Below, in pieces: positions 1 through 64,000 of a stretch of 64,000 bases of DNA. Position 1 is the stretch's first letter. Each line of letters opens with the position of its first letter. The notes beneath the pieces were generated by a model. That model was not told the DNA's origin, did no database searches, and saw nothing but the letters and a program-made list of their open reading frames with translations. The position numbers and the translations under genes are program-made. This stretch comes from Tuwongella immobilis. GTDB lineage: Bacteria; Planctomycetota; Planctomycetia; Gemmatales; Gemmataceae. Location: positions 930,001 to 994,000 of the forward strand of contig NZ_LR593887.1 in NCBI RefSeq assembly GCF_901538355.1, given 5' to 3'.

Positions 1-196
1 CCACAACGGTTTACGTCATTTTGGAGCCGAAGGAATAACCGCTTCTTGCAGATCCGGAACCGCTCACTGGAACGATTCTGCACCCACGCCGAGCCGTTGC
101 AACCCTGCGATGGCCCGGCGTGCGCTCTTGCCGGAATCCTGATAATGCCGATAAAGAAGCTGTGAGGTTGCAGCTGCCCCTGGATCCGAGGATCTC

Positions 197-922
197 ATGA
201 GCGTTTCCGTGATGTCCGCTGAGGCCATTGCTCAGGCCAACGCCGCCCTGGAAGGTAAGTCCCCGCAACAAATCCTCCGCTGGGCTGTCGCCGAGTTCCA
301 TCCGCATTTGATGATGGCGACTGCATTCGGGGCTGAAGGCTGTTGTTTGATGCACATGTTGGCCGAAATTGAACCCAACGTGCGAATCATCAACCTCGAC
401 ACGGGGTATCAATTCCAAGAAACGCTCGAATTGCGGGAACGAATCAAAGATCGTTACGGGATCGCCGTCGAGATGGTCCGACCCGAACTGAGCGTCGAAG
501 AATACGAACGCGAACACGGCGGGCCGCTCTACACCCATCGCCCCGATCAATGCTGCCATGATCGCAAGATTATTCCCTTGCGAAAGTCGATTGGCGATGC
601 CCGGGCGTGGATCAGCGCGATTCGCAAAGACCAAACCAATCATCGTGGTGCCGCCGAAATTGTCATGTGGGACAAGAAATTCAACCTCGTGAAGGTCAAT
701 CCGCTGCTGGGTTGGGGCCGGAGCGAAGTGTGGAAATTTATTGTGGACCATAATGTCCCGTATAACCCGCTGCACGATCAGAACTATCCCAGCATTGGTT
801 GCTGGCCGTGTACCGCGCCGGTCGGGGAAGGCCAGGATGAGCGGGCCGGACGATGGGCGGGGACGGCGAAAAAAGAATGTGGCCTGCATGTGATCGAACA
901 CAAAGACGGCAGCGGGATCTAA
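197..922 (+). CDS. cysH: Adenylyl-sulfate (APS) reductase, [4Fe-4S] type
   Basis: A 241-residue cytoplasmic enzyme of the PAPS/APS reductase family. It would reduce activated sulfate to sulfite using thioredoxin-type electrons, the step after ATP sulfurylase (sat, two genes downstream). Two cysteine pairs are visible: CCHDRK near residue 116 and the GCWPCT segment near residue 202. This is the CC...CxxC pattern that binds the 4Fe-4S cluster in APS-type enzymes and is missing from PAPS-only CysH. The catalytic C-terminal ECGLH motif is present near residue 227. The ATG follows GAGGA by four bases. It is the first gene of a probable operon with the Rrf2 regulator and sat. The family call is secure; APS rather than PAPS as substrate is inferred from the cluster cysteines and the adjacent sat. 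Confidence 0.93.
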   Translation: MSVSVMSAEAIAQANAALEGKSPQQILRWAVAEFHPHLMMATAFGAEGCCLMHMLAEIEPNVRIINLDTGYQFQETLELRERIKDRYGIAVEMVRPELSVEEYEREHGGPLYTHRPDQCCHDRKIIPLRKSIGDARAWISAIRKDQTNHRGAAEIVMWDKKFNLVKVNPLLGWGRSEVWKFIVDHNVPYNPLHDQNYPSIGCWPCTAPVGEGQDERAGRWAGTAKKECGLHVIEHKDGSGI

Positions 923-990
923 GCCGAGCCAGGCCACCCCTCGCCAAGAATGGGCGTTCCGGGTGGCCATCCTTCAGGTGAGTCGCGGCG

Positions 991-1422
991 ATGTTGTTTT
1001 CCAAAAAAGCCGAGTATGCCTGTGTGGCCATGTTGGATCTGGCGGTGCGGCACCAAAGCCCGCAGCCGGTTCGACTCAAAGCCATTGCCGATGCCAACGA
1101 AATTCCCGACCGCTTCCTGGTGCAGATCATGCTGCAACTCAAGGGGGCAGGGCTGGTGCTGAGCACCCGTGGGGCATCCGGTGGCTATCTGCTGGCGACC
1201 CCGCCGGACAAAATTTCCCTGGCGTCGATTATCGACGTGATTGACCGCACCGACCCACCGCCACCGGAAACCGTCAGCCCCACGGCGTCGATTCTGGTGC
1301 GGACGATCCGCGAGGCTTGGGGGGACATCCTGCAAGCCCAACGGCGGATCTTAGAGACAACGACGCTGGCGGATCTGGTCCGTCGCTCGGAAACGGTCAA
1401 TGATTTTGCGTATCAGATTTGA
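991..1422 (+). CDS. Rrf2 family transcriptional regulator (probable sulfur regulator)
   Basis: A 143-residue winged-helix regulator of the Rrf2 family. The N-terminus MLFSKKAEYACVAMLDLA is typical, followed by the recognition helix region IPDRFLVQIMLQLKGAGLV and the wing STRGASGGYLLA. IscR and NsrR carry three clustered cysteines for an Fe-S cluster in the C-terminal half; this protein has none there, its only cysteine being in helix 1. That makes it more like the cluster-free CymR type, which in Bacillus controls cysteine metabolism. It sits between cysH and sat with short gaps (68 and 39 bases), so it most likely senses sulfur or cysteine status and controls this operon. The regulatory role is inference from position; the family is clear. 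Confidence 0.9.
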   Translation: MLFSKKAEYACVAMLDLAVRHQSPQPVRLKAIADANEIPDRFLVQIMLQLKGAGLVLSTRGASGGYLLATPPDKISLASIIDVIDRTDPPPPETVSPTASILVRTIREAWGDILQAQRRILETTTLADLVRRSETVNDFAYQI

Positions 1423-1461
1423 TCGTTTGATGGTTCGTTTCCCTCTAGTTTGAGAGATGAC

Positions 1462-2721
1462 ATGGCCGATTTGATTGCCCCGCATGGTGGGCTGAGCGCG
1501 TTGGTGAATCGCACGGTTCCGGCTGCTGAAATCGCCGATTTCACCGCCAAGGCGGCCACGCTGCCCAAGTTGACGGTCAGCGACGCCGATCTGTCCAGCC
1601 TGTATCGCATGGCCGACGGCGGCCTGTCTCCGCTGACCGGCCCGATGACCCGCGAAGTCTTTGACCGCGTGCTCCAAGAAGAAGTCATCCTCAGCGAAGG
1701 CGGCAAGTACGCTTGGACGATCCCCATTGCGTTCCCGGTCGATGCCGAACAAGCCAAGACTCTGAAGGTGGGCGAAACCATCGCCCTGGTCAACAGCAAG
1801 GATGAAATCGTCGGCACGCTGGATCTGCAAGACGTATACCCTTGGGACAAAGTGGCTTACAACACGAGCGTCTACGCCACGCCGCGCATGGATCACCCCG
1901 GCGCTCGCATCGCGCTGAGCGATCCCCGCGAATATCTGGTCGGTGGCACGGTTCGCGTGTTGCCCCAACCGAAGAACCCCAGCTATGGCGATCTGGTGCT
2001 CAGCCCCACCGAAACCCGCGCGCTGTTTGCCGCCAAGAAGTTCCAGCGCGTCGTTGCCTTCCAAACCCGCAACGCGCTGCACCGGGCACATGAATACGCA
2101 CTGGTGGTGGGCCTGGAACGGCTGACCCGCGAAGGCTTCTTCACCGGCGCGGTGCTCAATCCGCTCGTCGGCGAAACCAAGTCCGACGATGTGGACGCCG
2201 TCACCCGCATGAAGACCTACCGGGCGTTAATCGACAACAAAGCCCTCGGCCAAGGCGACACCGACGACGAACTGTGGGCCAAAGTCGGACGACCGTTCAG
2301 CGATCACGTTCTGCTGATCGGCCTGGATATTAAGATGTTTTACGCCGGTCCGAAGGAAGCGGTGATGCACGCCATCTATCGCCAAAACTTCGGTTTCACC
2401 GACATCATCATTGGCCGCAAGCACGCCGATGCCCCATACGATGACAAGTCGGAAATTTGGGACGGGCTGGCCGCCCATCGCAAGTTCGACGAACTCAAGG
2501 GGACGCTGCTGATTCAGCCGGTGAAGGTCGGATTCGCCGCCTACTATGCCGAGTTGGGCCGCGTCGGGCTGGTGGAAGAACATGCGCCCAAGGGTTGGAA
2601 GGCCGTTTCGATCAGCGGATCGGAACTGCGGGAAAAATTCCGCCGTGGCGAACTCCCCGACCCTGGCGTGATGCGCCCCGAAACCGCCCGCGTGCTCATC
2701 GAAAGCATGAAGGGTAGCTAA
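1462..2721 (+). CDS. sat: Sulfate adenylyltransferase (ATP sulfurylase)
   Basis: About 419 residues. It catalyses ATP plus sulfate to APS plus pyrophosphate, feeding the APS reductase encoded upstream. The family's nucleotide-binding motif [11 protein letters not shown] (HxxH type) is near residue 200, followed by [13 protein letters not shown] and GRKHADAP, and the C-terminal [16 protein letters not shown] segment. The N-terminal PUA-like domain and the catalytic domain are both complete, and there is no APS-kinase extension. I chose ATG 1462 ([10 protein letters not shown]) because a GAGAGA-type ribosome site precedes it; a TTG at 1450 is in frame but less likely. The gene is the last of the cysH-Rrf2-sat set and ends before a long hairpin shared with a convergent gene. 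Confidence 0.95.
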
Positions 2722-2747
2722 TCATTCGTTGGTCGTGAGAGGATGCG

Positions 2748-2788
2748 ATCCCGATTCACCCCACATCAACCGTGCGGCGAATCGGGAT
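2748..2788. terminator. Bidirectional hairpin between convergent genes
   Basis: The ten bases ATCCCGATTC are followed, 21 bases later, by their exact reverse complement GAATCGGGAT. The hairpin lies in the 121-base gap between the ends of sat (+) and the GrpE-like gene (-), so it could terminate both. There is no strong T-tract, so factor-independent termination is not certain. Confidence 0.5.
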
Positions 2789-2842
2789 TTGTGCGTTGAT
2801 CGGCCTGCGTCCTCAAGTGCGACTCCGGGCGATTCGGGGCGA

Positions 2843-5320
2843 TCAATCGACTTCGACGCGCGCGGGGAGCATCAATTGGCCTTCGCGATCGACCAACCCT
2901 GGCCGCAACACGCGCAAGACGCGGCCAGTTCGCATCCGCGTGCCTTCCGCAACTTCAATCCAGCCTTCGGGTTGCTCCTGGAAGAGTTTCGGATAGAACG
3001 CCGCGAAGCCCAATTCTTGCTGCATCACTTCGCGCAATCGGTCGGCCACGGCGTGGGCACGCTCCCGATTCACGCTGTCGAATGGGTCGAATAGTTGATC
3101 CCAAAAATCGGCGAATAATTGCAACGCCACGCGTTCCAAGTCTCCATCCAGACTGGCTTTGCGCCAATCTTGCAATCGTTGTCGCAGAGTGGTTTCCACA
3201 TCGCTGAGCGGCGGTTGCAGCACGGCTTCCAGTTCGGTCAATCCCAGCGGCGCAACTCCAACGGAGACCGAGACTTGCGCTTTGCGGTGGATCGTTTCGG
3301 CTTGCTGCCACCCGAATTGTCGAATCCGGAAGATTCGCCCACGTGGTTCATCCCGACGATAGACAAAACTCGCTTCCTGACGATCGTTCTGCGATTCGTG
3401 CCACATCGTTGGCATATCAAACCGCCAATCGATGGGCAAAATCGTGATCGGGTTGTGCTCATCCCACGAACGAATCCACGCCCGCAGCGCATCCAACCCC
3501 TGACCGTAGCGGGGTTGCTCCTCCGGCGCAAGTCTGGCCCAATTCGTGCCCGGAACCAGTTGCCACCAGCCATCCAGATAGCGCATCAACCGGGCGGGAT
3601 CGGCTTCGAGCGGTTGGCCATGACGGAGTTGGTCACGATCCGTAACGGCTTGCTGCAACAGGTGATGCTCCGACGGAACCAGTTGCAACAGCCATTCCGC
3701 AAAGTCATGGCAGGTCGCCAGTTGACTCCCCTCGCGCCGGGTGCCCTGACTGAGCACCAAGCGGCAGCGGCTGGGCACAACCGAGAATCGCTCCACGCGC
3801 AGAATCGCCCGCAAGGCGGCATCGGCGAATTCCCACTGCAACGCCGCGGGCAGCGGATGATCGTCTGGCCATTCGACCAATCCCGTCTCGAAATCCCATC
3901 GCGGATAAAACTCCAACCATCCTTGTTGCATCAGGAATTGCAGCCAAATGCGTTCTTGCGACATGGCGTGTCGCGCAAAGCCCATCCACGAATTCAGCCA
4001 CTCCTCACCCGGTTCGGTGGCGAGCCAACCGCGAAATGCCGTCGCCATTTCCGTGGTCGGATCGGGCAGGCCGGGCGACTGCAGGCAAAGCCGAATGCGG
4101 GATAGCGTCTCGTGAAGAATCGCCGGAAGTCCTGCTGGAATCGGGAGTTGTAGCCAGCGTTCCCAGTGCATGGCATTGGGGCCAAGGCTGACTTGCACGC
4201 GTGCGGGGCCGAACTCATCCGCCCAGCGCTCGACGCTAAGAATCCTCCGAAATGGTCGTTCGGATGGAATGTAGTCAATTTGAATGGTCGGCGTTTCGGT
4301 ATTCGGAATGATTGGCCGCAATCGGATCGGGTCGATGGTCGGCACCACCGGCGTTGGCAGCATGCGAATCAGCCAGCGGACCCAGAGTTGTTGCAGCGTT
4401 GTTGGCGCAACATCCGTGGGGAGAAGCTCTTGGATCAACAACCGCAGGTGCTCGCGGAGCATGATTTGCGAGCGTGGCACCTCGCCGGCCACCAGCGGGA
4501 AGCCATCCCAGGCACGCGGCCACCAGCCCAACGGCACCAACGGTTCCCGCAATCGGGGCCACAGCCATTCCAGCCAGTTGAGTTGCGGCGGTGTGGATTG
4601 TTCCGCGATGAGCCGAATCACCCGCACCAACCCCTCTGCGTGCAGGTAGGCGGCCACGGTTTCATCGGTCGGGACGGGGAGCGGCTCGGGAATCGGCCCG
4701 ATAAATTCGCCCGATGGTTCGAGCAATTGTGGTAACCACGCCAATTCCAAATCACGGAATTCGTCGGCGAGTCGCAGTGCCACGGAATCGGCGGGCAGGG
4801 CATCGATGGCAGATTGCACCGCAACTGCTGCCTGCAACAATCGTTCGGGCAACGGCTGCCAAGTGGGATGCGTCGCGCCACGGGCACGGAGATGGCCTTC
4901 GCAGCGCGTGACCAGTTGCCGCAGCGATTCGAGTCGGGCGGCAGTCTCATTCCCGGCACTTAGCACGCGACCCAGGAACGAGCCACCCCCACTCGGTTGA
5001 GCGAGGGCGTCCAGGGTGCGGCGACAGTCATCGGCGAGCAGACGATCTTGCTCGCATTGGATGGATTCGATGCAATCCGGCAATCGCGGCGGTGCCCAGG
5101 CTTCCCAGGCAGCCAGCGCGGTGGCCCGTCGCAGCGTATCGGCCAGCGCGGTATCCCAGCGCAGATGCTCGGGCGGCTGAGCGGGGAAAAGGTCCAGCAC
5201 TTGTTGCCGAAAGCGTTGTGCCAACGGCAGTTGCGGCCCGCTGATCGTTTCTAGCGCCTGGGCGTATTGTTCCCAGGCGTGATGCAGCGGTTGCGTCGAA
5301 TGCCCACCCAGGGCGTTCAT
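2843..5320 (-). CDS. Large protein with a GrpE-like C-terminal domain
   Basis: An 825-residue protein, last gene of the five-gene operon. Its ATG overlaps the stop of the Hsp70-like gene by four bases (ATGA), so the two are probably translated together. Most of the sequence is tryptophan- and leucine-rich, looks mainly helical, and matches no family I know. The last 60 or so residues do resemble the GrpE beta-domain. They read GFAAFYPKLFQEQPEGW, then GRVLRVLRPGLVDREGQL, then MLPARVEVD, against the GrpE pattern FDPxxH...GTVxxVLRxGYxxxDRxLRPAxVxV. GrpE is the nucleotide-exchange factor of Hsp70. With the neighbouring Hsp70-fold gene, the simplest reading is a dedicated exchange factor or scaffold for that ATPase. 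No signal peptide or membrane helix is evident. The gene call is secure; the GrpE link is inference from a short but well-patterned match. Confidence 0.75.
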   Translation of the reverse strand: MNALGGHSTQPLHHAWEQYAQALETISGPQLPLAQRFRQQVLDLFPAQPPEHLRWDTALADTLRRATALAAWEAWAPPRLPDCIESIQCEQDRLLADDCRRTLDALAQPSGGGSFLGRVLSAGNETAARLESLRQLVTRCEGHLRARGATHPTWQPLPERLLQAAVAVQSAIDALPADSVALRLADEFRDLELAWLPQLLEPSGEFIGPIPEPLPVPTDETVAAYLHAEGLVRVIRLIAEQSTPPQLNWLEWLWPRLREPLVPLGWWPRAWDGFPLVAGEVPRSQIMLREHLRLLIQELLPTDVAPTTLQQLWVRWLIRMLPTPVVPTIDPIRLRPIIPNTETPTIQIDYIPSERPFRRILSVERWADEFGPARVQVSLGPNAMHWERWLQLPIPAGLPAILHETLSRIRLCLQSPGLPDPTTEMATAFRGWLATEPGEEWLNSWMGFARHAMSQERIWLQFLMQQGWLEFYPRWDFETGLVEWPDDHPLPAALQWEFADAALRAILRVERFSVVPSRCRLVLSQGTRREGSQLATCHDFAEWLLQLVPSEHHLLQQAVTDRDQLRHGQPLEADPARLMRYLDGWWQLVPGTNWARLAPEEQPRYGQGLDALRAWIRSWDEHNPITILPIDWRFDMPTMWHESQNDRQEASFVYRRDEPRGRIFRIRQFGWQQAETIHRKAQVSVSVGVAPLGLTELEAVLQPPLSDVETTLRQRLQDWRKASLDGDLERVALQLFADFWDQLFDPFDSVNRERAHAVADRLREVMQQELGFAAFYPKLFQEQPEGWIEVAEGTRMRTGRVLRVLRPGLVDREGQLMLPARVEVD

Positions 5321-7992
5321 AGATCGCCTCGATACAACGGGGGCAGTTGGATCGTGGAATCGGTTTGGTCCATTGGCTCCGGATCTTCACCCGTGGCCAA
5401 ATCCCGCACCCGGAAGGTCTGCATTTCGGGATCGTACCGAACTTCCAAATCGCCTTCGATGCCCCGAGGAAATTCAAACGATAAATACGACGAAAAGCCA
5501 TCATCGCCGGGAAAATGCCGCTCCAGACGAATCGTCTGGGGCGTACCCTTTGGCGGACCATTGGCATACCCGGTGGCTTCCACCATGGGGATGCGCTCGG
5601 TGCGAAGGTTGCGGTATTCGTCGTGTTCGGAATAGAGAATCGTTGTCGTGCCGGTCTTGAGGTTGCGATAGCCGATGTCGAACGGCAGGCAGCCGCTCAG
5701 GTTGCTCTCGAATTCAATCCGCACCGATCGCAGCGACCGCATGGTCATCAGTGCCATGGCCGCTCCTTTGGCGACCGCACCTTTCAGGTTGGCCGGGTCG
5801 AGCAGGAATCGACCGCTGCCCATGACGGACACCTCTGCGGTGGCTTCGTCTGGGCGGTGGGGCTCCAGGAAGCTGACATCCAACTTTTCGCGCAACATCG
5901 TTTCAATTAACGGGTAACGGCAGGCATTGCCCGACGCTACCACCAGATGCACTTCTTCTTCGAGTGCGGGTGGCTCGACGGCTTGGAGCGTCTCACGGAT
6001 CAGGCCGTTGCACTTGTGAACCGTCGCTTCGACATCGTTGTGAATCAACGCATCGATTTCCCAGCGATGCAGCGTGACATTCGCAAGCACTTGCAGCGCT
6101 TGGGCTTTCTGCGTTTCGGGCAGGGGATTGACCATCGCCGCGATCAGCGCATTGGTCTTGTCCGAGACTTTGCCCAATTGATGCGAGGCTTTTTCGCTCA
6201 GATGCGCTTTGAAATCTTCGGCATAGCGGCGCAGATCGTTCATCTGCCGACGACAGGCCAGCGAGTTGGCATCGAGCCGATTCGGGTCAAACTTCGTCGG
6301 CACGAGTTCATCGCCGGGGTCGAGCGCATTGGCCTTCTGAATGAATTCTTGGACCAATCGCAGTGTGACCTGCGGATCGACATGCTTGGTGGGCAGGTTG
6401 AATCGCGGGGCGCGACCGCGGAGGCGGCCCATCTCCAGTTGGAATTTCGCTTTCAGCAGCCGGGCGACTTCGCGGGTGATGTTGTCGCCGCCGAATCCGC
6501 GAATTCCCGACCGACCGCGAACGGTGATCTTCAAGAGATCGGGAGATTCAACTGGCGATCGTGCGGATACCAGAGCGATGTCGGTGGTGCCGCCGCCGCA
6601 ATCGTAGAGCAGCAGGTTCATCCCCTGCGGATAGAGATACCGGAAGCGCATCAACCCGCCGGGCGCTTCAAAAACAATGCGATACAGGAAGAAGAAGGCG
6701 GCGGCCGAGGCTTCGTCGATCTTCAACGAAATCAGACTGGCTTGCGGCTCGTCCCCGTCCATGGGCGGATAGTTCAGCCGTTGATAGAGCGTATCGGCGA
6801 GCATGCGGCGGTCATCGGTGGGATCCAGCGAGATCATCCCCGGCGGCGATTGGGCTTGGCCTTGCATGCGCAGCCACGCTCGCTCCACCGCTTGACAGAC
6901 GCGATTGAGTTCGTGCGGCGTGTAAGTGGTGGGGTAGGTGATCGCCAGGTCGCCAGGCCACGCCAGTGCTGCCTGACGGAATCGCTCCAGCAATTTGCTG
7001 ATGAGCAGTTCGGCCGGGAGGCGATTTTTGATTTCCACCTCTTCCAACGTCACCTGTTGGCTGGGTTGGATATCGTGTTCCACCTGGACTTTGCGGAATT
7101 TCTCGGCATCGCGGCCGGAGAGCAACCGCTTTGCGCCCAGAATCAGCCCACCAATCGGGCCGGCACTGCCGGAAATGGCGGCGCGGCCAATCACCGTCTC
7201 CAAGGCGTCGGGGCGATCATCCCCGGCGAGCGATGGCACGCGACGCATTCCAGAGGGCGGAATCTCGAAGCTAATCAGTCGATCCAATCGCACTTCCGAG
7301 CCGGTGCCCTCGACGTTGGTTTCCAGTCGGCCCCGTGGCAGATCGGCGTTGAGCATGCGAATGGAATCGGTGCGATGGATCGCTGTGTGTTGATCCAATG
7401 CCGCTAAGACGCTGGAGGTGTTGCCCAGGTCGATGGCGACCACGCCGCTGAACGGCTGCACGCTTTTGGCGGGGCGAAGAATCAAATCGATGCTGTTGCC
7501 TTGGGTGATGAGTGTGCCCATGGTTTTGGCATCAAAGAACAGCACCGTAAGGCTTTGCACCAATTGCTCTTGCGCGCTATTCCAGCCGGGACGCAGCGCC
7601 AAAAAACTTTCGTGACTGGTATCGACGGTCAGCACCACACGAACGCGACTGGTGCGTGATAGCGACGCGGCCTGGAAGGAATTCACCCCCACGAAATTGC
7701 CCGGCGCAATCTGCGTCAGCGAGACGTTGTGCTGCTTGGCGAGATTTTCCAGCCCTTCGCGGGTCGATTCAAAGGGAATATCTCGGGCCACGCCGCCGGC
7801 GGTTGTCGGCGATTGAATGGCGAACTCGCAGCGCAGCCACGCCATGCTTCGCGGCCAAGACACCATCACCCCGAAATTCGGCAGCATATCAAATGGCCGA
7901 ACCGGTCGCAGATGCTCCCCAATGGGGTGATCATGGGTGAGCGTTCCGGTCTGAAAGTAGACCGAATCGACGGGAATCGAAAACAGGGGCAT
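5317..7992 (-). CDS. Hsp70/actin-fold ATPase (SrfB-like architecture)
   Basis: An 891-residue protein with the full set of Hsp70-type ATPase motifs: phosphate-1 VVAIDLGNTSS (about 184-194), GAKRLLSGRD (about 286-295, like KRLIGR of DnaK), LAITYPTTYTPHELNRV (about 349-365), phosphate-2 YDCGGGTTDIALV (about 463-475), GFGGDNITREVA (about 499-509), adenosine motif VVASGNACRYPLIETML (about 684-700) and KGAAMAL. Unlike DnaK it has about 180 extra N-terminal residues and a long helical insertion between the last motifs. The last 140 residues could be a beta-rich substrate domain. The pairing of a giant Hsp70-like protein with a dynamin-like GTPase recalls SrfB/SrfC of the enterobacterial srfABC operon, but order and partners differ. 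It lies 26 bases after the GTPase gene and overlaps the GrpE-like gene by four bases. The substrate is unknown. Confidence 0.88.
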   Translation of the reverse strand: MPLFSIPVDSVYFQTGTLTHDHPIGEHLRPVRPFDMLPNFGVMVSWPRSMAWLRCEFAIQSPTTAGGVARDIPFESTREGLENLAKQHNVSLTQIAPGNFVGVNSFQAASLSRTSRVRVVLTVDTSHESFLALRPGWNSAQEQLVQSLTVLFFDAKTMGTLITQGNSIDLILRPAKSVQPFSGVVAIDLGNTSSVLAALDQHTAIHRTDSIRMLNADLPRGRLETNVEGTGSEVRLDRLISFEIPPSGMRRVPSLAGDDRPDALETVIGRAAISGSAGPIGGLILGAKRLLSGRDAEKFRKVQVEHDIQPSQQVTLEEVEIKNRLPAELLISKLLERFRQAALAWPGDLAITYPTTYTPHELNRVCQAVERAWLRMQGQAQSPPGMISLDPTDDRRMLADTLYQRLNYPPMDGDEPQASLISLKIDEASAAAFFFLYRIVFEAPGGLMRFRYLYPQGMNLLLYDCGGGTTDIALVSARSPVESPDLLKITVRGRSGIRGFGGDNITREVARLLKAKFQLEMGRLRGRAPRFNLPTKHVDPQVTLRLVQEFIQKANALDPGDELVPTKFDPNRLDANSLACRRQMNDLRRYAEDFKAHLSEKASHQLGKVSDKTNALIAAMVNPLPETQKAQALQVLANVTLHRWEIDALIHNDVEATVHKCNGLIRETLQAVEPPALEEEVHLVVASGNACRYPLIETMLREKLDVSFLEPHRPDEATAEVSVMGSGRFLLDPANLKGAVAKGAAMALMTMRSLRSVRIEFESNLSGCLPFDIGYRNLKTGTTTILYSEHDEYRNLRTERIPMVEATGYANGPPKGTPQTIRLERHFPGDDGFSSYLSFEFPRGIEGDLEVRYDPEMQTFRVRDLATGEDPEPMDQTDSTIQLPPLYRGDL

Positions 7993-8018
7993 ATCGAGCC
8001 TCGTCAGCGACCAAAGAA

Positions 8019-10055
8019 TCAGGAAGCAGCACCCACTGCGACCCCAGCGGTTGGTTGAATAATCAACAAATTCAACTCACGCTCCAATTCCCGCAGTCGG
8101 AATCGGAGACGGGTTCGGATCGAGTGCATGGTTTGATAGACGCAGGTTTGGATCTTTTCGTCCAGCAGATCCAAATAATGGCGACCCGAGAGCGCATCGA
8201 AATTGCGATTCGCGTTCAGCGTGTCGAAGAATTCCGTGGATTGGAACGTCGGAAACAGCGCATTCTGCCAGACTTCCACACGACGATCGGCCGCCCGAAA
8301 GACTTGCCAGGCACCTTGGCAGCCGCCGGGTTGGGTGCCGATTTCCACGGGCGGGAGTTTCTCCAAGCGGCCTGCGATTTCTGCATAGAATTTGTCGATC
8401 ACATCCCCGGTTAGCACATCGTGCAGGGTTTCTTCCAAACGCGTGGAATGGATCTGAAATTCGTGCCGCAGTTCTGCCAGCGACATTTTTTCCAGGATGC
8501 GATGATAATTCGGATCGGGAAACAACGCCGCGTGCAACTTTTCGCGCAGGAATGTGGCCAGTTCGCTCATCAACGGGAATTCATGCGATCGGCCACCGAG
8601 GGCTTCGCGCAGCGTGATGATTTCGTTTCGGCACATCAGCGCTTGGCCCGCCATTTGCCGACCGCCCTTGGTGCGACGGCGTTCGATCTCCACACGACGA
8701 TTGAATTCGGAGAGGAACCGTTCGAGTTCCGCCTCGGCATCGGCTCGCATCTTGGCCGCAACCGATTTCCCCACTTGATGTTGGATCAATTCCCGCAGCC
8801 GTAAAATCCCGCCATCATCCAAGAACGACTGATACACGGGCCGAAAATCCGCCGGGCAATTCGCCGGAATCGGTTCTTCGATTGTGTGCGTTTCAGAAAT
8901 CGCCCGCAACGTCAAAACCACGCCAAAAATGTCGGCTTTGCCCGTGGTCGCATCGGCGAGATTATTCAATGCCGCGGATGTGAAGCAAATCTGCGAGACG
9001 GGAACCTGATTTTCCTTCAAAAATCGAGCAATGTTGTCGAACACCGAATTCGAATTCGCGGGCGGCTGATAGTGTGCCCGTGACAACGAATCGCATTTGT
9101 TGAACACCACCCAGACGCGACCGCTGAGATCGTCGCCGAATTTCGCCTTCAGGCGGAGCAGAATTTCCGAAACCGAAGCATTGAAGAAGTTTTCCGCGAC
9201 ATTGACGAAGACAAACGCTCCGTCCAGTTCTTGCAGAAAATCTTCGGTGATCAGATTATCCACCGTGCGCTTGGAATTCAGGCCGGGCAGATCGCACATC
9301 TCCAGATTATTGGGCAGATTCGGGTTGGTAATCTGGATGCGGGCCTCGGCCATCAGCAGGTTTTTACTGGCATCATTATGCCCACCCTTGGACGAGTGAT
9401 TGATGAAGTCCGCACGGGCATCGAATGCGACGGTTTCCGCCGCGACTGGCGCTTTCACCAGTGTGCGACCGAATTGATCGTAGCTGTGCAAGAATGCCGT
9501 CAGATAGTGTAAGTCGTGTTCCAGGAACGGCTTACTGCTGCCACCATCCGATGCCCGGAATGATTGCGGCTCTTTCAGCAGCGTCAGCAGTTCGGCGTTC
9601 GGGGCCGGGGGCGTGCCGATGCCAATGGCCTGGGCCAATCGCTTGCGGCGGCTGAGGTATTGTTCGGGGGTCAGGTAGACCAGTTGGCACGAATTCGCGC
9701 CGCCTTCCGGGGAGCGGAATAGTCGGCTGGGCAGGCTGGTGGTGGCGTCGCCGCTGCCGGATTTGGCGATTTCCTCCTTCAGCACCTTGTTGAAAATCGT
9801 TGATTTTCCGGCGCTGGAGGTGCCCAGAAACCCCACACGATAGCGCTCGCGGGTGAGTCCATCCCGGAGCCGATGCAGCGTGTGCATCAGCCCGGAAAGG
9901 TCGTCGCGGTTGATGAAGCTGGACATGTCGCGGCCCACTTCGTCGACGCGGGTAACGCACGAATTGAACAACTCGAGAAGCTGTTTGGTCGCAGCCTCGG
10001 GCAAATGCTGAGCCAACGGACACTCGGCAGCAGATAACGGACGAACAATGCTCAT
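8019..10055 (-). CDS. Dynamin-like GTPase
   Basis: A 678-residue protein with a complete dynamin-type G domain: G1 GTSSAGKST (78-86, the GxxSxGKS/T form of dynamins), a TTSLP segment suited to G2 (about 105), G3 CDLPG (254-258) and G4 FNKCD (318-322). The region after the G domain is charged and helical (for example VERRRTKGGRQ and LRFRLRELERELNLL), as expected for a stalk. No obvious membrane helix is present. Bacterial dynamin-like proteins remodel membranes, and some act in phage or stress defence; SrfC of the srfABC operon is also a GTPase of this general type. The gene sits 21 bases after the exported-protein gene and 26 bases before the Hsp70-like gene. The GTPase assignment is firm; a membrane role is inferred. 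Confidence 0.88.
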   Translation of the reverse strand: MSIVRPLSAAECPLAQHLPEAATKQLLELFNSCVTRVDEVGRDMSSFINRDDLSGLMHTLHRLRDGLTRERYRVGFLGTSSAGKSTIFNKVLKEEIAKSGSGDATTSLPSRLFRSPEGGANSCQLVYLTPEQYLSRRKRLAQAIGIGTPPAPNAELLTLLKEPQSFRASDGGSSKPFLEHDLHYLTAFLHSYDQFGRTLVKAPVAAETVAFDARADFINHSSKGGHNDASKNLLMAEARIQITNPNLPNNLEMCDLPGLNSKRTVDNLITEDFLQELDGAFVFVNVAENFFNASVSEILLRLKAKFGDDLSGRVWVVFNKCDSLSRAHYQPPANSNSVFDNIARFLKENQVPVSQICFTSAALNNLADATTGKADIFGVVLTLRAISETHTIEEPIPANCPADFRPVYQSFLDDGGILRLRELIQHQVGKSVAAKMRADAEAELERFLSEFNRRVEIERRRTKGGRQMAGQALMCRNEIITLREALGGRSHEFPLMSELATFLREKLHAALFPDPNYHRILEKMSLAELRHEFQIHSTRLEETLHDVLTGDVIDKFYAEIAGRLEKLPPVEIGTQPGGCQGAWQVFRAADRRVEVWQNALFPTFQSTEFFDTLNANRNFDALSGRHYLDLLDEKIQTCVYQTMHSIRTRLRFRLRELERELNLLIIQPTAGVAVGAAS

Positions 10056-10076
10056 CGAGTCGCTCTCGCTTCGGGC

Positions 10077-11330
10077 TTACTTGGAGTCGTTCGGATTCTT
10101 GGAATCGTTCGCCTTTTTCGGGGGCGTGCCTTTGCCAGAACGCTGCAGTGCGCTGGCCCAAGTCTTCATTTCCTCGTCCAGTACATACGTGCGATCGTAT
10201 GTGGGATGTTGCATTTCGATGGCTTCCGGGGTGCCGTTGTCGAATTCGTACACCAACAATCGGCCCAGGGTGGGGAAGCTCTCGCCGAGTTTCGAGGGGT
10301 CTTCCAACGGCAGCCGACGCAGGAACGACCGGGAATTGGCCGACTCTCGCGGAATTTCGATCCAACTTGCTGGCGTGTTGTGGGCAATCGTGGCCGGTTG
10401 CGTGGCAAGAATGGCGTTCTTGCGAATTTCGTCGGGCAGTTCCGTGCTGGTGAATTTGCGGAAATTGTCCCGCTCTTTCGCCATTTGTTCCTTGGTCAAC
10501 GGGAACATCATCCACACCCGGCGCGGACTGCGGCCATTGGGCGCGGGCACTTGCACGATCAATTCGTTGCCTTCGATCAACTCCGGTGCGGTGGGCACCA
10601 GCGAATCCATGTTGGCGAATACGAAGGTGAAGTCTCGCCCTAAGCGGATATTTTGCAACGGGTTTGCGACGAGATCGCCATTTTGCACGACTCGGAATAG
10701 CGTTTCTTTGCTGCCCCGGAAGTTGCGCATGGTCACGACAAAAAATTGATCCCGTTCCGGCCATTTGCTCGACATGGTCTCATCGTCTTTGCCCAATTCG
10801 CTAATGACGGCGTCATAGTTCAGCGGACGATCGGCCGGGTCCAACTTCAGGCCATACCGACCGGGAACGATCAGCGTCAGCGGCCCATTCTTTTCCGGGG
10901 CGGTGGGTTTGTAGGTCACCTTTCCCGCTTTTTCGTAGGTGACGGTGAGCGATTTGAGAATCTGCGACGGCGATTTCAGCCGGAATTCGCTAATCGGCTC
11001 CCGAGTGGGCAGCGTGCGAATGTTGATTGCTTCGGCGGCCTCGGCACCGGGTTCACCCGGCGGAGCACTAATCAGGCTTTCCACTTCTTCGTAGACAATC
11101 GGCGAAATTTTCTTCACCTGCGGGCGACCATCGATGGTGCATTTCGCTTCGCGCAGACCGCTGGTCAGCGTGGCTTCAATCTTTTGCTCGGTCAGACTGG
11201 GGCCAGCCCGCACCATCAGAAACAGGGTGCTATCCAAATCTTGGGCACCCGTAGAGCCAGCGAACAGCACGCCGCAAATCAGGGCGATCAACCCTATTCC
11301 GCGGCACGAAGCATGATGATATCCAGACAT
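10077..11330 (-). CDS. Exported protein of unknown function in the GTPase/Hsp70 operon
   Basis: A 417-residue protein with a clear Sec signal peptide: RGIGLIALICGVLFAGSTGAQ, cleaved near residue 29. The mature part has alternating beta-like segments such as RDQFFVVTMRNFRGSKETLFRVV, and a lysine-rich tail ending KKANDSKNPNDSK. I recognise no family. Its start lies inside the end of the pseudokinase gene (37-base overlap), and it precedes the GTPase gene by 21 bases, so it belongs to the same transcript. In a membrane-spanning assembly it would be the periplasmic component, possibly facing the C-terminal part of the pseudokinase. That role is a guess from context. The start is fixed by the signal peptide, since no later methionine would preserve it. 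Confidence 0.8.
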   Translation of the reverse strand: MSGYHHASCRGIGLIALICGVLFAGSTGAQDLDSTLFLMVRAGPSLTEQKIEATLTSGLREAKCTIDGRPQVKKISPIVYEEVESLISAPPGEPGAEAAEAINIRTLPTREPISEFRLKSPSQILKSLTVTYEKAGKVTYKPTAPEKNGPLTLIVPGRYGLKLDPADRPLNYDAVISELGKDDETMSSKWPERDQFFVVTMRNFRGSKETLFRVVQNGDLVANPLQNIRLGRDFTFVFANMDSLVPTAPELIEGNELIVQVPAPNGRSPRRVWMMFPLTKEQMAKERDNFRKFTSTELPDEIRKNAILATQPATIAHNTPASWIEIPRESANSRSFLRRLPLEDPSKLGESFPTLGRLLVYEFDNGTPEAIEMQHPTYDRTYVLDEEMKTWASALQRSGKGTPPKKANDSKNPNDSK

Positions 11331-13096
11331 TGTTGTTCTTTCTCCCGCAGGGAAGCGAGGGTTGACGGGGTCTTCGATAACGATTCGATTTGCAGTCGGA
11401 GTTGTTGCAATTCCGTGCGGATTTCATTGCGTCGGGCCAAATCTTCGCTCGCCTCAGTGGTTAATTGTTGATAGCGAGCGATCCAGCGTGTGATGTAGCC
11501 GGTGCGGGCTTGCTCCAATTCGCGTGGCCGCTCATTGGCTGGCATATCGGCGTAGAGTTTGGCCAAAGTCGCGGCTTGCTGCGGGAGTGGGAGTTTCGCC
11601 AATCCGTCGAGCGTTTCTTGCAGCGATTTTGACGCAACTGGTGGCGGATTCGGCATTTCCGGCGTTTTGCTCGGCGCGTTGGGATTGAGCAGCCCCTTCA
11701 CCAGATCCGGAACCAACTCCCCGGTTTTCGGGCCGGTGGTCGGGACTTTCGCGGTGGTCGGCTTGCCAGTCGTTGTCGGGGCGCTCGCCGTTCCACGAGG
11801 CGGCGTGTTCAGCGCGACGATGTCGGTGCCTTCGCGGTTCGCCGCACCCGGCCCTTGGGTAAACCACCAGCCCGCAAAGCCAGCCCCGCCAAAGAGTAGC
11901 AACCCCAGCACGAGCATCATCGCTTTCGCGCCGCCGCTGGGCGTGTTCGCCGATGTCGTGCCAGTGCCCGTCGGAACTCCCGTCATGCCAACGGGTTGCG
12001 ATTGAATCGGTGGTGGCGGCGGTGGCGGCAATCGTGGCGCGACAAAATGACTGCTCAGCGGACTTTCGCGGAGGAGATTCGCGAGTTGATCCAACGAATT
12101 GACAGATTTTAGCCCCTGCCAGAGTGGATAGGCCCGACTGCTGACACTGACTTCGGGCAGTTCGCGCATGAATTGTTCGGTCAGAAGCCACGCAAACAAT
12201 CGGGTGAGCAACTTGACATCGGTCTGCGGTGCAAGCGGCGGATAATCGCTGCCCCCTGGTGCGGCAAATTGCTGATGCACCGGCGGAACCGCCCAGATGG
12301 CCGCCGCCGGATTCTGCCGCGGATCTTCTTGGAGCCAGTCCGGCCGACCTGGTGAATCGTTCCACGGTGCGGAACCGTAGCTGCCCCGCCAGGTGAAGCC
12401 AAGATCGAGCGGATAGACGAGCATCGGGTACCCGCCGGGAATGATCGCCACATTATCCGGCTGCAACAGCCCTAGTCGCCAGTCGGCTGCGTGGAGTTGC
12501 TTTGCCAAATCGACGAGCGCAAAGCCAACAGCATTCAGCTCTTGCATCAATGGATGATCGCTGCTGCTGATGGTCGGAGCCTGCTGGCGAAGATCGTCTC
12601 GGAGTTGGGCGAGTGTGCGAGCTTTCTCGGGCGGATCGGGCCAGAGGAGATCGAAGCGGCCGATTTCGGCGGGGACGGCGGCCCAGGTCAACGGCAATGG
12701 GGGCGGTTGATAGCCGACGCCGGAATTCACCAGGCGGATGACGCCGAGTTGTCCGCGCGCGGCGATCGGTTCTTGCAATTCGCCTTGTCGATGGATGACT
12801 CCGGCGACTCCGAATCGGCGTTGTTTGGCGGGGGCTGTTGCAGCCGATGCGGTGCCCATTGCAGGTGCAGGGGCGGATGCAGCGCTGGGGCTTCCGGTTG
12901 CGGAACTGGTCGTCTCCCAACCCGGTGATGGTGCCATTGGCGGGAGTTGCCCGGGGCGCGGTGGCGAACCGGGGGGCGTGACCGATGGTTGTGGCGGCAT
13001 CGGTGGACGTGGCTGCCCCGATGAGCCAGGACGCGATGGGAACGCCGGATTGCCGGTACTGGTATCTTCGTCGTCGTTGCCCCACGCTGGATTCAT
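11294..13096 (-). CDS. Transmembrane pseudokinase-like protein
   Basis: A 600-residue protein, first gene of the operon. Residues 1-90 are rich in proline, serine and glycine. Residues about 95-350 look like a decayed Ser/Thr kinase domain. The catalytic-loop region reads LHAADWRLGLLQPDNVAI (201-218), where an active kinase has LHxxGxxHRDLKPDNVLI. The metal-binding DFG position reads DLGF (231-234), and no glycine-rich loop with a following lysine is evident. The catalytic Asp and Lys are missing while PDN and the fold pattern remain, so phosphotransfer is unlikely. A proline run (356-363) leads to one membrane helix, KAMMLVLGLLLFGGAGFAGWWF (391-412). A charged, coiled-coil-like C-terminus follows that would be periplasmic. 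GGGAG lies ten bases before the ATG, and a sigma70-type promoter sits just upstream. The pseudokinase call rests on pattern reading. Confidence 0.72.
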   Translation of the reverse strand: MNPAWGNDDEDTSTGNPAFPSRPGSSGQPRPPMPPQPSVTPPGSPPRPGQLPPMAPSPGWETTSSATGSPSAASAPAPAMGTASAATAPAKQRRFGVAGVIHRQGELQEPIAARGQLGVIRLVNSGVGYQPPPLPLTWAAVPAEIGRFDLLWPDPPEKARTLAQLRDDLRQQAPTISSSDHPLMQELNAVGFALVDLAKQLHAADWRLGLLQPDNVAIIPGGYPMLVYPLDLGFTWRGSYGSAPWNDSPGRPDWLQEDPRQNPAAAIWAVPPVHQQFAAPGGSDYPPLAPQTDVKLLTRLFAWLLTEQFMRELPEVSVSSRAYPLWQGLKSVNSLDQLANLLRESPLSSHFVAPRLPPPPPPPIQSQPVGMTGVPTGTGTTSANTPSGGAKAMMLVLGLLLFGGAGFAGWWFTQGPGAANREGTDIVALNTPPRGTASAPTTTGKPTTAKVPTTGPKTGELVPDLVKGLLNPNAPSKTPEMPNPPPVASKSLQETLDGLAKLPLPQQAATLAKLYADMPANERPRELEQARTGYITRWIARYQQLTTEASEDLARRNEIRTELQQLRLQIESLSKTPSTLASLREKEQQCLDIIMLRAAE

Positions 13097-13515
13097 CGTG
13101 CGCCTACTCCCGGTGACTCTTGTTCAGGCAGCTATTTTCATGCGCCCTCGAATGAGTGTCAAGCAACCGTTCCCATTTTTCTGCAATCTCGATCTGGAAA
13201 GTCGCAATCTAGACAGGCCGAACTCGATTCCGATTCCGTGGTCGCTTCTTGGAATACGGGCGAGCACGGGAATCGTGACGGTGAATTCGCAGCGCAAACG
13301 TGGAAGTTGCCGTGTTTGTTGTCGCGATTTTCCAATTTGGATCAGAAATCCCAAACGCCCTCGCATGGGCACCGGGAGCATCCCTGATTTAACGCTGTTA
13401 CAGACCGGGCTAGTTTTTGCGATCCGATGCGGGTATAGCCGGTGCTTGCGAGTGGTCGCCCAACCACCCCGCCGTCGTTGGGTCGGATGGACCTGATGTT
13501 CAGGGGATGAATCGG
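13097..13515. other. Divergent intergenic region
   Basis: A 419-base gap between the divergent pseudokinase and patatin genes. It holds the promoter predicted for the minus-strand operon at 13134-13162. I find no RNA gene, repeat or convincing small coding region in the rest. A plus-strand frame open from 13417 has a proteobacterial-unlike start and no ribosome site, so it is treated as leader. Confidence 0.5.
13134..13162 (-). promoter_or_regulatory. Predicted sigma70-type promoter of the five-gene operon
   Basis: On the minus strand TTGACA (13157-13162) and GAAAAT (13134-13139) are separated by exactly 17 bases. Transcription would start near 13127, about 30 bases before the pseudokinase ATG. 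The same TTGACA-17-GAAAAT arrangement occurs before the RND transporter gene. Confidence 0.5.
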
Positions 13516-14745
13516 ATGCGCTGGCAAAACCGGATTGGAATGATTCTGTTGAGCCTGGTCGCGGGCTGCATGCCGTATCGGCAAATCGCGGCGGAAACCG
13601 TTGTGGAATCACCGGCTGCGGTGGCCGCCGTGCCGACACCGGCAACGGATCCGCTCCCCGATGAGGGGGATTTGGTCCATTTGGTGAAGCGGACTCGGGA
13701 GCGGATTGCGCAGGTGGATCGGCAGTTGGCCCCGCCAGTTGGGCCGATGCCCGCCACGCCTCGCGGTCCGCGCTCGATTTTGGCGCTTTCCGGCGGCGGT
13801 CGAAATGGAGCCTTCACGGCAGGTGTGCTGGCCGGTTGGACGCTCAGCGGCACCCGACCGCAATTCGACATTGTCACGGGAGTAAGCACCGGAGCGCTGA
13901 TTGCGCCGCTGGCGTTCCTGGGGCCGGAATATGATTCGGTCATGGCCCATGAATATACGAACGTCACCGATCGCGATATTTTTCGAGTCCGGTTGTTGCC
14001 GTTGTTGTTTCGACGACAATCGCTGACCGATGTCAGCCCGTTGCGGGATCGATTGGGGCGAATTGTCACCGAACCCTTTTTGGATGCCATTGCGCAACGG
14101 CATCGCACCGGGGCACGGCTGTATATCGGCACCACCGATCTGAGCCGTAAACAGTTGGTAATCTGGGACTTAGGTGCAGTCGCAGCATCGGGACACCCGC
14201 AACGGCGCGAGCGATTCATCGCCTTGTTGTTGGCGTCGTGCGCGGTGCCGGGATTGTTTCCGCCGGTGTCGATTGAGCTACTGCGGGGTGGCGAGCCGGT
14301 GACGGAGATGCACGTGGATGGCGGGGTGATTGCCTCCAGCTTTGTCGAACCGTTTATGCTGTCGGATGGGCAAACGGGCTTTGTGCCTGCGGATGTGTAT
14401 GTGATTTCCGCTGGGCGAGTGGGGATGAGTCAATCGACGGTGCGGCCGGTGGTGTGGAATATTTTGACCGAATCGATGGTGGCCGTATTGCAAGCGCGGA
14501 CGCATGCGGATCTGATTGGTACGTATTTACTCGCGGAGATGACCGGGGGACGATTCTTTCTCTCGGCATTGCATCCGAGCGAAATGCGTGGCAATAACTC
14601 ATTATCGTTTGAACCCCGCGAGATGCGGCGACTGTACCAGCTGGGGGTGGCCGATGGGCAAGCCCAGCGCTGGCGCACGACGCCACCGGGGTTATCCACC
14701 GAGGAGCAACGCCGCCCACGGGATGCGTCGGTATTCCCAAATTGA
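13516..14745 (+). CDS. Patatin-like phospholipase, predicted lipoprotein
   Basis: About 409 residues. The N-terminus MRWQNRIGMILLSLVAGC ends in a lipobox (LVAGC), so the protein is probably lipid-anchored. The patatin fold is shown by the oxyanion loop SGGGRNGAF, the nucleophile motif GVSTG, and the DGG containing the second residue of the Ser-Asp dyad (HVDGGVIAS). It should hydrolyse acyl esters of lipids. The C-terminal 60 residues are low in recognisable motifs. I chose ATG 13516 because AGGGG lies nine bases before it; ATG 13507 (MNRMRWQ) is nearly as good. The gene is divergent from the pseudokinase operon, and a ferredoxin gene follows 144 bases later. The physiological substrate is unknown. 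Confidence 0.87.
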   Translation: MRWQNRIGMILLSLVAGCMPYRQIAAETVVESPAAVAAVPTPATDPLPDEGDLVHLVKRTRERIAQVDRQLAPPVGPMPATPRGPRSILALSGGGRNGAFTAGVLAGWTLSGTRPQFDIVTGVSTGALIAPLAFLGPEYDSVMAHEYTNVTDRDIFRVRLLPLLFRRQSLTDVSPLRDRLGRIVTEPFLDAIAQRHRTGARLYIGTTDLSRKQLVIWDLGAVAASGHPQRRERFIALLLASCAVPGLFPPVSIELLRGGEPVTEMHVDGGVIASSFVEPFMLSDGQTGFVPADVYVISAGRVGMSQSTVRPVVWNILTESMVAVLQARTHADLIGTYLLAEMTGGRFFLSALHPSEMRGNNSLSFEPREMRRLYQLGVADGQAQRWRTTPPGLSTEEQRRPRDASVFPN

Positions 14746-14889
14746 GAATCCGAACTTTCGGAAGCGATTTCACGATTCCAAGTGTCGGTTGGTGGGTTGA
14801 ACCAGAAAGTCGGCAGAAATATCGGCGGGGATTTCCTACAATTCAAAGGAGTGAATTCCGAACCCGTATCCCCACGCGGAGAACCATCC

Positions 14890-15309
14890 ATGGCCGGGGT
14901 CAATCCCTATATTGCGAAGGCAAAAGTCGTTTTGCCGACTCAGAAATTTACGCTTACGATTATCCACGCAGAAACGAATGAAAAAACGGTGGTTGAGGTC
15001 GATCCGGCACAAATTCCGTTTGGCCGGACGGGGCTAGAAGGCAGTATCATGGACTTAGCCTTCGGGGCGGATGTCGAGATCGACCATGCCTGCGGGGGAG
15101 TCTGTGCGTGTGCCACGTGTCATGTGATTGTCAACGAAGGGTTGAATTCCTGCAACGCGGCCACCGATGACGAAGAAGATCAACTCGATTCCGCGCGGGG
15201 GTTGACCCCCGAATCTCGGTTGGCGTGTCAATGCGTGCCCAATGGAACGCAAAATGTCACCGTGACGATTCCGTCGTGGAACAAAAATTTGGTCAAGGAA
15301 GGTCATTGA
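14890..15309 (+). CDS. 2Fe-2S ferredoxin, adrenodoxin/Isc type
   Basis: A 139-residue plant/vertebrate-type ferredoxin fold. The cluster ligands are in HACGGVCACATCHV and the fourth cysteine is in RLACQC, the C-x5-C-x2-C...C arrangement of adrenodoxin-like Isc ferredoxins. The acidic helix ATDDEEDQLDSARG, which docks partner proteins in this class, is present. It is longer than typical Fdx (about 110 residues) at both ends. ATG 14890 (MAGVNPYIAK) is preceded by GGAGAA with good spacing; the frame is open upstream to 14782, but those codons look non-coding. It is an electron carrier for Fe-S assembly or oxygenases. No isc genes are adjacent, so the partner cannot be named. Confidence 0.92.
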   Translation: MAGVNPYIAKAKVVLPTQKFTLTIIHAETNEKTVVEVDPAQIPFGRTGLEGSIMDLAFGADVEIDHACGGVCACATCHVIVNEGLNSCNAATDDEEDQLDSARGLTPESRLACQCVPNGTQNVTVTIPSWNKNLVKEGH

Positions 15310-15526
15310 TCGTCGAGCGGGGCGACTGGCAAGTTCGGGCAGTTTGGCCCATTTGGGCCACTTGCCGGATGAATCAGTTGTGCCACCGGGAGAAGAGAAT
15401 TTCCGGATCGGGTTCGGCGAATGCTTGTGTGCACTCCGCAACGGATTTACAATCCAGCGCGGAGTGATTTCCATCCGATCGGTCATGCTCAGCGGTCGCT
15501 GGTACCGGCTGAGGGAGGTTCACATC

Positions 15527-16627
15527 ATGCGCTCGCTCACTTCGCCGATGCGATGGGCCTGGTTATGGGTTGCGTCCGTTGGGCTCATCGTCGCCCCGAC
15601 CACGCAAGCCCAAGAAGAAATCAAGAAGGAAGAAGTTTCCTTTGATTCGGTCGATGGTGTCGATTTGCGAGGCACCTACTATCCGGGTCAAGGCGTGACC
15701 GGTCGGCAACTGCCGTGCGTGCTGATCCTGCATCGCTGGGGATCGGATCGCGTGAAGGGCGAATGGGAATCGACCGCCGTTTCCATGCAGAAAAAGGGCT
15801 ACTCGGTTCTGACGTTCGATTTCCGCGGTCACGGCAAGAGCAAGGAAATCAAAGACCGCGCGAAATTCTGGAACATCTCGGATTTCCCGCAGCAGAAATA
15901 TGCAGGCGGCGGGCGGATCAATCCGCTGCGGTTGCCGACCCGGATCGATCAAAAGCAATTCAGCAAATTGTATTTCCCGTATTTGGTCAATGACATCGCC
16001 GCCGCTCGCCGCTTCTTGGATGAAAAGAACGATGCCGGTGAGCTGAACGCGGGGCGACTGGTGATTGTTGCCGAATGCGAAATGGCGACGTTGGCCCAAT
16101 TGTGGATTGCCACCGAATTCAAGCGATTTGGCATCGCCCCGACACCGGCCAACCCCATGCCCGACCACAAGGGGGGCGAAGACATTGCCGGTGCCGTGTT
16201 CCTGAACATCGAACGCCGGCCGTTGGGAATGGCCATGCCGTATGACATTCAGCCGCGACTCTGGTATGGCTTGAATGGTATGGTGGGCGACCCGGTGCGA
16301 TTGCGAACGCCGATGGCATTCATCTTTGGCGAAAAAGACACCAAGAGCCGTTCCGATGCGGAGTGGTTCTACAAGAATCTTTGGAATGCAGACAAAGTCG
16401 ATAAGAAAGATCAGATTAAGTATCTGGTGCCGATCAAAGGCTCGAATCTGGTCGGAGCGAATCTGCTGAACAAGGAAAATCTGGGGACCGAAAAGGCGAT
16501 CACCGATTATCTCGACGAAATGCTGAAGAAGCGGAATTTGGGCAAAAACTGGATTTCTCGCAACGTCAGCATGGGGGCACTGCAGCAAGTGCCGCTGTGG
16601 GATATCGGTTATCCGCCGGTGCGATAA
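15527..16627 (+). CDS. Exported alpha/beta-hydrolase-fold protein with atypical nucleophile elbow
   Basis: A 366-residue protein with a signal peptide (MRWAWLWVASVGLIVAPTTQAQ). A strong GAGGGAGG site precedes ATG 15527. The fold is shown by VLILHRWGSDR (oxyanion region), VLTFDFRGHGKSK and a C-terminal region with FIFGEKDTKSRSDAEWF. The nucleophile elbow, normally GxSxG, reads VIVAECEMATLA, so the serine is replaced by cysteine or lost. The protein may therefore be a cysteine-type (dienelactone-hydrolase-like) enzyme or catalytically dead. It stands alone on the plus strand after a 217-base gap with no other features. The substrate is unknown. Related planctomycete proteins are usually annotated only as alpha/beta hydrolases. 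Confidence 0.85.
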   Translation: MRSLTSPMRWAWLWVASVGLIVAPTTQAQEEIKKEEVSFDSVDGVDLRGTYYPGQGVTGRQLPCVLILHRWGSDRVKGEWESTAVSMQKKGYSVLTFDFRGHGKSKEIKDRAKFWNISDFPQQKYAGGGRINPLRLPTRIDQKQFSKLYFPYLVNDIAAARRFLDEKNDAGELNAGRLVIVAECEMATLAQLWIATEFKRFGIAPTPANPMPDHKGGEDIAGAVFLNIERRPLGMAMPYDIQPRLWYGLNGMVGDPVRLRTPMAFIFGEKDTKSRSDAEWFYKNLWNADKVDKKDQIKYLVPIKGSNLVGANLLNKENLGTEKAITDYLDEMLKKRNLGKNWISRNVSMGALQQVPLWDIGYPPVR

Positions 16628-16674
16628 GCCGATGTGAGCGGTTCGGGGCACCACCCGGCAGCCTGAAAATTCGA

Positions 16675-16714
16675 CAACCGGCATTCGGGAGACAATTCTC
16701 CTCAATGCCGGTTG
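16675..16714. terminator. Bidirectional hairpin terminator candidate
   Basis: CAACCGGCATT and its exact complement AATGCCGGTTG enclose a second short stem (GGGAG/CTCCT). The hairpin lies between the convergent ends of the hydrolase gene and the membrane-protein gene. Confidence 0.55.
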
Positions 16715-16745
16715 CGTCATTTCGATGCAGTCGGTTGCTCGACGA

Positions 16746-17393
16746 TTACGTCAGCGAGCGCGTCGGTTGTTCGGGCCGCTGCGAATGCGGGGTCGAGATC
16801 AGCCAGTAGGCCAGCACGCCGGCACAGATGGCCAAAATTCCCAGCGAAATCGCGGCGGGGTAATTTTCCAACCGCAGATAATGCACCATGATCCGCACGA
16901 TGAACGATACGACGACAATCATCGCCACCGTAAACACCCACGTCAGCAGCGTTTGCAGCGCAAACACGAGCGACTTCAGCCCGTAAATCGTCCAGGCACC
17001 AACCCGTGTCGCCTTGCGACGAACGGGTTCCCGACGAAACGGGGCGAGCAGCATCAGCGTGGGGAGGGCGATTGCCAGACCATCGCCGTATTGGTCCCAG
17101 GTGATGGTGCCCGGCAGATTGAGGTAGTTCGCGTTCCAGATGAACAGGGCCATCACCCCCGGAGTCGCCAAGCCCAACCCCAGGAGTTCCCACAGCATCG
17201 GCCACGAATGTTCGGCGACGGTTGTTCGCCCGAACAGGCAACATCCCAGCTCGTTCCAAAGAATCAACCAAGTGACCAAGCCCGCCATTAGGCCGATCAT
17301 CGGGACAATCGGGCCATCGGGATGCCACAGGCTGATCCCCAACAGACCACCGCCCCAAATCGGCAGCAGGCTCCAGGCAGTCCAAATCTTCAT
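16746..17393 (-). CDS. Multi-pass membrane protein of unknown function
   Basis: A 215-residue hydrophobic protein with about six predicted membrane helices, for example IVPMIGLMAGLVTWLILW, TWVFTVAMIVVVSFIV and AISLGILAICAGVLAYWLI. I recognise no family. ATG 17393 (MKIWTAWSLLP) follows GGAGGGA by seven bases, so the longer open frame upstream is not used. It lies 80 bases after the pentapeptide-repeat channel gene on the same strand and may be the last gene of that operon, which would suggest a membrane partner of the channel. That link is inferred only from position. Confidence 0.75.
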   Translation of the reverse strand: MKIWTAWSLLPIWGGGLLGISLWHPDGPIVPMIGLMAGLVTWLILWNELGCCLFGRTTVAEHSWPMLWELLGLGLATPGVMALFIWNANYLNLPGTITWDQYGDGLAIALPTLMLLAPFRREPVRRKATRVGAWTIYGLKSLVFALQTLLTWVFTVAMIVVVSFIVRIMVHYLRLENYPAAISLGILAICAGVLAYWLISTPHSQRPEQPTRSLT

Positions 17394-17473
17394 GGGTCGG
17401 TCCCTCCATGAGCCGAGATCCTCGGATTGGCTCATCCGGTGGAAGGAGTGACGTCCCTGCACTCCGGTTCAGA

Positions 17474-18751
17474 CTAGCGAATGACTTTTCGACTGAACGC
17501 CACAATAAACAGGCCGAATAGCAACGTCCCTAAGAATGCTTCCACAATCAAAGGGAGGTTCATCCATCCATGGGCACGGCCCAAGGAGTCGCCCAGGCCG
17601 GAGGTGAAGACCGCCATACTGGTCATCATGCCGATGACGGTGCGGTTTACCACGTCGGTGACGGCCCCTTCGAAGGGGTATTCGCTGGCATCGATGTTGA
17701 ATTGCTCGATTCCGACGGAATAAATCAGCCCGAAGCTGAGAATAATCACCATCGCCGCCACCACGGCCCGGAATGGATTGGTGCCGTACCCGCAGCCCAA
17801 ATCCAGAAACAGCCAATTGGCGAACTGGCCCACCTTGGTCCAGGGACGTTTCCAAGATCGACCCACGCCACGCCGTTGATTCACCTTGAATCGGTAAAAC
17901 GCCCAGTCTTCCTGATCGAATCGGTGCAGATTTTGGAAGCACTGTTTGAGCAAGCCGTATTCTTGCATCGCCGATTCGTATTTTCCGGTCTGCTCGCTGG
18001 CTAAGCGCCCTTCGACTTGTTCGGGACGGATGCGGATTCGTTCGGCGATTGCATTTTCAAACGCGAATTGTTGCTGTTCGCCCTGATGGATTTCTTCCAA
18101 GTAAACAAAGTCGTACAACTTTGCCTTGGAGAGATCGAGCATCTTCTCGAATCGGGAGTTGCCGAAATCGAGTTTCTTGGTGACGGAGGTTCCCCGCAAG
18201 AGGAATTCCTGTTGGAACTGACAGCCGATAAAGTTGCAGCCTTCGGCCATCTGCATGCTGCGAAAATCGCCAGATCCTTCGAGTTTGCAATTCTTGAACT
18301 CGAACCAACCTTCGATATTCGCATCCCAAAAGAATACCTTCTGGAACTCCGCATCGGCAAACAGCAATTTGCCCTTGGCGCGAATTTCTCGGCAGCTGAG
18401 TTGCCCCCGCACATGCAGACCGCGGAAGGTGCCTCGGATAATCGTCGATTCGTTGAGATCCAACCCCTTGGCGAAGATATTCTTCCGGCTGGAATCGGGC
18501 CGATCGAGCGTACACCGGAAGAACTGCACATCTTCGGTGAAGGTCGCATTTTCGATAATCAGACGACTAACTGTGCAGTTTTTGAACCGCACCGGCGTGG
18601 TGAATTCCCCGCGCAACCGCAAGCGATTGATGCGCACGTTGCTGATGGTTTCGCCGTTGCGAATCTTTTCCAGCACTTCGTGGGCGGGCAATTCGTTGCG
18701 TGATTTGCTCAGATCGTCGGTTTCTTCCGGCTCAGGCGATTCGTTCGACAT
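17474..18751 (-). CDS. Pentapeptide-repeat protein fused to a two-helix ion channel domain
   Basis: A 425-residue protein. Residues about 40-240 are built of five-residue repeats, seen in runs such as FKNCTVSRLIIENATF and FRSMQMAEGCNFIGCQF. These should form a right-handed quadrilateral beta-helix in the cytoplasm. A charged linker (YRFKVNQRRGVGRSWKRPW) leads to a membrane module. It has TM1 (AVVAAMVIILSFGLIYSVGI), a pore-like segment ending FTSGLGD, and TM2 (LPLIVEAFLGTLLFGLFIVAF). FTSGLGD resembles the potassium-channel filter TVGYGD, with Leu in place of Tyr. The repeat domain may gate or localise the channel. AGGGAG precedes ATG 18751 by eight bases; an in-frame GTG at 18760 is less likely. 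It lies 36 bases after the MBL gene. Confidence 0.85.
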   Translation of the reverse strand: MSNESPEPEETDDLSKSRNELPAHEVLEKIRNGETISNVRINRLRLRGEFTTPVRFKNCTVSRLIIENATFTEDVQFFRCTLDRPDSSRKNIFAKGLDLNESTIIRGTFRGLHVRGQLSCREIRAKGKLLFADAEFQKVFFWDANIEGWFEFKNCKLEGSGDFRSMQMAEGCNFIGCQFQQEFLLRGTSVTKKLDFGNSRFEKMLDLSKAKLYDFVYLEEIHQGEQQQFAFENAIAERIRIRPEQVEGRLASEQTGKYESAMQEYGLLKQCFQNLHRFDQEDWAFYRFKVNQRRGVGRSWKRPWTKVGQFANWLFLDLGCGYGTNPFRAVVAAMVIILSFGLIYSVGIEQFNIDASEYPFEGAVTDVVNRTVIGMMTSMAVFTSGLGDSLGRAHGWMNLPLIVEAFLGTLLFGLFIVAFSRKVIR

Positions 18752-18787
18752 GCAGAACACTCCCTACAAGATCGTGAATGCTTCGGA

Positions 18788-19798
18788 TTACGCTGTCTCA
18801 CCCAAGTCGGCGGTGGTTCGCGGGAAAATGGCCTTCGCTTCGTCCACCAGGTGGCCATACCGTCCGGCGTATCGCGGGGCAAAGTGCATCAGAATGAGCT
18901 GATCCACCTTGGCCAGCTTGGCGAATTCCGCCGCGTGAGTGGCGGTCATATGTTTGTGGGTGACCGCATTCTTCAATTGTCCAATGGCATAGTAACTGTC
19001 GCAGTACAATCGCCAGGAATTTTTCGCCAGCGGCAGCAGGGCGGCCTTGGTGCTGTCGTTCCATATCGTGTCGGTCACGAAGGTGACGCGCGATCCGGGC
19101 GAACCGCTGAAGCCCATTTCCGCCAAACGCCCCAGACTGAATTGGCCCCCTTCAACATTGACCAGCGTTTCCATGGGCGAACCACTGCGAAGCTGATCCA
19201 GCACCAGCGGCACCCAACTGCCGGGACGCAGCGGACTGACGGCGAGCTTGTCCGGGTCGGGATGGTAGCCCGGCTTTTCCACCAGCGCATAGGCGAGGCA
19301 GGGGGTGGTATGCTCGACCGAAACCGCCTCAATGGTCAAATACGGATTCTCGTAAATCGTCCGCTCGGTCCAGGCGTCTTCGGAAATCACCGGCTCGGGA
19401 AATTTCTTTGCACATTCCATGCGAGCCTGCCGACGCACGCCAGGTTCGAGTTCCACGACATTCAGCGCGATTTTCATGAATGAAAAATATTGAAAATCAT
19501 ACGATTTGAGCCGCTGATAAATTCGGGTGATTGTGCCACCTGGGCCGAAGATGCGCAGCTCTTTGTCTTTGTCTAAATTCGCGCGAAGAATTCGGTCGAA
19601 ACCGATAAAGTGATCAATGTGGTGGTGCGTCAGGAAGACCGCCTCCAGGTCGGCCAACCGTTTGAGGTCCAGATTGCCATTCTCCCCGGCGTCGAACAAT
19701 AAGGCATTGTCCAAACCGGGGTAGTCGATGTATAAGGCCGGATCACCAGTGGACCCGTTGACCAAGCGAATTTCGGAAAATGCACGGGCGACCGGCAT
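18788..19798 (-). CDS. MBL-fold metallo-hydrolase (RNase Z-like)
   Basis: A 336-residue protein with the metallo-beta-lactamase metal site: THHHIDH near residue 80, a later VTDT segment and a C-terminal LMHFAPRY histidine. The order of motifs and the start GDPALYIDYPGLDNALLFDAGE resemble the RNase Z/ElaC-like branch, but the family is broad and the substrate cannot be read from sequence. ATG 19798 (MPVARAFSEI) has GAGAA five bases upstream; the open frame continues to 19843. It is the first gene of the three-gene operon with the pentapeptide-repeat channel and the membrane protein. It is divergent from the exported protein gene at 19976. Confidence 0.85.
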   Translation of the reverse strand: MPVARAFSEIRLVNGSTGDPALYIDYPGLDNALLFDAGENGNLDLKRLADLEAVFLTHHHIDHFIGFDRILRANLDKDKELRIFGPGGTITRIYQRLKSYDFQYFSFMKIALNVVELEPGVRRQARMECAKKFPEPVISEDAWTERTIYENPYLTIEAVSVEHTTPCLAYALVEKPGYHPDPDKLAVSPLRPGSWVPLVLDQLRSGSPMETLVNVEGGQFSLGRLAEMGFSGSPGSRVTFVTDTIWNDSTKAALLPLAKNSWRLYCDSYYAIGQLKNAVTHKHMTATHAAEFAKLAKVDQLILMHFAPRYAGRYGHLVDEAKAIFPRTTADLGETA

Positions 19799-19975
19799 GG
19801 GAATTCTCGGCAAGACGGGGCCACACTCCGACCGCACAGCCAACGTGCCGTGAGGTTACCGGATGATTCGTGGATGACGAGCCGATCTTACCCGGATTTT
19901 CGGCCCACGACCAGCGATTGGTCGCAAAACCAGGCCGGTTCCCGCGATCGGGCAGACCTGTCAAGGAGGACAAGG

Positions 19976-21292
19976 ATGCGGATGCGTGCTATGTTGGGGC
20001 TGCTCTCGCTGCTGGCGAGCGCGACGTGGAGCCAGGCTCAGACCTACTCGCTCACCGAGACCCGCCGCGTCGGGGAAACCGTTCGCGTCGAATTAACCAC
20101 CAGCGTTCGCAGCACCATGAAGGTCACCTCGGAAGGCCAAACCCAGGCCATTCCCGTTCGTGCGGACGGCACGCACACCTTCGTGCAAAAGACCTTGGCC
20201 ACCGATAAAGAACTGGCCACCAAGGTCGCTCGATTCTACGAAACTGCGAAAAGCGAAATGCTCATCGGCAGCGAGAAACTCGCCCGAACCCTCCGCGACG
20301 ACCGCCGACTGATTGTCGCCCAGAAATCTCCCGAAGGCGTCACCACCTTCTCGCCCACCGGCGCGTTGAATCGGGACGAACTCGACCTGGTCGGCGAGCA
20401 TTTTGACACGCTGTACCTGGCGGGGATTCTGCCCAATCGCGATGTCAAAGGCGATGAAATCTGGAAGCTGGGCAATCCGACCGTGCAGGCACTCTGTCTG
20501 TTCGATGGCCTGATTTCGCACGAAATGAGCGGCAAAGTCGAAGAAGTCAAAGACGGCCTCGCCGTGCTGCGCATCACCGGTCCCGCCACCGGCACCGAAG
20601 CCGGAGCCATGGTCCGCGTTCAAGTCGATGCCAAAGTGTCGTATGATCTGCTCCGCAAGCGCATTCTGGCCATCGAATGGGCCCAGAACGATAACCGCGA
20701 TCTCAGCCCAATCAGCCCGGCGATGAATTCGAATATCACCGTCACGCTCAAGCGGACGTTCTTGGACGAAGAACCCGCCACGCTGACCAGTGCCGCGTTG
20801 ATTAGCGTGCCCACCACCGACAAGGTGCCCGAAGGGATGCGGCAATTGCAGCACATCGACCCCAAGGGACGCTATCGCTTCCTGTATCCGCGTGAGTGGA
20901 CCATCACGGGCCAAACCGGAAATCACCTGGTGATGCGGCTCTTGGATCGCGGCGATTTCGTCGCACAGGCCACCGTCTCCACCTGGACGAAGGCAGCCCC
21001 TGGCAAGCACCTCACCCCAGATGAACTCAAGAAACTCATCGGCGCGCAGCCCGGCATGGAACTCGAAGGCTTCCTGGACGAAGCCGAAGTGCCCACCGAC
21101 GCGGGCAAGTGGATTTACCGCATCACCGCCAAGGGAGTATTGAACGATATTCCCGTGGTGCAAACCTTCTACGCTGTCGCTGGCCCCGAAGGCGATCAAG
21201 TGGTGCTGTTCTTCACCATGAAGCCGGGCAACGTCGTCAAGATTGGCACGCACGATGTCGCGCTGGTGAACTCGCTGGAATTCACCAAGTAA
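19976..21292 (+). CDS. Exported protein of unknown function
   Basis: A 438-residue protein. It begins MRMRAMLGLLSLLASATWSQAQ, a standard Sec signal peptide cleaved near residue 22, and AAGGAGGA lies five bases upstream of ATG 19976. The mature protein starts with beta-rich segments (YSLTETRRVGETVRVELTT). It carries a later domain (about 290-438) beginning GRYRFLYPREWTITGQTGNHLVMRLLDRGDFVAQATVS, which looks like the PsbP/Mog1-type alpha/beta sandwich found in exported proteins. I do not recognise the N-terminal part. No operon partner is obvious, since the next gene starts 268 bases later behind its own predicted promoter. Confidence 0.8.
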   Translation: MRMRAMLGLLSLLASATWSQAQTYSLTETRRVGETVRVELTTSVRSTMKVTSEGQTQAIPVRADGTHTFVQKTLATDKELATKVARFYETAKSEMLIGSEKLARTLRDDRRLIVAQKSPEGVTTFSPTGALNRDELDLVGEHFDTLYLAGILPNRDVKGDEIWKLGNPTVQALCLFDGLISHEMSGKVEEVKDGLAVLRITGPATGTEAGAMVRVQVDAKVSYDLLRKRILAIEWAQNDNRDLSPISPAMNSNITVTLKRTFLDEEPATLTSAALISVPTTDKVPEGMRQLQHIDPKGRYRFLYPREWTITGQTGNHLVMRLLDRGDFVAQATVSTWTKAAPGKHLTPDELKKLIGAQPGMELEGFLDEAEVPTDAGKWIYRITAKGVLNDIPVVQTFYAVAGPEGDQVVLFFTMKPGNVVKIGTHDVALVNSLEFTK

Positions 21293-21464
21293 CGCCAACG
21301 TTGTCGCAGTCGAGCGGCTGAGACCATCGGCCGCATCCGAATTTTCTCGCGCATCCACCGATTGCAGCCGATTCCCTCCGATGCGAGGCGAATCGACTCG
21401 GAATCGGTGGATGCGTCGCGTTTCGCCCAACGGAATGAGGCGGGATTCGGCCAAGTGTTTGCAC

Positions 21465-21493
21465 TTGACAGGAAGTCGCTGCCGGGCTATGGC
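21465..21493 (+). promoter_or_regulatory. Predicted sigma70-type promoter
   Basis: TTGACA (21465-21470) and TATGGC (21488-21493) are 17 bases apart, and the start codon of the small exported protein lies about 70 bases downstream. Confidence 0.4.
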
Positions 21494-21560
21494 TGTTCGC
21501 CCCGCGGAGGTCATGGGGGGAACATGGCCCGCGATCCATTCGATGAGGGGGGATGTTCGG

Positions 21561-21968
21561 ATGAAACTTCGATCTATTGCGATCCTGGGCGGGTTGCTGC
21601 TGCTGGTCCACACTGGCAGCGCGTCGGCTCAGCAAATCACGCCGGCAACGGCGGTTCCGCTCGCGCAGCCCACGCCGCAACCGCTGCTCCCCGAGCCGAT
21701 CATTCCAGGCGGTCTGCCCGTGGCAAGCCTGCCGGGGATCAATCAATACGCGGTTCCGCTGACCATCGCCGGGGCGTTGGCCGGGATTCCGCTGGACGGA
21801 TCGCTGATTCGAGAAGGGATCAACGCCACTGCCGCCGAGATCACCAATTTGAATCCGTTCCGACCGCAACCGGGCGTCGTCATGGATTTGTCCGGTCGGG
21901 TGCCTGCGTTCTATCAGCAAGTTAACCACCAACGCAAAATGTTGGCCATTCTGCAACAAACCGATTGA
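21561..21968 (+). CDS. Small exported protein of unknown function
   Basis: A 135-residue protein starting MKLRSIAILGGLLLLVHTGSASAQQ, a clear signal peptide. The next 35 residues are rich in proline and alanine (QPTPQPLLPEPIIPGG), followed by a short domain ending in a basic tail (YQQVNHQRKMLAIL). No family is recognised. The ATG is preceded by AGGGGGGA, and the upstream open frame to 21381 overlaps a likely promoter, so it is leader. The gene stands between an unrelated exported protein and the DJ-1 gene. Confidence 0.7.
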   Translation: MKLRSIAILGGLLLLVHTGSASAQQITPATAVPLAQPTPQPLLPEPIIPGGLPVASLPGINQYAVPLTIAGALAGIPLDGSLIREGINATAAEITNLNPFRPQPGVVMDLSGRVPAFYQQVNHQRKMLAILQQTD

Positions 21969-22073
21969 ACCTACCGCCGATCGATGAGCCTCGGCCACCT
22001 TCTGTCCGAACGCATACAACGATGGATGGAACGATGAATCCATTCATTCACGGCTTCGGACAGGGGGGAACTC

Positions 22074-22655
22074 ATGGCGGTCCGCTCGATTCTGATGTTG
22101 GTCGGCGACTTTGTCGAAGATTACGAAGTCATGGTGCCGTTTCAGGCACTGCTCATGGTGGGGCATCGGGTGCATGCGGTCTGCCCGAACAAGCAAGCGG
22201 GCGATTTCGTCCGGACGGCGATTCACGATTTCGAGGGCGATCAAACCTACAGCGAAAAGCCCGGTCACCGCTTCACATTGAATGCCACTTTTTCCGAAAT
22301 TGATCCGACTCAATACGATGCGTTGGTCATTCCCGGTGGCCGCTCGCCGGAATATCTGCGGCTCAACCCGCAGGTGATTGCCATGGTGCAGCATTTTGCC
22401 CAGGCGAATAAGCCAATTGCGGCGATTTGTCATGGTCCGCAACTGCTGGCGGCGGCGGGTGTGTTGAGCAATCGGCAATGCAGCGCATACCCGGCTGTGC
22501 TGCCGGATGTCACGTTGGCGGGTGGAACGGCGACGGCAATCGCTGTGGATGCGGCCCATGTCGATGGCAATCTGGTGACCGCACCCGCGTGGCCGGCCCA
22601 TCCGCAATGGTTGGCCCAATTTTTGAAGCTGTTGGGCACGCAAATCACGCTGTAA
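22074..22655 (+). CDS. DJ-1/PfpI family protein
   Basis: A 193-residue protein of the class I glutamine-amidotransferase-like (DJ-1/PfpI) superfamily. Conserved features are the N-terminal [18 protein letters not shown] with its acidic residue, [10 protein letters not shown], and the nucleophile elbow [14 protein letters not shown] holding the reactive cysteine. Members act as glyoxalases, deglycases, proteases or oxidative-stress chaperones, and sequence alone does not separate these. AGGGGGGA precedes the ATG. It is followed by a strong hairpin shared with the convergent TPR gene. Confidence 0.92.
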
Positions 22656-22682
22656 GTTCGATTCGCAATCGTCTGCCAACGA

Positions 22683-22728
22683 CACTCCCCCGCGATGACG
22701 CTCGAATGCGAGTTCATGCGGGGGAGTG
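22683..22728. terminator. Bidirectional hairpin terminator candidate
   Basis: CACTCCCCCGC and its perfect complement GCGGGGGAGTG form an 11-base stem, with a second short stem (CGCTCG/CGAG) in the loop. It lies between the ends of the convergent DJ-1 and TPR genes. Confidence 0.6.
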
Positions 22729-22793
22729 AGCAGTTCCAGGCGGAATTCCCATCTGGCGAATGCCGCGCGGGTTTCATCGAATCCGGGGGGCGA

Positions 22794-25700
22794 TCAGCTC
22801 CCCAATTCCGCCGACAACACCTTGAACGCGGGCAAATCGCTGGGGTGGACTTCCTGCGGGTTCAAGCCGTGGAATTTCGCCTTGCGGAATGCCGTGGTGG
22901 CGGCAGCCGGTTGGCTTTGCTTCAGCCGGGCGACTGCCAGATGGAAGTATCGCAGCGAGGTTTCCGATTGATTCAGTGCCTCGGTGAGATCTTCCACGGC
23001 CCGATCATACTTGCCGCTGGCGATCAGAACCCGAGCGCGGGTATCGAGCAATTCTCCGGTGTGGCCGGTGAGATCGATCGCCTTCTGCACATACTGCAAC
23101 GCTCGGGCGGTGGTATCCGGCTTGGGAGCGAGAATCCACGCCAGGTTATTCAGAGCCATCACGTTGTTGGGGTCTTTGGTCAACACGGCCTGATACAGTT
23201 TTTCGGCGGCAGCGTAGTCCTGTTTCAGGGCGTGATATTCGGCCATCGTGAGTTGCAGCATGGTCGAATCCGGCTGTTGAGCCACCGCGGTATCCAGCCA
23301 ATCCTTCACGGTTTGGAACTGGCGATCATTCGCTTGACCGGAACGCAGCAGCGATAGACCCGCCGAGGTGAGCAGCCGATTGCTCAATTGCGGCTTGAGC
23401 CGATTGATCAAATCGAACGCCCGATTCGGCTGACCATCATACGCCAACAGGCTGACCAACGGCACCAATCCATCCGGATTCAATCGCAGCCCGGCGGCGT
23501 ACTTGTCGATCGCGGAGGCGGCCAGAATGCGGCTCGACGGTTCTTGCCCGGCCGGAGTCGTGCGGGCCAGACTATCCAGCAGTTCCGCCGCTTGACGGAC
23601 CCGCAGCGATGCCTCGTTCGAGCCGGGTTCCACATCGCGGATGTACGCATCCATCATCGCCAGTACCCGTTCCGGCGAGCCCATCAGTTGATGGTACTTG
23701 GCCACCAGACCGACCGCGCGATAATCACCGCCGAAGTTCGCTTGCAGCTTCTGCACATGCGGCAACGCTTCTTCCAGCTTGTTATCCGCCAGCAGATCTT
23801 CCACCAGCGCCAGGCGATAAGCCCGATTCGTGGCATCTTGTTCCAACAAGACCGTCAGCGTCTTGCGGTACGCGGCCCGATTCCCCGACAGGCGATACAG
23901 TTGCGCCAGGTGGTAGCGATCCTTCGTGGTCGAGACTGCCGGATTGTCGGCAATCTTTTCCAGCATGCTGATCGCGTCTTGCAGCACCAACTTGCGATCG
24001 GCGTTATCCAGGTGTCGCGATGCCAGCGCGAGAATCGCCACTTGCGAACGCTGATCTTCCAGCGTGATCGTCCCGGTTTCCGTCTGCTTTTGCATCATCG
24101 CCAGCGCTTTGCGGCGATCATCGGAGGAGCCATCAACGGCTTGCAGCAGCGCCAGATTCCGCGACGCCCAGGTGCGATCTTGCGGACGAACGTCCTTGGC
24201 ATCCACCATGCCCGCGAGCAGCGCCATCGCTTCTTTCCGCTGCGATTGCGTGAGGTAATACGTCAGCAACGCCTGTGCCATGGAGCGGCGTTCTTCCGGG
24301 TTGCTGAAGGTCGGCTGCCAGTTCTTGCCCGTGTGGGCTTTCACCAGGTCCATCGTTTGGGCACACAGCAGGAAGTATGCCGGTTCCGCGAGGGCAGATT
24401 TGGCCTTCGCCATGATCGCCGGAACATCATTGAGCTGACCCTTTTCCGCCAATCGGCAGACCCGATGCACATACGCATCCGCATGGCTGGGCGAAGCGGC
24501 CATCGCGGCATCATACGATTGCATCGCGTCGTCGAATTGCCCCTTGGCCCAGTAGAGATCCCCCAACCACACCAGCGAGGCGGCATCTTCGCCAATCAGC
24601 GGCCGGATGGTCTTGGTCCCCTTCAGGAACTGACCCTGATTCAGGCCCACCAGTGCTGCACCCACCAATGCCCGGAATTGGTCGCCGGTAATGCGCGGAT
24701 CGCTCACCATTTCCGTCAGCAATTTCTGCGTCAGGACATCTTGATTGGTGCGCCACAGGAACTTCAACTGCGATTTCACATGACGCAGATCCGAGCGTTC
24801 CATATTGACCGCTTGCGCGTACAGTTTGCGAGCGTTGGCGTAGTCGTCTTCGGCTTCGCAGATTCGGGCGAGCATCACCATTGCATCGGTGCGGCCGGGA
24901 TACTGCTTCAGCATCGATTGCACCAGTTCGCGGGCTTCTTGCAGCGGTTGTTGATCGCCCGGCTTGGCTTCGCCCAGTTTCTGACTCGCTTGCATCAATT
25001 TCAACGTGCGCGGCGTGTCTTTCTCCAGGTTCGCCACTTCCGTCAGCAGTTGCTTGGCGGCGGCAGAATCCTTGGCATCCACGGCCAAATCCATCAGCGC
25101 GGCCCGAATCGGCAGATCTCGCGGATACCGGCTGGCAATCGTTTCATACACGCGCTTCACGGCCGGACCTTCTTGCATCCCCGCGTAGACATCCGCCAAT
25201 CCGTACAGCAGCCGAATTTGATCCCCTTCGCTGAATTCTTCCAAGCCGGTTTCCAGCGACTTCAACAACGTGAGTTTGCGGGGCGACAGCGATTTGGCCC
25301 AGACTTGAGCGCGGGCCAAGCGCAATTCCACCTGATCGGCCAGCATCGCTTGGGCTTCGTCGAGCACTTCCAACGCGGCTTGCGAACCCAGTTGCCGTTC
25401 CCGAACCATCGCCAACTTCGCCCACAGACGAGCATCCCGCGACTTCGCTGCGCATTCCGCACGCAGATATTGCGAGGCTTCGTCCAGTCGTTTGCGAGCG
25501 ACCAGCAGATCCGCCATCGCCAACACGGGCTCCGCCGATTGAGGATATTTCTTGCACAATGTCGCAATGTTTTCCGCGATTTCGTCCCATTCTTCCGGCG
25601 AGGCATTGGTGCCGCGAGCCTTGCCGATTCGCAGCAGCGCGTGCAACACTCGAGCCGTCATCGGAGCATACGGCGAGCGCACCACCAGGCCATATTCCTT

Positions 25701-27008
25701 GACCGCGTCTTCAAACCGACCCGCATTCAGGGCAATCGTCCCCAGGCTGATTCGCGCCGAGAGATTATTCGCATCCACGCTAAACACCCGTTGCAGCGCT
25801 TGCATCTCGGCTTCCCGATTCGCTTGCTGACGATAGCATTCCGCCAGCAGCAAATTCACCTGAATCGCCAGCCCCGGCAGCGTGACCGCATCCGCTCGCA
25901 GTTGATTCAGCGCTTCGGTGGCAATCGCCCATTGGCTGCGCGCCATTTGCACGCGGGCCTTGAGATATTTCACTTGGCTGATGGCGACTTTGCGGGAATC
26001 CAACTTGCGAATGATGACATCGACTTTGTCCAGTTCGCCGTCTTGCACCAGCAGATCGGCCAACGGCGTCAGCAGGTCCGCGTGATTGGGCAGCTCCTGC
26101 GTGCCGCGTTCCAAGCAGGCAATCGCCGCGGGGCGATTCCCGGCGGACAGTTCCAGCCACGACAACGCCCGATACAGCCGCACATCGCGGTGATACAGCA
26201 TCGACGCCTCGGTCAGCACATTGCGCACACTGCGAATATCACCCTTGCTTTGCAGCACATCCGCCAGCAGCAGCATGCCGTCCGCGTTCTCCGGATCGAG
26301 CAGCAGCAGCCGATCCAGATCGACCTTGGCGGGTTCCATTTGCGATTGATTCATGAAAAAGCGGGCACGAATCAGATACGCTTCCCCATCGGAACCGTTG
26401 GCCGCCACCATGCGATCCAGCACGGCCTTGGCCGCTCGCGCATCGGAGAATTGACGCACCAACAATTCGGCCAAAAAGCCGTAGGTTTGCACGCGATTGG
26501 GCGAAACGGCAATTGCTTTTTCGTAGGCCGCCCGAGCTTCATCATTCTGATTCTGATTCATCCGGGCTGCGGCGATTTGCTCCCACACGCCCCCATCATT
26601 GGGGAATTGTTTGAGCAATTCTTCCGCGTGAATGATCGCATCGGAATACCGCTTCAACCGCAGGCAGATTCCCACGGCTTTGCGACGAATGGCTTCGTTT
26701 TCCGGGTCTTTGCGGAGAATTTTTTCCACCAGGAACATCAGCCCCTGCGAATCTTTCTTGCCGCGCTTTTCCAACAGATCACAGAGCCGCACGGCGGCAT
26801 CAATGTCATCCGGTCGGAATTCCATGTAGCGGCTGAGATAATGGCTGGCCAAATCGAGCTTGTCTTGTTCTGCCGCTCGTTCGGCCTGCCACAGCAGAGC
26901 CTGGGTAATTCGATCGGCCTGGAGGCGGTGCAGCCCAAACAGGCCCGCACCGAGCAAGACGGTGAGAAGCAATAGGCGGGCAAACAGTCTCTTGTTCAGT
27001 GTCGGCAT
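22794..27008 (-). CDS. Large TPR-repeat protein with N-terminal membrane anchor
   Basis: About 1404 residues. The N-terminus MPTLNKRLFARLLLLTVLLGAGLFGLH is an uncleaved anchor or signal peptide. The rest is a long series of tetratricopeptide repeats, such as EEARAAYEKAIAVSPNRVQTY-type helices, ADAYVHRVCRLAEKG and the final AAAEKLYQAVLTKDPNNVMALNNLAWIL. Such proteins are scaffolds; in planctomycetes similar ones accompany exopolysaccharide or protein-export systems, but no such genes are adjacent here. ATG 27008 has AAGGA about 11 bases upstream; ATG 27020 (MFDPMPT) is an alternative. Two TTGACA elements lie upstream. A plus-strand open frame of about 1195 codons runs antisense through the whole gene and is an artefact of codon use. 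Confidence 0.88.
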   Translation of the reverse strand: MPTLNKRLFARLLLLTVLLGAGLFGLHRLQADRITQALLWQAERAAEQDKLDLASHYLSRYMEFRPDDIDAAVRLCDLLEKRGKKDSQGLMFLVEKILRKDPENEAIRRKAVGICLRLKRYSDAIIHAEELLKQFPNDGGVWEQIAAARMNQNQNDEARAAYEKAIAVSPNRVQTYGFLAELLVRQFSDARAAKAVLDRMVAANGSDGEAYLIRARFFMNQSQMEPAKVDLDRLLLLDPENADGMLLLADVLQSKGDIRSVRNVLTEASMLYHRDVRLYRALSWLELSAGNRPAAIACLERGTQELPNHADLLTPLADLLVQDGELDKVDVIIRKLDSRKVAISQVKYLKARVQMARSQWAIATEALNQLRADAVTLPGLAIQVNLLLAECYRQQANREAEMQALQRVFSVDANNLSARISLGTIALNAGRFEDAVKEYGLVVRSPYAPMTARVLHALLRIGKARGTNASPEEWDEIAENIATLCKKYPQSAEPVLAMADLLVARKRLDEASQYLRAECAAKSRDARLWAKLAMVRERQLGSQAALEVLDEAQAMLADQVELRLARAQVWAKSLSPRKLTLLKSLETGLEEFSEGDQIRLLYGLADVYAGMQEGPAVKRVYETIASRYPRDLPIRAALMDLAVDAKDSAAAKQLLTEVANLEKDTPRTLKLMQASQKLGEAKPGDQQPLQEARELVQSMLKQYPGRTDAMVMLARICEAEDDYANARKLYAQAVNMERSDLRHVKSQLKFLWRTNQDVLTQKLLTEMVSDPRITGDQFRALVGAALVGLNQGQFLKGTKTIRPLIGEDAASLVWLGDLYWAKGQFDDAMQSYDAAMAASPSHADAYVHRVCRLAEKGQLNDVPAIMAKAKSALAEPAYFLLCAQTMDLVKAHTGKNWQPTFSNPEERRSMAQALLTYYLTQSQRKEAMALLAGMVDAKDVRPQDRTWASRNLALLQAVDGSSDDRRKALAMMQKQTETGTITLEDQRSQVAILALASRHLDNADRKLVLQDAISMLEKIADNPAVSTTKDRYHLAQLYRLSGNRAAYRKTLTVLLEQDATNRAYRLALVEDLLADNKLEEALPHVQKLQANFGGDYRAVGLVAKYHQLMGSPERVLAMMDAYIRDVEPGSNEASLRVRQAAELLDSLARTTPAGQEPSSRILAASAIDKYAAGLRLNPDGLVPLVSLLAYDGQPNRAFDLINRLKPQLSNRLLTSAGLSLLRSGQANDRQFQTVKDWLDTAVAQQPDSTMLQLTMAEYHALKQDYAAAEKLYQAVLTKDPNNVMALNNLAWILAPKPDTTARALQYVQKAIDLTGHTGELLDTRARVLIASGKYDRAVEDLTEALNQSETSLRYFHLAVARLKQSQPAAATTAFRKAKFHGLNPQEVHPSDLPAFKVLSAELGS

Positions 27009-27130
27009 GGGATCGAACATCCTTATTCGACGCACGCGGTGCGCATCCGACCGAATCCATTCGGGTCGTGTATTCGGCCATGGTGAGAATGCAAATCCTC
27101 CACCGGGTCTCCCCGGCAGAGTGTCGGGCA

Positions 27131-27159
27131 TGGTAAGGCAGGAGGCGCACCGCTGTCAA
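27131..27159 (-). promoter_or_regulatory. Candidate promoter of the TPR gene
   Basis: Minus-strand TTGACA (27154-27159) and TTACCA (27131-27136) are 17 bases apart. A second TTGACA (27205-27210) with CAAATT 17 bases further on lies just upstream, so tandem promoters are possible. The -10 matches are weak. Confidence 0.3.
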
Positions 27160-27281
27160 TCGCATCTTGGTAAGTCGGGTAAATTTGCCGGTCGCAACTT
27201 CTGCTGTCAACGTCAGTTGCGATCCGGCACAAAATTCGATTTTGGGCACCACAATCCGCCCGGAACGGCTCTCGCAATCGC

Positions 27282-27704
27282 TCACGATTTCGCGTGGTGA
27301 TGCGCGTGCGAATGCTCCGCCGGTCGCGTGGCGGAACTCCCGGCACCCACTTGATCCTGGGCAAATTTCAGACTCGCCGCCGCCGCCGCATCCCATTGCC
27401 CAGCTTTGGCTTGCTGCAAAATCGCCTCGAATGATTTCCGTTCGGTCACGGTCACATGCCCCTTGGCAATCGCCTGCGTAAGCGTCGCCTCCGCCCGCGC
27501 CAAGCGAGTCGCATCGCGGCTATTGCAGGCGCTATACAACTGCTGGATCAGCCGAATGCCATCCGGATGACTCACCGGCGGATATTCCCGACAGCCCGGC
27601 CACCAAATCGCCAGCACACCCACCAAACCGAGCGCCAGAAACGATCCTTGCTTCCAGGAAATCGGAGACGATGATTCAGAATTCGAATGATTGCGGTTAT
27701 TCAC
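27282..27704 (-). CDS. Small membrane-anchored protein, function unknown
   Basis: A 140-residue protein with a GTG start at 27704, preceded by AGGGGG at nine bases and overlapping the end of the DUF1559 gene by eight bases. One hydrophobic segment ([17 protein letters not shown]) ends in a cysteine and could be a membrane anchor or an atypical lipobox. A helical region follows, and the tail is histidine-rich ([11 protein letters not shown]), suggesting metal binding. The overlap with the pseudopilin gene suggests the two products work together, a pairing often seen with DUF1559 genes. No family is recognised. Confidence 0.7.
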
Positions 27705-28647
27705 GGATCAAATCCCCCTGACGCATGCTCGACATCGCGGCCCAGGTGTTGACATCCACCGTGGTAGGAATGAACCGCACGCTGCCATCGCCAAACAGCA
27801 CGTTGCCGCCCTGCCACGGCGCGTACATTTGGCAGACGTGGCAAGTGGGGAAGCTGGGCGGATGCACCACGCCCGGCTCACCCGCCGCCGGCCCGCTATG
27901 GCACATCACCAGTGTCGCCGCCGCATCGCAATCCACGAAGGGGAAACGGTTTAGGTCAATCGGGCACGATTCCGCCTGCGGATGCACCCCTACCCACGTC
28001 TTATCGCTGATGGTGGTATGCTCGCCGACAAACGCCGTATTGCTCAGCCCATCGGTAATCTCGGAGATTTTCGTGCGACTGTTCCGGAAGAACGGCCCCA
28101 CCCCTGGCAACGAGCCGAGATTCCCCGTCGGATAGGCCCACGTCTCATCTTGTCCGGTATTCGCCAGATAATGCGATCGCCCCCATTCGGCCAGCGCTGC
28201 GCCTCCTGCATCCCGCACGGTCATAGTCGGCGTATTGTTCGGAGCCGCGGGATTCAGGAACACCGCCACCCGCGTTCGCACCGCTGCCGCATTCGCCGCA
28301 TCCCATGCCGGCAGATCCAACCGAAGTTGCCGATACAGATTGTCTTGCTCCAAATACGGGAGCAACTGCGTGCCCCAACCCCAACCCGGTGGCCCATCTT
28401 GCGTCGCGGAGTTGAACCCGCTTCCACCCGGTGTCGAGAGGTATCCCGCCGGAAACCGTTCCTGGGCATCATGATGCGTCTGCATCGCCAAGCCGATTTG
28501 CTTGAGATTATTCTGACTTTGCAGCCGCGCCGCCGCCTCCCGCACTTTCTGCACAGCCGGGAGCAGTAACCCGATCAAGATGGCGATGATGGCGATCACC
28601 ACCAGCAATTCAATCAAGGTAAAACCACGTCGAGACGAAATCGACAT
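27697..28647 (-). CDS. DUF1559 family type II/IV pseudopilin-like protein
   Basis: A 316-residue protein with a class III prepilin leader: [29 protein letters not shown]. It would be cleaved by prepilin peptidase after Gly and methylated at Phe, with Glu5 present. The start of the mature region, [27 protein letters not shown], is the hallmark of DUF1559, a family hugely expanded in planctomycetes. The C-terminal motif FGDGSVRFI is also typical. The pilin-like helix probably anchors a globular domain in the cell envelope. ATG 28647 follows AGGAG by eight bases; an in-frame GTG at 28656 is less likely. A candidate promoter (TTGACT-17-TAACCT) lies just upstream. Confidence 0.95.
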
Positions 28648-28690
28648 CGAAGCCACTCCTATGGTGGATTATTAGCTTGCACTAATGAGT

Positions 28691-28719
28691 AGGTTAGTCG
28701 TTGTGATACGCCGAGTCAA
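28691..28719 (-). promoter_or_regulatory. Candidate promoter of the DUF1559 gene
   Basis: Minus-strand TTGACT (28714-28719) and TAACCT (28691-28696) are separated by 17 bases, about 40 bases before the start codon. Confidence 0.4.
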
Positions 28720-28935
28720 GCAACTCCGAATGATTTCATTCGTCGAACCAAATTCCGGAGTTCGTCGCGGCTGGATCACTCCGCGTGATGACTGCCGCGA
28801 AGTCGCGAAATGGTCGTGGAGTGGTGGCGAAATGGTTGCGAATTCGGTTTTCACTTGCAGCGGCATACCCGCATGCTCTATCTTGAATGAAACCACGGCT
28901 TATCGCTCTCCCACCTGCTGCCGAGGCACGCTCGT

Positions 28936-31900
28936 ATGAATGATTTGCAGAATTTCACTCGCCGGTTTCGCCTCGTCGCTTGTCTGACTGCACTGCTGGG
29001 CATCGCGTTTGTTGGGGCTGCATCGGCACAACCGCTCGACCCCGACCACGCCGCGAAAATGGCGCGTGGAGTGGAGGTCTTCAAAGCGGGGGTCCGCGAG
29101 ACGCTCACCAAACGCTGCCTGAATTGTCATGGCGGCAAACGCACCGAGAGCGAATTTGACCTCACCGACCGCGATGAAATGCTCAAAGGCGGCGTGATGG
29201 GCAAAGCGGTGGTGCCCGGCCAACATCAAAAATCGCTGCTGTGGCAGATGACCGCCCACGTTAAAGAGCCGGAAATGCCCTACGGCGACGAGAAGATTCC
29301 GCAAAAGGAAATCGATCAACTCGCACTCTGGATCGATCTGGGCGCACCGTATGATAAGCCGCTGATTGATCGCAAACAGGCAACCGCGTGGATGCAGAAA
29401 GTCACGCCGGAATCGGCGAAGCAACATTGGGCCTATCAGCCGCTCAAACCCGTGGCGGTGCCCCCGGTGCGGCAACCCGGTTGGGCGCGCAATCCCATTG
29501 ATGCCTTCATCTTAGCGAAACAAGAAGCCAAGGGGCTGAAGCCGAATCCGCCCGCCTCGCGTGCCCAAATCATTCGCCGCATGGCCTTCGATCTCACTGG
29601 CTTGCCCCCGACTCCGGCCCAGGTGCAATCGTTTGTCAACGATCCCGCGCCGGATGCGGAAGCCCTTGGCCGCGTGGTGGATGCGCTGCTCGCCTCGCCG
29701 GCGTATGGGGAGCGCTGGGGGCGACATTGGCTCGATTTGGCCCGATTCGCCGAAAGTCACGGGTTCGAGCATGATTACGATCGGCCGTATGCCTATCACT
29801 ATCGCGATTTTGTCATTGAAGCGCTGAATCAGGATCTGCCGTATGATCAATTTGTGCGCTGGCAGTTGGCCGGGGATGAAATTGCCCCGCAAAATCCGCT
29901 GGCGATGAAAGCGACGGGTTTCTTGGCCGCTGGTGTGCATTCCACGCAAATCACCGCGAATGAAGTCGAAAAGCATCGTTACGATGAGCTGGATGACATG
30001 CTCGCCACCACGGGCACGGCCATGCTCGGACTGACGTTTGGCTGCGCTCGCTGTCACGATCATAAGTACGATGCCATTCCGCAACGCGATTACTACCAAA
30101 TGCTTGCGACGTTCACGACGACTGTTCGCAGCGATTTGCCGGTGGATACCGACCCGGTCGGTTACGCCAAGCGCATGGCTGAATTCGATGCCGCCCATGC
30201 CCCATTCCTGGCCAAACTCGCGGAATACGAAGCCAAGCAACTCCCGGCCCAATTCGCCGCCTGGGAACAAGCCAGCAAGGGCAAAGTCGCGACACCCTGG
30301 AAGGTATTTGAATTCGTGGATGCAAAGTCGGGCGGCTCCACGCTCACCCGTCAACCGGATGGCATTGTCGTGGCATCCGGCAAGAATCCGCCGATCGAAA
30401 CCTTTACCCTCACGGCAGTTGCGACCGGCGAACCAATTCGCGCGGTGCGGCTGGAAGCCCTCAAAGATGCCGCTCTGGTGGCAGGTGGCCCCGGTCGAGC
30501 CGGGAACGGCAACTTCTGCCTGACGAATTTCGCCCTCACGGTCATCCCAACGCCGGAAGCGGCCAAAGCGGGGGCAAAGTCGCAGTCGGTCAAATTTGCG
30601 ACCGCCCGTGCGACCTTCGATCAAAAAGGGCTGCCGATTGTGGCCGCGATCGATCCCGACCCCACGACTTCCGGCTGGGCCGTCGATCCGAAATTCGGCC
30701 AAGATCACGCCGCGATTTTCGACCTGGCCGAGCCGCTGACCGTGCCGCCGGGCACCAAGTTGGTGTTTCAGTTGAATTTCCACAACAACGTCGGCCACAA
30801 TATCGCCCGCTCTCGATTGTCGTTCACCAGCCAACCGTCGCAGGGACTCGATTTGCAGGGGCAGGGCGTGCCGGCACAGGTGGTCTCCGCGCTGGCCCAA
30901 CCTGCCGACAAACGCTCGCCGGAGCAGGTCAAAGCGCTCCTGAATTGGTTCAAGCCGCAAGATTCCGAGTGGGTGAAACTGGATCAAGCCCGCGAATCGC
31001 ATGCCAAGAATCGGCCGTCGCCATCCAAGGTGACCATGCTCGTTTCTAGCGAAGGCGTTCCGGCCGTTCGGCTGCACACCCAGGGCGCCGATTTCCTGGA
31101 TCAGACGCATTTTCTGAAGCGGGGCGATGTCAACCAGAAGGAAGGCGTGGCGACGCAATCGTTTCTGCAAGCCCTGATGCCGTCGGTAGATGCGGCGAAT
31201 CGCTGGCAGACGATCAAGCCAAAGCCCGGCGAGAAATTGTCGTACCGTCGCACCGCATTCGCCAACTGGCTGACCGATGTCGAAGCCGGTGCCGGGAAGC
31301 TGCTGGCCCGAGTGATTGTCAACCGCCTGTGGCAACATCACTTCGGACGCGGAATCGTGGCGACCTCAAGCGATTTTGGCGTGCGAGGCGAGCCGCCCAC
31401 GCACCCGGAACTGCTTGATTGGTTGGCCAATGAATTGATTCGCAACGGGTGGCGGCTGAAGCCGATTCACAAGCTGATGCTGCTCTCCGCGACCTACTCG
31501 CAGTCGTCCACGAATGACGCCGAAAAGCTCAAAATTGACCGAGAAAATCAACTGCTGTGGCGGATCACCCCGCGCCGATTGGAAGCGGAAGTCATCCGCG
31601 ATAATCTGCTGGCCGTCAGCGGTATGATCGATCCGAAAATGTTCGGCCCCGGAACATTGGATGAAAATAGCCTGCGTCGCAGCATTTACTTCACCGTCAA
31701 GCGCTCGAAATTGATCTCGTCGCTCATCATTTTCGATGCGCCCGATGGCAGTGTCGGCGTCGGTGATCGAGCCACCACCACCATTGCGCCGCAGGCATTG
31801 CATTTGATGAACAATCCGCAAGTGCGAAACGCCGCGAAGAAACTCGCCGATCGGGTCGCGCCCAAGTCGGAAGTGCCGATTGAGGAGGCGGTTACGGCGG

Positions 31901-32073
31901 CATACTGGCTCGCACTCAGTCGCCCACCCAGCGCCGAAGAACGGGCCGACGCCATCGCATTTATCGCCGATCAGCAGGCATCTTATGGCACCGCCGCCGA
32001 TGCCCGCCAACGCGCACTGACGGACTACTGCCAAGTGATCTTCTGTCTGAACGAATTTGTCTACTTGGAATGA
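28936..32073 (+). CDS. Planctomycete cytochrome c (PSCyt1)/DUF1549/DUF1553 protein
   Basis: A 1045-residue exported protein. A signal peptide (LVACLTALLGIAFVGAASAQ) is followed by a planctomycete-type cytochrome c domain with heme motif CLNCH at residues 61-65. Then comes DUF1549 (about 185-395, with GERWGRHWLDLARFAESHG and CARCHDHKYD), a middle beta-sandwich-like region (about 450-650), and DUF1553 (about 760-1030, with NRLWQHHFGRGIVATSSDFG). The family's function is not established; it is restricted mainly to planctomycetes and relatives and is often linked to degradation of complex polysaccharides. ATG 28936 has GAGG upstream. Its stop overlaps the ATG of the next DUF1549/1553 gene by ATGA, so the two are coupled. 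Confidence 0.93.
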   Translation: MNDLQNFTRRFRLVACLTALLGIAFVGAASAQPLDPDHAAKMARGVEVFKAGVRETLTKRCLNCHGGKRTESEFDLTDRDEMLKGGVMGKAVVPGQHQKSLLWQMTAHVKEPEMPYGDEKIPQKEIDQLALWIDLGAPYDKPLIDRKQATAWMQKVTPESAKQHWAYQPLKPVAVPPVRQPGWARNPIDAFILAKQEAKGLKPNPPASRAQIIRRMAFDLTGLPPTPAQVQSFVNDPAPDAEALGRVVDALLASPAYGERWGRHWLDLARFAESHGFEHDYDRPYAYHYRDFVIEALNQDLPYDQFVRWQLAGDEIAPQNPLAMKATGFLAAGVHSTQITANEVEKHRYDELDDMLATTGTAMLGLTFGCARCHDHKYDAIPQRDYYQMLATFTTTVRSDLPVDTDPVGYAKRMAEFDAAHAPFLAKLAEYEAKQLPAQFAAWEQASKGKVATPWKVFEFVDAKSGGSTLTRQPDGIVVASGKNPPIETFTLTAVATGEPIRAVRLEALKDAALVAGGPGRAGNGNFCLTNFALTVIPTPEAAKAGAKSQSVKFATARATFDQKGLPIVAAIDPDPTTSGWAVDPKFGQDHAAIFDLAEPLTVPPGTKLVFQLNFHNNVGHNIARSRLSFTSQPSQGLDLQGQGVPAQVVSALAQPADKRSPEQVKALLNWFKPQDSEWVKLDQARESHAKNRPSPSKVTMLVSSEGVPAVRLHTQGADFLDQTHFLKRGDVNQKEGVATQSFLQALMPSVDAANRWQTIKPKPGEKLSYRRTAFANWLTDVEAGAGKLLARVIVNRLWQHHFGRGIVATSSDFGVRGEPPTHPELLDWLANELIRNGWRLKPIHKLMLLSATYSQSSTNDAEKLKIDRENQLLWRITPRRLEAEVIRDNLLAVSGMIDPKMFGPGTLDENSLRRSIYFTVKRSKLISSLIIFDAPDGSVGVGDRATTTIAPQALHLMNNPQVRNAAKKLADRVAPKSEVPIEEAVTAAYWLALSRPPSAEERADAIAFIADQQASYGTAADARQRALTDYCQVIFCLNEFVYLE

Positions 32074-34286
32074 TTCGTTCGCCTTCCTTCCTGCGAGACT
32101 CAACTATGCCTCGCGTTTCCCTCCTGGCAATGGTGGCCTCCGGCGTTCTCTTCCCCGCCACCACCGTTGCCAACCCGATCAGTTTCACCCGCGAAGTCGT
32201 GCCGGTGCTCACCCGGCTCGGCTGCAATCAGGGCGCATGCCACGGCACCCCCACCGGCAAAGGCGGTTTTCGCCTCAGCCTGCGGGGGTACGATGCCAGT
32301 TTGGACCAAACCACGCTCACCCGCGAAGCGGCAGCTCGGCGAGTCAACCCGCTCGCGCCAGAGGCGTCGCTTTTGTTGCAAAAAGGGACCGGCCAAGTCC
32401 CCCATGAAGGCGGCGTGCGACTGCGACTGGGCAGCCCGGAATATCGGGTGTTGCGAGACTGGATTGCCGCAGGCAGCCCGGTCGATTCCGCCTCCGCGCT
32501 GGCGATTTCCGAAATTCGCATCGAGTCACAAGCCCTGACTCTGGAACCAGATGCGGCGATTCCGCCCATGCGAGTCTGGGCGATGCACGCCGATGGTAGC
32601 CGGGGCGATGTCACCGGCCTGACGCGATTTTCCGTCAGCAACGACGCCATTGCCCGCATCTCTCAAGACGGAATTCTGACCCGCCTGCGAGCTGGGGAAG
32701 TCGCCGTGATTGCAGAATATCGCAATCTGCTGACGACGATGCTGGTGAATTTTCTCCCACCCAAACCAGAAAAGCCGTGGCCCACTCCGGTCGCCACAAA
32801 TCCAATCGATGCCGCGGTTTACGCGAAATTGGCTGAGGTGCGGATTCAGCCGTCCGGCAATTGCACCGATGCGGAATTCTTGCGACGCTCCACGCTCGAT
32901 GTCATTGGCAAATTGCCCACCGCCGCCGAAACGCGGGCGTTTCTCAGCGATCCCACCCCATCTGCCAGCAAACGCGATCGGTGGATCGATTCCCTACTCG
33001 AACGACCGGAATTCGCCGATTTTTGGGCGATGAAATGGGCCGATCGACTGGGCTGCAATCAGCGATTTGTCGGCATCACCGGTGCACGAAAATATCATGC
33101 CTGGATCCGCGAACGCATCGCCGCCAATGTGCCCGAAGATCACTTTGTGCGCGAGATTTTGACCGCATCCGGACCAAACTACAGCCACGCACCGGCCAGT
33201 TTTTTCCGCCGATTGCGCGATCCCGAGATGCGTGCCGAGGAAATTGCTCAGTTATTCCTGGGCGTTCGCATGCAATGTGCCCGATGTCACAATCATCCCG
33301 GCGAACGCTGGACGCAAGATGATTATCATGCGCTAGCCGCATTCTTTGCTCGAATTTCGTATCGTGATGGACCATTTTTTGATCACATTTACAACAAAGA
33401 AGAGACCGTCTGGGTGCCTCGTGCTGGGGAGTGGCGGCATCCCCGCACCGGGCAAGCGATGCCCCCGAAATTCCTCGGCGGGCCGCAGCCGACCATTCCC
33501 GAATCGCTCGATCGCCGGGCCGTTTTTGCCGATTGGCTCACGGCCCCAGACAATCCGTTTTTCGCTCGCGCGGCCGTCAATCGCATCTGGTACCACCTCC
33601 TGGGCCGTGGAATTGTCGATCCCGTGGATGACCTCCGGGCGACGAATCCGCCCAGTGTTCCCGCGCTGCTCGATCACTTGGCCCAAGAGTTTGTGCGACT
33701 CCGCTATGATCGCAAAGCCATGATCCGCCAGATTTTGCGCTCGCAGACGTATCAGGCGACCAGTCAGCCGACCGAATCCAATGCCGACGATGAGACTTAT
33801 TTTTCGCACGCTCGGCTGCGATTGCTCGGTGCCGAGCAGTTGCTCGATGCCGTCACGCAAGTCACCGGGGTGCCCGAAAAATTCGCCGGCTTCCCACTCG
33901 GTGTCACCGCCATTCAAATGCCCGACGGCGAAATGAAACACCCGTTTCTGGAAGCCTTCGGTCGCCCCGCCCGCGCCCTCGCCTGCGAGTGCGAACGCGG
34001 CGTGGAAACCACCTTTGCCCAGGCGCTTCAGTTGATCGGCGGACGTGCTGTCCAAGATCGCTTGCGACACCCCACCGGCCAACTCGCCCAATGGCTCAAT
34101 GCCAACCTCGCCGACGAGCAACTCATCCAAGAAATGGTGCTCACGACTTGGACGCGATTGCCCACCCCCCAAGAGACCCAACTCCTCCGATCCGCCCTGC
34201 AAGTGCCCCCCAACCAACGCCGCCAAGCCGCTGAGGATGTCCTCTGGTCACTCCTCAACCACCGCGAATTCCTGTTCCGATACTAA
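32070..34286 (+). CDS. DUF1549/DUF1553 protein with Ig-like (Big_2-type) domain
   Basis: A 738-residue exported protein. The N-terminal domain has the motif LGCNQGACHGTPTGKGGFRLSL, a cytochrome-like module in which the two cysteines are four residues apart, unlike the CxxCH of its upstream neighbour. A short bacterial Ig-like domain follows (ADGSRGDVTGLTRFSVSND), then DUF1549 (CARCHNHPGERWTQDDYHALAAFF) and DUF1553 (VNRIWYHLLGRGIVDPVDD). I kept ATG 32070, whose overlap with the upstream stop suggests translational coupling; ATG 32106 (MPRVSLLAMVAS) would also leave a signal peptide. It ends five bases before a hairpin at the edge of the repeat island. Confidence 0.92.
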   Translation: MIRSPSFLRDSTMPRVSLLAMVASGVLFPATTVANPISFTREVVPVLTRLGCNQGACHGTPTGKGGFRLSLRGYDASLDQTTLTREAAARRVNPLAPEASLLLQKGTGQVPHEGGVRLRLGSPEYRVLRDWIAAGSPVDSASALAISEIRIESQALTLEPDAAIPPMRVWAMHADGSRGDVTGLTRFSVSNDAIARISQDGILTRLRAGEVAVIAEYRNLLTTMLVNFLPPKPEKPWPTPVATNPIDAAVYAKLAEVRIQPSGNCTDAEFLRRSTLDVIGKLPTAAETRAFLSDPTPSASKRDRWIDSLLERPEFADFWAMKWADRLGCNQRFVGITGARKYHAWIRERIAANVPEDHFVREILTASGPNYSHAPASFFRRLRDPEMRAEEIAQLFLGVRMQCARCHNHPGERWTQDDYHALAAFFARISYRDGPFFDHIYNKEETVWVPRAGEWRHPRTGQAMPPKFLGGPQPTIPESLDRRAVFADWLTAPDNPFFARAAVNRIWYHLLGRGIVDPVDDLRATNPPSVPALLDHLAQEFVRLRYDRKAMIRQILRSQTYQATSQPTESNADDETYFSHARLRLLGAEQLLDAVTQVTGVPEKFAGFPLGVTAIQMPDGEMKHPFLEAFGRPARALACECERGVETTFAQALQLIGGRAVQDRLRHPTGQLAQWLNANLADEQLIQEMVLTTWTRLPTPQETQLLRSALQVPPNQRRQAAEDVLWSLLNHREFLFRY

Positions 34287-34290
34287 CCCC

Positions 34291-34324
34291 CACCCACTCC
34301 ACACATCGTGGTGTGCAGTGGGTG
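34291..34324. terminator. Hairpin after the DUF1549/1553 gene
   Basis: CACCCACTCCACAC pairs with GGTGTGCAGTGGGTG (one mismatch) around a four- to five-base loop, starting five bases after the stop codon. A GT-rich low-complexity stretch follows to about 34360. Confidence 0.5.
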
Positions 34325-34378
34325 TATGGGTGTGGGTGTTTGTGTGGTTGTGTGGGATGCTGTCCGGGTGAGTGATGT

Positions 34379-34600
34379 GGGACGCTGTCCGAATGATGGC
34401 AGGGGCTCTGCCCCTGGACCCTGGCCAAGGGAACGGCGTCCCCTTGGCAATCCCCGTCTTCGCTCCGGTCATTTTCGGGACGTTTTTTGACGCTGTCAAA
34501 AAGCCGCCCCGAAAATGCTCGTCGCGGTGGGCCACTTTGGGCTTTCCGGCGGGGAGCATTCGTTGGCTGTCGCCCCCTGCGCCGTGTCTCTGCGCGGGAT
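34379..34600 (-). repeat. Inverted, diverged copy of the 245-bp repeat
   Basis: Read on the minus strand this matches the two copies at 34762 and 35021, including the segments CCAAGGGGACGCCGTTCCC and CAGGGGCAGAGCCCCTG. It is diverged in the central palindrome and lacks the outer CTCGCCAAAGTTGGCTGA end, so it is older or truncated. Confidence 0.6.
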
Positions 34601-34761
34601 GGGGACCCACATTCGGAATGGTCATTGAGGTGGATTGATCCCACTCAGATGCGGGCTGTCGATGATGTTTCAATTGACGGAATTGAGTCGGTCGCCGATG
34701 GGCGTGACGAAATCTTGTCGGCAGCCCATTCGCGGAAATGGATAAATGTACCCAATCGCAC

Positions 34762-35008
34762 GATCCGCGGTCTCGCCAAAGTTGGCTGAGGAGTACCCGA
34801 AAAGGGGCGTCAGCCAGCGACAATCTCTCGGCGGAAAGCCCCAGACGTGGCCCCCGCGAGGAGCATTTTTCGGGGTGAGCGGATTGTCGAAGACAATCGA
34901 TCGCCCCGAAAAATGATCGGAGCGAAGACGGGGATTGCCAAGGGGACGCCGTTCCCTTGGCCAGGGTCCAGGGGCAGAGCCCCTGCCATCACCCGGACAG
35001 CGTCCCAC
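34762..35008 (+). repeat. Direct repeat copy 1
   Basis: Nearly identical to copy 2, with a repeat period of 258 bases. The centre is a long palindrome: CATTTTTCGGGG...GATTGTC followed by GACAATC...CCCCGAAAAATG. A CCAAGGG/CCCTTGG stem and a CAGGGGC/GCCCCTG stem follow. Confidence 0.7.
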
Positions 35009-35020
35009 TCCACTTGCCCA

Positions 35021-35266
35021 ATCCGCGATCTCGCCAAAGTTGGCTGAAGAGTACCCGAAAAGGGGCGTCAGCCAGCGACAGTCCCTCGCCGGAAAGCCCC
35101 AGACGTGGCCCCCGCGAGGAGCATTTTTCGGGGTGAGCGGATTGTCGAAGACAATCGATCGCCCCGAAAAATGATCGGAGCGAAGACGGGGATTGCCAAG
35201 GGGACGCCGTTCCCTTGGCCAGGGTCCAGGGGCAGAGCCCCTGCCATCCCCCGGACAGCGTCCCAC
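35021..35266 (+). repeat. Direct repeat copy 2
   Basis: Differs from copy 1 at only a handful of positions, for example CAGTCCCTCGCCGG against CAATCTCTCGGCGG. The near identity implies recent duplication or ongoing gene conversion. Confidence 0.7.
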
Positions 35267-35349
35267 ACCTCACACCCGGACAGCATCCCACACCACTCAC
35301 ACTGGCAGAGCCCTTGCCGATACACACTCCCATCCACGCGCGAGATTGG

Positions 35350-38142
35350 TTAGGCGGCGAGGCGTTTGGGGTGGGGGAGTGGTTTGGTCGGGATGGTGGT
35401 GGGGGAGTTGAGGCGGCGTTCGTCCAGCCAGCGGAGGATGGCGGGGAGAACGAGGAGCGAGGCGAGCATGCAGCATCCGACGCCGAGGGTGAGGGTGAGT
35501 CCGAGGCTGGATTGGCCGCGGTGCGAGCCGATCATCAGGGTGCCGAAGCCGAGCATGGTGGTGAGAGCGGCGACGAGGATTCCGCGTCCGACCGCGGAGC
35601 CGAGTCGGTAGGGGCGTTTGCGATTGCCGCTGCGATAATCGTGTAGCACATGGACGCCGTTATCGACGCCGACGCCGACGATGAGTGGCAGTGCGATCAG
35701 GTTGGCCGGGTTGAGTGCGATTCCGCATAGGGCGAGAATCCCCATCGACATCAGCACGCCGAGTGCGAGCGGCACGAGCGCCAGGAGCGTCGGTTGGAGT
35801 TGTCGGAAGTCGGCGAGCAAGACCAGGGTGATGGCGATCAGCGCGTAGAGTCCGGCCCATTGGAAACCGGCTTTCATGGTGCGCAGACCTTCCAGGGTGC
35901 CAAACGGTTTGCCGGTCACTTGTGGATCGACCGTTCGCGCGGCGGCGACGAATTGCGTGAGGGCGTCGAAGTCCCAGAGGCTCGCTTTGGCGAAGGCGCG
36001 AACGAGCCAGACACCGCTTTTGCCGATATAGCGATCTCGTAAATCCGTTGGCAAGTCGGCAATGGCGATCGGCCGTGGATTTGTGACCGATTTGAGGCGG
36101 TTTAAGTCGGTGCTGAGATCGCGCACCATGCGAGTTTGCATGGCGTTGAGTCGTTGTCGGGCGAGTTGGGGATCGGTTTGCCGCAATTGTTGGGCGAAAT
36201 CGGCGAGTGCTGCGGGCAGTTCGGCTGGGATATTCGGTTGTTTGGGGAGTGTCGCCAAGCGATCGATGGCGCGTTGGAGCTTGGTCAGCAGTTGCGGCAC
36301 ATCCACCGGCGGCAGCGGCGGCAAGTCCTTTGGCGCGGGAATGTACAGCAGCAAATCGTGAATCTGACGTAACAACGGGAGCTTTTCGGATTGCTGGGCC
36401 GGGATCAGCGATGCGACTTCGGTGACGAGTCCCACTTCGGGCAGTTGTTCGTACTTCGCTTTGAGAGCGATGGCTTGTTCGGGAGTTTCGGCCATGCTCA
36501 ACGCGTGCCAGCCCGCGCCTTGGACGCGATCGACCAGAACCCGCTCCCAGGCTACGGAATCCAGCGATGGATCTTGCATGTTGAGCAAGTTGTGATCGTA
36601 AGTTAGTTTGCTGGCAGAGATTGCGGAAACGAATGCGATGGCGACTGCGCCAGCGAGCACCCAGCGCGGACGGCGGGCGGCGAACGGCAGCCATGCGGCG
36701 AGGGCGGCTGCGCGGGTGATTGGTACAATCGTGGGGGATTCCTGCGGGGTGGCGCGGCGTTCGTTGCGGCGTTCGCTCAGAATCAGCATGGCCGGCATCA
36801 CGGTGAAACAGGCGACGGCACACAACAGCACACCACAACCCGCGATCCAACCGAGTTCGACCACCCCCTGAAAGTCGGCCAACATGGTCGCAAAAAAGGC
36901 CAGCGAAGTCGTCATTGCTGCGGTCACGATGCTTGGCCCGGCGTGGCGAGCGGTGGCGAGCATTGCCTCGGTGCTGGAAATTCCCGTCGAGCGATCCGTC
37001 TCAAATCGAGCAATCCACAATACGCCATAATCGCCCATTCCAATGAGCATAACGGCGAATGTCGCTGAGAGCAAATTGAGATGGCCAACGGTGAGCGTCA
37101 GCCAACCCAGCGCCCAAATCGTTCCCGTCAATAGGGTTACGACGGTGAGGAATGGATATCGCAGGCTGCGATACACCACCAGATACAGCACGGCGACACC
37201 GAGCAGTGCGAGCCAGCCGGCCTGATTGGAGTCGCGCTGGGCGGCCAGCATTTCGTCATTTTCCAGCACCGGCAGCCCGGTGAGGCCGAATCGAATGTCG
37301 GGAAAATTCGCTTGTTGGTCCCGAATCAGGTCGCGGACGAAGGCAATCGCTTCGGCGGCGGGGGTGAAGGAACTGCCGAGCTTCTTCGGTCGTACGACCA
37401 AGAATGCGAGCGTGCCATCCGCATTCAGACAGTAGTGCGGTTCCGCGAGTGTTTGTTGCGAATCAACCGGGCGATCGAGCACGGTCGACCACGGGCTTTG
37501 ATAATGATTCTCGGATTGGAGCGAGGCTTGGGCGCTGCGGGCAATCGGCACAAGTCGTTGCAGCAATTGCAGATCGGTCGATTCCACGGGGCGGCCATCG
37601 CGGAGTTGTTCCAGCGACCAGGTCGTTTTCATGAGCATGCTATCGAGCGTGAGCGTCCGCCAGGTCATGGGGGCGAGTGGGCCCAACAGCAGGTTCATTG
37701 GCTCCAATCGGGCTTGGATGGTGCGAATTTCATCCAGCGAGAGGTAGAGCAATGCACGATCTTGCAGCGACCGTAAGTCGGCTTTGGCGAAGAGACGGTC
37801 GAAGCGGTCGGGGTGTTCTTGGAGTTTGGCAGCGAACGCATCCACTGCTTGGCGAAGGAGTTGTGACGATTGACCTTCCAGGAGAATGACCAGATCATCG
37901 TCATCGCCGAATTCTTGCAGATACGTGTTCCAACGCTGTTGATAGTCTTTGTGGGACGACATTAAGTCGTTGCGTTGGGTGTGGTATTCGAGTTGGGTGG
38001 CGGCAAGGAACAGTGAGGCGATCAGCAGCAACGTCGCGCCAACAATGACGAATCGGGGATGAGCGATCACCCAGCGGATGGTGCGTTCCAGGACGCGTTC
38101 AAGCCAGTTGGTGGATGATGACGTTGGATTGCAAGCTGTCAT
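35350..38142 (-). CDS. MMPL/RND-superfamily transporter, HpnN-like
   Basis: About 930 residues with the twofold RND architecture. There is TM1 (FVIVGATLLLIASLFLAA), a large periplasmic loop, a five-helix bundle (for example LALLGVAVLYLVVYRSL and AGCGVLLCAVACFTVMPAML), then the same plan repeated (WVLAGAVAIAFVSAISA, a second loop, and a final helix bundle with LIALPLIVGVGVDNGVHVLHDY). GVGVDNGVHVLHDY corresponds to the conserved helix-4 Asp region of MMPL proteins. The overall form resembles hopanoid transporter HpnN and other lipid exporters, but no hopanoid genes are nearby and the cargo is unknown. ATG 38142 has GGAGG about 11 bases upstream. A TTGACA-17-GAAAAT promoter lies about 150 bases before it. 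Confidence 0.88.
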   Translation of the reverse strand: MTACNPTSSSTNWLERVLERTIRWVIAHPRFVIVGATLLLIASLFLAATQLEYHTQRNDLMSSHKDYQQRWNTYLQEFGDDDDLVILLEGQSSQLLRQAVDAFAAKLQEHPDRFDRLFAKADLRSLQDRALLYLSLDEIRTIQARLEPMNLLLGPLAPMTWRTLTLDSMLMKTTWSLEQLRDGRPVESTDLQLLQRLVPIARSAQASLQSENHYQSPWSTVLDRPVDSQQTLAEPHYCLNADGTLAFLVVRPKKLGSSFTPAAEAIAFVRDLIRDQQANFPDIRFGLTGLPVLENDEMLAAQRDSNQAGWLALLGVAVLYLVVYRSLRYPFLTVVTLLTGTIWALGWLTLTVGHLNLLSATFAVMLIGMGDYGVLWIARFETDRSTGISSTEAMLATARHAGPSIVTAAMTTSLAFFATMLADFQGVVELGWIAGCGVLLCAVACFTVMPAMLILSERRNERRATPQESPTIVPITRAAALAAWLPFAARRPRWVLAGAVAIAFVSAISASKLTYDHNLLNMQDPSLDSVAWERVLVDRVQGAGWHALSMAETPEQAIALKAKYEQLPEVGLVTEVASLIPAQQSEKLPLLRQIHDLLLYIPAPKDLPPLPPVDVPQLLTKLQRAIDRLATLPKQPNIPAELPAALADFAQQLRQTDPQLARQRLNAMQTRMVRDLSTDLNRLKSVTNPRPIAIADLPTDLRDRYIGKSGVWLVRAFAKASLWDFDALTQFVAAARTVDPQVTGKPFGTLEGLRTMKAGFQWAGLYALIAITLVLLADFRQLQPTLLALVPLALGVLMSMGILALCGIALNPANLIALPLIVGVGVDNGVHVLHDYRSGNRKRPYRLGSAVGRGILVAALTTMLGFGTLMIGSHRGQSSLGLTLTLGVGCCMLASLLVLPAILRWLDERRLNSPTTIPTKPLPHPKRLAA

Positions 38143-38290
38143 GGAACTGTTCGCCTCCGGGAATCCATTCCGATCGGCGGCGATTTTGACTTGGAAGTCG
38201 AAATCTCGCAAGGCAGAAAAAACCCCGCAGAATCTTGGTCGAGACCAAGACCCATTGGGGCCGGAACAGAGAAGAGGCTGAACAGGATTA

Positions 38291-38319
38291 ATTTTCCGCA
38301 AAGCGGGAAAAAATGTCAA
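38291..38319 (-). promoter_or_regulatory. Predicted promoter of the RND transporter gene
   Basis: Minus-strand TTGACA (38314-38319) and GAAAAT (38291-38296) are 17 bases apart. The leader downstream contains the 16-base palindrome CTTGGTCGAGACCAAG-like element at 38234-38249, which could fold in the 5' untranslated region. Confidence 0.4.
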
Positions 38320-38370
38320 GCCCGAGCCGGGAAATTTTTCCGTGTTTGCCGATTGTTCGGAAATTTCTGC

Positions 38371-39888
38371 CTACGGAATGCGTAAGTCGTTCAGTCGGAA
38401 GGGAATTTCGAGCGTGAGTGTGCGGCGTCCCAGCAGTTGGAATTGGCTGGGAATCCGATCGGTCCGGGGGAGTTGATAGACCAATTGCCAGTCTTGCGTG
38501 AGCGCTCCCGAGGCGGATTCGTGAATCGTCACCGATTCGGCAACGCATGGAATGGACTGTTCTTGATCGTCCAATAGTTCGAGTCGCGGGGTTTCGCTGG
38601 GGGCCGTCAGCGGTTCGGTGGCCATGAAAAACGGCTGCATGTTGCCCCGCAAGCGGATGGCGTTACCGCCGTTGGCTGCTGCGATTCGCGCCGGGGGATT
38701 CGCTCGGGCGGCATCGGCAGAGCTCAACAGTTTCGCATGCACATGCAGTTGATCGCCTTTGCGTTCGACTGAAATCAGCCGCAGCAGCCGATCCTCGGCC
38801 CGCAACTCACTGACCTGGATTCCATTCGGCATCGGCAGTCGGCCAAGCACCAACGGCCAGGTGAGCATGCGGGTGACAATCACTCCTTCCAAGGCGATTG
38901 TTTGTGCGGAGTGATCCCACGGAAGTCGAAGGGAGATCGGAACTTGCAGCGATTGGCCCACACTAGGCAGCGGTGAGGTAAATTGCGGGCGAAGGGCAAT
39001 CACGCCGTTGGGGAGCGGCGGGGCATCGGGCAGGGGAATCTCGTCGCTGACGGGGGGAAATAGCGATTCTTGAGGTGGAATCCACCGGCCTTGGGAGTCG
39101 GTGGCCCGAGTGATACGGATGCCGACGACCTCTCGACAGGTCGGGGTGGCGCTGGGCAGCACTTCGAGCGTGAGCTGGCCAATTGGACCGGACGCGGTGA
39201 GGGTGCGCTGGCCACAGCCACCATCTGTGGGAGACACGCGAAGCCGGAGCGGCGATTGACAATCTTGCGGTGTTCGCTTGTGAGTGCGACAAGGAGCAAT
39301 CGCCAATCGATTTTGCGGTAGCGGCGGCGTGAGTGTGCTGAGCATGGTCAGCGGCGTGGCAACGGTCGATGGGACATCCGTTGCCCATTTCGGTGTCGCA
39401 ACCTCTTCCAATTTCGCAACTTGCAGTACGGTATCAATGGCGGCCCAAACCGGCTGATGGTCGATTGAGACGGAGATCCGACGTTCCCATTCCTCCGGTG
39501 ATCCCAATAATTGAAAGGCGATCCCGGTGCGGCGTTCCAATTCTTGGAAGATGTTGGAAATCGACTCATTCTGAACTTGGAGCGAAATTAATTGCGGGCG
39601 GGCCAACATCATCGCCAGCGATTGATGCTCGATTTCGTGCAGCAGAACGCGCGATTGACGGGCGATTTCGGGGGAGGGGGAGTGGATGCCGGCTTGCAGG
39701 GCGGCGAGGCTGCGGATTCCGTGTTGGCGCAACGATTGAGCGGCGGCCACCCGATCGCGATAGCGAGGAGAACCAAGTTGTTCCACCCACTGTTGGGCGG
39801 TCGGGGGGCTGAGCGGTGGCTGGGAGTGGGCCGTCGAACAATCGGAAAGGCCGAACAGCAAAAGAGATACGAGAAGTTTTCGCCTCAT
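38371..39888 (-). CDS. Exported HEAT/STN-like protein, paralog A
   Basis: A 505-residue protein with a signal peptide (LLVSLLLFGLSDCSTAHSQ). Residues about 30-95 form a HEAT-like pair of helices (LGSPRYRDRVAAAQSLRQHGIRS). A segment resembling the secretin and TonB N-terminal (STN) fold follows, ESISNIFQELERRTGIAFQLL (about 110-130). The C-terminal half is beta-rich and ends FRLNDLRIP. It shares this order, and the final FRL(N/T)D(L/V)RI motif, with the protein at 40384-41904, so the two are paralogs. The function is unknown; the STN-like part suggests an envelope role. It is separated from the small gene upstream by 154 bases. Confidence 0.8.
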   Translation of the reverse strand: MRRKLLVSLLLFGLSDCSTAHSQPPLSPPTAQQWVEQLGSPRYRDRVAAAQSLRQHGIRSLAALQAGIHSPSPEIARQSRVLLHEIEHQSLAMMLARPQLISLQVQNESISNIFQELERRTGIAFQLLGSPEEWERRISVSIDHQPVWAAIDTVLQVAKLEEVATPKWATDVPSTVATPLTMLSTLTPPLPQNRLAIAPCRTHKRTPQDCQSPLRLRVSPTDGGCGQRTLTASGPIGQLTLEVLPSATPTCREVVGIRITRATDSQGRWIPPQESLFPPVSDEIPLPDAPPLPNGVIALRPQFTSPLPSVGQSLQVPISLRLPWDHSAQTIALEGVIVTRMLTWPLVLGRLPMPNGIQVSELRAEDRLLRLISVERKGDQLHVHAKLLSSADAARANPPARIAAANGGNAIRLRGNMQPFFMATEPLTAPSETPRLELLDDQEQSIPCVAESVTIHESASGALTQDWQLVYQLPRTDRIPSQFQLLGRRTLTLEIPFRLNDLRIP

Positions 39889-40042
39889 CGGTGCACGCCT
39901 CGCTGCGGTCGGTCAATCAGGTCGTGCGTTAATCATACGTGGTGAATGCGGCAGGCACGTCGTGCAATCTTGGGACAGATTCGGAGATGGGCACCCACGG
40001 CGCGGCATGGATGGAGAAATCGTTGAAATCGGCGGAGCTTGC

Positions 40043-40387
40043 CTAGTTTGAGTCGCTTTCCCAGATTCGAAACGTCGCTTGGCTGGTCAGACGATCGATT
40101 TCGGCACGCATGGGCAGAATCCCGATCGATTGGTGTGCTGCGCAGGCGACACCACCGATGATTTCCTGAACGAACAGTCGCACCGCAAAGGTGATCGTGT
40201 CTGCGGTGAATCGGACATCGAGTAATTCGATGCGAACGATATCACCTGGCCATCCCCCTTGCGAGCAGGCTTGCTCGAGGGGGAGACGCATGGCGTGTTG
40301 TGGCAATTCCGCAAGCAGGGCTGCCGCAAGTGCTTCGCTGGATTGGGGTTGAGCCGATTGCGGCAGAGCGAACGAGACGACGCTCAT
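40043..40387 (-). CDS. Small protein coupled to HEAT/STN-like paralog B
   Basis: A 114-residue protein whose ATG overlaps the stop of the upstream gene by four bases (ATGA). It has no signal peptide or membrane helix. The sequence (VRIELLDVRFTADTITFAVRLFVQEIIGGVACAAH) is beta-rich and cannot be placed in a family. The tight coupling suggests it works with the exported paralog, although it seems to lack an export signal itself. Confidence 0.7.
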   Translation of the reverse strand: MSVVSFALPQSAQPQSSEALAAALLAELPQHAMRLPLEQACSQGGWPGDIVRIELLDVRFTADTITFAVRLFVQEIIGGVACAAHQSIGILPMRAEIDRLTSQATFRIWESDSN

Positions 40388-41904
40388 GGGGTGATTCGCA
40401 CATCGGTCAATCGGAACGGCATGGTGACTTCCGTGGGCGCACTGCCACTGAAGCTGACCCGCACGGGCGAAGTGTTGCCTTCCGGAATCTGTGCGTGAAT
40501 CGTCAGGGATTGGACGACTTCGCGACCGTTGTGCATGCTTCGCGATTGCCGGACTGATGCGACAATCGGGTTCCCTTTATCATCGGTCAGTTCGAGGCCG
40601 GTGATTCCTAAGGTGTTTCCTGATCCGAAGATGCGGCGAACTCCGGCATTGGGCGGGACTGCGGGATCATTGGGAGCCACGAGCGGGGCGGGCCGAGGTT
40701 TGTTTGCGGGTTGGATCGCCGTCGTGTACGAGACTTCCAATTCAAACTGCATCGTCTTTGCGTCAATTCGACTGACGTCTTTGCTTTGCAGGGTCACGCC
40801 CGGCGTATCGCGGATGACGGCTTTAGGCGTGTTCAGCAAGTTGTCGATCACGGCCAGTTCCGCGGCGGCGGCGCGAATTTCAAAGGCCATCTCGCCGCGA
40901 ATCTGTTGGAGTTGTTTGGCAGTCTTTCCGTCATCGGACAGTCGCAACAGCAGCGGATTCATGTTCAGACCGGGGGCGACTCGTCGGAAACTGCTCGACT
41001 GAATCTGCATTTGGACGCCATTTTGAACGATGATGACGTTATCCGTTCCGGACGCAGCGGCAACGGCGGGGTCTTGCACCACATCCGTGGCCATGGTTTC
41101 GCCATGATCATCGGTGGCTTGAAAAATGGCGAGCCCTAACAGTCGTTGCAGAGCGAGTTTGGGTTCGACGCGGATATCAATTCCGATCACTTGGTCGGTT
41201 GGCTTGGCATCGGCATTGAGCAGGCCGCGTTGCACCATCACGGGGCGAAGTCGGCAGGCACCGACGACGATTGCTCGCGCTTGCCGGTCGGTACCGCGAT
41301 CTTTCAGCGTGATCGTTTCGGAGACACGGCGGATGCTGGTTTGCGAGCGACGAATGGCGGAGCGGCTGTCCAGGGGCTGAGTCGCGGAGTTGCTGGGCAG
41401 CACTTCCATCAGATCGCATTTTTCGCACAATCGTTCGAGTGCTTCCCAGAACGGGACGCGTCCGGTTGATAGGGTGACATTGCGTTCCGTCAGGCGGATC
41501 GCGGAGCCTTGCAGCACAATCGAATAGCCGGTTTGTTGCTTGAGTGCGGCGACGGCTTCGTTGATGGAGACGTCTTTGAGCGTTAATTCGACGAGTGTGG
41601 GGGCGAGAATCGCTTCATCGCGAAGTTGGCGGATGATTTTGTCGCGGATTCGTTCCGCACGGCGACGGATTTCGAGGTTTTCGTCGGAACTGGCAGCGGT
41701 GAGGGCGTCCAGTGCGGGTTTGCCCATTTCCAACAGTGCCCGTTCGGCTTCTTCACGGACGGCGAAGGAGCGATCGCCGAGTTGCAACACGAGGCCCGTG
41801 GCACCGCCGGAGGTTGCCGGAGCCGCAGACAGCGAGCAGGGCAGCAGCCCGGTGAGGCCAAGCATGCCCAAACCGAGAGTCATTCCACGCAAGCGAGTCA
41901 TCAT
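40384..41904 (-). CDS. Exported HEAT/STN-like protein, paralog B
   Basis: A 506-residue protein with a signal peptide (LGLGMLGLTGLLPCSLSAAPA), a HEAT-like helical pair (LGDRSFAVREEAERALLEMGKPALDAL), and an STN-like segment (VSINEAVAALKQQTGYSIVLQ, about 110-130). A long beta-rich C-terminal half ends FRLTDVRITP. It is the same length and has the same order as paralog A, but identity is low outside the motifs, so the duplication is old. A promoter-like CAGACA-17-TACAAT precedes it. No enzyme motif is visible. The architecture suggests a periplasmic binding or assembly protein. Confidence 0.8.
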   Translation of the reverse strand: MMTRLRGMTLGLGMLGLTGLLPCSLSAAPATSGGATGLVLQLGDRSFAVREEAERALLEMGKPALDALTAASSDENLEIRRRAERIRDKIIRQLRDEAILAPTLVELTLKDVSINEAVAALKQQTGYSIVLQGSAIRLTERNVTLSTGRVPFWEALERLCEKCDLMEVLPSNSATQPLDSRSAIRRSQTSIRRVSETITLKDRGTDRQARAIVVGACRLRPVMVQRGLLNADAKPTDQVIGIDIRVEPKLALQRLLGLAIFQATDDHGETMATDVVQDPAVAAASGTDNVIIVQNGVQMQIQSSSFRRVAPGLNMNPLLLRLSDDGKTAKQLQQIRGEMAFEIRAAAAELAVIDNLLNTPKAVIRDTPGVTLQSKDVSRIDAKTMQFELEVSYTTAIQPANKPRPAPLVAPNDPAVPPNAGVRRIFGSGNTLGITGLELTDDKGNPIVASVRQSRSMHNGREVVQSLTIHAQIPEGNTSPVRVSFSGSAPTEVTMPFRLTDVRITP

Positions 41905-41958
41905 GGTTCCACCCCAGTCCCGGATTCAACGAGTACGAGTCGTCTTGGGATCATTTCG

Positions 41959-41987
41959 ATTGTATTCGACGATCCTCGATTTGTCTG
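41959..41987 (-). promoter_or_regulatory. Predicted promoter of paralog B operon
   Basis: Minus-strand CAGACA (41982-41987) and TACAAT (41959-41964) are 17 bases apart, about 50 bases before the start codon. The -10 is the best match to consensus among the promoters proposed here. Confidence 0.45.
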
Positions 41988-42134
41988 ACGAGAAAAGTGG
42001 GCGAATCGTTCAAAATGAGAAAAAATTGGGGAAATCCTGTTGAATCTCCCCAATGCAAGTAGCCCGATCGGAAGAAAAACTCCCGATCGAGCTAGAATGA
42101 TTCGATCAACGCATGCCGATTGGCATCGTCTGGA

Positions 42135-43469
42135 TTAGCCAATCAGCTTTTCGACAATTCGACCTTCGCGGAACAATTGGATTGGTCGGCCCGTCGGGGT
42201 TTGCAATTCCAACGCGGGGTCGATGCCCAGTCGATGGAAGATGGTCGATGCGATGTCATCGGGCGTGACCGGCTCGGTGCTGGGTGCCATGCCGGAAGCA
42301 TCGGTGCTGCCATGGACGTAGCCACGTTTGATGCCGCCGCCAGCCAGCACGCAGGCCATGGAACGTGCCCAGTGGTCGCGTCCGGTGTTCTTATTCACCT
42401 TCGGCGTGCGTCCGAATTCGCCGGCGCACATGACGATGGTGGAGTCGAGCAGGCCGCGATCGTCCAAGTCGCGAATCAGCGCCGCCAGGGTTTGATCCAA
42501 TTGCGGCATCAGTCGTTCTTTATGCGACTTGAAGGTGTTTTGGTGGGTGTCCCAGCCGCCGGTGCTGATGGTGGCGAACCGCACGCCTGCTTCGATCAAG
42601 CGACGAGCGGCCAGCGCGCTTTGGCCAAACGGGGTGTTGCCGTAGGCTTCGCGGAGCGATTCTTTTTCGCGTTCCAGTTGGAAGGCGGACTTGGTCTTGT
42701 CGGAGCGCAGAATGTCCAGCGCTTGTTGGTGGAAGGTATCCAACCCGGTGACCAGGTCATCTTGCTTGTCAATTTGGGCAAACTTGGAATCGAACTTTTG
42801 CAGCAGTTGATCGCGGTTGCCGAGTTGATCCAGCGAGAAGTTATTCGGCAGCGAAATGCCACGCACGCGGAACGTGGAGGCCTTGCCCTTGCCGCCGGCC
42901 GCCCCTTCGATTTGGAAGGGATTGTAGCCGGTGCCCAGGTAGCCCGCGCCACCGGACGCACCGCCGCGCAGATCGGCGAAGCTGACATACGGCGGCACTC
43001 CCTTTTCGACGGGGAGCAGTTTGGCCGTCAGCGAACCCATTGATGGATATTGCAGCGCGGCCGTCGGCTTGTTGCCGGTGACCATGAAGTTGGTCGCCGG
43101 GGCATGCGAGGGAATGGTGTGATACAGCGAACGGACGATGCTGATTTTGTCCGTGACGGTGGCCATGTTCGGCAGCGTTTCGGCCAGTTGAACGCCAGCG
43201 ACTTTGGTGGCGATCGACTTGAATTCGCCGCGGATCCCTTCCGGGGCTTCCGGCTTATTGTCCCACATATCGATGGTGGCTGGACCACCGGCGAGCCAAA
43301 CGAGAATCACGCTCTTGGCGCGACCGCTGGACGATTGGGTGCGGTTGGCCGGAAGGGCTTCCGCACGCAGCAGTTGCGGCAGCGACAGGCCCAACATGCC
43401 AGCGGTGCCGATGGAGAGAAAATCGCGGCGATGCACGCCTTCGCAATCGGTCCGACGAATCATGGTCAT
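42135..43469 (-). CDS. DUF1501 protein, TAT-exported
   Basis: A 444-residue protein with a twin-arginine signal (HRRDFLSIGTAGMLGLSLPQLL). DUF1501 follows: VILVWLAGGPATIDMWDNKPEAPEGIRGEF near the start, GVRFATISTGGWDTHQNTF in the middle and EFGRTPKVN towards the end. This is the alkaline-phosphatase/sulfatase-like fold, and DUF1501 genes nearly always accompany DUF1549/DUF1553 genes in planctomycetes, as here (31-base gap). The biochemical activity is not established. GAGGA lies eight bases before ATG 43469. Confidence 0.94.
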   Translation of the reverse strand: MTMIRRTDCEGVHRRDFLSIGTAGMLGLSLPQLLRAEALPANRTQSSSGRAKSVILVWLAGGPATIDMWDNKPEAPEGIRGEFKSIATKVAGVQLAETLPNMATVTDKISIVRSLYHTIPSHAPATNFMVTGNKPTAALQYPSMGSLTAKLLPVEKGVPPYVSFADLRGGASGGAGYLGTGYNPFQIEGAAGGKGKASTFRVRGISLPNNFSLDQLGNRDQLLQKFDSKFAQIDKQDDLVTGLDTFHQQALDILRSDKTKSAFQLEREKESLREAYGNTPFGQSALAARRLIEAGVRFATISTGGWDTHQNTFKSHKERLMPQLDQTLAALIRDLDDRGLLDSTIVMCAGEFGRTPKVNKNTGRDHWARSMACVLAGGGIKRGYVHGSTDASGMAPSTEPVTPDDIASTIFHRLGIDPALELQTPTGRPIQLFREGRIVEKLIG

Positions 43470-43500
43470 GGTTATGGTCCTCGAATAATCCGCAATTCGA

Positions 43501-45939
43501 TTAGTGGTTCAGAATAAATTCACGCGTGTTGAGCAACGCCCACAACGTATCCACAAACGCCGTCCGACGATCGGCTTCCCGCTCGCGGTGGTCGGCAAAG
43601 GCTTCCCGTTCCGCAGCCGTCGGCTTGCGAGACAGTGCGGCCAAGAACAACTCATCCAAGATTTCCGCATCGCTGAGTTTCTTCGCAATCAACTGATCGA
43701 TGCGATTGTTGCGAGCGGCCAACTTGGTCAGGATCGATTGATCCGTCATGCGATACAGCGTTTGCGGCAGCGCCGGATCCATCGCCCGTTCGCAATCGCA
43801 GGCGGCGGTTCGCGGCGGACGACCGAAGATTCGCAGGGCATACGTCAGATTCGGATTGTTCACCCGGCTGGCACCAATCTCGATCATGTGCTTGCCCTTC
43901 GGAACCTCCGCACCGAACGTATCTTCCACACCAATCGCCGCATTGATGACATCGACCACCACTTCCGCCATCATCGGTCGAATCATCGCATGCGAATAAT
44001 TGTTGCGATCAAACCGATTGGTGTCGTTCGGGGTCGCCGTCAGTTGATAGGTCCGCGATTGGAGAATCTGTTGCTCCAACTTGCGAATGTTGTACCCACT
44101 TTCGATGAACGATTGGGCCAACGCATCCAGCAGACGGGCATTGCTGGGCGGATTCGCCAGCGAAAAATCATCCACCGGATCAATCAGACCGATGCCCATG
44201 TAATGCGCCCAAACGCGATTGACAAACGATCGAGCAAACAGCGGATTCTTCGGGGCACGCATCCATTGGAACAGCTTCACCCGGGTATCTTCACCCTTGA
44301 CGTGCGGAATCTCCGGCCCACCCAATGCTTTGGGCGCAAGGACTGCATTGGTATCGGGATGCGTAAACAAGTTGCGCGGTGCAGTCGGCGACAGAAACAC
44401 TTCACGCACCAGGTTGACTTGGTTGTTTCGCTCGGCCTTGGCTTTGCGTTCTTCGTTCAATTTGGCGATGAGCTGCTTGGTTTCTGGCGAGGTGCCAGTC
44501 GTCGCCACCGTCGCAAACAGATTCGCAAACGAACGATAGTCGGCCTGTGTCCAGCGATCGGTCGGGTGCTTGTGGCATTGGGCACATTCCAACCGAACGC
44601 CCAGGAATGCGACAGCGACTTTCTCGCCCCATTGTTCGATCGGCACATTCGCAGCGCGCAACCAGAACAGATCCAAGCTCTTGCGCTTCGAGTAATCCGT
44701 GTCGAAATCCTTGGTCATCTGCGAATCGATGGTATCGACTTGCTTGATCCACTCGTCGGGCGAAAGGCCATCCCGACTGGTGGCGGTGACAATTTGTTCG
44801 ACGATTTGATCGTAGGGGACATTGTCGGCAATCCGCTTGCGGAGCCAATCGTGCCACATCTGCGAACGCTTGAATCGCAGGTTGGCGGGGTTGGGGAGCA
44901 GGTCGGTGTTGTTGCCGGTAATGTCGCTGAACTTCGTCGCCCAAAGTGCTGCATGCAGCGGATGTTGCAGCAGTTCGGCAATCTTGCGGTCCCGCTTGTC
45001 GGATCGCTTGTCGGCCACAAAAGCGCGGAGTTCTTCCGGCGTGGGCAGTGTGCCGATGGTGTCGATGGTCACACGTCGGAGAAATTCTTCATCTGTGGAA
45101 AGATCCGAGGGAAGCATGTTGAGCTTGCGAAGTTTCGCAAACACTTCCCGATCGATGAAGTTGGTCGCGGCGAGTTTCGGATAGACGAATCCGGGCTTTG
45201 CAGGCATCGGCACCAGCACGCGAATGGCTTGCACTTGGCCGCGATAGATGATGGCCAAGCCCGTGTCGCCGGGGCGGACAGCCGTGATGGTGCCCTGCGG
45301 GGTGGCCGTCGCAATCGCATCGTCGCTGATGCGGAAATCGCAAAACGAGGTCACATCTTCGGTGACGCCATCCGCAAACGTCGCCTGCACCTTGATTTGC
45401 AGCGATTTTTCCGGGGGCAACATGGCGAATTCGGCGGGCGTGATTTTCAGCGAAACCACTTCGCCGCTGCCGCGATTCCATTTGGCCCCTTGTTCGATCC
45501 ACGTTCGGAACACCTGATACTGCCAGGAGTTTGCGCCGAATCGCATGCCACCTTCGTGCAACACGCGGCCCGTGGCCTTGAGCAACAGCAATGAGTGATC
45601 GGGGGATTGGCCATCCAATCGGCGGCCATATTGTTCGCGGGTCAGCGCGAGGAAATCCTTCTCGGGTTCGTATCCGAAAAGCGACAGGCGAAAGCCGTTT
45701 TTACCTTGAAATGAACCGTGGCACGAGCCGAGGTTACACCCTGTTTTACCGAACAGCCCCATGATATGGCGTTCGAAATCCACGGTTTGCAATCGGGTGC
45801 CATCGGGCAGCAGCACGCCAGCATTCCCGGCAGGCACCGCCGCGCGAACCAATCCTGGTGTGCCCAGGAGGAGCAAACCCAGGAGCGTCCCCAACAGGAG
45901 ATTGGAGACCGAGTAACCCAGTCGTAAACGGATCATCAT
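43501..45939 (-). CDS. DUF1549/DUF1553 protein with Ig-like domain
   Basis: A protein of about 812 residues with a signal peptide (LLLGTLLGLLLLGTPGLVRA). It has the same layout as the 32070-34286 protein: N-terminal GCNLGSCHGSFQGKNGFRLSLFGYEP, an Ig-like domain (FADGVTEDVTSFCDFRISDD), DUF1549 (CAQCHKHPTDRWTQADYRSFANLF) and DUF1553 (VNRVWAHYMGIGLIDPVDDF). It is the first gene of an operon with DUF1501. ATG 45939 is preceded by GGAG at eight bases; the frame is open to 45996 but lacks a ribosome site there. Members probably act together in the periplasm on an unknown substrate. Confidence 0.93.
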   Translation of the reverse strand: MMIRLRLGYSVSNLLLGTLLGLLLLGTPGLVRAAVPAGNAGVLLPDGTRLQTVDFERHIMGLFGKTGCNLGSCHGSFQGKNGFRLSLFGYEPEKDFLALTREQYGRRLDGQSPDHSLLLLKATGRVLHEGGMRFGANSWQYQVFRTWIEQGAKWNRGSGEVVSLKITPAEFAMLPPEKSLQIKVQATFADGVTEDVTSFCDFRISDDAIATATPQGTITAVRPGDTGLAIIYRGQVQAIRVLVPMPAKPGFVYPKLAATNFIDREVFAKLRKLNMLPSDLSTDEEFLRRVTIDTIGTLPTPEELRAFVADKRSDKRDRKIAELLQHPLHAALWATKFSDITGNNTDLLPNPANLRFKRSQMWHDWLRKRIADNVPYDQIVEQIVTATSRDGLSPDEWIKQVDTIDSQMTKDFDTDYSKRKSLDLFWLRAANVPIEQWGEKVAVAFLGVRLECAQCHKHPTDRWTQADYRSFANLFATVATTGTSPETKQLIAKLNEERKAKAERNNQVNLVREVFLSPTAPRNLFTHPDTNAVLAPKALGGPEIPHVKGEDTRVKLFQWMRAPKNPLFARSFVNRVWAHYMGIGLIDPVDDFSLANPPSNARLLDALAQSFIESGYNIRKLEQQILQSRTYQLTATPNDTNRFDRNNYSHAMIRPMMAEVVVDVINAAIGVEDTFGAEVPKGKHMIEIGASRVNNPNLTYALRIFGRPPRTAACDCERAMDPALPQTLYRMTDQSILTKLAARNNRIDQLIAKKLSDAEILDELFLAALSRKPTAAEREAFADHREREADRRTAFVDTLWALLNTREFILNH

Positions 45940-46482
45940 AGGAGGAACTCCGCTCGATTGACCCGAGGTGGCCATTTGTCTGATTCCATTCCCCATCCAA
46001 CCCGGCGATTACGGATGAGTTCCGTTCCTGAGAACGAAATTTCTCAGAATTTGCCAATGCCTGCATTTTGCGGGGTGGAATGGGGCGCAATTCGGTGGTT
46101 GACCGCACGGATTGGTCCCCAACTGAGCACCGGCAAGGGGGTGGAGCGGCGAATTGCGGAATTTTTGAACGCAGAACCGTACACTCTGTCCCAGAACTGA
46201 CCAGATGCATTCCGATGGTTGATTGACAAAATGGGCCGAATGGAGAAATTTTCAGAAAAATCTCTAGCCCCACCAAGCGAGAATTGCTCGGATCAATCGG
46301 GTTGTAACTTGAAGAAAATTCAGGACTTGAGCAAAAATCGACAAATTGGTTCCAAATCATGACACACTGGGGGATGTGGAGCGATTCCTGAAGTTTTGGC
46401 GAATTGGCATTCGGGTTGCATTTGATGTCAAGCGGCAATGGAGTTGTCACTTACACGGAAGTCACTAGCGCGGAGTTGCGCC
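45940..46482. other. Divergent intergenic region upstream of csrA
   Basis: A 543-base gap, noticeably more AT-rich than its surroundings between about 46200 and 46430. It contains the sigma54-type element described at 46404. TTGACA at 46224 has only a weak -10 partner. No coding region with a ribosome site is seen. Confidence 0.5.
46404..46420 (+). promoter_or_regulatory. Predicted sigma54 (-24/-12) promoter of csrA
   Basis: TTGGCATTCGGGTTGCA matches the sigma54 consensus YTGGCACGrNNNTTGCW at 14 of 17 positions, counting free positions. The essential GG and GC are exactly ten bases apart. Transcription would start near 46431 and give a leader of about 50 bases before the csrA ATG. It would need an enhancer-binding activator; none is encoded nearby. 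Confidence 0.5.
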
Positions 46483-46728
46483 ATGTTGGTTCTCACTCGC
46501 AAAACGAACGAATCGATCGTCATCCCCTCGTTGGGCATCACCATCACCATCTCGGACATCCGCTCGGATCGCGTCCGAATCGGCATTGATGCCCCGCATG
46601 ACATCAAGATCCATCGCTCGGAAATCTGGGACAAGGAAAAAGAACGTCGCACCGCCGCTTTGGATGCGGAAACGGTGGATGAGCTGAAGTTGCCGGTGCT
46701 GACGGAAGAGGTGGCGAAGCGTGCCTAA
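46483..46728 (+). CDS. csrA: Carbon storage regulator CsrA
   Basis: An 81-residue RNA-binding translational regulator. MLVLTRKTNESIVI is the universal CsrA start, followed by the VRIGIDAPHDIKIHRSEIW core; Arg44-type residues for GGA-motif binding are retained. The C-terminus is about 20 residues longer than the E. coli protein. CsrA dimers bind GGA-containing hairpins near ribosome sites and repress or stabilise mRNAs. CGGAG precedes the ATG by seven bases, and this GGA could itself allow autoregulation. The gene is monocistronic, lying between a sigma54-type promoter and a strong hairpin. Confidence 0.97.
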   Translation: MLVLTRKTNESIVIPSLGITITISDIRSDRVRIGIDAPHDIKIHRSEIWDKEKERRTAALDAETVDELKLPVLTEEVAKRA

Positions 46729-46745
46729 TGTCCCGAACTTTTAGG

Positions 46746-46772
46746 CCGGGTGATTGATGATCAATCACCCGG
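46746..46772. terminator. Palindromic hairpin after csrA
   Basis: CCGGGTGATTGAT and its exact complement flank a single central G, giving a stem of about 11 pairs with a five-base loop, 17 bases after the csrA stop. There is no T-tract after it. Confidence 0.55.
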
Positions 46773-46924
46773 TGACGGGAGTTGGAGCACCGCGGATTCG
46801 GAAGTTGTTGCCGGCTGCCCAAAGCATTGGCATCCCAATTTCGCTGCTTGTTTTTCAACGCGGATTCACGCACAATCGGGTGGTTCACGGAACAGAGTCC
46901 GAGATCCATCGAGGTGGGCGCGAA

Positions 46925-49222
46925 ATGCTCCGGGACGAACAAATCGACATCCGCAAACGACGCGGACGCCAAGGCAAATTCGCCATCGAGAACATCGGTA
47001 AAAACCGATTCCTCAGCACCTTTACCGTTACCAACACCGAAAATTCCAATCAATATACCGTGCAATTTCGCTGCTTCACCGACGGCGAGAATACTTGCAC
47101 ATGCCCCGACTTTCGCACGAATACGCTCCGAACCTGCAAGCATATCGAAGCCGTGAAAGCCCATCTCGAGGCCGATTCGCCGCCCACGGTGCGCCAGCGT
47201 CGATTCTCGGTGAAAGATCCCGAGATTGCCCTCGATTATGGCGAACGGCTCTGCTTGGTGATTCATCTGCCCGAACGAAATTCGGATCGCCTTACCCGGC
47301 TTGCGTCGCAATTCTTTGACCGGGAAGGACTTTGGAAAGATGATGCCGATTTCGAGGCACTCCGCGAAGCCGCCGATGATGTCCCCGAACGCATTTTATT
47401 CACACCTGAAGCCGAAGATTTTATCGATCTGCAACTCGATCGCCGCAAATTGCGACAACGCGAACGGGAACTGATTGTCGCCTATGAATCCGGGGATTGG
47501 ATTCCCGATTTGTTGTCGGTGCCGTTGTACGATTATCAGGTGCGTGGGGCGATCTTTTTGGCCTGTCGCGGTCGCTCGATCCTTGCAGATGATATGGGGT
47601 TAGGGAAAACCGTGCAGACACTCGCCGCCGTCGAGTTGCTGGCGCGGGAACGTGCCATTCAACGGGTGCTGGTGGTCACCCCGGCATCGGTGAAATATCA
47701 GTGGGAAGGCGAAATTCGCAAATTCACACAGCGATCGGTGCAAGTGATCGATGGCCGGAATTATCAGCGGGAAGACCAGTATCGGGAGTCCGCATTCTAT
47801 CGCTTGGTTAATTATGAACAGGTAATCCGCGATTTGCCGCAACTCAATGCCTGGCAACCGGATCTGGTCGTAATCGATGAGGCCCAGCGGATCAAAAATT
47901 GGGAAAGCGAAACCTCGCGGGCGGTCAAACGGCTGCGAAGTCGCTTTGCGATTGTGCTCACCGGCACGCCGTTGGAGAATCGCCTCGAAGAATTGTACAG
48001 CATTGTACAATTTGTGGACGATCGGCTCTTGGGGCCTGCATTCCAATTTCTCAACGATCATCGGGTACTCGACGATCAGGGGCGGATTGTGCAATATCGC
48101 CGCCTGGATGCAATTCGTCAGAAGATTGAGCCAATCTGCTTGCGACGCACCCGCAACGAGGTGCTCACCGAACTGCCCGAGCGGATTGATAGCCGGATCT
48201 ATGTTGAACTAAGCCCCGATCAGAAAAGCATTTACGACGCCGAGAAGGCGATTTTGGCCCGGTTGCTGCGGCAGGCAAATCTCGGGGATGCGGATCGGCG
48301 ACGGGTGCTGGCGTCGATCACCAAATTGCGATTGGTGTGCAATAGTGCGGCACTGGCAGATGGGCCTGCGGGCGATTCTCCGAAGTTGGAAGAATTCGAG
48401 GAGTGCATCCGCGAAGCGATTCGAGAAGATGGTCGCAAGATGGTTGTGTTTAGCCAGTGGGAATCGATGATCCGGCTGGCCGCCGAGGTGCTCGACCGAA
48501 CGGGCGTGGGGTACGTGGTTCTCCACGGAAAAGTGCCGATTCCCGACCGACCCGAATTGATGGAACGCTTTTGCAATCATCCGGATTGTCGCGTGTTTCT
48601 TTCCACCGATGCGGGCGGTGTTGGCCTCAATTTGCAGGCGGCAGATACGGTCATCAACCTGGAACTCCCCTGGAATCCGGCGGTGCTCGATCAGCGGGTC
48701 GCTCGGGTGCATCGCATGGGGCAGCGAAATCCGGTGCGGGTGATTCACCTGCTTAGTCGCGGGACGATCGAGGAGCGGGTGTTGGCGATCCAAGAACGCA
48801 AACGCTTGCTATTTCAGGGGTTATTTGATTCCGATTCGCTCGAAGAAATTTCGGTTTCGGCGTTTCGGCAGCCTGCCTTGTTGGAGCAGTTGCAAGAGCT
48901 TTTGGTCGAAGATGCGCCGATTGATGCGGGGAGTGCTCCGCCGGAACGTGGGACTTCGGAACGCTCGCCATCGACACAGAATCCACCACAACCGCATGCC
49001 AATGCACGGGTTACGGCGAAGTCGACTCTGGCGTCGGCGGCTGACGCGGTTGCGGGTGTGGATTCGGCGGCGGTGGCGATGTGGGCGGCGGGGGTGCCGA
49101 TGTTGGAAGCGATGGCAGCCTGGGCCGCAGCGCATCCCCATGCGGTGCCGACGGATTGGGCCGAACGCGCCCGGCAAGCCGCCGCCCGACTCGCCGCCGC
49201 ACTTGAATCATCTGGCGATTAA
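46925..49222 (+). CDS. SNF2-family helicase with N-terminal SWIM zinc finger
   Basis: A 765-residue protein. A SWIM zinc-binding motif, CTCPDFRTNTLRTCKH, lies at about residues 57-72. The SNF2 ATPase core follows, with Walker A DDMGLGKT (about 222), VIDEAQRIKN (DEAQ instead of DEAH, about 316) and LTGTPLENRLEELY. The C-terminal helicase domain has VVFSQWESMI, STDAGGVGLNLQAADTVINLELPWNP and RVARVHRMGQ. It would translocate on duplex DNA or remodel protein-DNA complexes. The last 110 residues (after FRQPALLEQL) are alanine- and proline-rich and not part of the core. ATG 46925 follows GAGGTGG; the frame is open further upstream, but those codons run through the csrA hairpin. Its stop shares TTAA with the convergent gene. 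Confidence 0.92.
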   Translation: MLRDEQIDIRKRRGRQGKFAIENIGKNRFLSTFTVTNTENSNQYTVQFRCFTDGENTCTCPDFRTNTLRTCKHIEAVKAHLEADSPPTVRQRRFSVKDPEIALDYGERLCLVIHLPERNSDRLTRLASQFFDREGLWKDDADFEALREAADDVPERILFTPEAEDFIDLQLDRRKLRQRERELIVAYESGDWIPDLLSVPLYDYQVRGAIFLACRGRSILADDMGLGKTVQTLAAVELLARERAIQRVLVVTPASVKYQWEGEIRKFTQRSVQVIDGRNYQREDQYRESAFYRLVNYEQVIRDLPQLNAWQPDLVVIDEAQRIKNWESETSRAVKRLRSRFAIVLTGTPLENRLEELYSIVQFVDDRLLGPAFQFLNDHRVLDDQGRIVQYRRLDAIRQKIEPICLRRTRNEVLTELPERIDSRIYVELSPDQKSIYDAEKAILARLLRQANLGDADRRRVLASITKLRLVCNSAALADGPAGDSPKLEEFEECIREAIREDGRKMVVFSQWESMIRLAAEVLDRTGVGYVVLHGKVPIPDRPELMERFCNHPDCRVFLSTDAGGVGLNLQAADTVINLELPWNPAVLDQRVARVHRMGQRNPVRVIHLLSRGTIEERVLAIQERKRLLFQGLFDSDSLEEISVSAFRQPALLEQLQELLVEDAPIDAGSAPPERGTSERSPSTQNPPQPHANARVTAKSTLASAADAVAGVDSAAVAMWAAGVPMLEAMAAWAAAHPHAVPTDWAERARQAAARLAAALESSGD

Positions 49223-49956
49223 TGCGATTCTTTCGCCGAACGCGTCGATTCCAGAATCCAATCCATGGCCCAACATCCCTTCACATGTGGGCCAGGACTG
49301 CGGAGATGGTCCAGCAGTTCGGCATCATCACAACCACGCTCCATTAAGGCATCGGCGAGAATCGGTGGAATCGACGCATCCGGTTGATGGTGATAGGCTT
49401 GCGCGAGCTGAGCCACCGAGTCATGAGACCAGTCTGAAGCGAATTTCATGGTGCGGAACGGGTTGCCAATCACCTCGCGGAGCAGGTCGGCGTAGGTGCG
49501 GCGTCGCATCTCCTGCTGGGCGTGATAGGAACCGATCGGTCGCGGACTGTGGGGCCGTTCGATGAACAGCGTCATGCAGGCACGCGTCCACTCGAAAATT
49601 CCCTCTTCGGAAGCGGAGATCCAGATGTTGCTGATGCCGCGGATATGCGGACTAAAGTGCGAATAGGCGGCATAGGCGGCGGCCATGGCGGGGTCGGCCC
49701 GCTCATCGTCGTATTGGAAGGCGATTCGGGCCGCATGTCGCCAAGCCAGTTCCAATTCTTCGGAAAGAATTTGATCGTCAATGAATCGCTCGGCAGCTTC
49801 CACGGCGGCGCGGCTGGTGGGGTCGGATAATTCCGACCAATTTTCGCGGCAACAGGCACAGGCGAATTGTCGCAACTTCCGTGCAGAGCAGCGGTTGCGA
49901 AGGAAACTCAGCATCCAACCCGGATCGGTATTCACTTCCCAGATCGTCGGTGTCAT
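49219..49956 (-). CDS. Gemmataceae-type 'CCR' repeat-companion protein, copy 1
   Basis: A 245-residue protein. Its signature is RKLRQFACACCRENW near the N-terminus, then EAAERFIDD, GNPFRTMKF, and the C-terminal PPILADALMERGCDDAELLDHLRSPG with HVKGCWAMDWIL. I know this pattern as a small-protein family abundant in Gemmata and relatives, with no assigned function. No signal peptide is present, so it is probably cytoplasmic. ATG 49956 overlaps the stop of copy 2 by ATGA, which decides the start. The two copies are clearly paralogs by shared order of motifs. Confidence 0.8.
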   Translation of the reverse strand: MTPTIWEVNTDPGWMLSFLRNRCSARKLRQFACACCRENWSELSDPTSRAAVEAAERFIDDQILSEELELAWRHAARIAFQYDDERADPAMAAAYAAYSHFSPHIRGISNIWISASEEGIFEWTRACMTLFIERPHSPRPIGSYHAQQEMRRRTYADLLREVIGNPFRTMKFASDWSHDSVAQLAQAYHHQPDASIPPILADALMERGCDDAELLDHLRSPGPHVKGCWAMDWILESTRSAKESH

Positions 49957-50645
49957 GCGGCCCTCGCTTGCACCTCCCGCAGCGTATCCAGCACCCAGCA
50001 GCCGCGAACGTGCGTCAGATGACGATTCATGCAATGGTCGATCATTTCGAGAATCGGACAGCCAGCATCCATTAGGGCATCGCCCAGCTGTGGCATCCAT
50101 TCAAATTGTTGCTGCCGATAAATTGTATCGGCAAGCTGGCAAACGGTTTGCGTTCGCCACGAGCGATCGGCCGACAACGGACGGAACGGATTGCCGAATA
50201 ATTCGGCCAACAATTCACATTGATAGCGTTGCTCGGCGGCTTCGGTGAGTCGGAATGTCTCAAATTTTGCCGTTGGCGGAGCAAATTGCGTCGCGGCGGA
50301 GGCACGCAGTTGGGCGGTGGAGGTGGCTACCCGCAGTGCGGTGGCGAAACTGCCGCCATCGGGCAGGGCGACGGCCCAGACTCCCGCATCGGGCATCTGC
50401 GGGATCATCTGCGTATAGGGTGACGTTCGCCAGAATAATTCCAACCCCGAACGATCGATTCGGCCATCCACGAACGCCTCGGCGGTGATGATGCACTGCC
50501 GACTGCGGGGATCTTGAATCAGCGTCCACACATGCCGACAGCAGGCGATGCCAAAGAGTCGCAGTTGCCGTTCGGTCAATTGCGGGCGAACCAATTCCAG
50601 CATGCGAGATGGCCCCGGACGGGCCAGCCATCGTTCCTCACTCAT
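49953..50645 (-). CDS. Gemmataceae-type 'CCR' repeat-companion protein, copy 2
   Basis: A 230-residue paralog of the gene that follows it. The shared motifs are RQLRLFGIACCRHVW, AEAFVDGRID, GNPFRPLSADRSW, MPQLGDALMDAGCPILEMIDH and THVRGCWVLDTL. ATG 50645 (MSEERWLARPG) has GAGGG nine bases upstream; an AT-rich box (TATAAC at 50674-50679, minus strand) could be its -10 element. The function is unknown. Family members often sit beside leucine-rich or TIGR02996-type proteins, but none is present here. Confidence 0.8.
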   Translation of the reverse strand: MSEERWLARPGPSRMLELVRPQLTERQLRLFGIACCRHVWTLIQDPRSRQCIITAEAFVDGRIDRSGLELFWRTSPYTQMIPQMPDAGVWAVALPDGGSFATALRVATSTAQLRASAATQFAPPTAKFETFRLTEAAEQRYQCELLAELFGNPFRPLSADRSWRTQTVCQLADTIYRQQQFEWMPQLGDALMDAGCPILEMIDHCMNRHLTHVRGCWVLDTLREVQARAA

Positions 50646-50809
50646 CAGTAGGAACCCTCGGGTTTCCATTTGAGTTATAATGGGGTTGTGTCGGCAGCGA
50701 CATGCCCATTCGCGGCGTGACCATAGCGAAGGGCGGCGATTTCTCAAGTGGAGCCCCAGAAGCGACGAACCAAAGAGGCAGACAACGCGAGACACCAGGA
50801 ATCATCCAT

Positions 50810-51898
50810 ATGATCGTGCGACGATGGGTTCGACTTCGTTGGCTGGCGGCCTGCTTTGCGGCGGCGCTCCTCACCGGAATTTGTTCCGGCGGGGATTTGA
50901 TTATTCGGCTGATGGCCCCCTCGTATGATGAGACTGTTGTGAAACTCAAAGGGCGGCTTGTCGATCACACCTTCAATGGGGAGGTGGATCGTCGGTTCTA
51001 CTCCCCCGCGCTCGAGGAAAAACGCGATCTCTATGTGTATCTGCCGCCGGGGTACACACCCGCACGACAATATCCGCTTCTGCTTTGGCTGCATGGCTTT
51101 GCGCAAGATGAACGCAACTTGTTCCCCGTGGCGGAGACGTTCGATCGGGCGATCTGTCAGGGGCAGCTGCCGCCGATGATTATCGCCACGCCGGATGGCA
51201 GCATTATGGGGCGGCCATCGTTCAATCGCTCGGGCAGTTTTTATATCAATTCGAAGGCGGGAAATTTTGAGCAGTATTTGGCGAATGATGTTTGGAACTT
51301 TCTGAATCGGCATTATTCGATTCATCCGGATCGGGAAGCGCATCTCATCTCGGGCGCATCGATGGGTGGATTTGGGTCGGTGAATCATGCGTTCAAGTAT
51401 CGGCATCGCTTTGGGACAATTTTGTCGCTGATGCCGCCGTTGAATCTGCGTTATGCCGACTGTCGCGGTCGATATGGTGAAGATTACGACCCGGATTGCG
51501 TCTCGTTTCGGGAGCGATTACGACCGCACACGCCATTGGCGCGGTTCGGTGGCGTGGTGGTGATCCGCCAACGGCAGTTGTCCGGCCCATTGTTCGGGAT
51601 CGGTCGGCCAGCCGTGGAGCGCACTGCCGAGGAAAACCCGATTGAGATGATCGATCGGCTGCGGATTCAACCGAACGAATTTCACTTCTTCATCGGCTTT
51701 GGCACTCGGGATGAGTTCAATCTGGATGCCCAGTGCGAGCACTTCATTGATGTGGCGCACAAGCGTGGCATCGGCATGACGGTGGTGCGTGTGCATGACG
51801 GGAAGCACGACATGGAGACGGCTCGAGAGTGCCTGCCGGCAATCATTCGATTCTTGCAGCCGATTTTGGAGCCGTACCGGGTGCCGCTGACGCCGTGA
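50810..51898 (+). CDS. Exported esterase, alpha/beta-hydrolase (enterochelin-esterase-like)
   Basis: A 362-residue protein. The N-terminus RWLAACFAAALLTGICSGGD is a signal peptide. The fold is that of the esterase D/enterochelin-esterase group: YVYLPPGYTPARQYPLLLWLHGFAQDERN, nucleophile elbow SGASMGGFG, and a C-terminal HDGKHDMETARECLPAIIRFL carrying the catalytic histidine. The oxyanion loop WLHGF and Ser-Asp-His triad appear complete, so it should be active on an ester. ATG 50810 follows AGGA by nine bases; the frame is open to 50702. It is divergent from the CCR pair and 110 bases before the FAH gene. Confidence 0.85.
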   Translation: MIVRRWVRLRWLAACFAAALLTGICSGGDLIIRLMAPSYDETVVKLKGRLVDHTFNGEVDRRFYSPALEEKRDLYVYLPPGYTPARQYPLLLWLHGFAQDERNLFPVAETFDRAICQGQLPPMIIATPDGSIMGRPSFNRSGSFYINSKAGNFEQYLANDVWNFLNRHYSIHPDREAHLISGASMGGFGSVNHAFKYRHRFGTILSLMPPLNLRYADCRGRYGEDYDPDCVSFRERLRPHTPLARFGGVVVIRQRQLSGPLFGIGRPAVERTAEENPIEMIDRLRIQPNEFHFFIGFGTRDEFNLDAQCEHFIDVAHKRGIGMTVVRVHDGKHDMETARECLPAIIRFLQPILEPYRVPLTP

Positions 51899-52008
51899 AA
51901 TCGCGGAAATCGCATCGGCCCGGTGCGGATGCGATGCCTGCGGCGGGGCAATGCCATAGAACATCGGCACATCGGTGTTCTTCCTCTCCGTGTGGTGCGA
52001 GGTGCGGC

Positions 52009-52866
52009 ATGCAACTGGCCAAGGTTCGGCGATCGACGGGCGATGTTCATTTCGGGGCAATTCAGAACGATCAATTCCATCGGTTTGATGGGCTTGCAGA
52101 TGCGCCGGCGACGTTGGCGGCGCTGCTGCACGGCCCAAATCCATATGCCACGGCCAAGCGATTGTTGGAAGCTGCACCCACGGGCGAATCGCTCTCCGCA
52201 TTCACGCTGCTGGCCCCGATCGACGAGCAGGAAGTTTGGGCGGCCGGGGTGACCTATCGCCGCAGCAAAGTGGCCCGCGAAGAAGAATCGGTTGGCGCTG
52301 CGCAATTCTACGACAAGGTGTATTCCGCACCGCGACCGGAACTGTTCTTCAAAGCGACGCCCGCGCGGGTGATTCGGCCCGGCGATGGGGTGCGAGTCCG
52401 CAGCGATAGCAAATGGAGCGTGCCCGAGCCGGAATTTGCGCTGGTGGTGACGCCGGATCTGCGAATCGTCGGGGCGACCATCGGCAATGATATGAGCGCC
52501 CGCGACATCGAAGGCGAGAATCCGCTGTATCTGCCGCAAGCGAAAATTTACGATCGCTCGTGTTCCGTGGGGCCGGTGATTACGCTGCTGGAAGCGATGC
52601 CGAAACTGCCGGAAGTGGAAATCCGGCTGCGCATTCATCGCGGCGGGCAACTGGCATTTGACGGCAACACGACGTTGGCGGCACTGAACCGCACGCCGGA
52701 AAGCCTGGTCGAATGGCTGGGCAAAGAGAATGCCTTCCCCACCGGCGTGATTCTGCTGACCGGCACTGGGATCGTTCCGCCAGACGAATTTACGCTGCAT
52801 ATCGGCGATGTCATCACCATTGGCATCAGCGGCATTGGCGAACTGGTCAATCCCGTGGTGGCGTGA
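52009..52866 (+). CDS. Fumarylacetoacetate hydrolase (FAH) family protein
   Basis: A 285-residue enzyme of the FAH superfamily. Diagnostic segments are WAAGVTYRRSK, LFFKATPARVIRPGDGV, the metal-binding VPEPEFALVV (ExE), and NDMSARDIEGENPLYLPQAK with the distal Asp. These bind Mg or Mn for C-C bond hydrolysis or decarboxylation of 2-oxo acids. Reactions vary in the family (acylpyruvase, oxaloacetate decarboxylase, HpcE-type), and the substrate cannot be chosen here. ATG 52009 (MQLAKVRRS) has GAGGTG upstream; the frame is open to 51829, but that region overlaps the esterase gene end. Confidence 0.9.
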   Translation: MQLAKVRRSTGDVHFGAIQNDQFHRFDGLADAPATLAALLHGPNPYATAKRLLEAAPTGESLSAFTLLAPIDEQEVWAAGVTYRRSKVAREEESVGAAQFYDKVYSAPRPELFFKATPARVIRPGDGVRVRSDSKWSVPEPEFALVVTPDLRIVGATIGNDMSARDIEGENPLYLPQAKIYDRSCSVGPVITLLEAMPKLPEVEIRLRIHRGGQLAFDGNTTLAALNRTPESLVEWLGKENAFPTGVILLTGTGIVPPDEFTLHIGDVITIGISGIGELVNPVVA

Positions 52867-53029
52867 TTGCGTCGCCGAGTGGCCCCGATTCGGATCTTGC
52901 GAGAAATGAAACGGGGCAGCGTCGTCGTGGGGCGGCTGCCATGGTCGCCGATCCGCACGAGACGCTGCCCGCAGATGGATCGGTGGCGGGATATGGCCAC
53001 ACGATCCGGGGGGGGCTTGCTGTGGGTGA

Positions 53030-55666
53030 TTAGCCGACGTAGACGCCGCGTCGGCTGGTCGTTTCTCCCACGAATTCGGTTGAAATCAAGTTCCCGTTGA
53101 AATCGAATCGCTTCACCAACGGTGCGCCGCCGATTCCGGTGCCGACGAGGATTCCCGGCGAATTCCCGCTGATGGCGGCCACACGCACCCCGCCGCTGAA
53201 GCGGGGTTCATACGCAAAGAACGAGGTCAGATCGTCGCCGGCGATGGTGCGGATATTCACCACCGGCCCACCGCCCGCTCCCGCACCGACGATGATGCGC
53301 CCATTGACCGCAGCAACGGTTGCTCCACCCGTGAAGTTGCTGCCGAAGGCGATGAACTGCCCAGTTTGCGTCCAGCCGCCTTCGATCGGGGCGTAGATGC
53401 GCACCTCGGCAAAGAATTGCGATGCGGGCGACGTAATCAGCGACCCGCTGAGATTATCGATGGCAACATTCACCCCGCCGGTCATGGTGGGAGCATAGGC
53501 AAAGAAGCTGCCGGTTTCTCGCACGCCGTTGGGTTGGGTGCTGTCGAGCATGAAGGTGCGGACGTGCGGCCCACCTCCAGCTCCGGCTCCGGTGGCGATG
53601 GTCCCGTTGCCGATGGCCACCGAGACCCCACCGCGGAAGTCTCCGCCGAAGGCCAGGAAACTGGCGAGTTCCGCGCCGTTGGAGCCATCAAACACGCGGA
53701 CGTGCGGCCCACCGCCGAAGCTCGTGCCGGTGACAATATCCTCGACACCGTCGCCGTTGAGGTCGCCCGTGCTGATCTGCACGCCACCCGTGAAGCCGAT
53801 GTACGGCGTGATGCGGAACCGCTCGCTGCCATCGGAATTGCGGACGATAATCACCCCTTGCGAGGGGACGCTGGTGACGGTCAGCGGGTTAGCGATCACC
53901 GGCGGTACCGGCGGGCCAGGCGGTACCGGCGGCGCAGGCGGAGTCGGCGGAATCACCGGGACGAATTCCGACGGAGTGAACGGAACCCCCAGATACGGCG
54001 ACACGTTCACATCGGTGGTCGTCAGATTTTGCAGGTCAATGCGGCTGACTTCGTTGATGCTCCCTTGCCAGTAAATCACATTGTCGAATAGTACGGTGAT
54101 GGTGCTACCTTGTCGGGTGACATCGACACGCTGCACCGGCGTGGGCGTGGGCTGTTGGGCCAGATCGATGACCAGCGGTGTGGCCGTCTGCGGAATCGCA
54201 TCGCTGAGGAACGATTCAAACAAACTAACGCGTGTCCATGATGAAACATCGCCGAATTGGGTGCGACCGTTGCCATACGAGGCGATCCCGGCGATGAAAT
54301 ACTCGCCGTTTTCTTCCAGGAACGCAGGCCCGCCCGAATCGCCCGCTCCCAACAGCGCATCGGTGGGCGATGCCACATCGGGCTGCGGGAACGTCGCTTC
54401 CAGATTCGTCGGCAGCACCGCCGTCATCTGGAAGGTGTTCGACCCCTGGCGGCGGATGCGCTCTTCACCAGCGACGAGCAACCGGCTGCCTTCGACCGAG
54501 CCATCGAAGCCGTTGATGCCCGTGGCTTCCAGCACCGGCAACCCCTCGGCGGGGAACAGCGACTGATCGACATTGCGGAACACCGCTTGCAGGATGATGC
54601 GGTTGCCGCCGGAGGGATCATACGCCTCGAAGATTTCCACCCGCCGCGAGCCGATGCTGGCATCTTCCAGCAATGTGCGAAGCTGGAATTTGATCGTGTT
54701 CAGATCGGCTGCCGAAGAGATGACCGTGCTTTGATTGCCGAAGGTCAATTCGATGTCGCCGGTCGTGCCCGGATCGATGATGAGCTGCTGCAATTCGGAG
54801 TGCACCGTGGTCGAGGGCTGGTCGAACACGTTCAGCGATGCGGAACCGGTGAGTGCGCCGGTATTGGCAATGAGCACCAACGGCACATCGCCAACGGCCT
54901 GGGCGACTTCGCTGAAATTGAATTCGTAAATGACGCCTGCGGTGTTGGGGTCGCTGATTTCTTCGACGTAGACGGAACTGCGCATCTCGGGATCGGGGAA
55001 CATGAGTTCCAGCAATTCCGCGTCGGTGGCGTTGTATGGCACGGTGACAATTTGATCATCGACTTGCAGGTCAAAGCTGCCAGCGGTGGCGTCGATGCTG
55101 AGTCGCACGGCGGTGCCCGGGAAGGAGTCGCCGTTGACTTCCCCGGTGCTGCCCGTGCCGGCAAAGCCGTAGCCGACGAAGGTGAAGGGCGAGCCGGGTT
55201 CCGCGCTGCCAGTGTAAGTGTCGAAGCCCAGTCCGAGTGCGCCGTTGCCGAACGGGGCCAACGTGGGCAACTTCAGAATGGCGATGTCGTTGCCCGAATC
55301 GACTGTGCCGGTCCAATCCGGGTGAATGATGATATTTTCGATCGGGATGGTGTAGAAAACTTGCTGCAATCCGCCGGAGGTCATCACGTCGAATCGGACG
55401 GTGAGCGGGTTGGCGGAGGTGGGCACGGGTGCAGTGGGATCAAGTTCCAGCGTATGGGCCGCCGTGAGAATATGTCGCCCATCGCTGAGCAGCACGCCAG
55501 TGGCGGTGGTGTCATTGGAATCATCGCCAAATTGCACAACCCCGGAGAATAACGGGTTTTGCGTCACATCGGCGGCAATGTCAAAGGCTTGGACGGCTGG
55601 GACAATCCGGGCGTCGAGCGTCTCGATCCGCAGGCTCGTGGAGGTTGGTTTCGATTGGGATTGCAT
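53030..55666 (-). CDS. Secreted trypsin-fold protease with internal insertion and FG-GAP repeats
   Basis: An 878-residue protein. The N-terminal SLRIETLDARIVPAV is the planctomycete surface-protein start motif (LExLExRxxPA type). A trypsin-like domain follows: His71 in LTAAHTL, Asp127 in GNDIAIL and Ser444 in GAGDSGGPAF. Between Asp and Ser lie about 220 extra residues (about 180-400) that seem to form two copies of a beta domain of the kind starting SFDLQVDDQIVTVPYNATDAEL. After a proline-rich hinge (VIPPTPPAPPVPPGPPVPP, about 585) come FG-GAP-like repeats with GDLNGDGVEDIVTGTSFGGGPHVRVFDG, probably a beta-propeller. The protein ends RRGVYVG, like the surface protein at 60247. GAGGTG precedes the ATG. 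Confidence 0.87.
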   Translation of the reverse strand: MQSQSKPTSTSLRIETLDARIVPAVQAFDIAADVTQNPLFSGVVQFGDDSNDTTATGVLLSDGRHILTAAHTLELDPTAPVPTSANPLTVRFDVMTSGGLQQVFYTIPIENIIIHPDWTGTVDSGNDIAILKLPTLAPFGNGALGLGFDTYTGSAEPGSPFTFVGYGFAGTGSTGEVNGDSFPGTAVRLSIDATAGSFDLQVDDQIVTVPYNATDAELLELMFPDPEMRSSVYVEEISDPNTAGVIYEFNFSEVAQAVGDVPLVLIANTGALTGSASLNVFDQPSTTVHSELQQLIIDPGTTGDIELTFGNQSTVISSAADLNTIKFQLRTLLEDASIGSRRVEIFEAYDPSGGNRIILQAVFRNVDQSLFPAEGLPVLEATGINGFDGSVEGSRLLVAGEERIRRQGSNTFQMTAVLPTNLEATFPQPDVASPTDALLGAGDSGGPAFLEENGEYFIAGIASYGNGRTQFGDVSSWTRVSLFESFLSDAIPQTATPLVIDLAQQPTPTPVQRVDVTRQGSTITVLFDNVIYWQGSINEVSRIDLQNLTTTDVNVSPYLGVPFTPSEFVPVIPPTPPAPPVPPGPPVPPVIANPLTVTSVPSQGVIIVRNSDGSERFRITPYIGFTGGVQISTGDLNGDGVEDIVTGTSFGGGPHVRVFDGSNGAELASFLAFGGDFRGGVSVAIGNGTIATGAGAGGGPHVRTFMLDSTQPNGVRETGSFFAYAPTMTGGVNVAIDNLSGSLITSPASQFFAEVRIYAPIEGGWTQTGQFIAFGSNFTGGATVAAVNGRIIVGAGAGGGPVVNIRTIAGDDLTSFFAYEPRFSGGVRVAAISGNSPGILVGTGIGGAPLVKRFDFNGNLISTEFVGETTSRRGVYVG

Positions 55667-55928
55667 CAGGACACCTCTCGAATCGCGAACAAATCAAGCA
55701 TGTGCCGTCCGACGAAGCGGTCGACACAACCGTTGCTGGTTATTCCCATCGACCGACTTCAGCGGCGGAATCGAGCGATAATCCGGAAAAATCGGATTCG
55801 GCGGGTTGTGCCGATTGTGCGGATTCAACGGCGAGGGCTGGGAAACTGAGGCGGGAATGCCTACCCCAAGACGGGCGAACCGAATAGGATAAGAAGCATG
55901 CAGCAGATGCACCGCACCGGATGGATGG

Positions 55929-56882
55929 ATGATGACCCCTACGAAACTGAAGATTTTCACTGGAAATGCCAACCGACCGCTCGCGGAGCGGATTGCCGAC
56001 AGCTTAGGCGACAGTCTGGGCAAGTTGAGCGTGACCCGCTTCCCGGACGGGGAAACCTCGGTTCGCATTGAAGAGGATGTGCGCGGCCGCGATGTCTTCA
56101 TCGTGCAGCCGACTTGCCATCCGGTGAATGAAAATCTGATGGAATTACTCGTCATTCTGGATGCGTTCAAACGCTCCAGCCCGGCCCGCATCACGGTGGT
56201 GTTGCCGTACTACGGGTATGCCCGGCAAGACCGCAAAGACGTGGGGCGGGTGCCAATCACCGCCAAACTGGTGGCCAATCTGATCACCGCCGCCGGGGCC
56301 AGTCGGGTGCTGGCGCTCGATCTGCACGCGGCGCAAATTCAAGGCTTCTTTGATATTCCGTTGGATCATCTCCATGCCGCGCCGGTGATCAACGAATATA
56401 TCCGCAAGTTGGAAATCCCCAACGATCAACTCGTCGTCCTCTCTCCCGATGAAGGGTCGATCAAACGGGCGTTGTCGCACCAGAAGAAGATCGGCGGCTC
56501 GCTGGCGATTGTCGACAAGCGGCGCTCGACCGCGACGGAGACGCACCAAGCGAATCTGATCGGCGGCGATCTGCGAGACAAAGTCGCCATTCTGTTCGAT
56601 GACATGATTTCCACGGCGGGTAGTCTGGTGGGTGCGGTGAATGTCGCCGTGCAAGCGGGGGCCCGCGAAATCTACGCCTGTGCCACGCACGGAGTGCTGT
56701 GCGGGTCGGCGATTGAACGGCTGAAAAATGCGCCGATTAAGCAGATCATCATTACCGACACGATCCCACTGCCGCCGGAAAAGCAGTTGCCGAATATCAA
56801 GGTCGTCTCGGTCGATTTTCTGGTCGCCAATGCGATCAAACGCATCCACCACAATGAGTCGGTGAGCAAGCTGTTTGAATAA
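55929..56882 (+). CDS. prs: Ribose-phosphate pyrophosphokinase
   Basis: A 317-residue PRPP synthetase, making PRPP from ATP and ribose-5-phosphate for nucleotide, histidine and tryptophan synthesis. It shows the N-terminal KIFTGNANRPLAERI, the flexible-loop region YYGYARQDRK, LDLHAAQIQGFFDIPLDHL, and the PRPP loop LFDDMISTAGSLV. The length is normal. Start ATG 55929 is followed by a second ATG at 55932, and the ribosome site is weak. It is the first gene of a plus-strand run with the S9 peptidase. Confidence 0.97.
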   Translation: MMTPTKLKIFTGNANRPLAERIADSLGDSLGKLSVTRFPDGETSVRIEEDVRGRDVFIVQPTCHPVNENLMELLVILDAFKRSSPARITVVLPYYGYARQDRKDVGRVPITAKLVANLITAAGASRVLALDLHAAQIQGFFDIPLDHLHAAPVINEYIRKLEIPNDQLVVLSPDEGSIKRALSHQKKIGGSLAIVDKRRSTATETHQANLIGGDLRDKVAILFDDMISTAGSLVGAVNVAVQAGAREIYACATHGVLCGSAIERLKNAPIKQIIITDTIPLPPEKQLPNIKVVSVDFLVANAIKRIHHNESVSKLFE

Positions 56883-56900
56883 TGCCATCTGGGAGAGCCG

Positions 56901-59051
56901 ATGATGAAAGTGCTGATGCTCGCCATCCCGGCGCTGCTTCTGCTGACCGGGAGGGCCGCTGCCGTGGAACCGCGACCGATGCAGATTGACGATTTGTTTG
57001 CCTTCCAACGCGTGAGCGATCCGCAGCTTTCGCCGGATGGCACCCAGTTGGTCTATTGCCAAACGAATGTCAGTCTGGAAGAGAATAAATCGTCCACGGC
57101 AATTTATCTGGTGGATCTGACCAAGCAACCGCTCACGCCGCGCAAGTTGACGAATTCCGGCAAGCACGACCGGCATCCGCGTTGGTCGCCGGATGGCAAG
57201 CGCATTGCCTTCGAATCGACACGCTCCGGATCGAATCAGATTTGGCTGATCGATCTCTCCGGTGGGGAAGCCCGACAGCTCACGCGCATTTCGACCGATG
57301 CCAGCACCGCGATTTGGGCTCCCAACGGCAAGCATCTGGCGTTTGTCTCGGCGGTGTATCCGGAATTCAGCGAACAGCCATTCGCCGATGCGGATGCCGC
57401 CAACAAGAAGAAAATCGACGAAATCGCCGCGAATCCGGTGAAGGCCAAGGTGTTCTCGCGTTTGTTCTTCCGTCATTGGGATAGCTATGTGGAAGATAAG
57501 CGGCAGCATCTATTCGTAATCGATTTGAACGATGCCGGTGAGGTGGTTGGCACGCCGCGCAATGTCACGCCAGGGGACCGCGATGCCTACCCCACGTCGA
57601 TGACGTTTTCGGTGGGGGATGATTTCTGCTTCTCGCCAGATTCCACGCATTTGATCTTCTCGGCGGTGCCGCCCAAAGACGAAGCGTGGAGCACGAATAT
57701 GGATCTGTGCCGCGTTTCGATCCAGAATCGCAGCACCACTTGGGAACCGCTGACGAAGGACAATCCGGCCGCGGACAATGGTCCGAAGTTTTCGCCCAAT
57801 GGAAAGTCGTTGGTCTATCGGGCGCAACGTCGAGCGGGGTTCGAGGCGGATCGCTGGGAATTGATGCATGTCGCCGTGAATGCGGATGGCAGCTTCGCGG
57901 GCAAGCCGGTGAGTTTGACGCAGCCGGATGCCATTGGGCTGGATCGCTCGATTGATGGGCTGGCCTGGGTGGATGATACGCATTTGCTGCTGACGGCTGA
58001 GGAAAATGGCCGCACGCCGATTTATCGCGCATCGATCGACGCCGCCGGAAAGGCCAGTGTGCAAGCGATTTACACGCAGCACACCTGCGGCGAACTGAGC
58101 GTTGCGGGGGGGAAAGTCGCGTTCACGCAAAGTGCCCTGCATCACCCCAATGAGGCGTTCCTGGCGCTGGGGATTCCGCTGGCGGGGGATGAGCAGTTGG
58201 CGGCGAAGAATGTCAGCCAAGCGAATACGGAACTGCGTGCGAAGCTGGATCTGCCCCGCCCGGAAAGTGTGACGGTGAAGGGGGACGGCGGTACGCCCAT
58301 GCAAATGTTCCTGCTCAAGCCGCCGGGGTTTGATGCCAAGAAGAAATATCCCGTGGCGTTCCTGGTTCACGGTGGTCCGCAGGGGGCGTGGAACGACGGC
58401 TGGTCGTTCCGGTGGAATCCGGAAATCTGGGCCGCGCAGGGGTATGTGGTGGCGCTGCCCAACCCGCGTGGTTCCACGGGGTTCGGTCAGAAATACGTCG
58501 ATGAGATTTCCGGCGACTGGGGCGGGAAATGCTACCGCGATCTGATGGCTGGGGCCGATTATGTGGCGTCGCTGCCGTATGTAGACAAAGACCGCATGGG
58601 GGCTGCCGGTGCCTCGTTCGGCGGGTACATGATGAACTGGTTCGCCGTGCAGACGGGCCGCTTCAAGTGCCTGATTACGCACTGTGGTGTCTGGAATTTT
58701 GATAGCATGTATGCCACCACGGAAGAATTATGGTTTGATGAGTGGGAGCATGGCGGTCCCCCCTGGGGCGGAAATCGCTCCAGCTACGAAGAATTCTCGC
58801 CGCATCGCTTCGCGGGGAATCTCAGCAAGTTCAAGACGCCGACGCTGATTATCCACAACGATCTGGATTTTCGGGTGCCGGTGAGCGAAGGCTTGCAATT
58901 CTTCACGATTCTGCAACGGCAAGGGATTCCGTCCCGCATGGTGAACTTCCCCGATGAAGGACACTGGGTGACCAAGCCGAAGAATAGTGCATACTGGCAC
59001 AAAGAAGTCTTCGCTTGGTTGACCAAGTATGTCCCGCCCGGGGGCAAGTAA
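56901..59051 (+). CDS. Exported S9 family (prolyl oligopeptidase-like) peptidase
   Basis: A 716-residue protein with a signal peptide (VLMLAIPALLLLTGRAAAVE). The N-terminal two-thirds is a WD/beta-propeller built from repeats such as SPDGTQLVY and RWSPDGKRIAFESTRSG. The C-terminal alpha/beta-hydrolase domain has the nucleophile GAAGASFGGYM (about 570), Asp in HNDLDFRVPV and His in DEGHWVTKP. It should be a dipeptidyl or acylaminoacyl peptidase that cleaves small peptides in the periplasm. GGGAG lies upstream of ATG 56901. It starts 18 bases after prs, so they are likely co-transcribed, but no functional link is apparent. Confidence 0.93.
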   Translation: MMKVLMLAIPALLLLTGRAAAVEPRPMQIDDLFAFQRVSDPQLSPDGTQLVYCQTNVSLEENKSSTAIYLVDLTKQPLTPRKLTNSGKHDRHPRWSPDGKRIAFESTRSGSNQIWLIDLSGGEARQLTRISTDASTAIWAPNGKHLAFVSAVYPEFSEQPFADADAANKKKIDEIAANPVKAKVFSRLFFRHWDSYVEDKRQHLFVIDLNDAGEVVGTPRNVTPGDRDAYPTSMTFSVGDDFCFSPDSTHLIFSAVPPKDEAWSTNMDLCRVSIQNRSTTWEPLTKDNPAADNGPKFSPNGKSLVYRAQRRAGFEADRWELMHVAVNADGSFAGKPVSLTQPDAIGLDRSIDGLAWVDDTHLLLTAEENGRTPIYRASIDAAGKASVQAIYTQHTCGELSVAGGKVAFTQSALHHPNEAFLALGIPLAGDEQLAAKNVSQANTELRAKLDLPRPESVTVKGDGGTPMQMFLLKPPGFDAKKKYPVAFLVHGGPQGAWNDGWSFRWNPEIWAAQGYVVALPNPRGSTGFGQKYVDEISGDWGGKCYRDLMAGADYVASLPYVDKDRMGAAGASFGGYMMNWFAVQTGRFKCLITHCGVWNFDSMYATTEELWFDEWEHGGPPWGGNRSSYEEFSPHRFAGNLSKFKTPTLIIHNDLDFRVPVSEGLQFFTILQRQGIPSRMVNFPDEGHWVTKPKNSAYWHKEVFAWLTKYVPPGGK

Positions 59052-59092
59052 CCAAACTCGCCGATTCGCCTGATCTTTGCCAAGGAGTGGAT

Positions 59093-60313
59093 GTGATTTT
59101 GTTCGCTGATGCTGACCCGGTGGAAACGTCAAACTGGGTCGTGCAAACTCTGAGCCTGCTGGCGATCCCGGTGCTTGTGGCGCTCAATGGCTTCTTCGTC
59201 GCGGCAGAATTCGCCCTCGTGGCGATCCGCCGCACTCGCGTCGAAGAAATGGTCCAAAAAGGGGTGCCGCAGGCCAAGGCTGTCAACTACGCTTGCGAGC
59301 ATCTGGACCGCACCATTGCCGCCACTCAATTGGGGATCACCATCGCCAGCATTGCGTTGGGGTGGGTCGGCGAACCGGTTTTGGCTCACCTGATGGAGCC
59401 GCTGTTTAGCTTCCTGCCGCCGACGTGGAAAACCATTTCGGCGCACGGATTTGCGACGGTGATTGCCTTTACGATCATCACGTTCATGCACGTCGTGTTC
59501 GGCGAACTCATGCCCAAGACGGTGGCGCTGCAAGCACCGGAGCGAACTGCCCTTTGGGTGGCCGCTCCGCTGATTGTCTTCGCCCGCATCACCCGCCCGA
59601 TTATTGTCATCATGAACGGCACGGGGAACCAACTGCTCAAGCTGTGCGGATTCAAGCCCGGTGGCACCGAGGCATCCGTGCATTCGGTCGAAGAATTGAG
59701 TCTGCTGATGGAAGATGTCGAAGAGGCGGGACTGCTCGACGCCGATCAGGTGGAGTTGGTGCAGAACGTCTTCGAACTCACGGATAAAACCGTGATGGAT
59801 TGCATGATTCCGCGAGAGAAAATGGCCTGTCTGGATTTGAACGCCTCGTCGGAACAAATCATGGACGCGGTTCGGGCCGGTGCCCACACGCGCATGCCGG
59901 TTTTCGATGGCACGCTGGATAACATCGTTGGCATCGTCAACACCAAGGATTTGTTCTACCTGTTTAGTCTGAGTGGTCTGGTGCGCTTGGAAGATGCCTT
60001 GTACCCGGCCACCTATTTGGACCCCGCGGAAACCGTGGCCAATGCCCTGCGATTGTTTCGCAAGTCGCGTCGCCCGATGGCGTTGGTGCGAAACGAGGAC
60101 GATCAAATTCTTGGGGTGCTAACGCTGGAAGATGTGCTGGAAGAAATTGTGGGCGAACTGGAAGATGAGCATGATCGTCCAGTCGCCCAGTATCAGCGTC
60201 GGGGGCGTCGAATCTTGCGAGCGCGATTCAACAACCCCGGAAAGAATCAGCCGACAAACACGCCGCCGACGAAGCCGGGGAATGCCTCGAAGCTGAATTC
60301 GGACAACGGCTGA
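59093..60313 (+). CDS. CNNM/DUF21-CBS membrane protein (HlyC/CorC-like)
   Basis: A 406-residue protein. The DUF21 membrane domain begins LAIPVLVALNGFFVAAEFALVAIRRTRVEEM, with further helices FATVIAFTIITFMHVVFGE and WVAAPLIVFARITRPIIVIM. A pair of CBS domains follows (MIPREKMACLDLN, then VRNEDDQILGVLTLEDVLEEIVGEL). The C-terminal CorC/HlyC domain of most relatives is missing; instead a short basic tail ends SKLNSDNG. Such proteins move or sense Mg2+ or other divalent cations. The likely start is GTG 59093, five bases after AAGGAG; TTG 59099 is an alternative. The last 67 bases overlap the end of the convergent surface-protein gene. Confidence 0.88.
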   Translation: MILFADADPVETSNWVVQTLSLLAIPVLVALNGFFVAAEFALVAIRRTRVEEMVQKGVPQAKAVNYACEHLDRTIAATQLGITIASIALGWVGEPVLAHLMEPLFSFLPPTWKTISAHGFATVIAFTIITFMHVVFGELMPKTVALQAPERTALWVAAPLIVFARITRPIIVIMNGTGNQLLKLCGFKPGGTEASVHSVEELSLLMEDVEEAGLLDADQVELVQNVFELTDKTVMDCMIPREKMACLDLNASSEQIMDAVRAGAHTRMPVFDGTLDNIVGIVNTKDLFYLFSLSGLVRLEDALYPATYLDPAETVANALRLFRKSRRPMALVRNEDDQILGVLTLEDVLEEIVGELEDEHDRPVAQYQRRGRRILRARFNNPGKNQPTNTPPTKPGNASKLNSDNG

Positions 60314-63300
60314 TCGGCCAGCAGTTGATCGGCGAGGTAGCCCGTCACCGCGCTACCCGCTCCTTCGCCGGCGCCGACCACCAGATCCGCCTTGTCATCT
60401 GCGTCGAGCTTCTTGAGCGTCAATCGCACTCCGCCACGATTGTTGACATCGCCCGCAAAGAAATTGGCCAGTTGGGCCGATTCGGGCAATTCTTCCACAT
60501 CGCCAATCTTTCCGGCGGCGAGCAGTTGCTTGCCGTCGAAGATTCGCACCCGCGGCCCACCGCCCGGCCCACCGCCGAACACCAGATCGCCGTAGCCATC
60601 GCCGTTAATGTCCCCCGCCGTGACGAATGCCCCGTTGCGAAGCGAGGATTCAAAGGCGAAGAAATTCGACAATTCGGCGTTGGCTAGATCGTTTTCCAGC
60701 ACCTTCAGGCCGTCCCAAATTGTGATGCGTGGCCCGCCGCCGAAGCCCGCCGACACCACAATGTCGCCCACACCGTCGGCATTGATGTCCGACAGGGCCG
60801 CCCGTGCGCCACCGCGGAAATTCGGATCGTTGATGCCGAAGAAGTCCGCGACTTGGACGAAGTCGCCGCCACGGAAGATCCGCACGCGCGGGCCGCCGCC
60901 TTGGTCCGGCGTAATCATCAATTCCGCGATGCCGTCCCCGTTCATATCCCCCGCCGAGACGTACACGCCTAAAGTGTAATCGGGGAAGGGGTTAATGGCG
61001 AAGAGTTCCGCTTGGGAGACACCGTCGAGGATTCGGACCACCGAGAAGATTCCCGGCCCGGTGCCGACCACCAAATCTTCCGTGCCGTCGCCGTTGAAGT
61101 CGCCGACTGCGGTGCGGATGCCGCCAAAGAATCCGTCGAACGGAACGAGGCTGTAGCGTTCGGTCTGATCGGCATTGAAGTACCGCACGATTCCGCCGCC
61201 CGCATCGGCACCCACGGCGAAATTCGTGGTATCGATTTCGGCTGGTGGCGGAGCCGGGGGGAGATTCGGCGGCGGTGGCGGGAAGTTGGGCACCGGCGGG
61301 ACCGGCGGAATGGCAGCCGTCACTTCCAGCGGCGTCTTCTGCGACGAACTCGGGGCGAGTGTCGCTGAGCCGTCGTAGGTGGCACCGTAGATCTGTTCGC
61401 CCTGCGGTGTGGCACTCACCACCAGCGTGGCGACCCCTTCGGCATTCACCGCGGCCGAGCCAATCAGCACCTCATTCTGGAAGAACGACACCGTGCCGGT
61501 GGGGATTTCGCCTTGTGCGGCAACGGTCGCCTTCAGTGTGACATTCGTTCCCAACGGGGCGCTCGGCACCGAGAGTGTGAGCAGCGTGGTGGAGTCTTTG
61601 AGCTTCACGACGGTGATGTCGTTGCCATCGCCGCCGACGTAACTGATGCGATACGAAGCATTTCCGGCCGTGACAATCGCCCCTTCGGGCAGCCCGGCGA
61701 AAGTGCCTTCGACCGGATCGACATCGTCATTGACCAAAAGCGTGAAGCTGGAGCCTGGTAGAATCGGGAAATTCTCGGTGAGCGCCAGGGCTGCGTTGTT
61801 CAGCGTCGCCGCCCCGACAACCCGCACCTGCGACGATTGCCCCATCTGGAAAATGGTCATCGCAAACGTGGTTGCGCCGGAAGTCGTGAGATTCTCGAAT
61901 CCCAGCGGGGCGAGCGGAATCGTCGGCTGAATCACGCCGCCAGACGATTTCGTGGTATTGTGCAGGCCGCTGCCTTGCAGGGTGCCGCCCGATTGCAGAA
62001 TGGTCAGATTCGGTTTATCGCCCAGCGTGACGACGGTGCCATTGCGGAGATCCAAAATGGCGGAGGTGTCGAACGCGGTATTGAGCGCGAGGGTGCCGGT
62101 GCCTTCTTTCTGCCACTTGCCGTTGCTCAATTTGGAGGTGACATTCAGCCGCGTCAGCGGGTTGGTGCCGTTGACGGTGACCAATCGCGTGCCGCCGGCG
62201 AGGTTGATGGTGCCGTTGAGGATACTCGAGGTGACCGAGGTTCCATCGGCGTTGATGGTGGTATTTCCATCGAGAATCAGCGTTCCGGTGGCGCCGTTGT
62301 TGATGCTGCCGGTGCCCATGGTGAGCGTGCTGATGGTGAGCTGCCCGTTGTTGACCAGCGCTTTGCCATCGTTGGTGATGTTGAGCTGGCCGATGGTTTC
62401 GGTCTTCCCGTTGATATCCAACGTGCCCAAGAATCCGAGGTTGAGCACCTTGCCATCGGCGATGACATTGGAGTTGATGAGCCGCAGCGTGGGATTGGTG
62501 TCGAGATCGCCGCTGATGGAGACAAGATTGTTGACGGCGTTCAATCCGGACGGTGTGGCGAGTTCCAGCACGCCATTGCGCACACTGGTTTGGCCGGTGA
62601 AGCTGTTGCCGGTGGGCGATTCCAGTCGCATGGTGCCCGCGCCGGTCTTGCGGAACGACTTGCTGCCGGAAATTTCGCCGGTGACCAACAAATCGGTCGC
62701 CGCGGTGCCGTTATCGACCGTTACCACGGTGAACAGCAGATTTCCGAAGGCGAGTTCGGAGCTAATTTTGGAGGATGTCGGCGAGGGGGTGACATTGATG
62801 GCGTTGTTGACCACCAGCGTGCCGGCCCCCTGAACGGTGCCGCCGCCGATGCCGTTGCCCAGCGTGAGCGTGTTGGCCGTGAAGGTGCTGTTTCCGGCCA
62901 GGCCGATGGTGCCATCGTTGCGAACCAGGGCATTGGTGGCCGAAACGCTGGCATTCACGGTGACCGTGACAAAGCCCGAAGCGGTGCCATTGTCGCCGTC
63001 GCCCACTTGCAGGTTGGCCAGGTTGCCCACTCCCCCATACAAGCTGAGGTGGCCATCGCTCACAAATGTGGTGCCCGTGTAGCTGTTGGCCCCCTGGAAC
63101 CAGACGTCGCCCGCACCGCGGATTTCGATTTGGCCGGACCCGGTGATCGGTGCGGAAATCGTCAGTGTGGTATTCGTGGGAGCGATAATCTGGTGGCCGA
63201 AGCCGGTGAAATTCAGCTTGCTGGCACCGGTAATTTTGTTGCCTGTGGTGAATGCTTCGATGCCCGGCACACCCGCGCCGGAATCCACGGTCAATTGCGT

Positions 63301-63621
63301 GTTGAGCGTCAGAATCGTCGTGCTGCCCGGATCAAAGCGAATTTCGTTGACCTTCAAATTGGCAGTCAGGCTATCCACGGTGACATTCGCCGCCGTGTTG
63401 AACACCACCGTCACGGGGTTGCCCGGATCGTTGACGGGGACACCGCCGTTCCAGTTGGCAGCGTTGCTCCACAGCGAATTGCCGCCGCCACCCGTCCACG
63501 TATGCGTTGCCGGAACCACCCGTTCATCCAGCGATTCCAACATCGGGCGAATCGGCCGTGCTGGTGATGCGGTCACTGGGGAGGGGGCCGATTTTCGATT
63601 GCGACGCGAGAGCCAACCCAT
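60247..63621 (-). CDS. Giant surface protein: autotransporter-type repeats, Ig-like domain, FG-GAP repeats
   Basis: About 1124 residues. The N-terminus MGWLSRRNRKSAPS carries the motif MLESLDERVVPATHTW typical of planctomycete surface proteins. Residues about 40-640 are beta-strand repeats of the passenger-associated kind (ANSYTGTTFVSDGHLSLYGG). An Ig-like repeat follows (PTGTVSFFQNEVLIGSAAVNAEGVATLVV), then a proline hinge (PPVPPVPNFPPPPPNLPP) and five FG-GAP-like units (GDFNGDGTEDLVVGTG, GDINGDGYGDLVFGGG), ending GGVFVG. It is probably exported and cell-wall associated. GGAG lies eight bases before ATG 63621; ATG 63627 is possible. It follows an ECF sigma gene by 163 bases, suggesting linked regulation. 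Its 3' end overlaps the CNNM gene by 67 bases. Confidence 0.87.
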   Translation of the reverse strand: MGWLSRRNRKSAPSPVTASPARPIRPMLESLDERVVPATHTWTGGGGNSLWSNAANWNGGVPVNDPGNPVTVVFNTAANVTVDSLTANLKVNEIRFDPGSTTILTLNTQLTVDSGAGVPGIEAFTTGNKITGASKLNFTGFGHQIIAPTNTTLTISAPITGSGQIEIRGAGDVWFQGANSYTGTTFVSDGHLSLYGGVGNLANLQVGDGDNGTASGFVTVTVNASVSATNALVRNDGTIGLAGNSTFTANTLTLGNGIGGGTVQGAGTLVVNNAINVTPSPTSSKISSELAFGNLLFTVVTVDNGTAATDLLVTGEISGSKSFRKTGAGTMRLESPTGNSFTGQTSVRNGVLELATPSGLNAVNNLVSISGDLDTNPTLRLINSNVIADGKVLNLGFLGTLDINGKTETIGQLNITNDGKALVNNGQLTISTLTMGTGSINNGATGTLILDGNTTINADGTSVTSSILNGTINLAGGTRLVTVNGTNPLTRLNVTSKLSNGKWQKEGTGTLALNTAFDTSAILDLRNGTVVTLGDKPNLTILQSGGTLQGSGLHNTTKSSGGVIQPTIPLAPLGFENLTTSGATTFAMTIFQMGQSSQVRVVGAATLNNAALALTENFPILPGSSFTLLVNDDVDPVEGTFAGLPEGAIVTAGNASYRISYVGGDGNDITVVKLKDSTTLLTLSVPSAPLGTNVTLKATVAAQGEIPTGTVSFFQNEVLIGSAAVNAEGVATLVVSATPQGEQIYGATYDGSATLAPSSSQKTPLEVTAAIPPVPPVPNFPPPPPNLPPAPPPAEIDTTNFAVGADAGGGIVRYFNADQTERYSLVPFDGFFGGIRTAVGDFNGDGTEDLVVGTGPGIFSVVRILDGVSQAELFAINPFPDYTLGVYVSAGDMNGDGIAELMITPDQGGGPRVRIFRGGDFVQVADFFGINDPNFRGGARAALSDINADGVGDIVVSAGFGGGPRITIWDGLKVLENDLANAELSNFFAFESSLRNGAFVTAGDINGDGYGDLVFGGGPGGGPRVRIFDGKQLLAAGKIGDVEELPESAQLANFFAGDVNNRGGVRLTLKKLDADDKADLVVGAGEGAGSAVTGYLADQLLADQPLSEFSFEAFPGFVGGVFVG

Positions 63622-63720
63622 GATCATCGCTCCAACTCGAAAGTAAGGATCGTCATGCCACAATCGACTGATGCATTTGACCGGGCAAAGCGAAACACTC
63701 GAAGTCGGAATTTTTTTCCA

Positions 63721-63749
63721 ACTTTGGCCCATGCCCCCGATGGTGTCAA
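63721..63749 (-). promoter_or_regulatory. Candidate promoter of the giant surface protein gene
   Basis: Minus-strand TTGACA (63744-63749) and CAAAGT (63721-63726) are 17 bases apart. The -10 match is poor; an ECF-type promoter recognised by the upstream sigma factor is equally possible. Confidence 0.28.
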
Positions 63750-63784
63750 CGATTGGAAATTGTAACCCGAATCCATTCAACGCG

Positions 63785-64000
63785 TTAGAACCAATCATCT
63801 CGCACACCGGATGCCCGTAATTTGGCGCGAAGTCGGCTCAGTTTCACGCGGAGAATATCGGCGTTCTGTCCGAGCATGTCGGCAATTTCCACGGTGCGGT
63901 ATCCCATGGCGGACAGTTCCAACAATTGCCGATCGCTGGCGGGTAATTCGCGGCAGAGCCGTTCGACGGCATCGCGATTGGCGACCGTGTGCGTGGGTTC
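63785..64000 (-). CDS. ECF-type RNA polymerase sigma factor, C-terminal part
   Basis: The last 71 residues of a gene that enters from beyond the window edge. The sequence VERLCRELPASDRQLLELSAMG, then YRTVEIADMLGQNADILRVK, then LSRLRAKLRASGV is a sigma region 4 helix-turn-helix, which recognises the -35 element. The frame is open throughout and ends with TAA at 63785-63787. Together with the adjacent surface-protein gene it may form a signal-responsive unit. Only the 3' part is visible, so the ECF subgroup cannot be told. Confidence 0.85.
   Translation of the reverse strand, partial: EPTHTVANRDAVERLCRELPASDRQLLELSAMGYRTVEIADMLGQNADILRVKLSRLRAKLRASGVRDDWF

What the first reader, a model, noticed from the sequence alone, without database searches (positions are those of the whole stretch)
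34350..35293. Stem-loop repeat island bounded by a perfect 21-bp inverted repeat
Two near-identical 245-base direct copies (period 258) and one older inverted copy fill a gap between convergent genes. Each copy has a central palindrome of about 50 bases and two more hairpins. It has no coding content, and the ends match exactly in inverted orientation over 944 bases. It could be a mobile non-coding element, a family of structured RNAs, or a multi-terminator.
Basis: seen in the sequence. Interest (0 to 1): 0.55.

Follow-up and report, generated by a model that had tools for sequence, protein, structure and literature searches.

The report
Cross-folding mobile repeat in a planctomycete
The gap holds one copy of a scattered, self-folding DNA repeat with long mirrored arms that mostly sits where two genes end against each other, sometimes encloses a gene, and has a structural cousin in another bacterial genus; what moves it is unknown.

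Summary
The 258-bp unit belongs to a dispersed family: 41 arm units at E<=3.5e-14, about 24 sites in this 6.69-Mb genome. Fourteen sites hold a paired element: [C/A-rich tail]-[arm of three hairpins]-[core]-[inverted arm]-[tail]; the window copy has a tandem duplicate of one arm. The hairpins covary. Whole elements look like the unit of dispersal: a 1.7-kb version with a DUF1559 gene occurs at three unrelated sites, and 28 of 32 arm units match an arm other than their own inverted partner best. I found no transposase among the ORFs tested, no Y1 transposase gene, no target-site duplication and no other carrier of the exact end motif. Eleven of 14 paired elements lie between convergent genes (background 28 of 151 gaps) and 11 of 14 near the inferred origin. 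An arm model finds a second family with the same layout in one other genus, where the central hairpin is hypervariable yet self-complementary. I read this as a new family of non-autonomous foldback elements, perhaps with a cross-shaped fold. Mobility is inferred; a terminator role is possible, unproven.

The parts
34287..34394 (.). left outer tail, G/T-rich on + (C/A-rich read outward), from the left gene's stop codon to the left arm
34350..34370 (+). 21-bp left end, exact reverse complement of 35273-35293; variant of the tail motif, not a family-wide terminus
34377..34576 (-). left arm (inverted unit, H1 type gamma)
   Evidence: (84% to unit 1), (model match 34395-34520 -, 116.7 bits)
34400..34416 (.). 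hairpin H3, left arm
34425..34447 (.). hairpin H2, left arm
34470..34517 (.). hairpin H1, left arm, type gamma
34577..34751 (.). core between the arms, homologous among the nine short elements, no cargo gene here
34752..35009 (+). right arm, unit 1 (H1 type alpha)
34864..34915 (.). hairpin H1, right arm unit 1, type alpha
34938..34960 (.). hairpin H2, right arm unit 1
34969..34985 (.). hairpin H3, right arm unit 1
35010..35267 (+). right arm, unit 2: tandem duplicate of unit 1, 96% identical
35122..35173 (.). hairpin H1, right arm unit 2
35196..35218 (.). hairpin H2, right arm unit 2
35227..35243 (.). hairpin H3, right arm unit 2
35244..35349 (.). right outer tail, C/A-rich on +; copies of the tail motif at 35248-35272 and 35273-35297
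35273..35293 (-). 21-bp right end, exact reverse complement of 34350-34370
32070..34286 (+). left flanking gene, DUF1549/DUF1553 (PSCyt2, PSD1)
35350..38319 (-). right flanking gene, MMPL-family transporter, convergent

Best explanation
A copy of a new family of non-autonomous, long-inverted-repeat (foldback-like) elements. Shown: each paired element has two inverted arms of covarying hairpins (H3, H2, H1), a core and, in this genome, C/A-rich outer tails; such elements lie at unrelated sites; some cores hold an AT-rich gene in place of the short core. Inferred: whole elements were copied to new sites by an unidentified enzyme acting in trans; the form acted on may be a folded strand (arm-arm stem with H1-left, core and H1-right as branches), and repair of folded DNA may be what keeps H1 self-complementary while it drifts. 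Copies survive mostly between convergent genes, where no promoter is hit; there the hairpins and C-rich tails may also stop or trim read-through transcripts.
For: Dispersal: 41 units, about 24 sites (32 of the 41 built the model). Whole element as unit: of 32 arm units in the 14 paired elements, 28 have a best match that is not their own inverted partner (the 4 exceptions are the two outer arms of L044, one poorly aligned inner arm of L044 at 0.566, and a tie in L033); the 1.69-kb DUF1559 element aligns arm to arm between L051 and L052 at 89% and with L049, with different neighbours. Structure: own genome 95.5% of cells paired against at most 53.7% when slid, 76 double-change cells against 29.4 in shuffles; G032 family 97.9% against at most 57.3%, 86 against 25.7, 11 of 18 H1 pairs with double changes. 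Cross fold: five of six G032 elements folded as RNA show it plainly, the sixth (L198) with its left linker drawn into the H1 branch (no shuffles); one of them as DNA has z -23. In G032 the H2/H3/linker parts of partner arms are homogenised (0 of 5000 permutations as high), H1 is not. Cargo: six cores of GC 0.47-0.51 against 0.535-0.605 in 20 sampled stretches.
Against: No empty site, strain polymorphism or transposition event seen. No target-site duplication (longest shared flank word: mean 7.57 within elements, 7.71 between). No Y1 (RAYT-type) transposase gene and no other carrier of the exact end motif (33 of 33 exact hits in family sites; of 15 one-mismatch hits 4 lie elsewhere). That partner arms carry different H1s is weaker than it first looked: 12 of 5000 permutations are as low for the eight clear short elements, but 317 of 5000 if L033 is counted by its outer arm and 1623 of 5000 over 13 elements with the cargo ones included; the three DUF1559 elements have near-equal H1s (0.94-0.98) and L044 has a 245-nt exact inverted repeat. 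Homogenisation of the arm bases holds in G032 but not here (0.853 within, 0.866 between). I did not test the folds of this genome's elements against the cross. In one search the number of pairs with a double change (8) does not exceed shuffles (7.3). Convergent placement fails in G032 (1 of 10). Of 58 relatives only one gave a convincing model match (strict filters).
Confidence: 0.6

Rival explanations
1. A bidirectional transcription barrier selected at convergent gene ends: hairpins protect mRNA 3' ends and the C-rich, G-poor tails load Rho, so that each read-through transcript ends before it runs antisense into the opposite gene. Copies arose by recombination and are kept by selection.
For: 11 of 14 paired elements between convergent genes against 28 of 151 gaps of at least 50 bp (Fisher p 8e-6; the background still contains family sites, which makes it conservative); outward 60-nt tails C:G 3.1 against 0.90 in native convergent gaps, 19 of 28 against 0 of 36 with C+A of at least 70% (background gaps under 60 or over 600 bp and family sites left out); Rho RNA-binding domain found 3 times in the genome; covarying hairpins.
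Against: Native convergent gaps without the element have a median of 116 bp and by eye many already hold a hairpin; no excess of intrinsic-terminator matches; L031 and L051, and probably L033, lie between same-direction genes; the G032 family lacks the convergent bias; cargo genes unexplained.
Confidence: 0.21
2. A chromosome-architecture site, for example a gyrase or nucleoid-protein binding array as proposed for BIMEs (recalled), placed where convergent transcription piles up positive supercoils and concentrated near the replication origin.
For: 11 of 14 paired elements within 0.7 Mb of the inferred origin (binomial p 6e-6, threshold chosen after seeing the data); Rayleigh statistic of 23 sites reached in 1 of 20000 simulations.
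Against: Only about 24 sites; no protein-binding motif sought or found; cargo genes unexplained; the origin is inferred from GC skew, while the best DnaA-domain match lies at 1.16 Mb and a weaker one at 0.5 kb.
Confidence: 0.1
3. Remnants of an extinct ordinary transposon (MITEs of a lost IS) that merely decay; structure is a by-product of long inverted ends.
For: No autonomous partner found; several partial or solo copies.
Against: Double compensatory changes in both genera show that the local hairpins are kept; the three-hairpin layout is shared by two genera; no target-site duplication.
Confidence: 0.09

Closest known systems
REP / BIME / REPIN elements with RAYT transposases
   Same: Intergenic palindromes, often paired in opposite orientation and downstream of genes (PMC3733652, abstract and passages)
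   Different: Arms of roughly 215-258 bp with three hairpins, not 20-40 bp; no Y1 transposase gene; no GTAG or CGTC within 8 nt of H2 in 32 of 32 rows; low copy number
[quoted passage not shown]
   Same: Non-coding, inverted ends, dispersed copies, no enzyme inside
   Different: Arms are long and built of hairpins; no target-site duplication found; no parent element with the same ends found
Mobile insertion cassettes (MIC) and TIMEs (definitions recalled; papers seen as listings)
   Same: Passenger gene between inverted ends, no transposase inside
   Different: No IS or Tn3 ends identified; most copies carry no gene; ends are structured arms of about 230 bp
Eukaryotic foldback elements (FB, TU; recalled, not read here)
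   Same: Long inverted arms with repeated subunits, variable core that may hold unrelated sequence
   Different: Bacterial host, hairpin-bearing arms, no evidence of common descent
AAV inverted terminal repeats (recalled; analogy of fold only)
   Same: Long stem with two differing side hairpins
   Different: No viral genes; the fold here is predicted only

Membership tests
REP/RAYT | RAYT (Y1_Tnp, PF01797) gene in the genome | tested here: not met
   0 matches in G000; the control rings in 5 of 14 named genomes
REP/RAYT | palindromic unit of 20-40 bp | tested here: not met
   arms about 215-258 bp; definition from PMC3733652 (passages)
REP/RAYT | GTAG or CGTC tag at one end of the palindrome | tested here: not met
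   none within 8 nt of H2 in 32 rows; 1 of 32 rows within 8 nt 3' of H1; H3 and the 5' side of H1 not tested
MITE | terminal inverted repeats and dispersed non-coding copies | tested here: met
MITE | target-site duplication | tested here: not met
   14 paired elements examined, no excess over between-element comparison; exact ends are uncertain, and some mobile elements leave none
MITE | ends shared with an autonomous element | tested here: not met
   all 33 exact end-motif hits in this genome are family sites; a partner outside this genome is not excluded
Mobile insertion cassette | passenger gene between IS ends, mobilised in trans | tested here: inconclusive
   passenger genes present; IS ends not searched in an IS library; mobilisation not testable
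Intrinsic terminator | G+C-rich hairpin followed by a T run | tested here: not met
   window island only: 1 found, mean 0.9 in shuffles
Rho-dependent terminator | C-rich, G-poor stretch, and Rho in the genome | tested here: met
   composition, Rho domain
Rho-dependent terminator | termination activity | not testable with these tools
   no expression data
Any Rfam family | match at gathering score | tested here: not met
   0 matches in the whole window
Eukaryotic foldback element | common descent or shared enzyme | not tested
   analogy of layout only, recalled

The most novel reading that the evidence does not exclude
A bacterial foldback element class whose mobile form is a cross-folded single DNA strand: the arms pair as a stem, H1-left, core and H1-right stand out as branches, and repair of mismatches in that folded form rewrites H1 so that it drifts freely yet stays self-complementary. 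The class spans at least two genera of one planctomycete family, accumulates near the origin and captures genes.
Probability: 0.18. Interest if true: 0.82.

Novelty: new variant of a known kind. Interest (0 to 1): 0.57.

Why it matters
If mobile, this is a transposon-like element with unusually elaborate ends and no known enzyme, shared in layout by two genera, that carries genes of large protein families (DUF1559, WG repeats). The hypervariable but self-complementary H1 of the second genus is a natural record by which one could tell whether compensatory change comes from selection on RNA or from repair of folded DNA.

Tried and rejected
Transposon with a defined terminus at the 21-bp repeat: rejected, the repeat is a local variant of a reiterated tail motif. 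Target-site duplications: none seen. RAYT: none. Rfam: none in the window. Plasmids and phages by distant blastn with a 731-nt element: no match; plasmids with a 76-nt piece: no match. Viral contigs: the cargo protein gave nothing; 12 loci match a short H2 pattern, of which 9 gave no match to the arm model at E 0.1 and 3 only 14.8-16.7 bits over the H2 part. Public genomes: two exact-pattern scans, 0 hits; the tool says that near-own records may be left out. DUF1559 relatives in other genera: 20 stretches read, none with long inverted arms around the gene by BLAST at E 0.01, except a 142-nt inverted match in L127 that I took for duplicated coding sequence and did not check.

Different H1s in partner arms as a rule: my first count (9 of 9, 7 of 5000) paired L033 by its inner left unit; recounted the signal is 12 of 5000 without L033, 317 of 5000 with its outer arm, and absent (1623 of 5000) over 13 elements with the cargo ones.

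Gene orientation: codon score alone gave 16 of 21 determinable sites (of 23) as convergent, 11 of them among the 14 paired elements; after Pfam checks still 11 of 14, but L051 became same-direction and L048 convergent; L031 same-direction; L033 same-direction with an untested left gene (no Pfam match). Without a Pfam match on one or both sides, so resting on codon score: L035 right, L036 both, L044 left (right only weak), L048 left, L050 both. The background count of 28 of 151 was not hand-checked.

Promoters: one search lists 4 sigma-70-like matches in the island against 0.2 in shuffles; they lie in the repeated hairpins and I did not follow them up. Literature: searches; in the titles and abstract starts of these capped lists I saw nothing on these elements. 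I read passages of PMC3733652 and PMC10969869; all other papers as listings only.

Full report
What is there. The island 34287-35349 lies between two convergent genes, a DUF1549/DUF1553 gene (32070-34286, +) and an MMPL-family transporter (35350-38319, -). It holds an inverted arm (34377-34576), a core (34577-34751) and two tandem copies of the opposite arm (34752-35009, 35010-35267; 96% identical). The 21-bp ends are exact reverse complements. Each arm has three hairpins: H3 (CAGGGGC...GCCCCTG here; GTGGGAC...GTCCCAC in other copies), H2 (CCAAGGG...CCCTTGG) and the long central H1. The whole folds at -643.7 kcal/mol as RNA, z -41 on 20 shuffles.

A family. In this genome (6,690,754 bp, one contig; its size made me think of Tuwongella immobilis, from memory and unverified) the unit gives 54 matches (40 of 61 candidates scored), and a covariance model of 32 arms gives 41 matches at E<=3.5e-14; with one at 4.8e-6 these make about 24 sites (150 of 5083 candidates scored). 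Fourteen sites have a pair of inverted arms; a fifteenth (1.016 Mb) may have a remnant of the second arm (E 0.013). The rest are single or partial. The H2 pattern occurs at 38 places, 37 of them in family sites; the exact tail motif at 33 places, all in family sites, while 4 of 15 one-mismatch hits lie elsewhere.

Structure is kept. On 31 distinct arms 95.5% of cells pair, at most 53.7% when partners are slid; 76 cells have both sides changed against 29.4 in shuffles. The number of pairs with a double change (8) is not above shuffles (7.3), nor are the further pair types (16 against 18.1). Four gamma-type rows are out of register by one column in H1.

Whole elements are the unit. Of 32 arm units in the 14 paired elements, 28 have a best match other than their own inverted partner; the exceptions are the outer arms of L044, a poorly aligned inner arm of L044 and a tie in L033. 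The two right units of the window match each other best, as tandem copies. In eight of nine short elements one arm has H1 of type alpha and the other beta or gamma; in L033 this holds for the inner left unit, while its outer left arm is beta like the right arm. Partner H1s are less alike than random pairs in the eight (12 of 5000 permutations as low), less clearly with L033's outer arm (317 of 5000), and not over 13 elements with the cargo ones (1623 of 5000). Cores of the nine short elements are homologous.

Cargo. L049, L051 and L052 hold a 291-aa gene; the L052 copy matches a prepilin-type N-methylation motif and DUF1559, and the other two are 92% and 87% identical to it. Other members of this family in the genome (95 matches in all) reach at most 41% over alignments of 180 residues or more. 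The cassettes align up to the arms and not clearly beyond. dN/dS is 0.22-0.26; residues 175-225 have dS 0.49-1.26, which suggests segmental exchange, and the 290 bp upstream are 97-98% identical. L048 holds a WG-repeat protein, L041 (the doubtful fifteenth pair) a 115-aa ORF with only a sub-threshold Pfam match, L044 a 112-aa ORF without a match. The six cores have GC 0.47-0.51 and the two short cores measured 0.52 and 0.56; 20 sampled 20-kb stretches have 0.535-0.605. In relatives the cargo's kin are common (34 of 58 genomes besides this one at E 1e-20).

Placement. Eleven of 14 paired elements lie between convergent genes, by codon score and, where it gave a match, Pfam; background 28 of 151 gaps of at least 50 bp in the window and 20 stretches, family sites included (Fisher p 8e-6). 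GC skew is positive in the ten stretches from 0 to 3.02 Mb and negative in nine of the ten beyond (one near zero), which puts the origin near contig position 0; the best DnaA-domain match, however, is at 1.16 Mb, with a weaker one at 0.5 kb. Eleven of 14 paired elements lie within 0.7 Mb of position 0 (21% of the genome; threshold post hoc; p 6e-6), 13 of 23 sites in all; the site at 5.54 Mb, found later, is not in that count. By hand, 8 of 10 elements with differing arms have the alpha arm on the side away from the origin (L033 by its inner unit): suggestive only. Outward tails of 60 nt have C:G 3.1 against 0.90 in native convergent gaps, and C+A of at least 70% in 19 of 28 against 0 of 36. 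Rho is encoded. A Rho-type barrier is therefore possible; intrinsic terminators are not in excess.

Elsewhere. A DNA search of 58 relatives gave one 30-nt match. The arm model gave a strong match in one of 58, G032 (E 1.5e-14), and weak ones in two more that look like a lone hairpin and coding sequence on reading. The G032 element, searched over G032 and 57 other genomes, is repeated in G032 at about 11 places and otherwise gave only a short match in G016. The model hits all 10 fetched G032 stretches, 19 arms, at E 6.8e-9 or better. The layout H3-H2-linker-H1-core-inverted arm is the same. In G032 the H1 stem is hypervariable: 11 of 18 pairs show double changes and 98.8% of cells pair. Within 8 elements the H2/H3/linker parts of partner arms are homogenised (0.956 against 0.866, 0 of 5000 permutations as high), H1 is not (0.69 against 0.71). 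Of six elements folded, five give plainly an arm-arm stem with two H1 branches and a core between them, and L198 a variant of it; L193 as DNA has z -23. In G032 sites are not biased to convergent genes (1 of 10 with both neighbours called).

Reading. Shown: a dispersed, structure-keeping repeat family made of whole elements, with occasional cargo, and a structural relative in one other genus. Inferred: mobility in trans and a cross-folded DNA form. Against: no enzyme, no target-site duplication, no empty site; elements with equal H1s; homogenisation in one genus only. Whether the compensatory changes come from repair of folded DNA or from RNA function cannot be decided here.

Noticed in passing
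L123 (G027), L126 (G010): DUF1559 relatives of the cargo gene are flanked by direct repeats (122 bp 96%; 600 bp 95.7%), which may mark another kind of cassette.
   Followed up: no
L049, L051, L052: 290 bp upstream of the cargo DUF1559 gene are 97-98% identical while dS of the gene is 0.22-0.34; a variable segment at residues 175-225.
   Followed up: partly
L044 from 2056 and from 3134, 245 nt each: Outer arms form an exact 245-nt inverted repeat; older, diverged arms lie inside.
   Followed up: no
L156 1156-1617 (G032): The core holds a further long hairpin (GGGCACGTT...AACGTGCCC), perhaps another repeat nested in the element.
   Followed up: no
L033 2912-4285: A phage portal protein gene lies next to an element.
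   Followed up: no
window 34288-34326: Possible native hairpin just after the left gene's stop codon, before the element tail (read by eye).
   Followed up: no
window 34471-34516, 34913-34941, 35171-35199: Four sigma-70-like promoter matches inside the hairpin region against 0.2 expected in shuffles.
   Followed up: no
L038: Two partial copies 1671 bp apart with matching flanks, apparently a local duplication.
   Followed up: no
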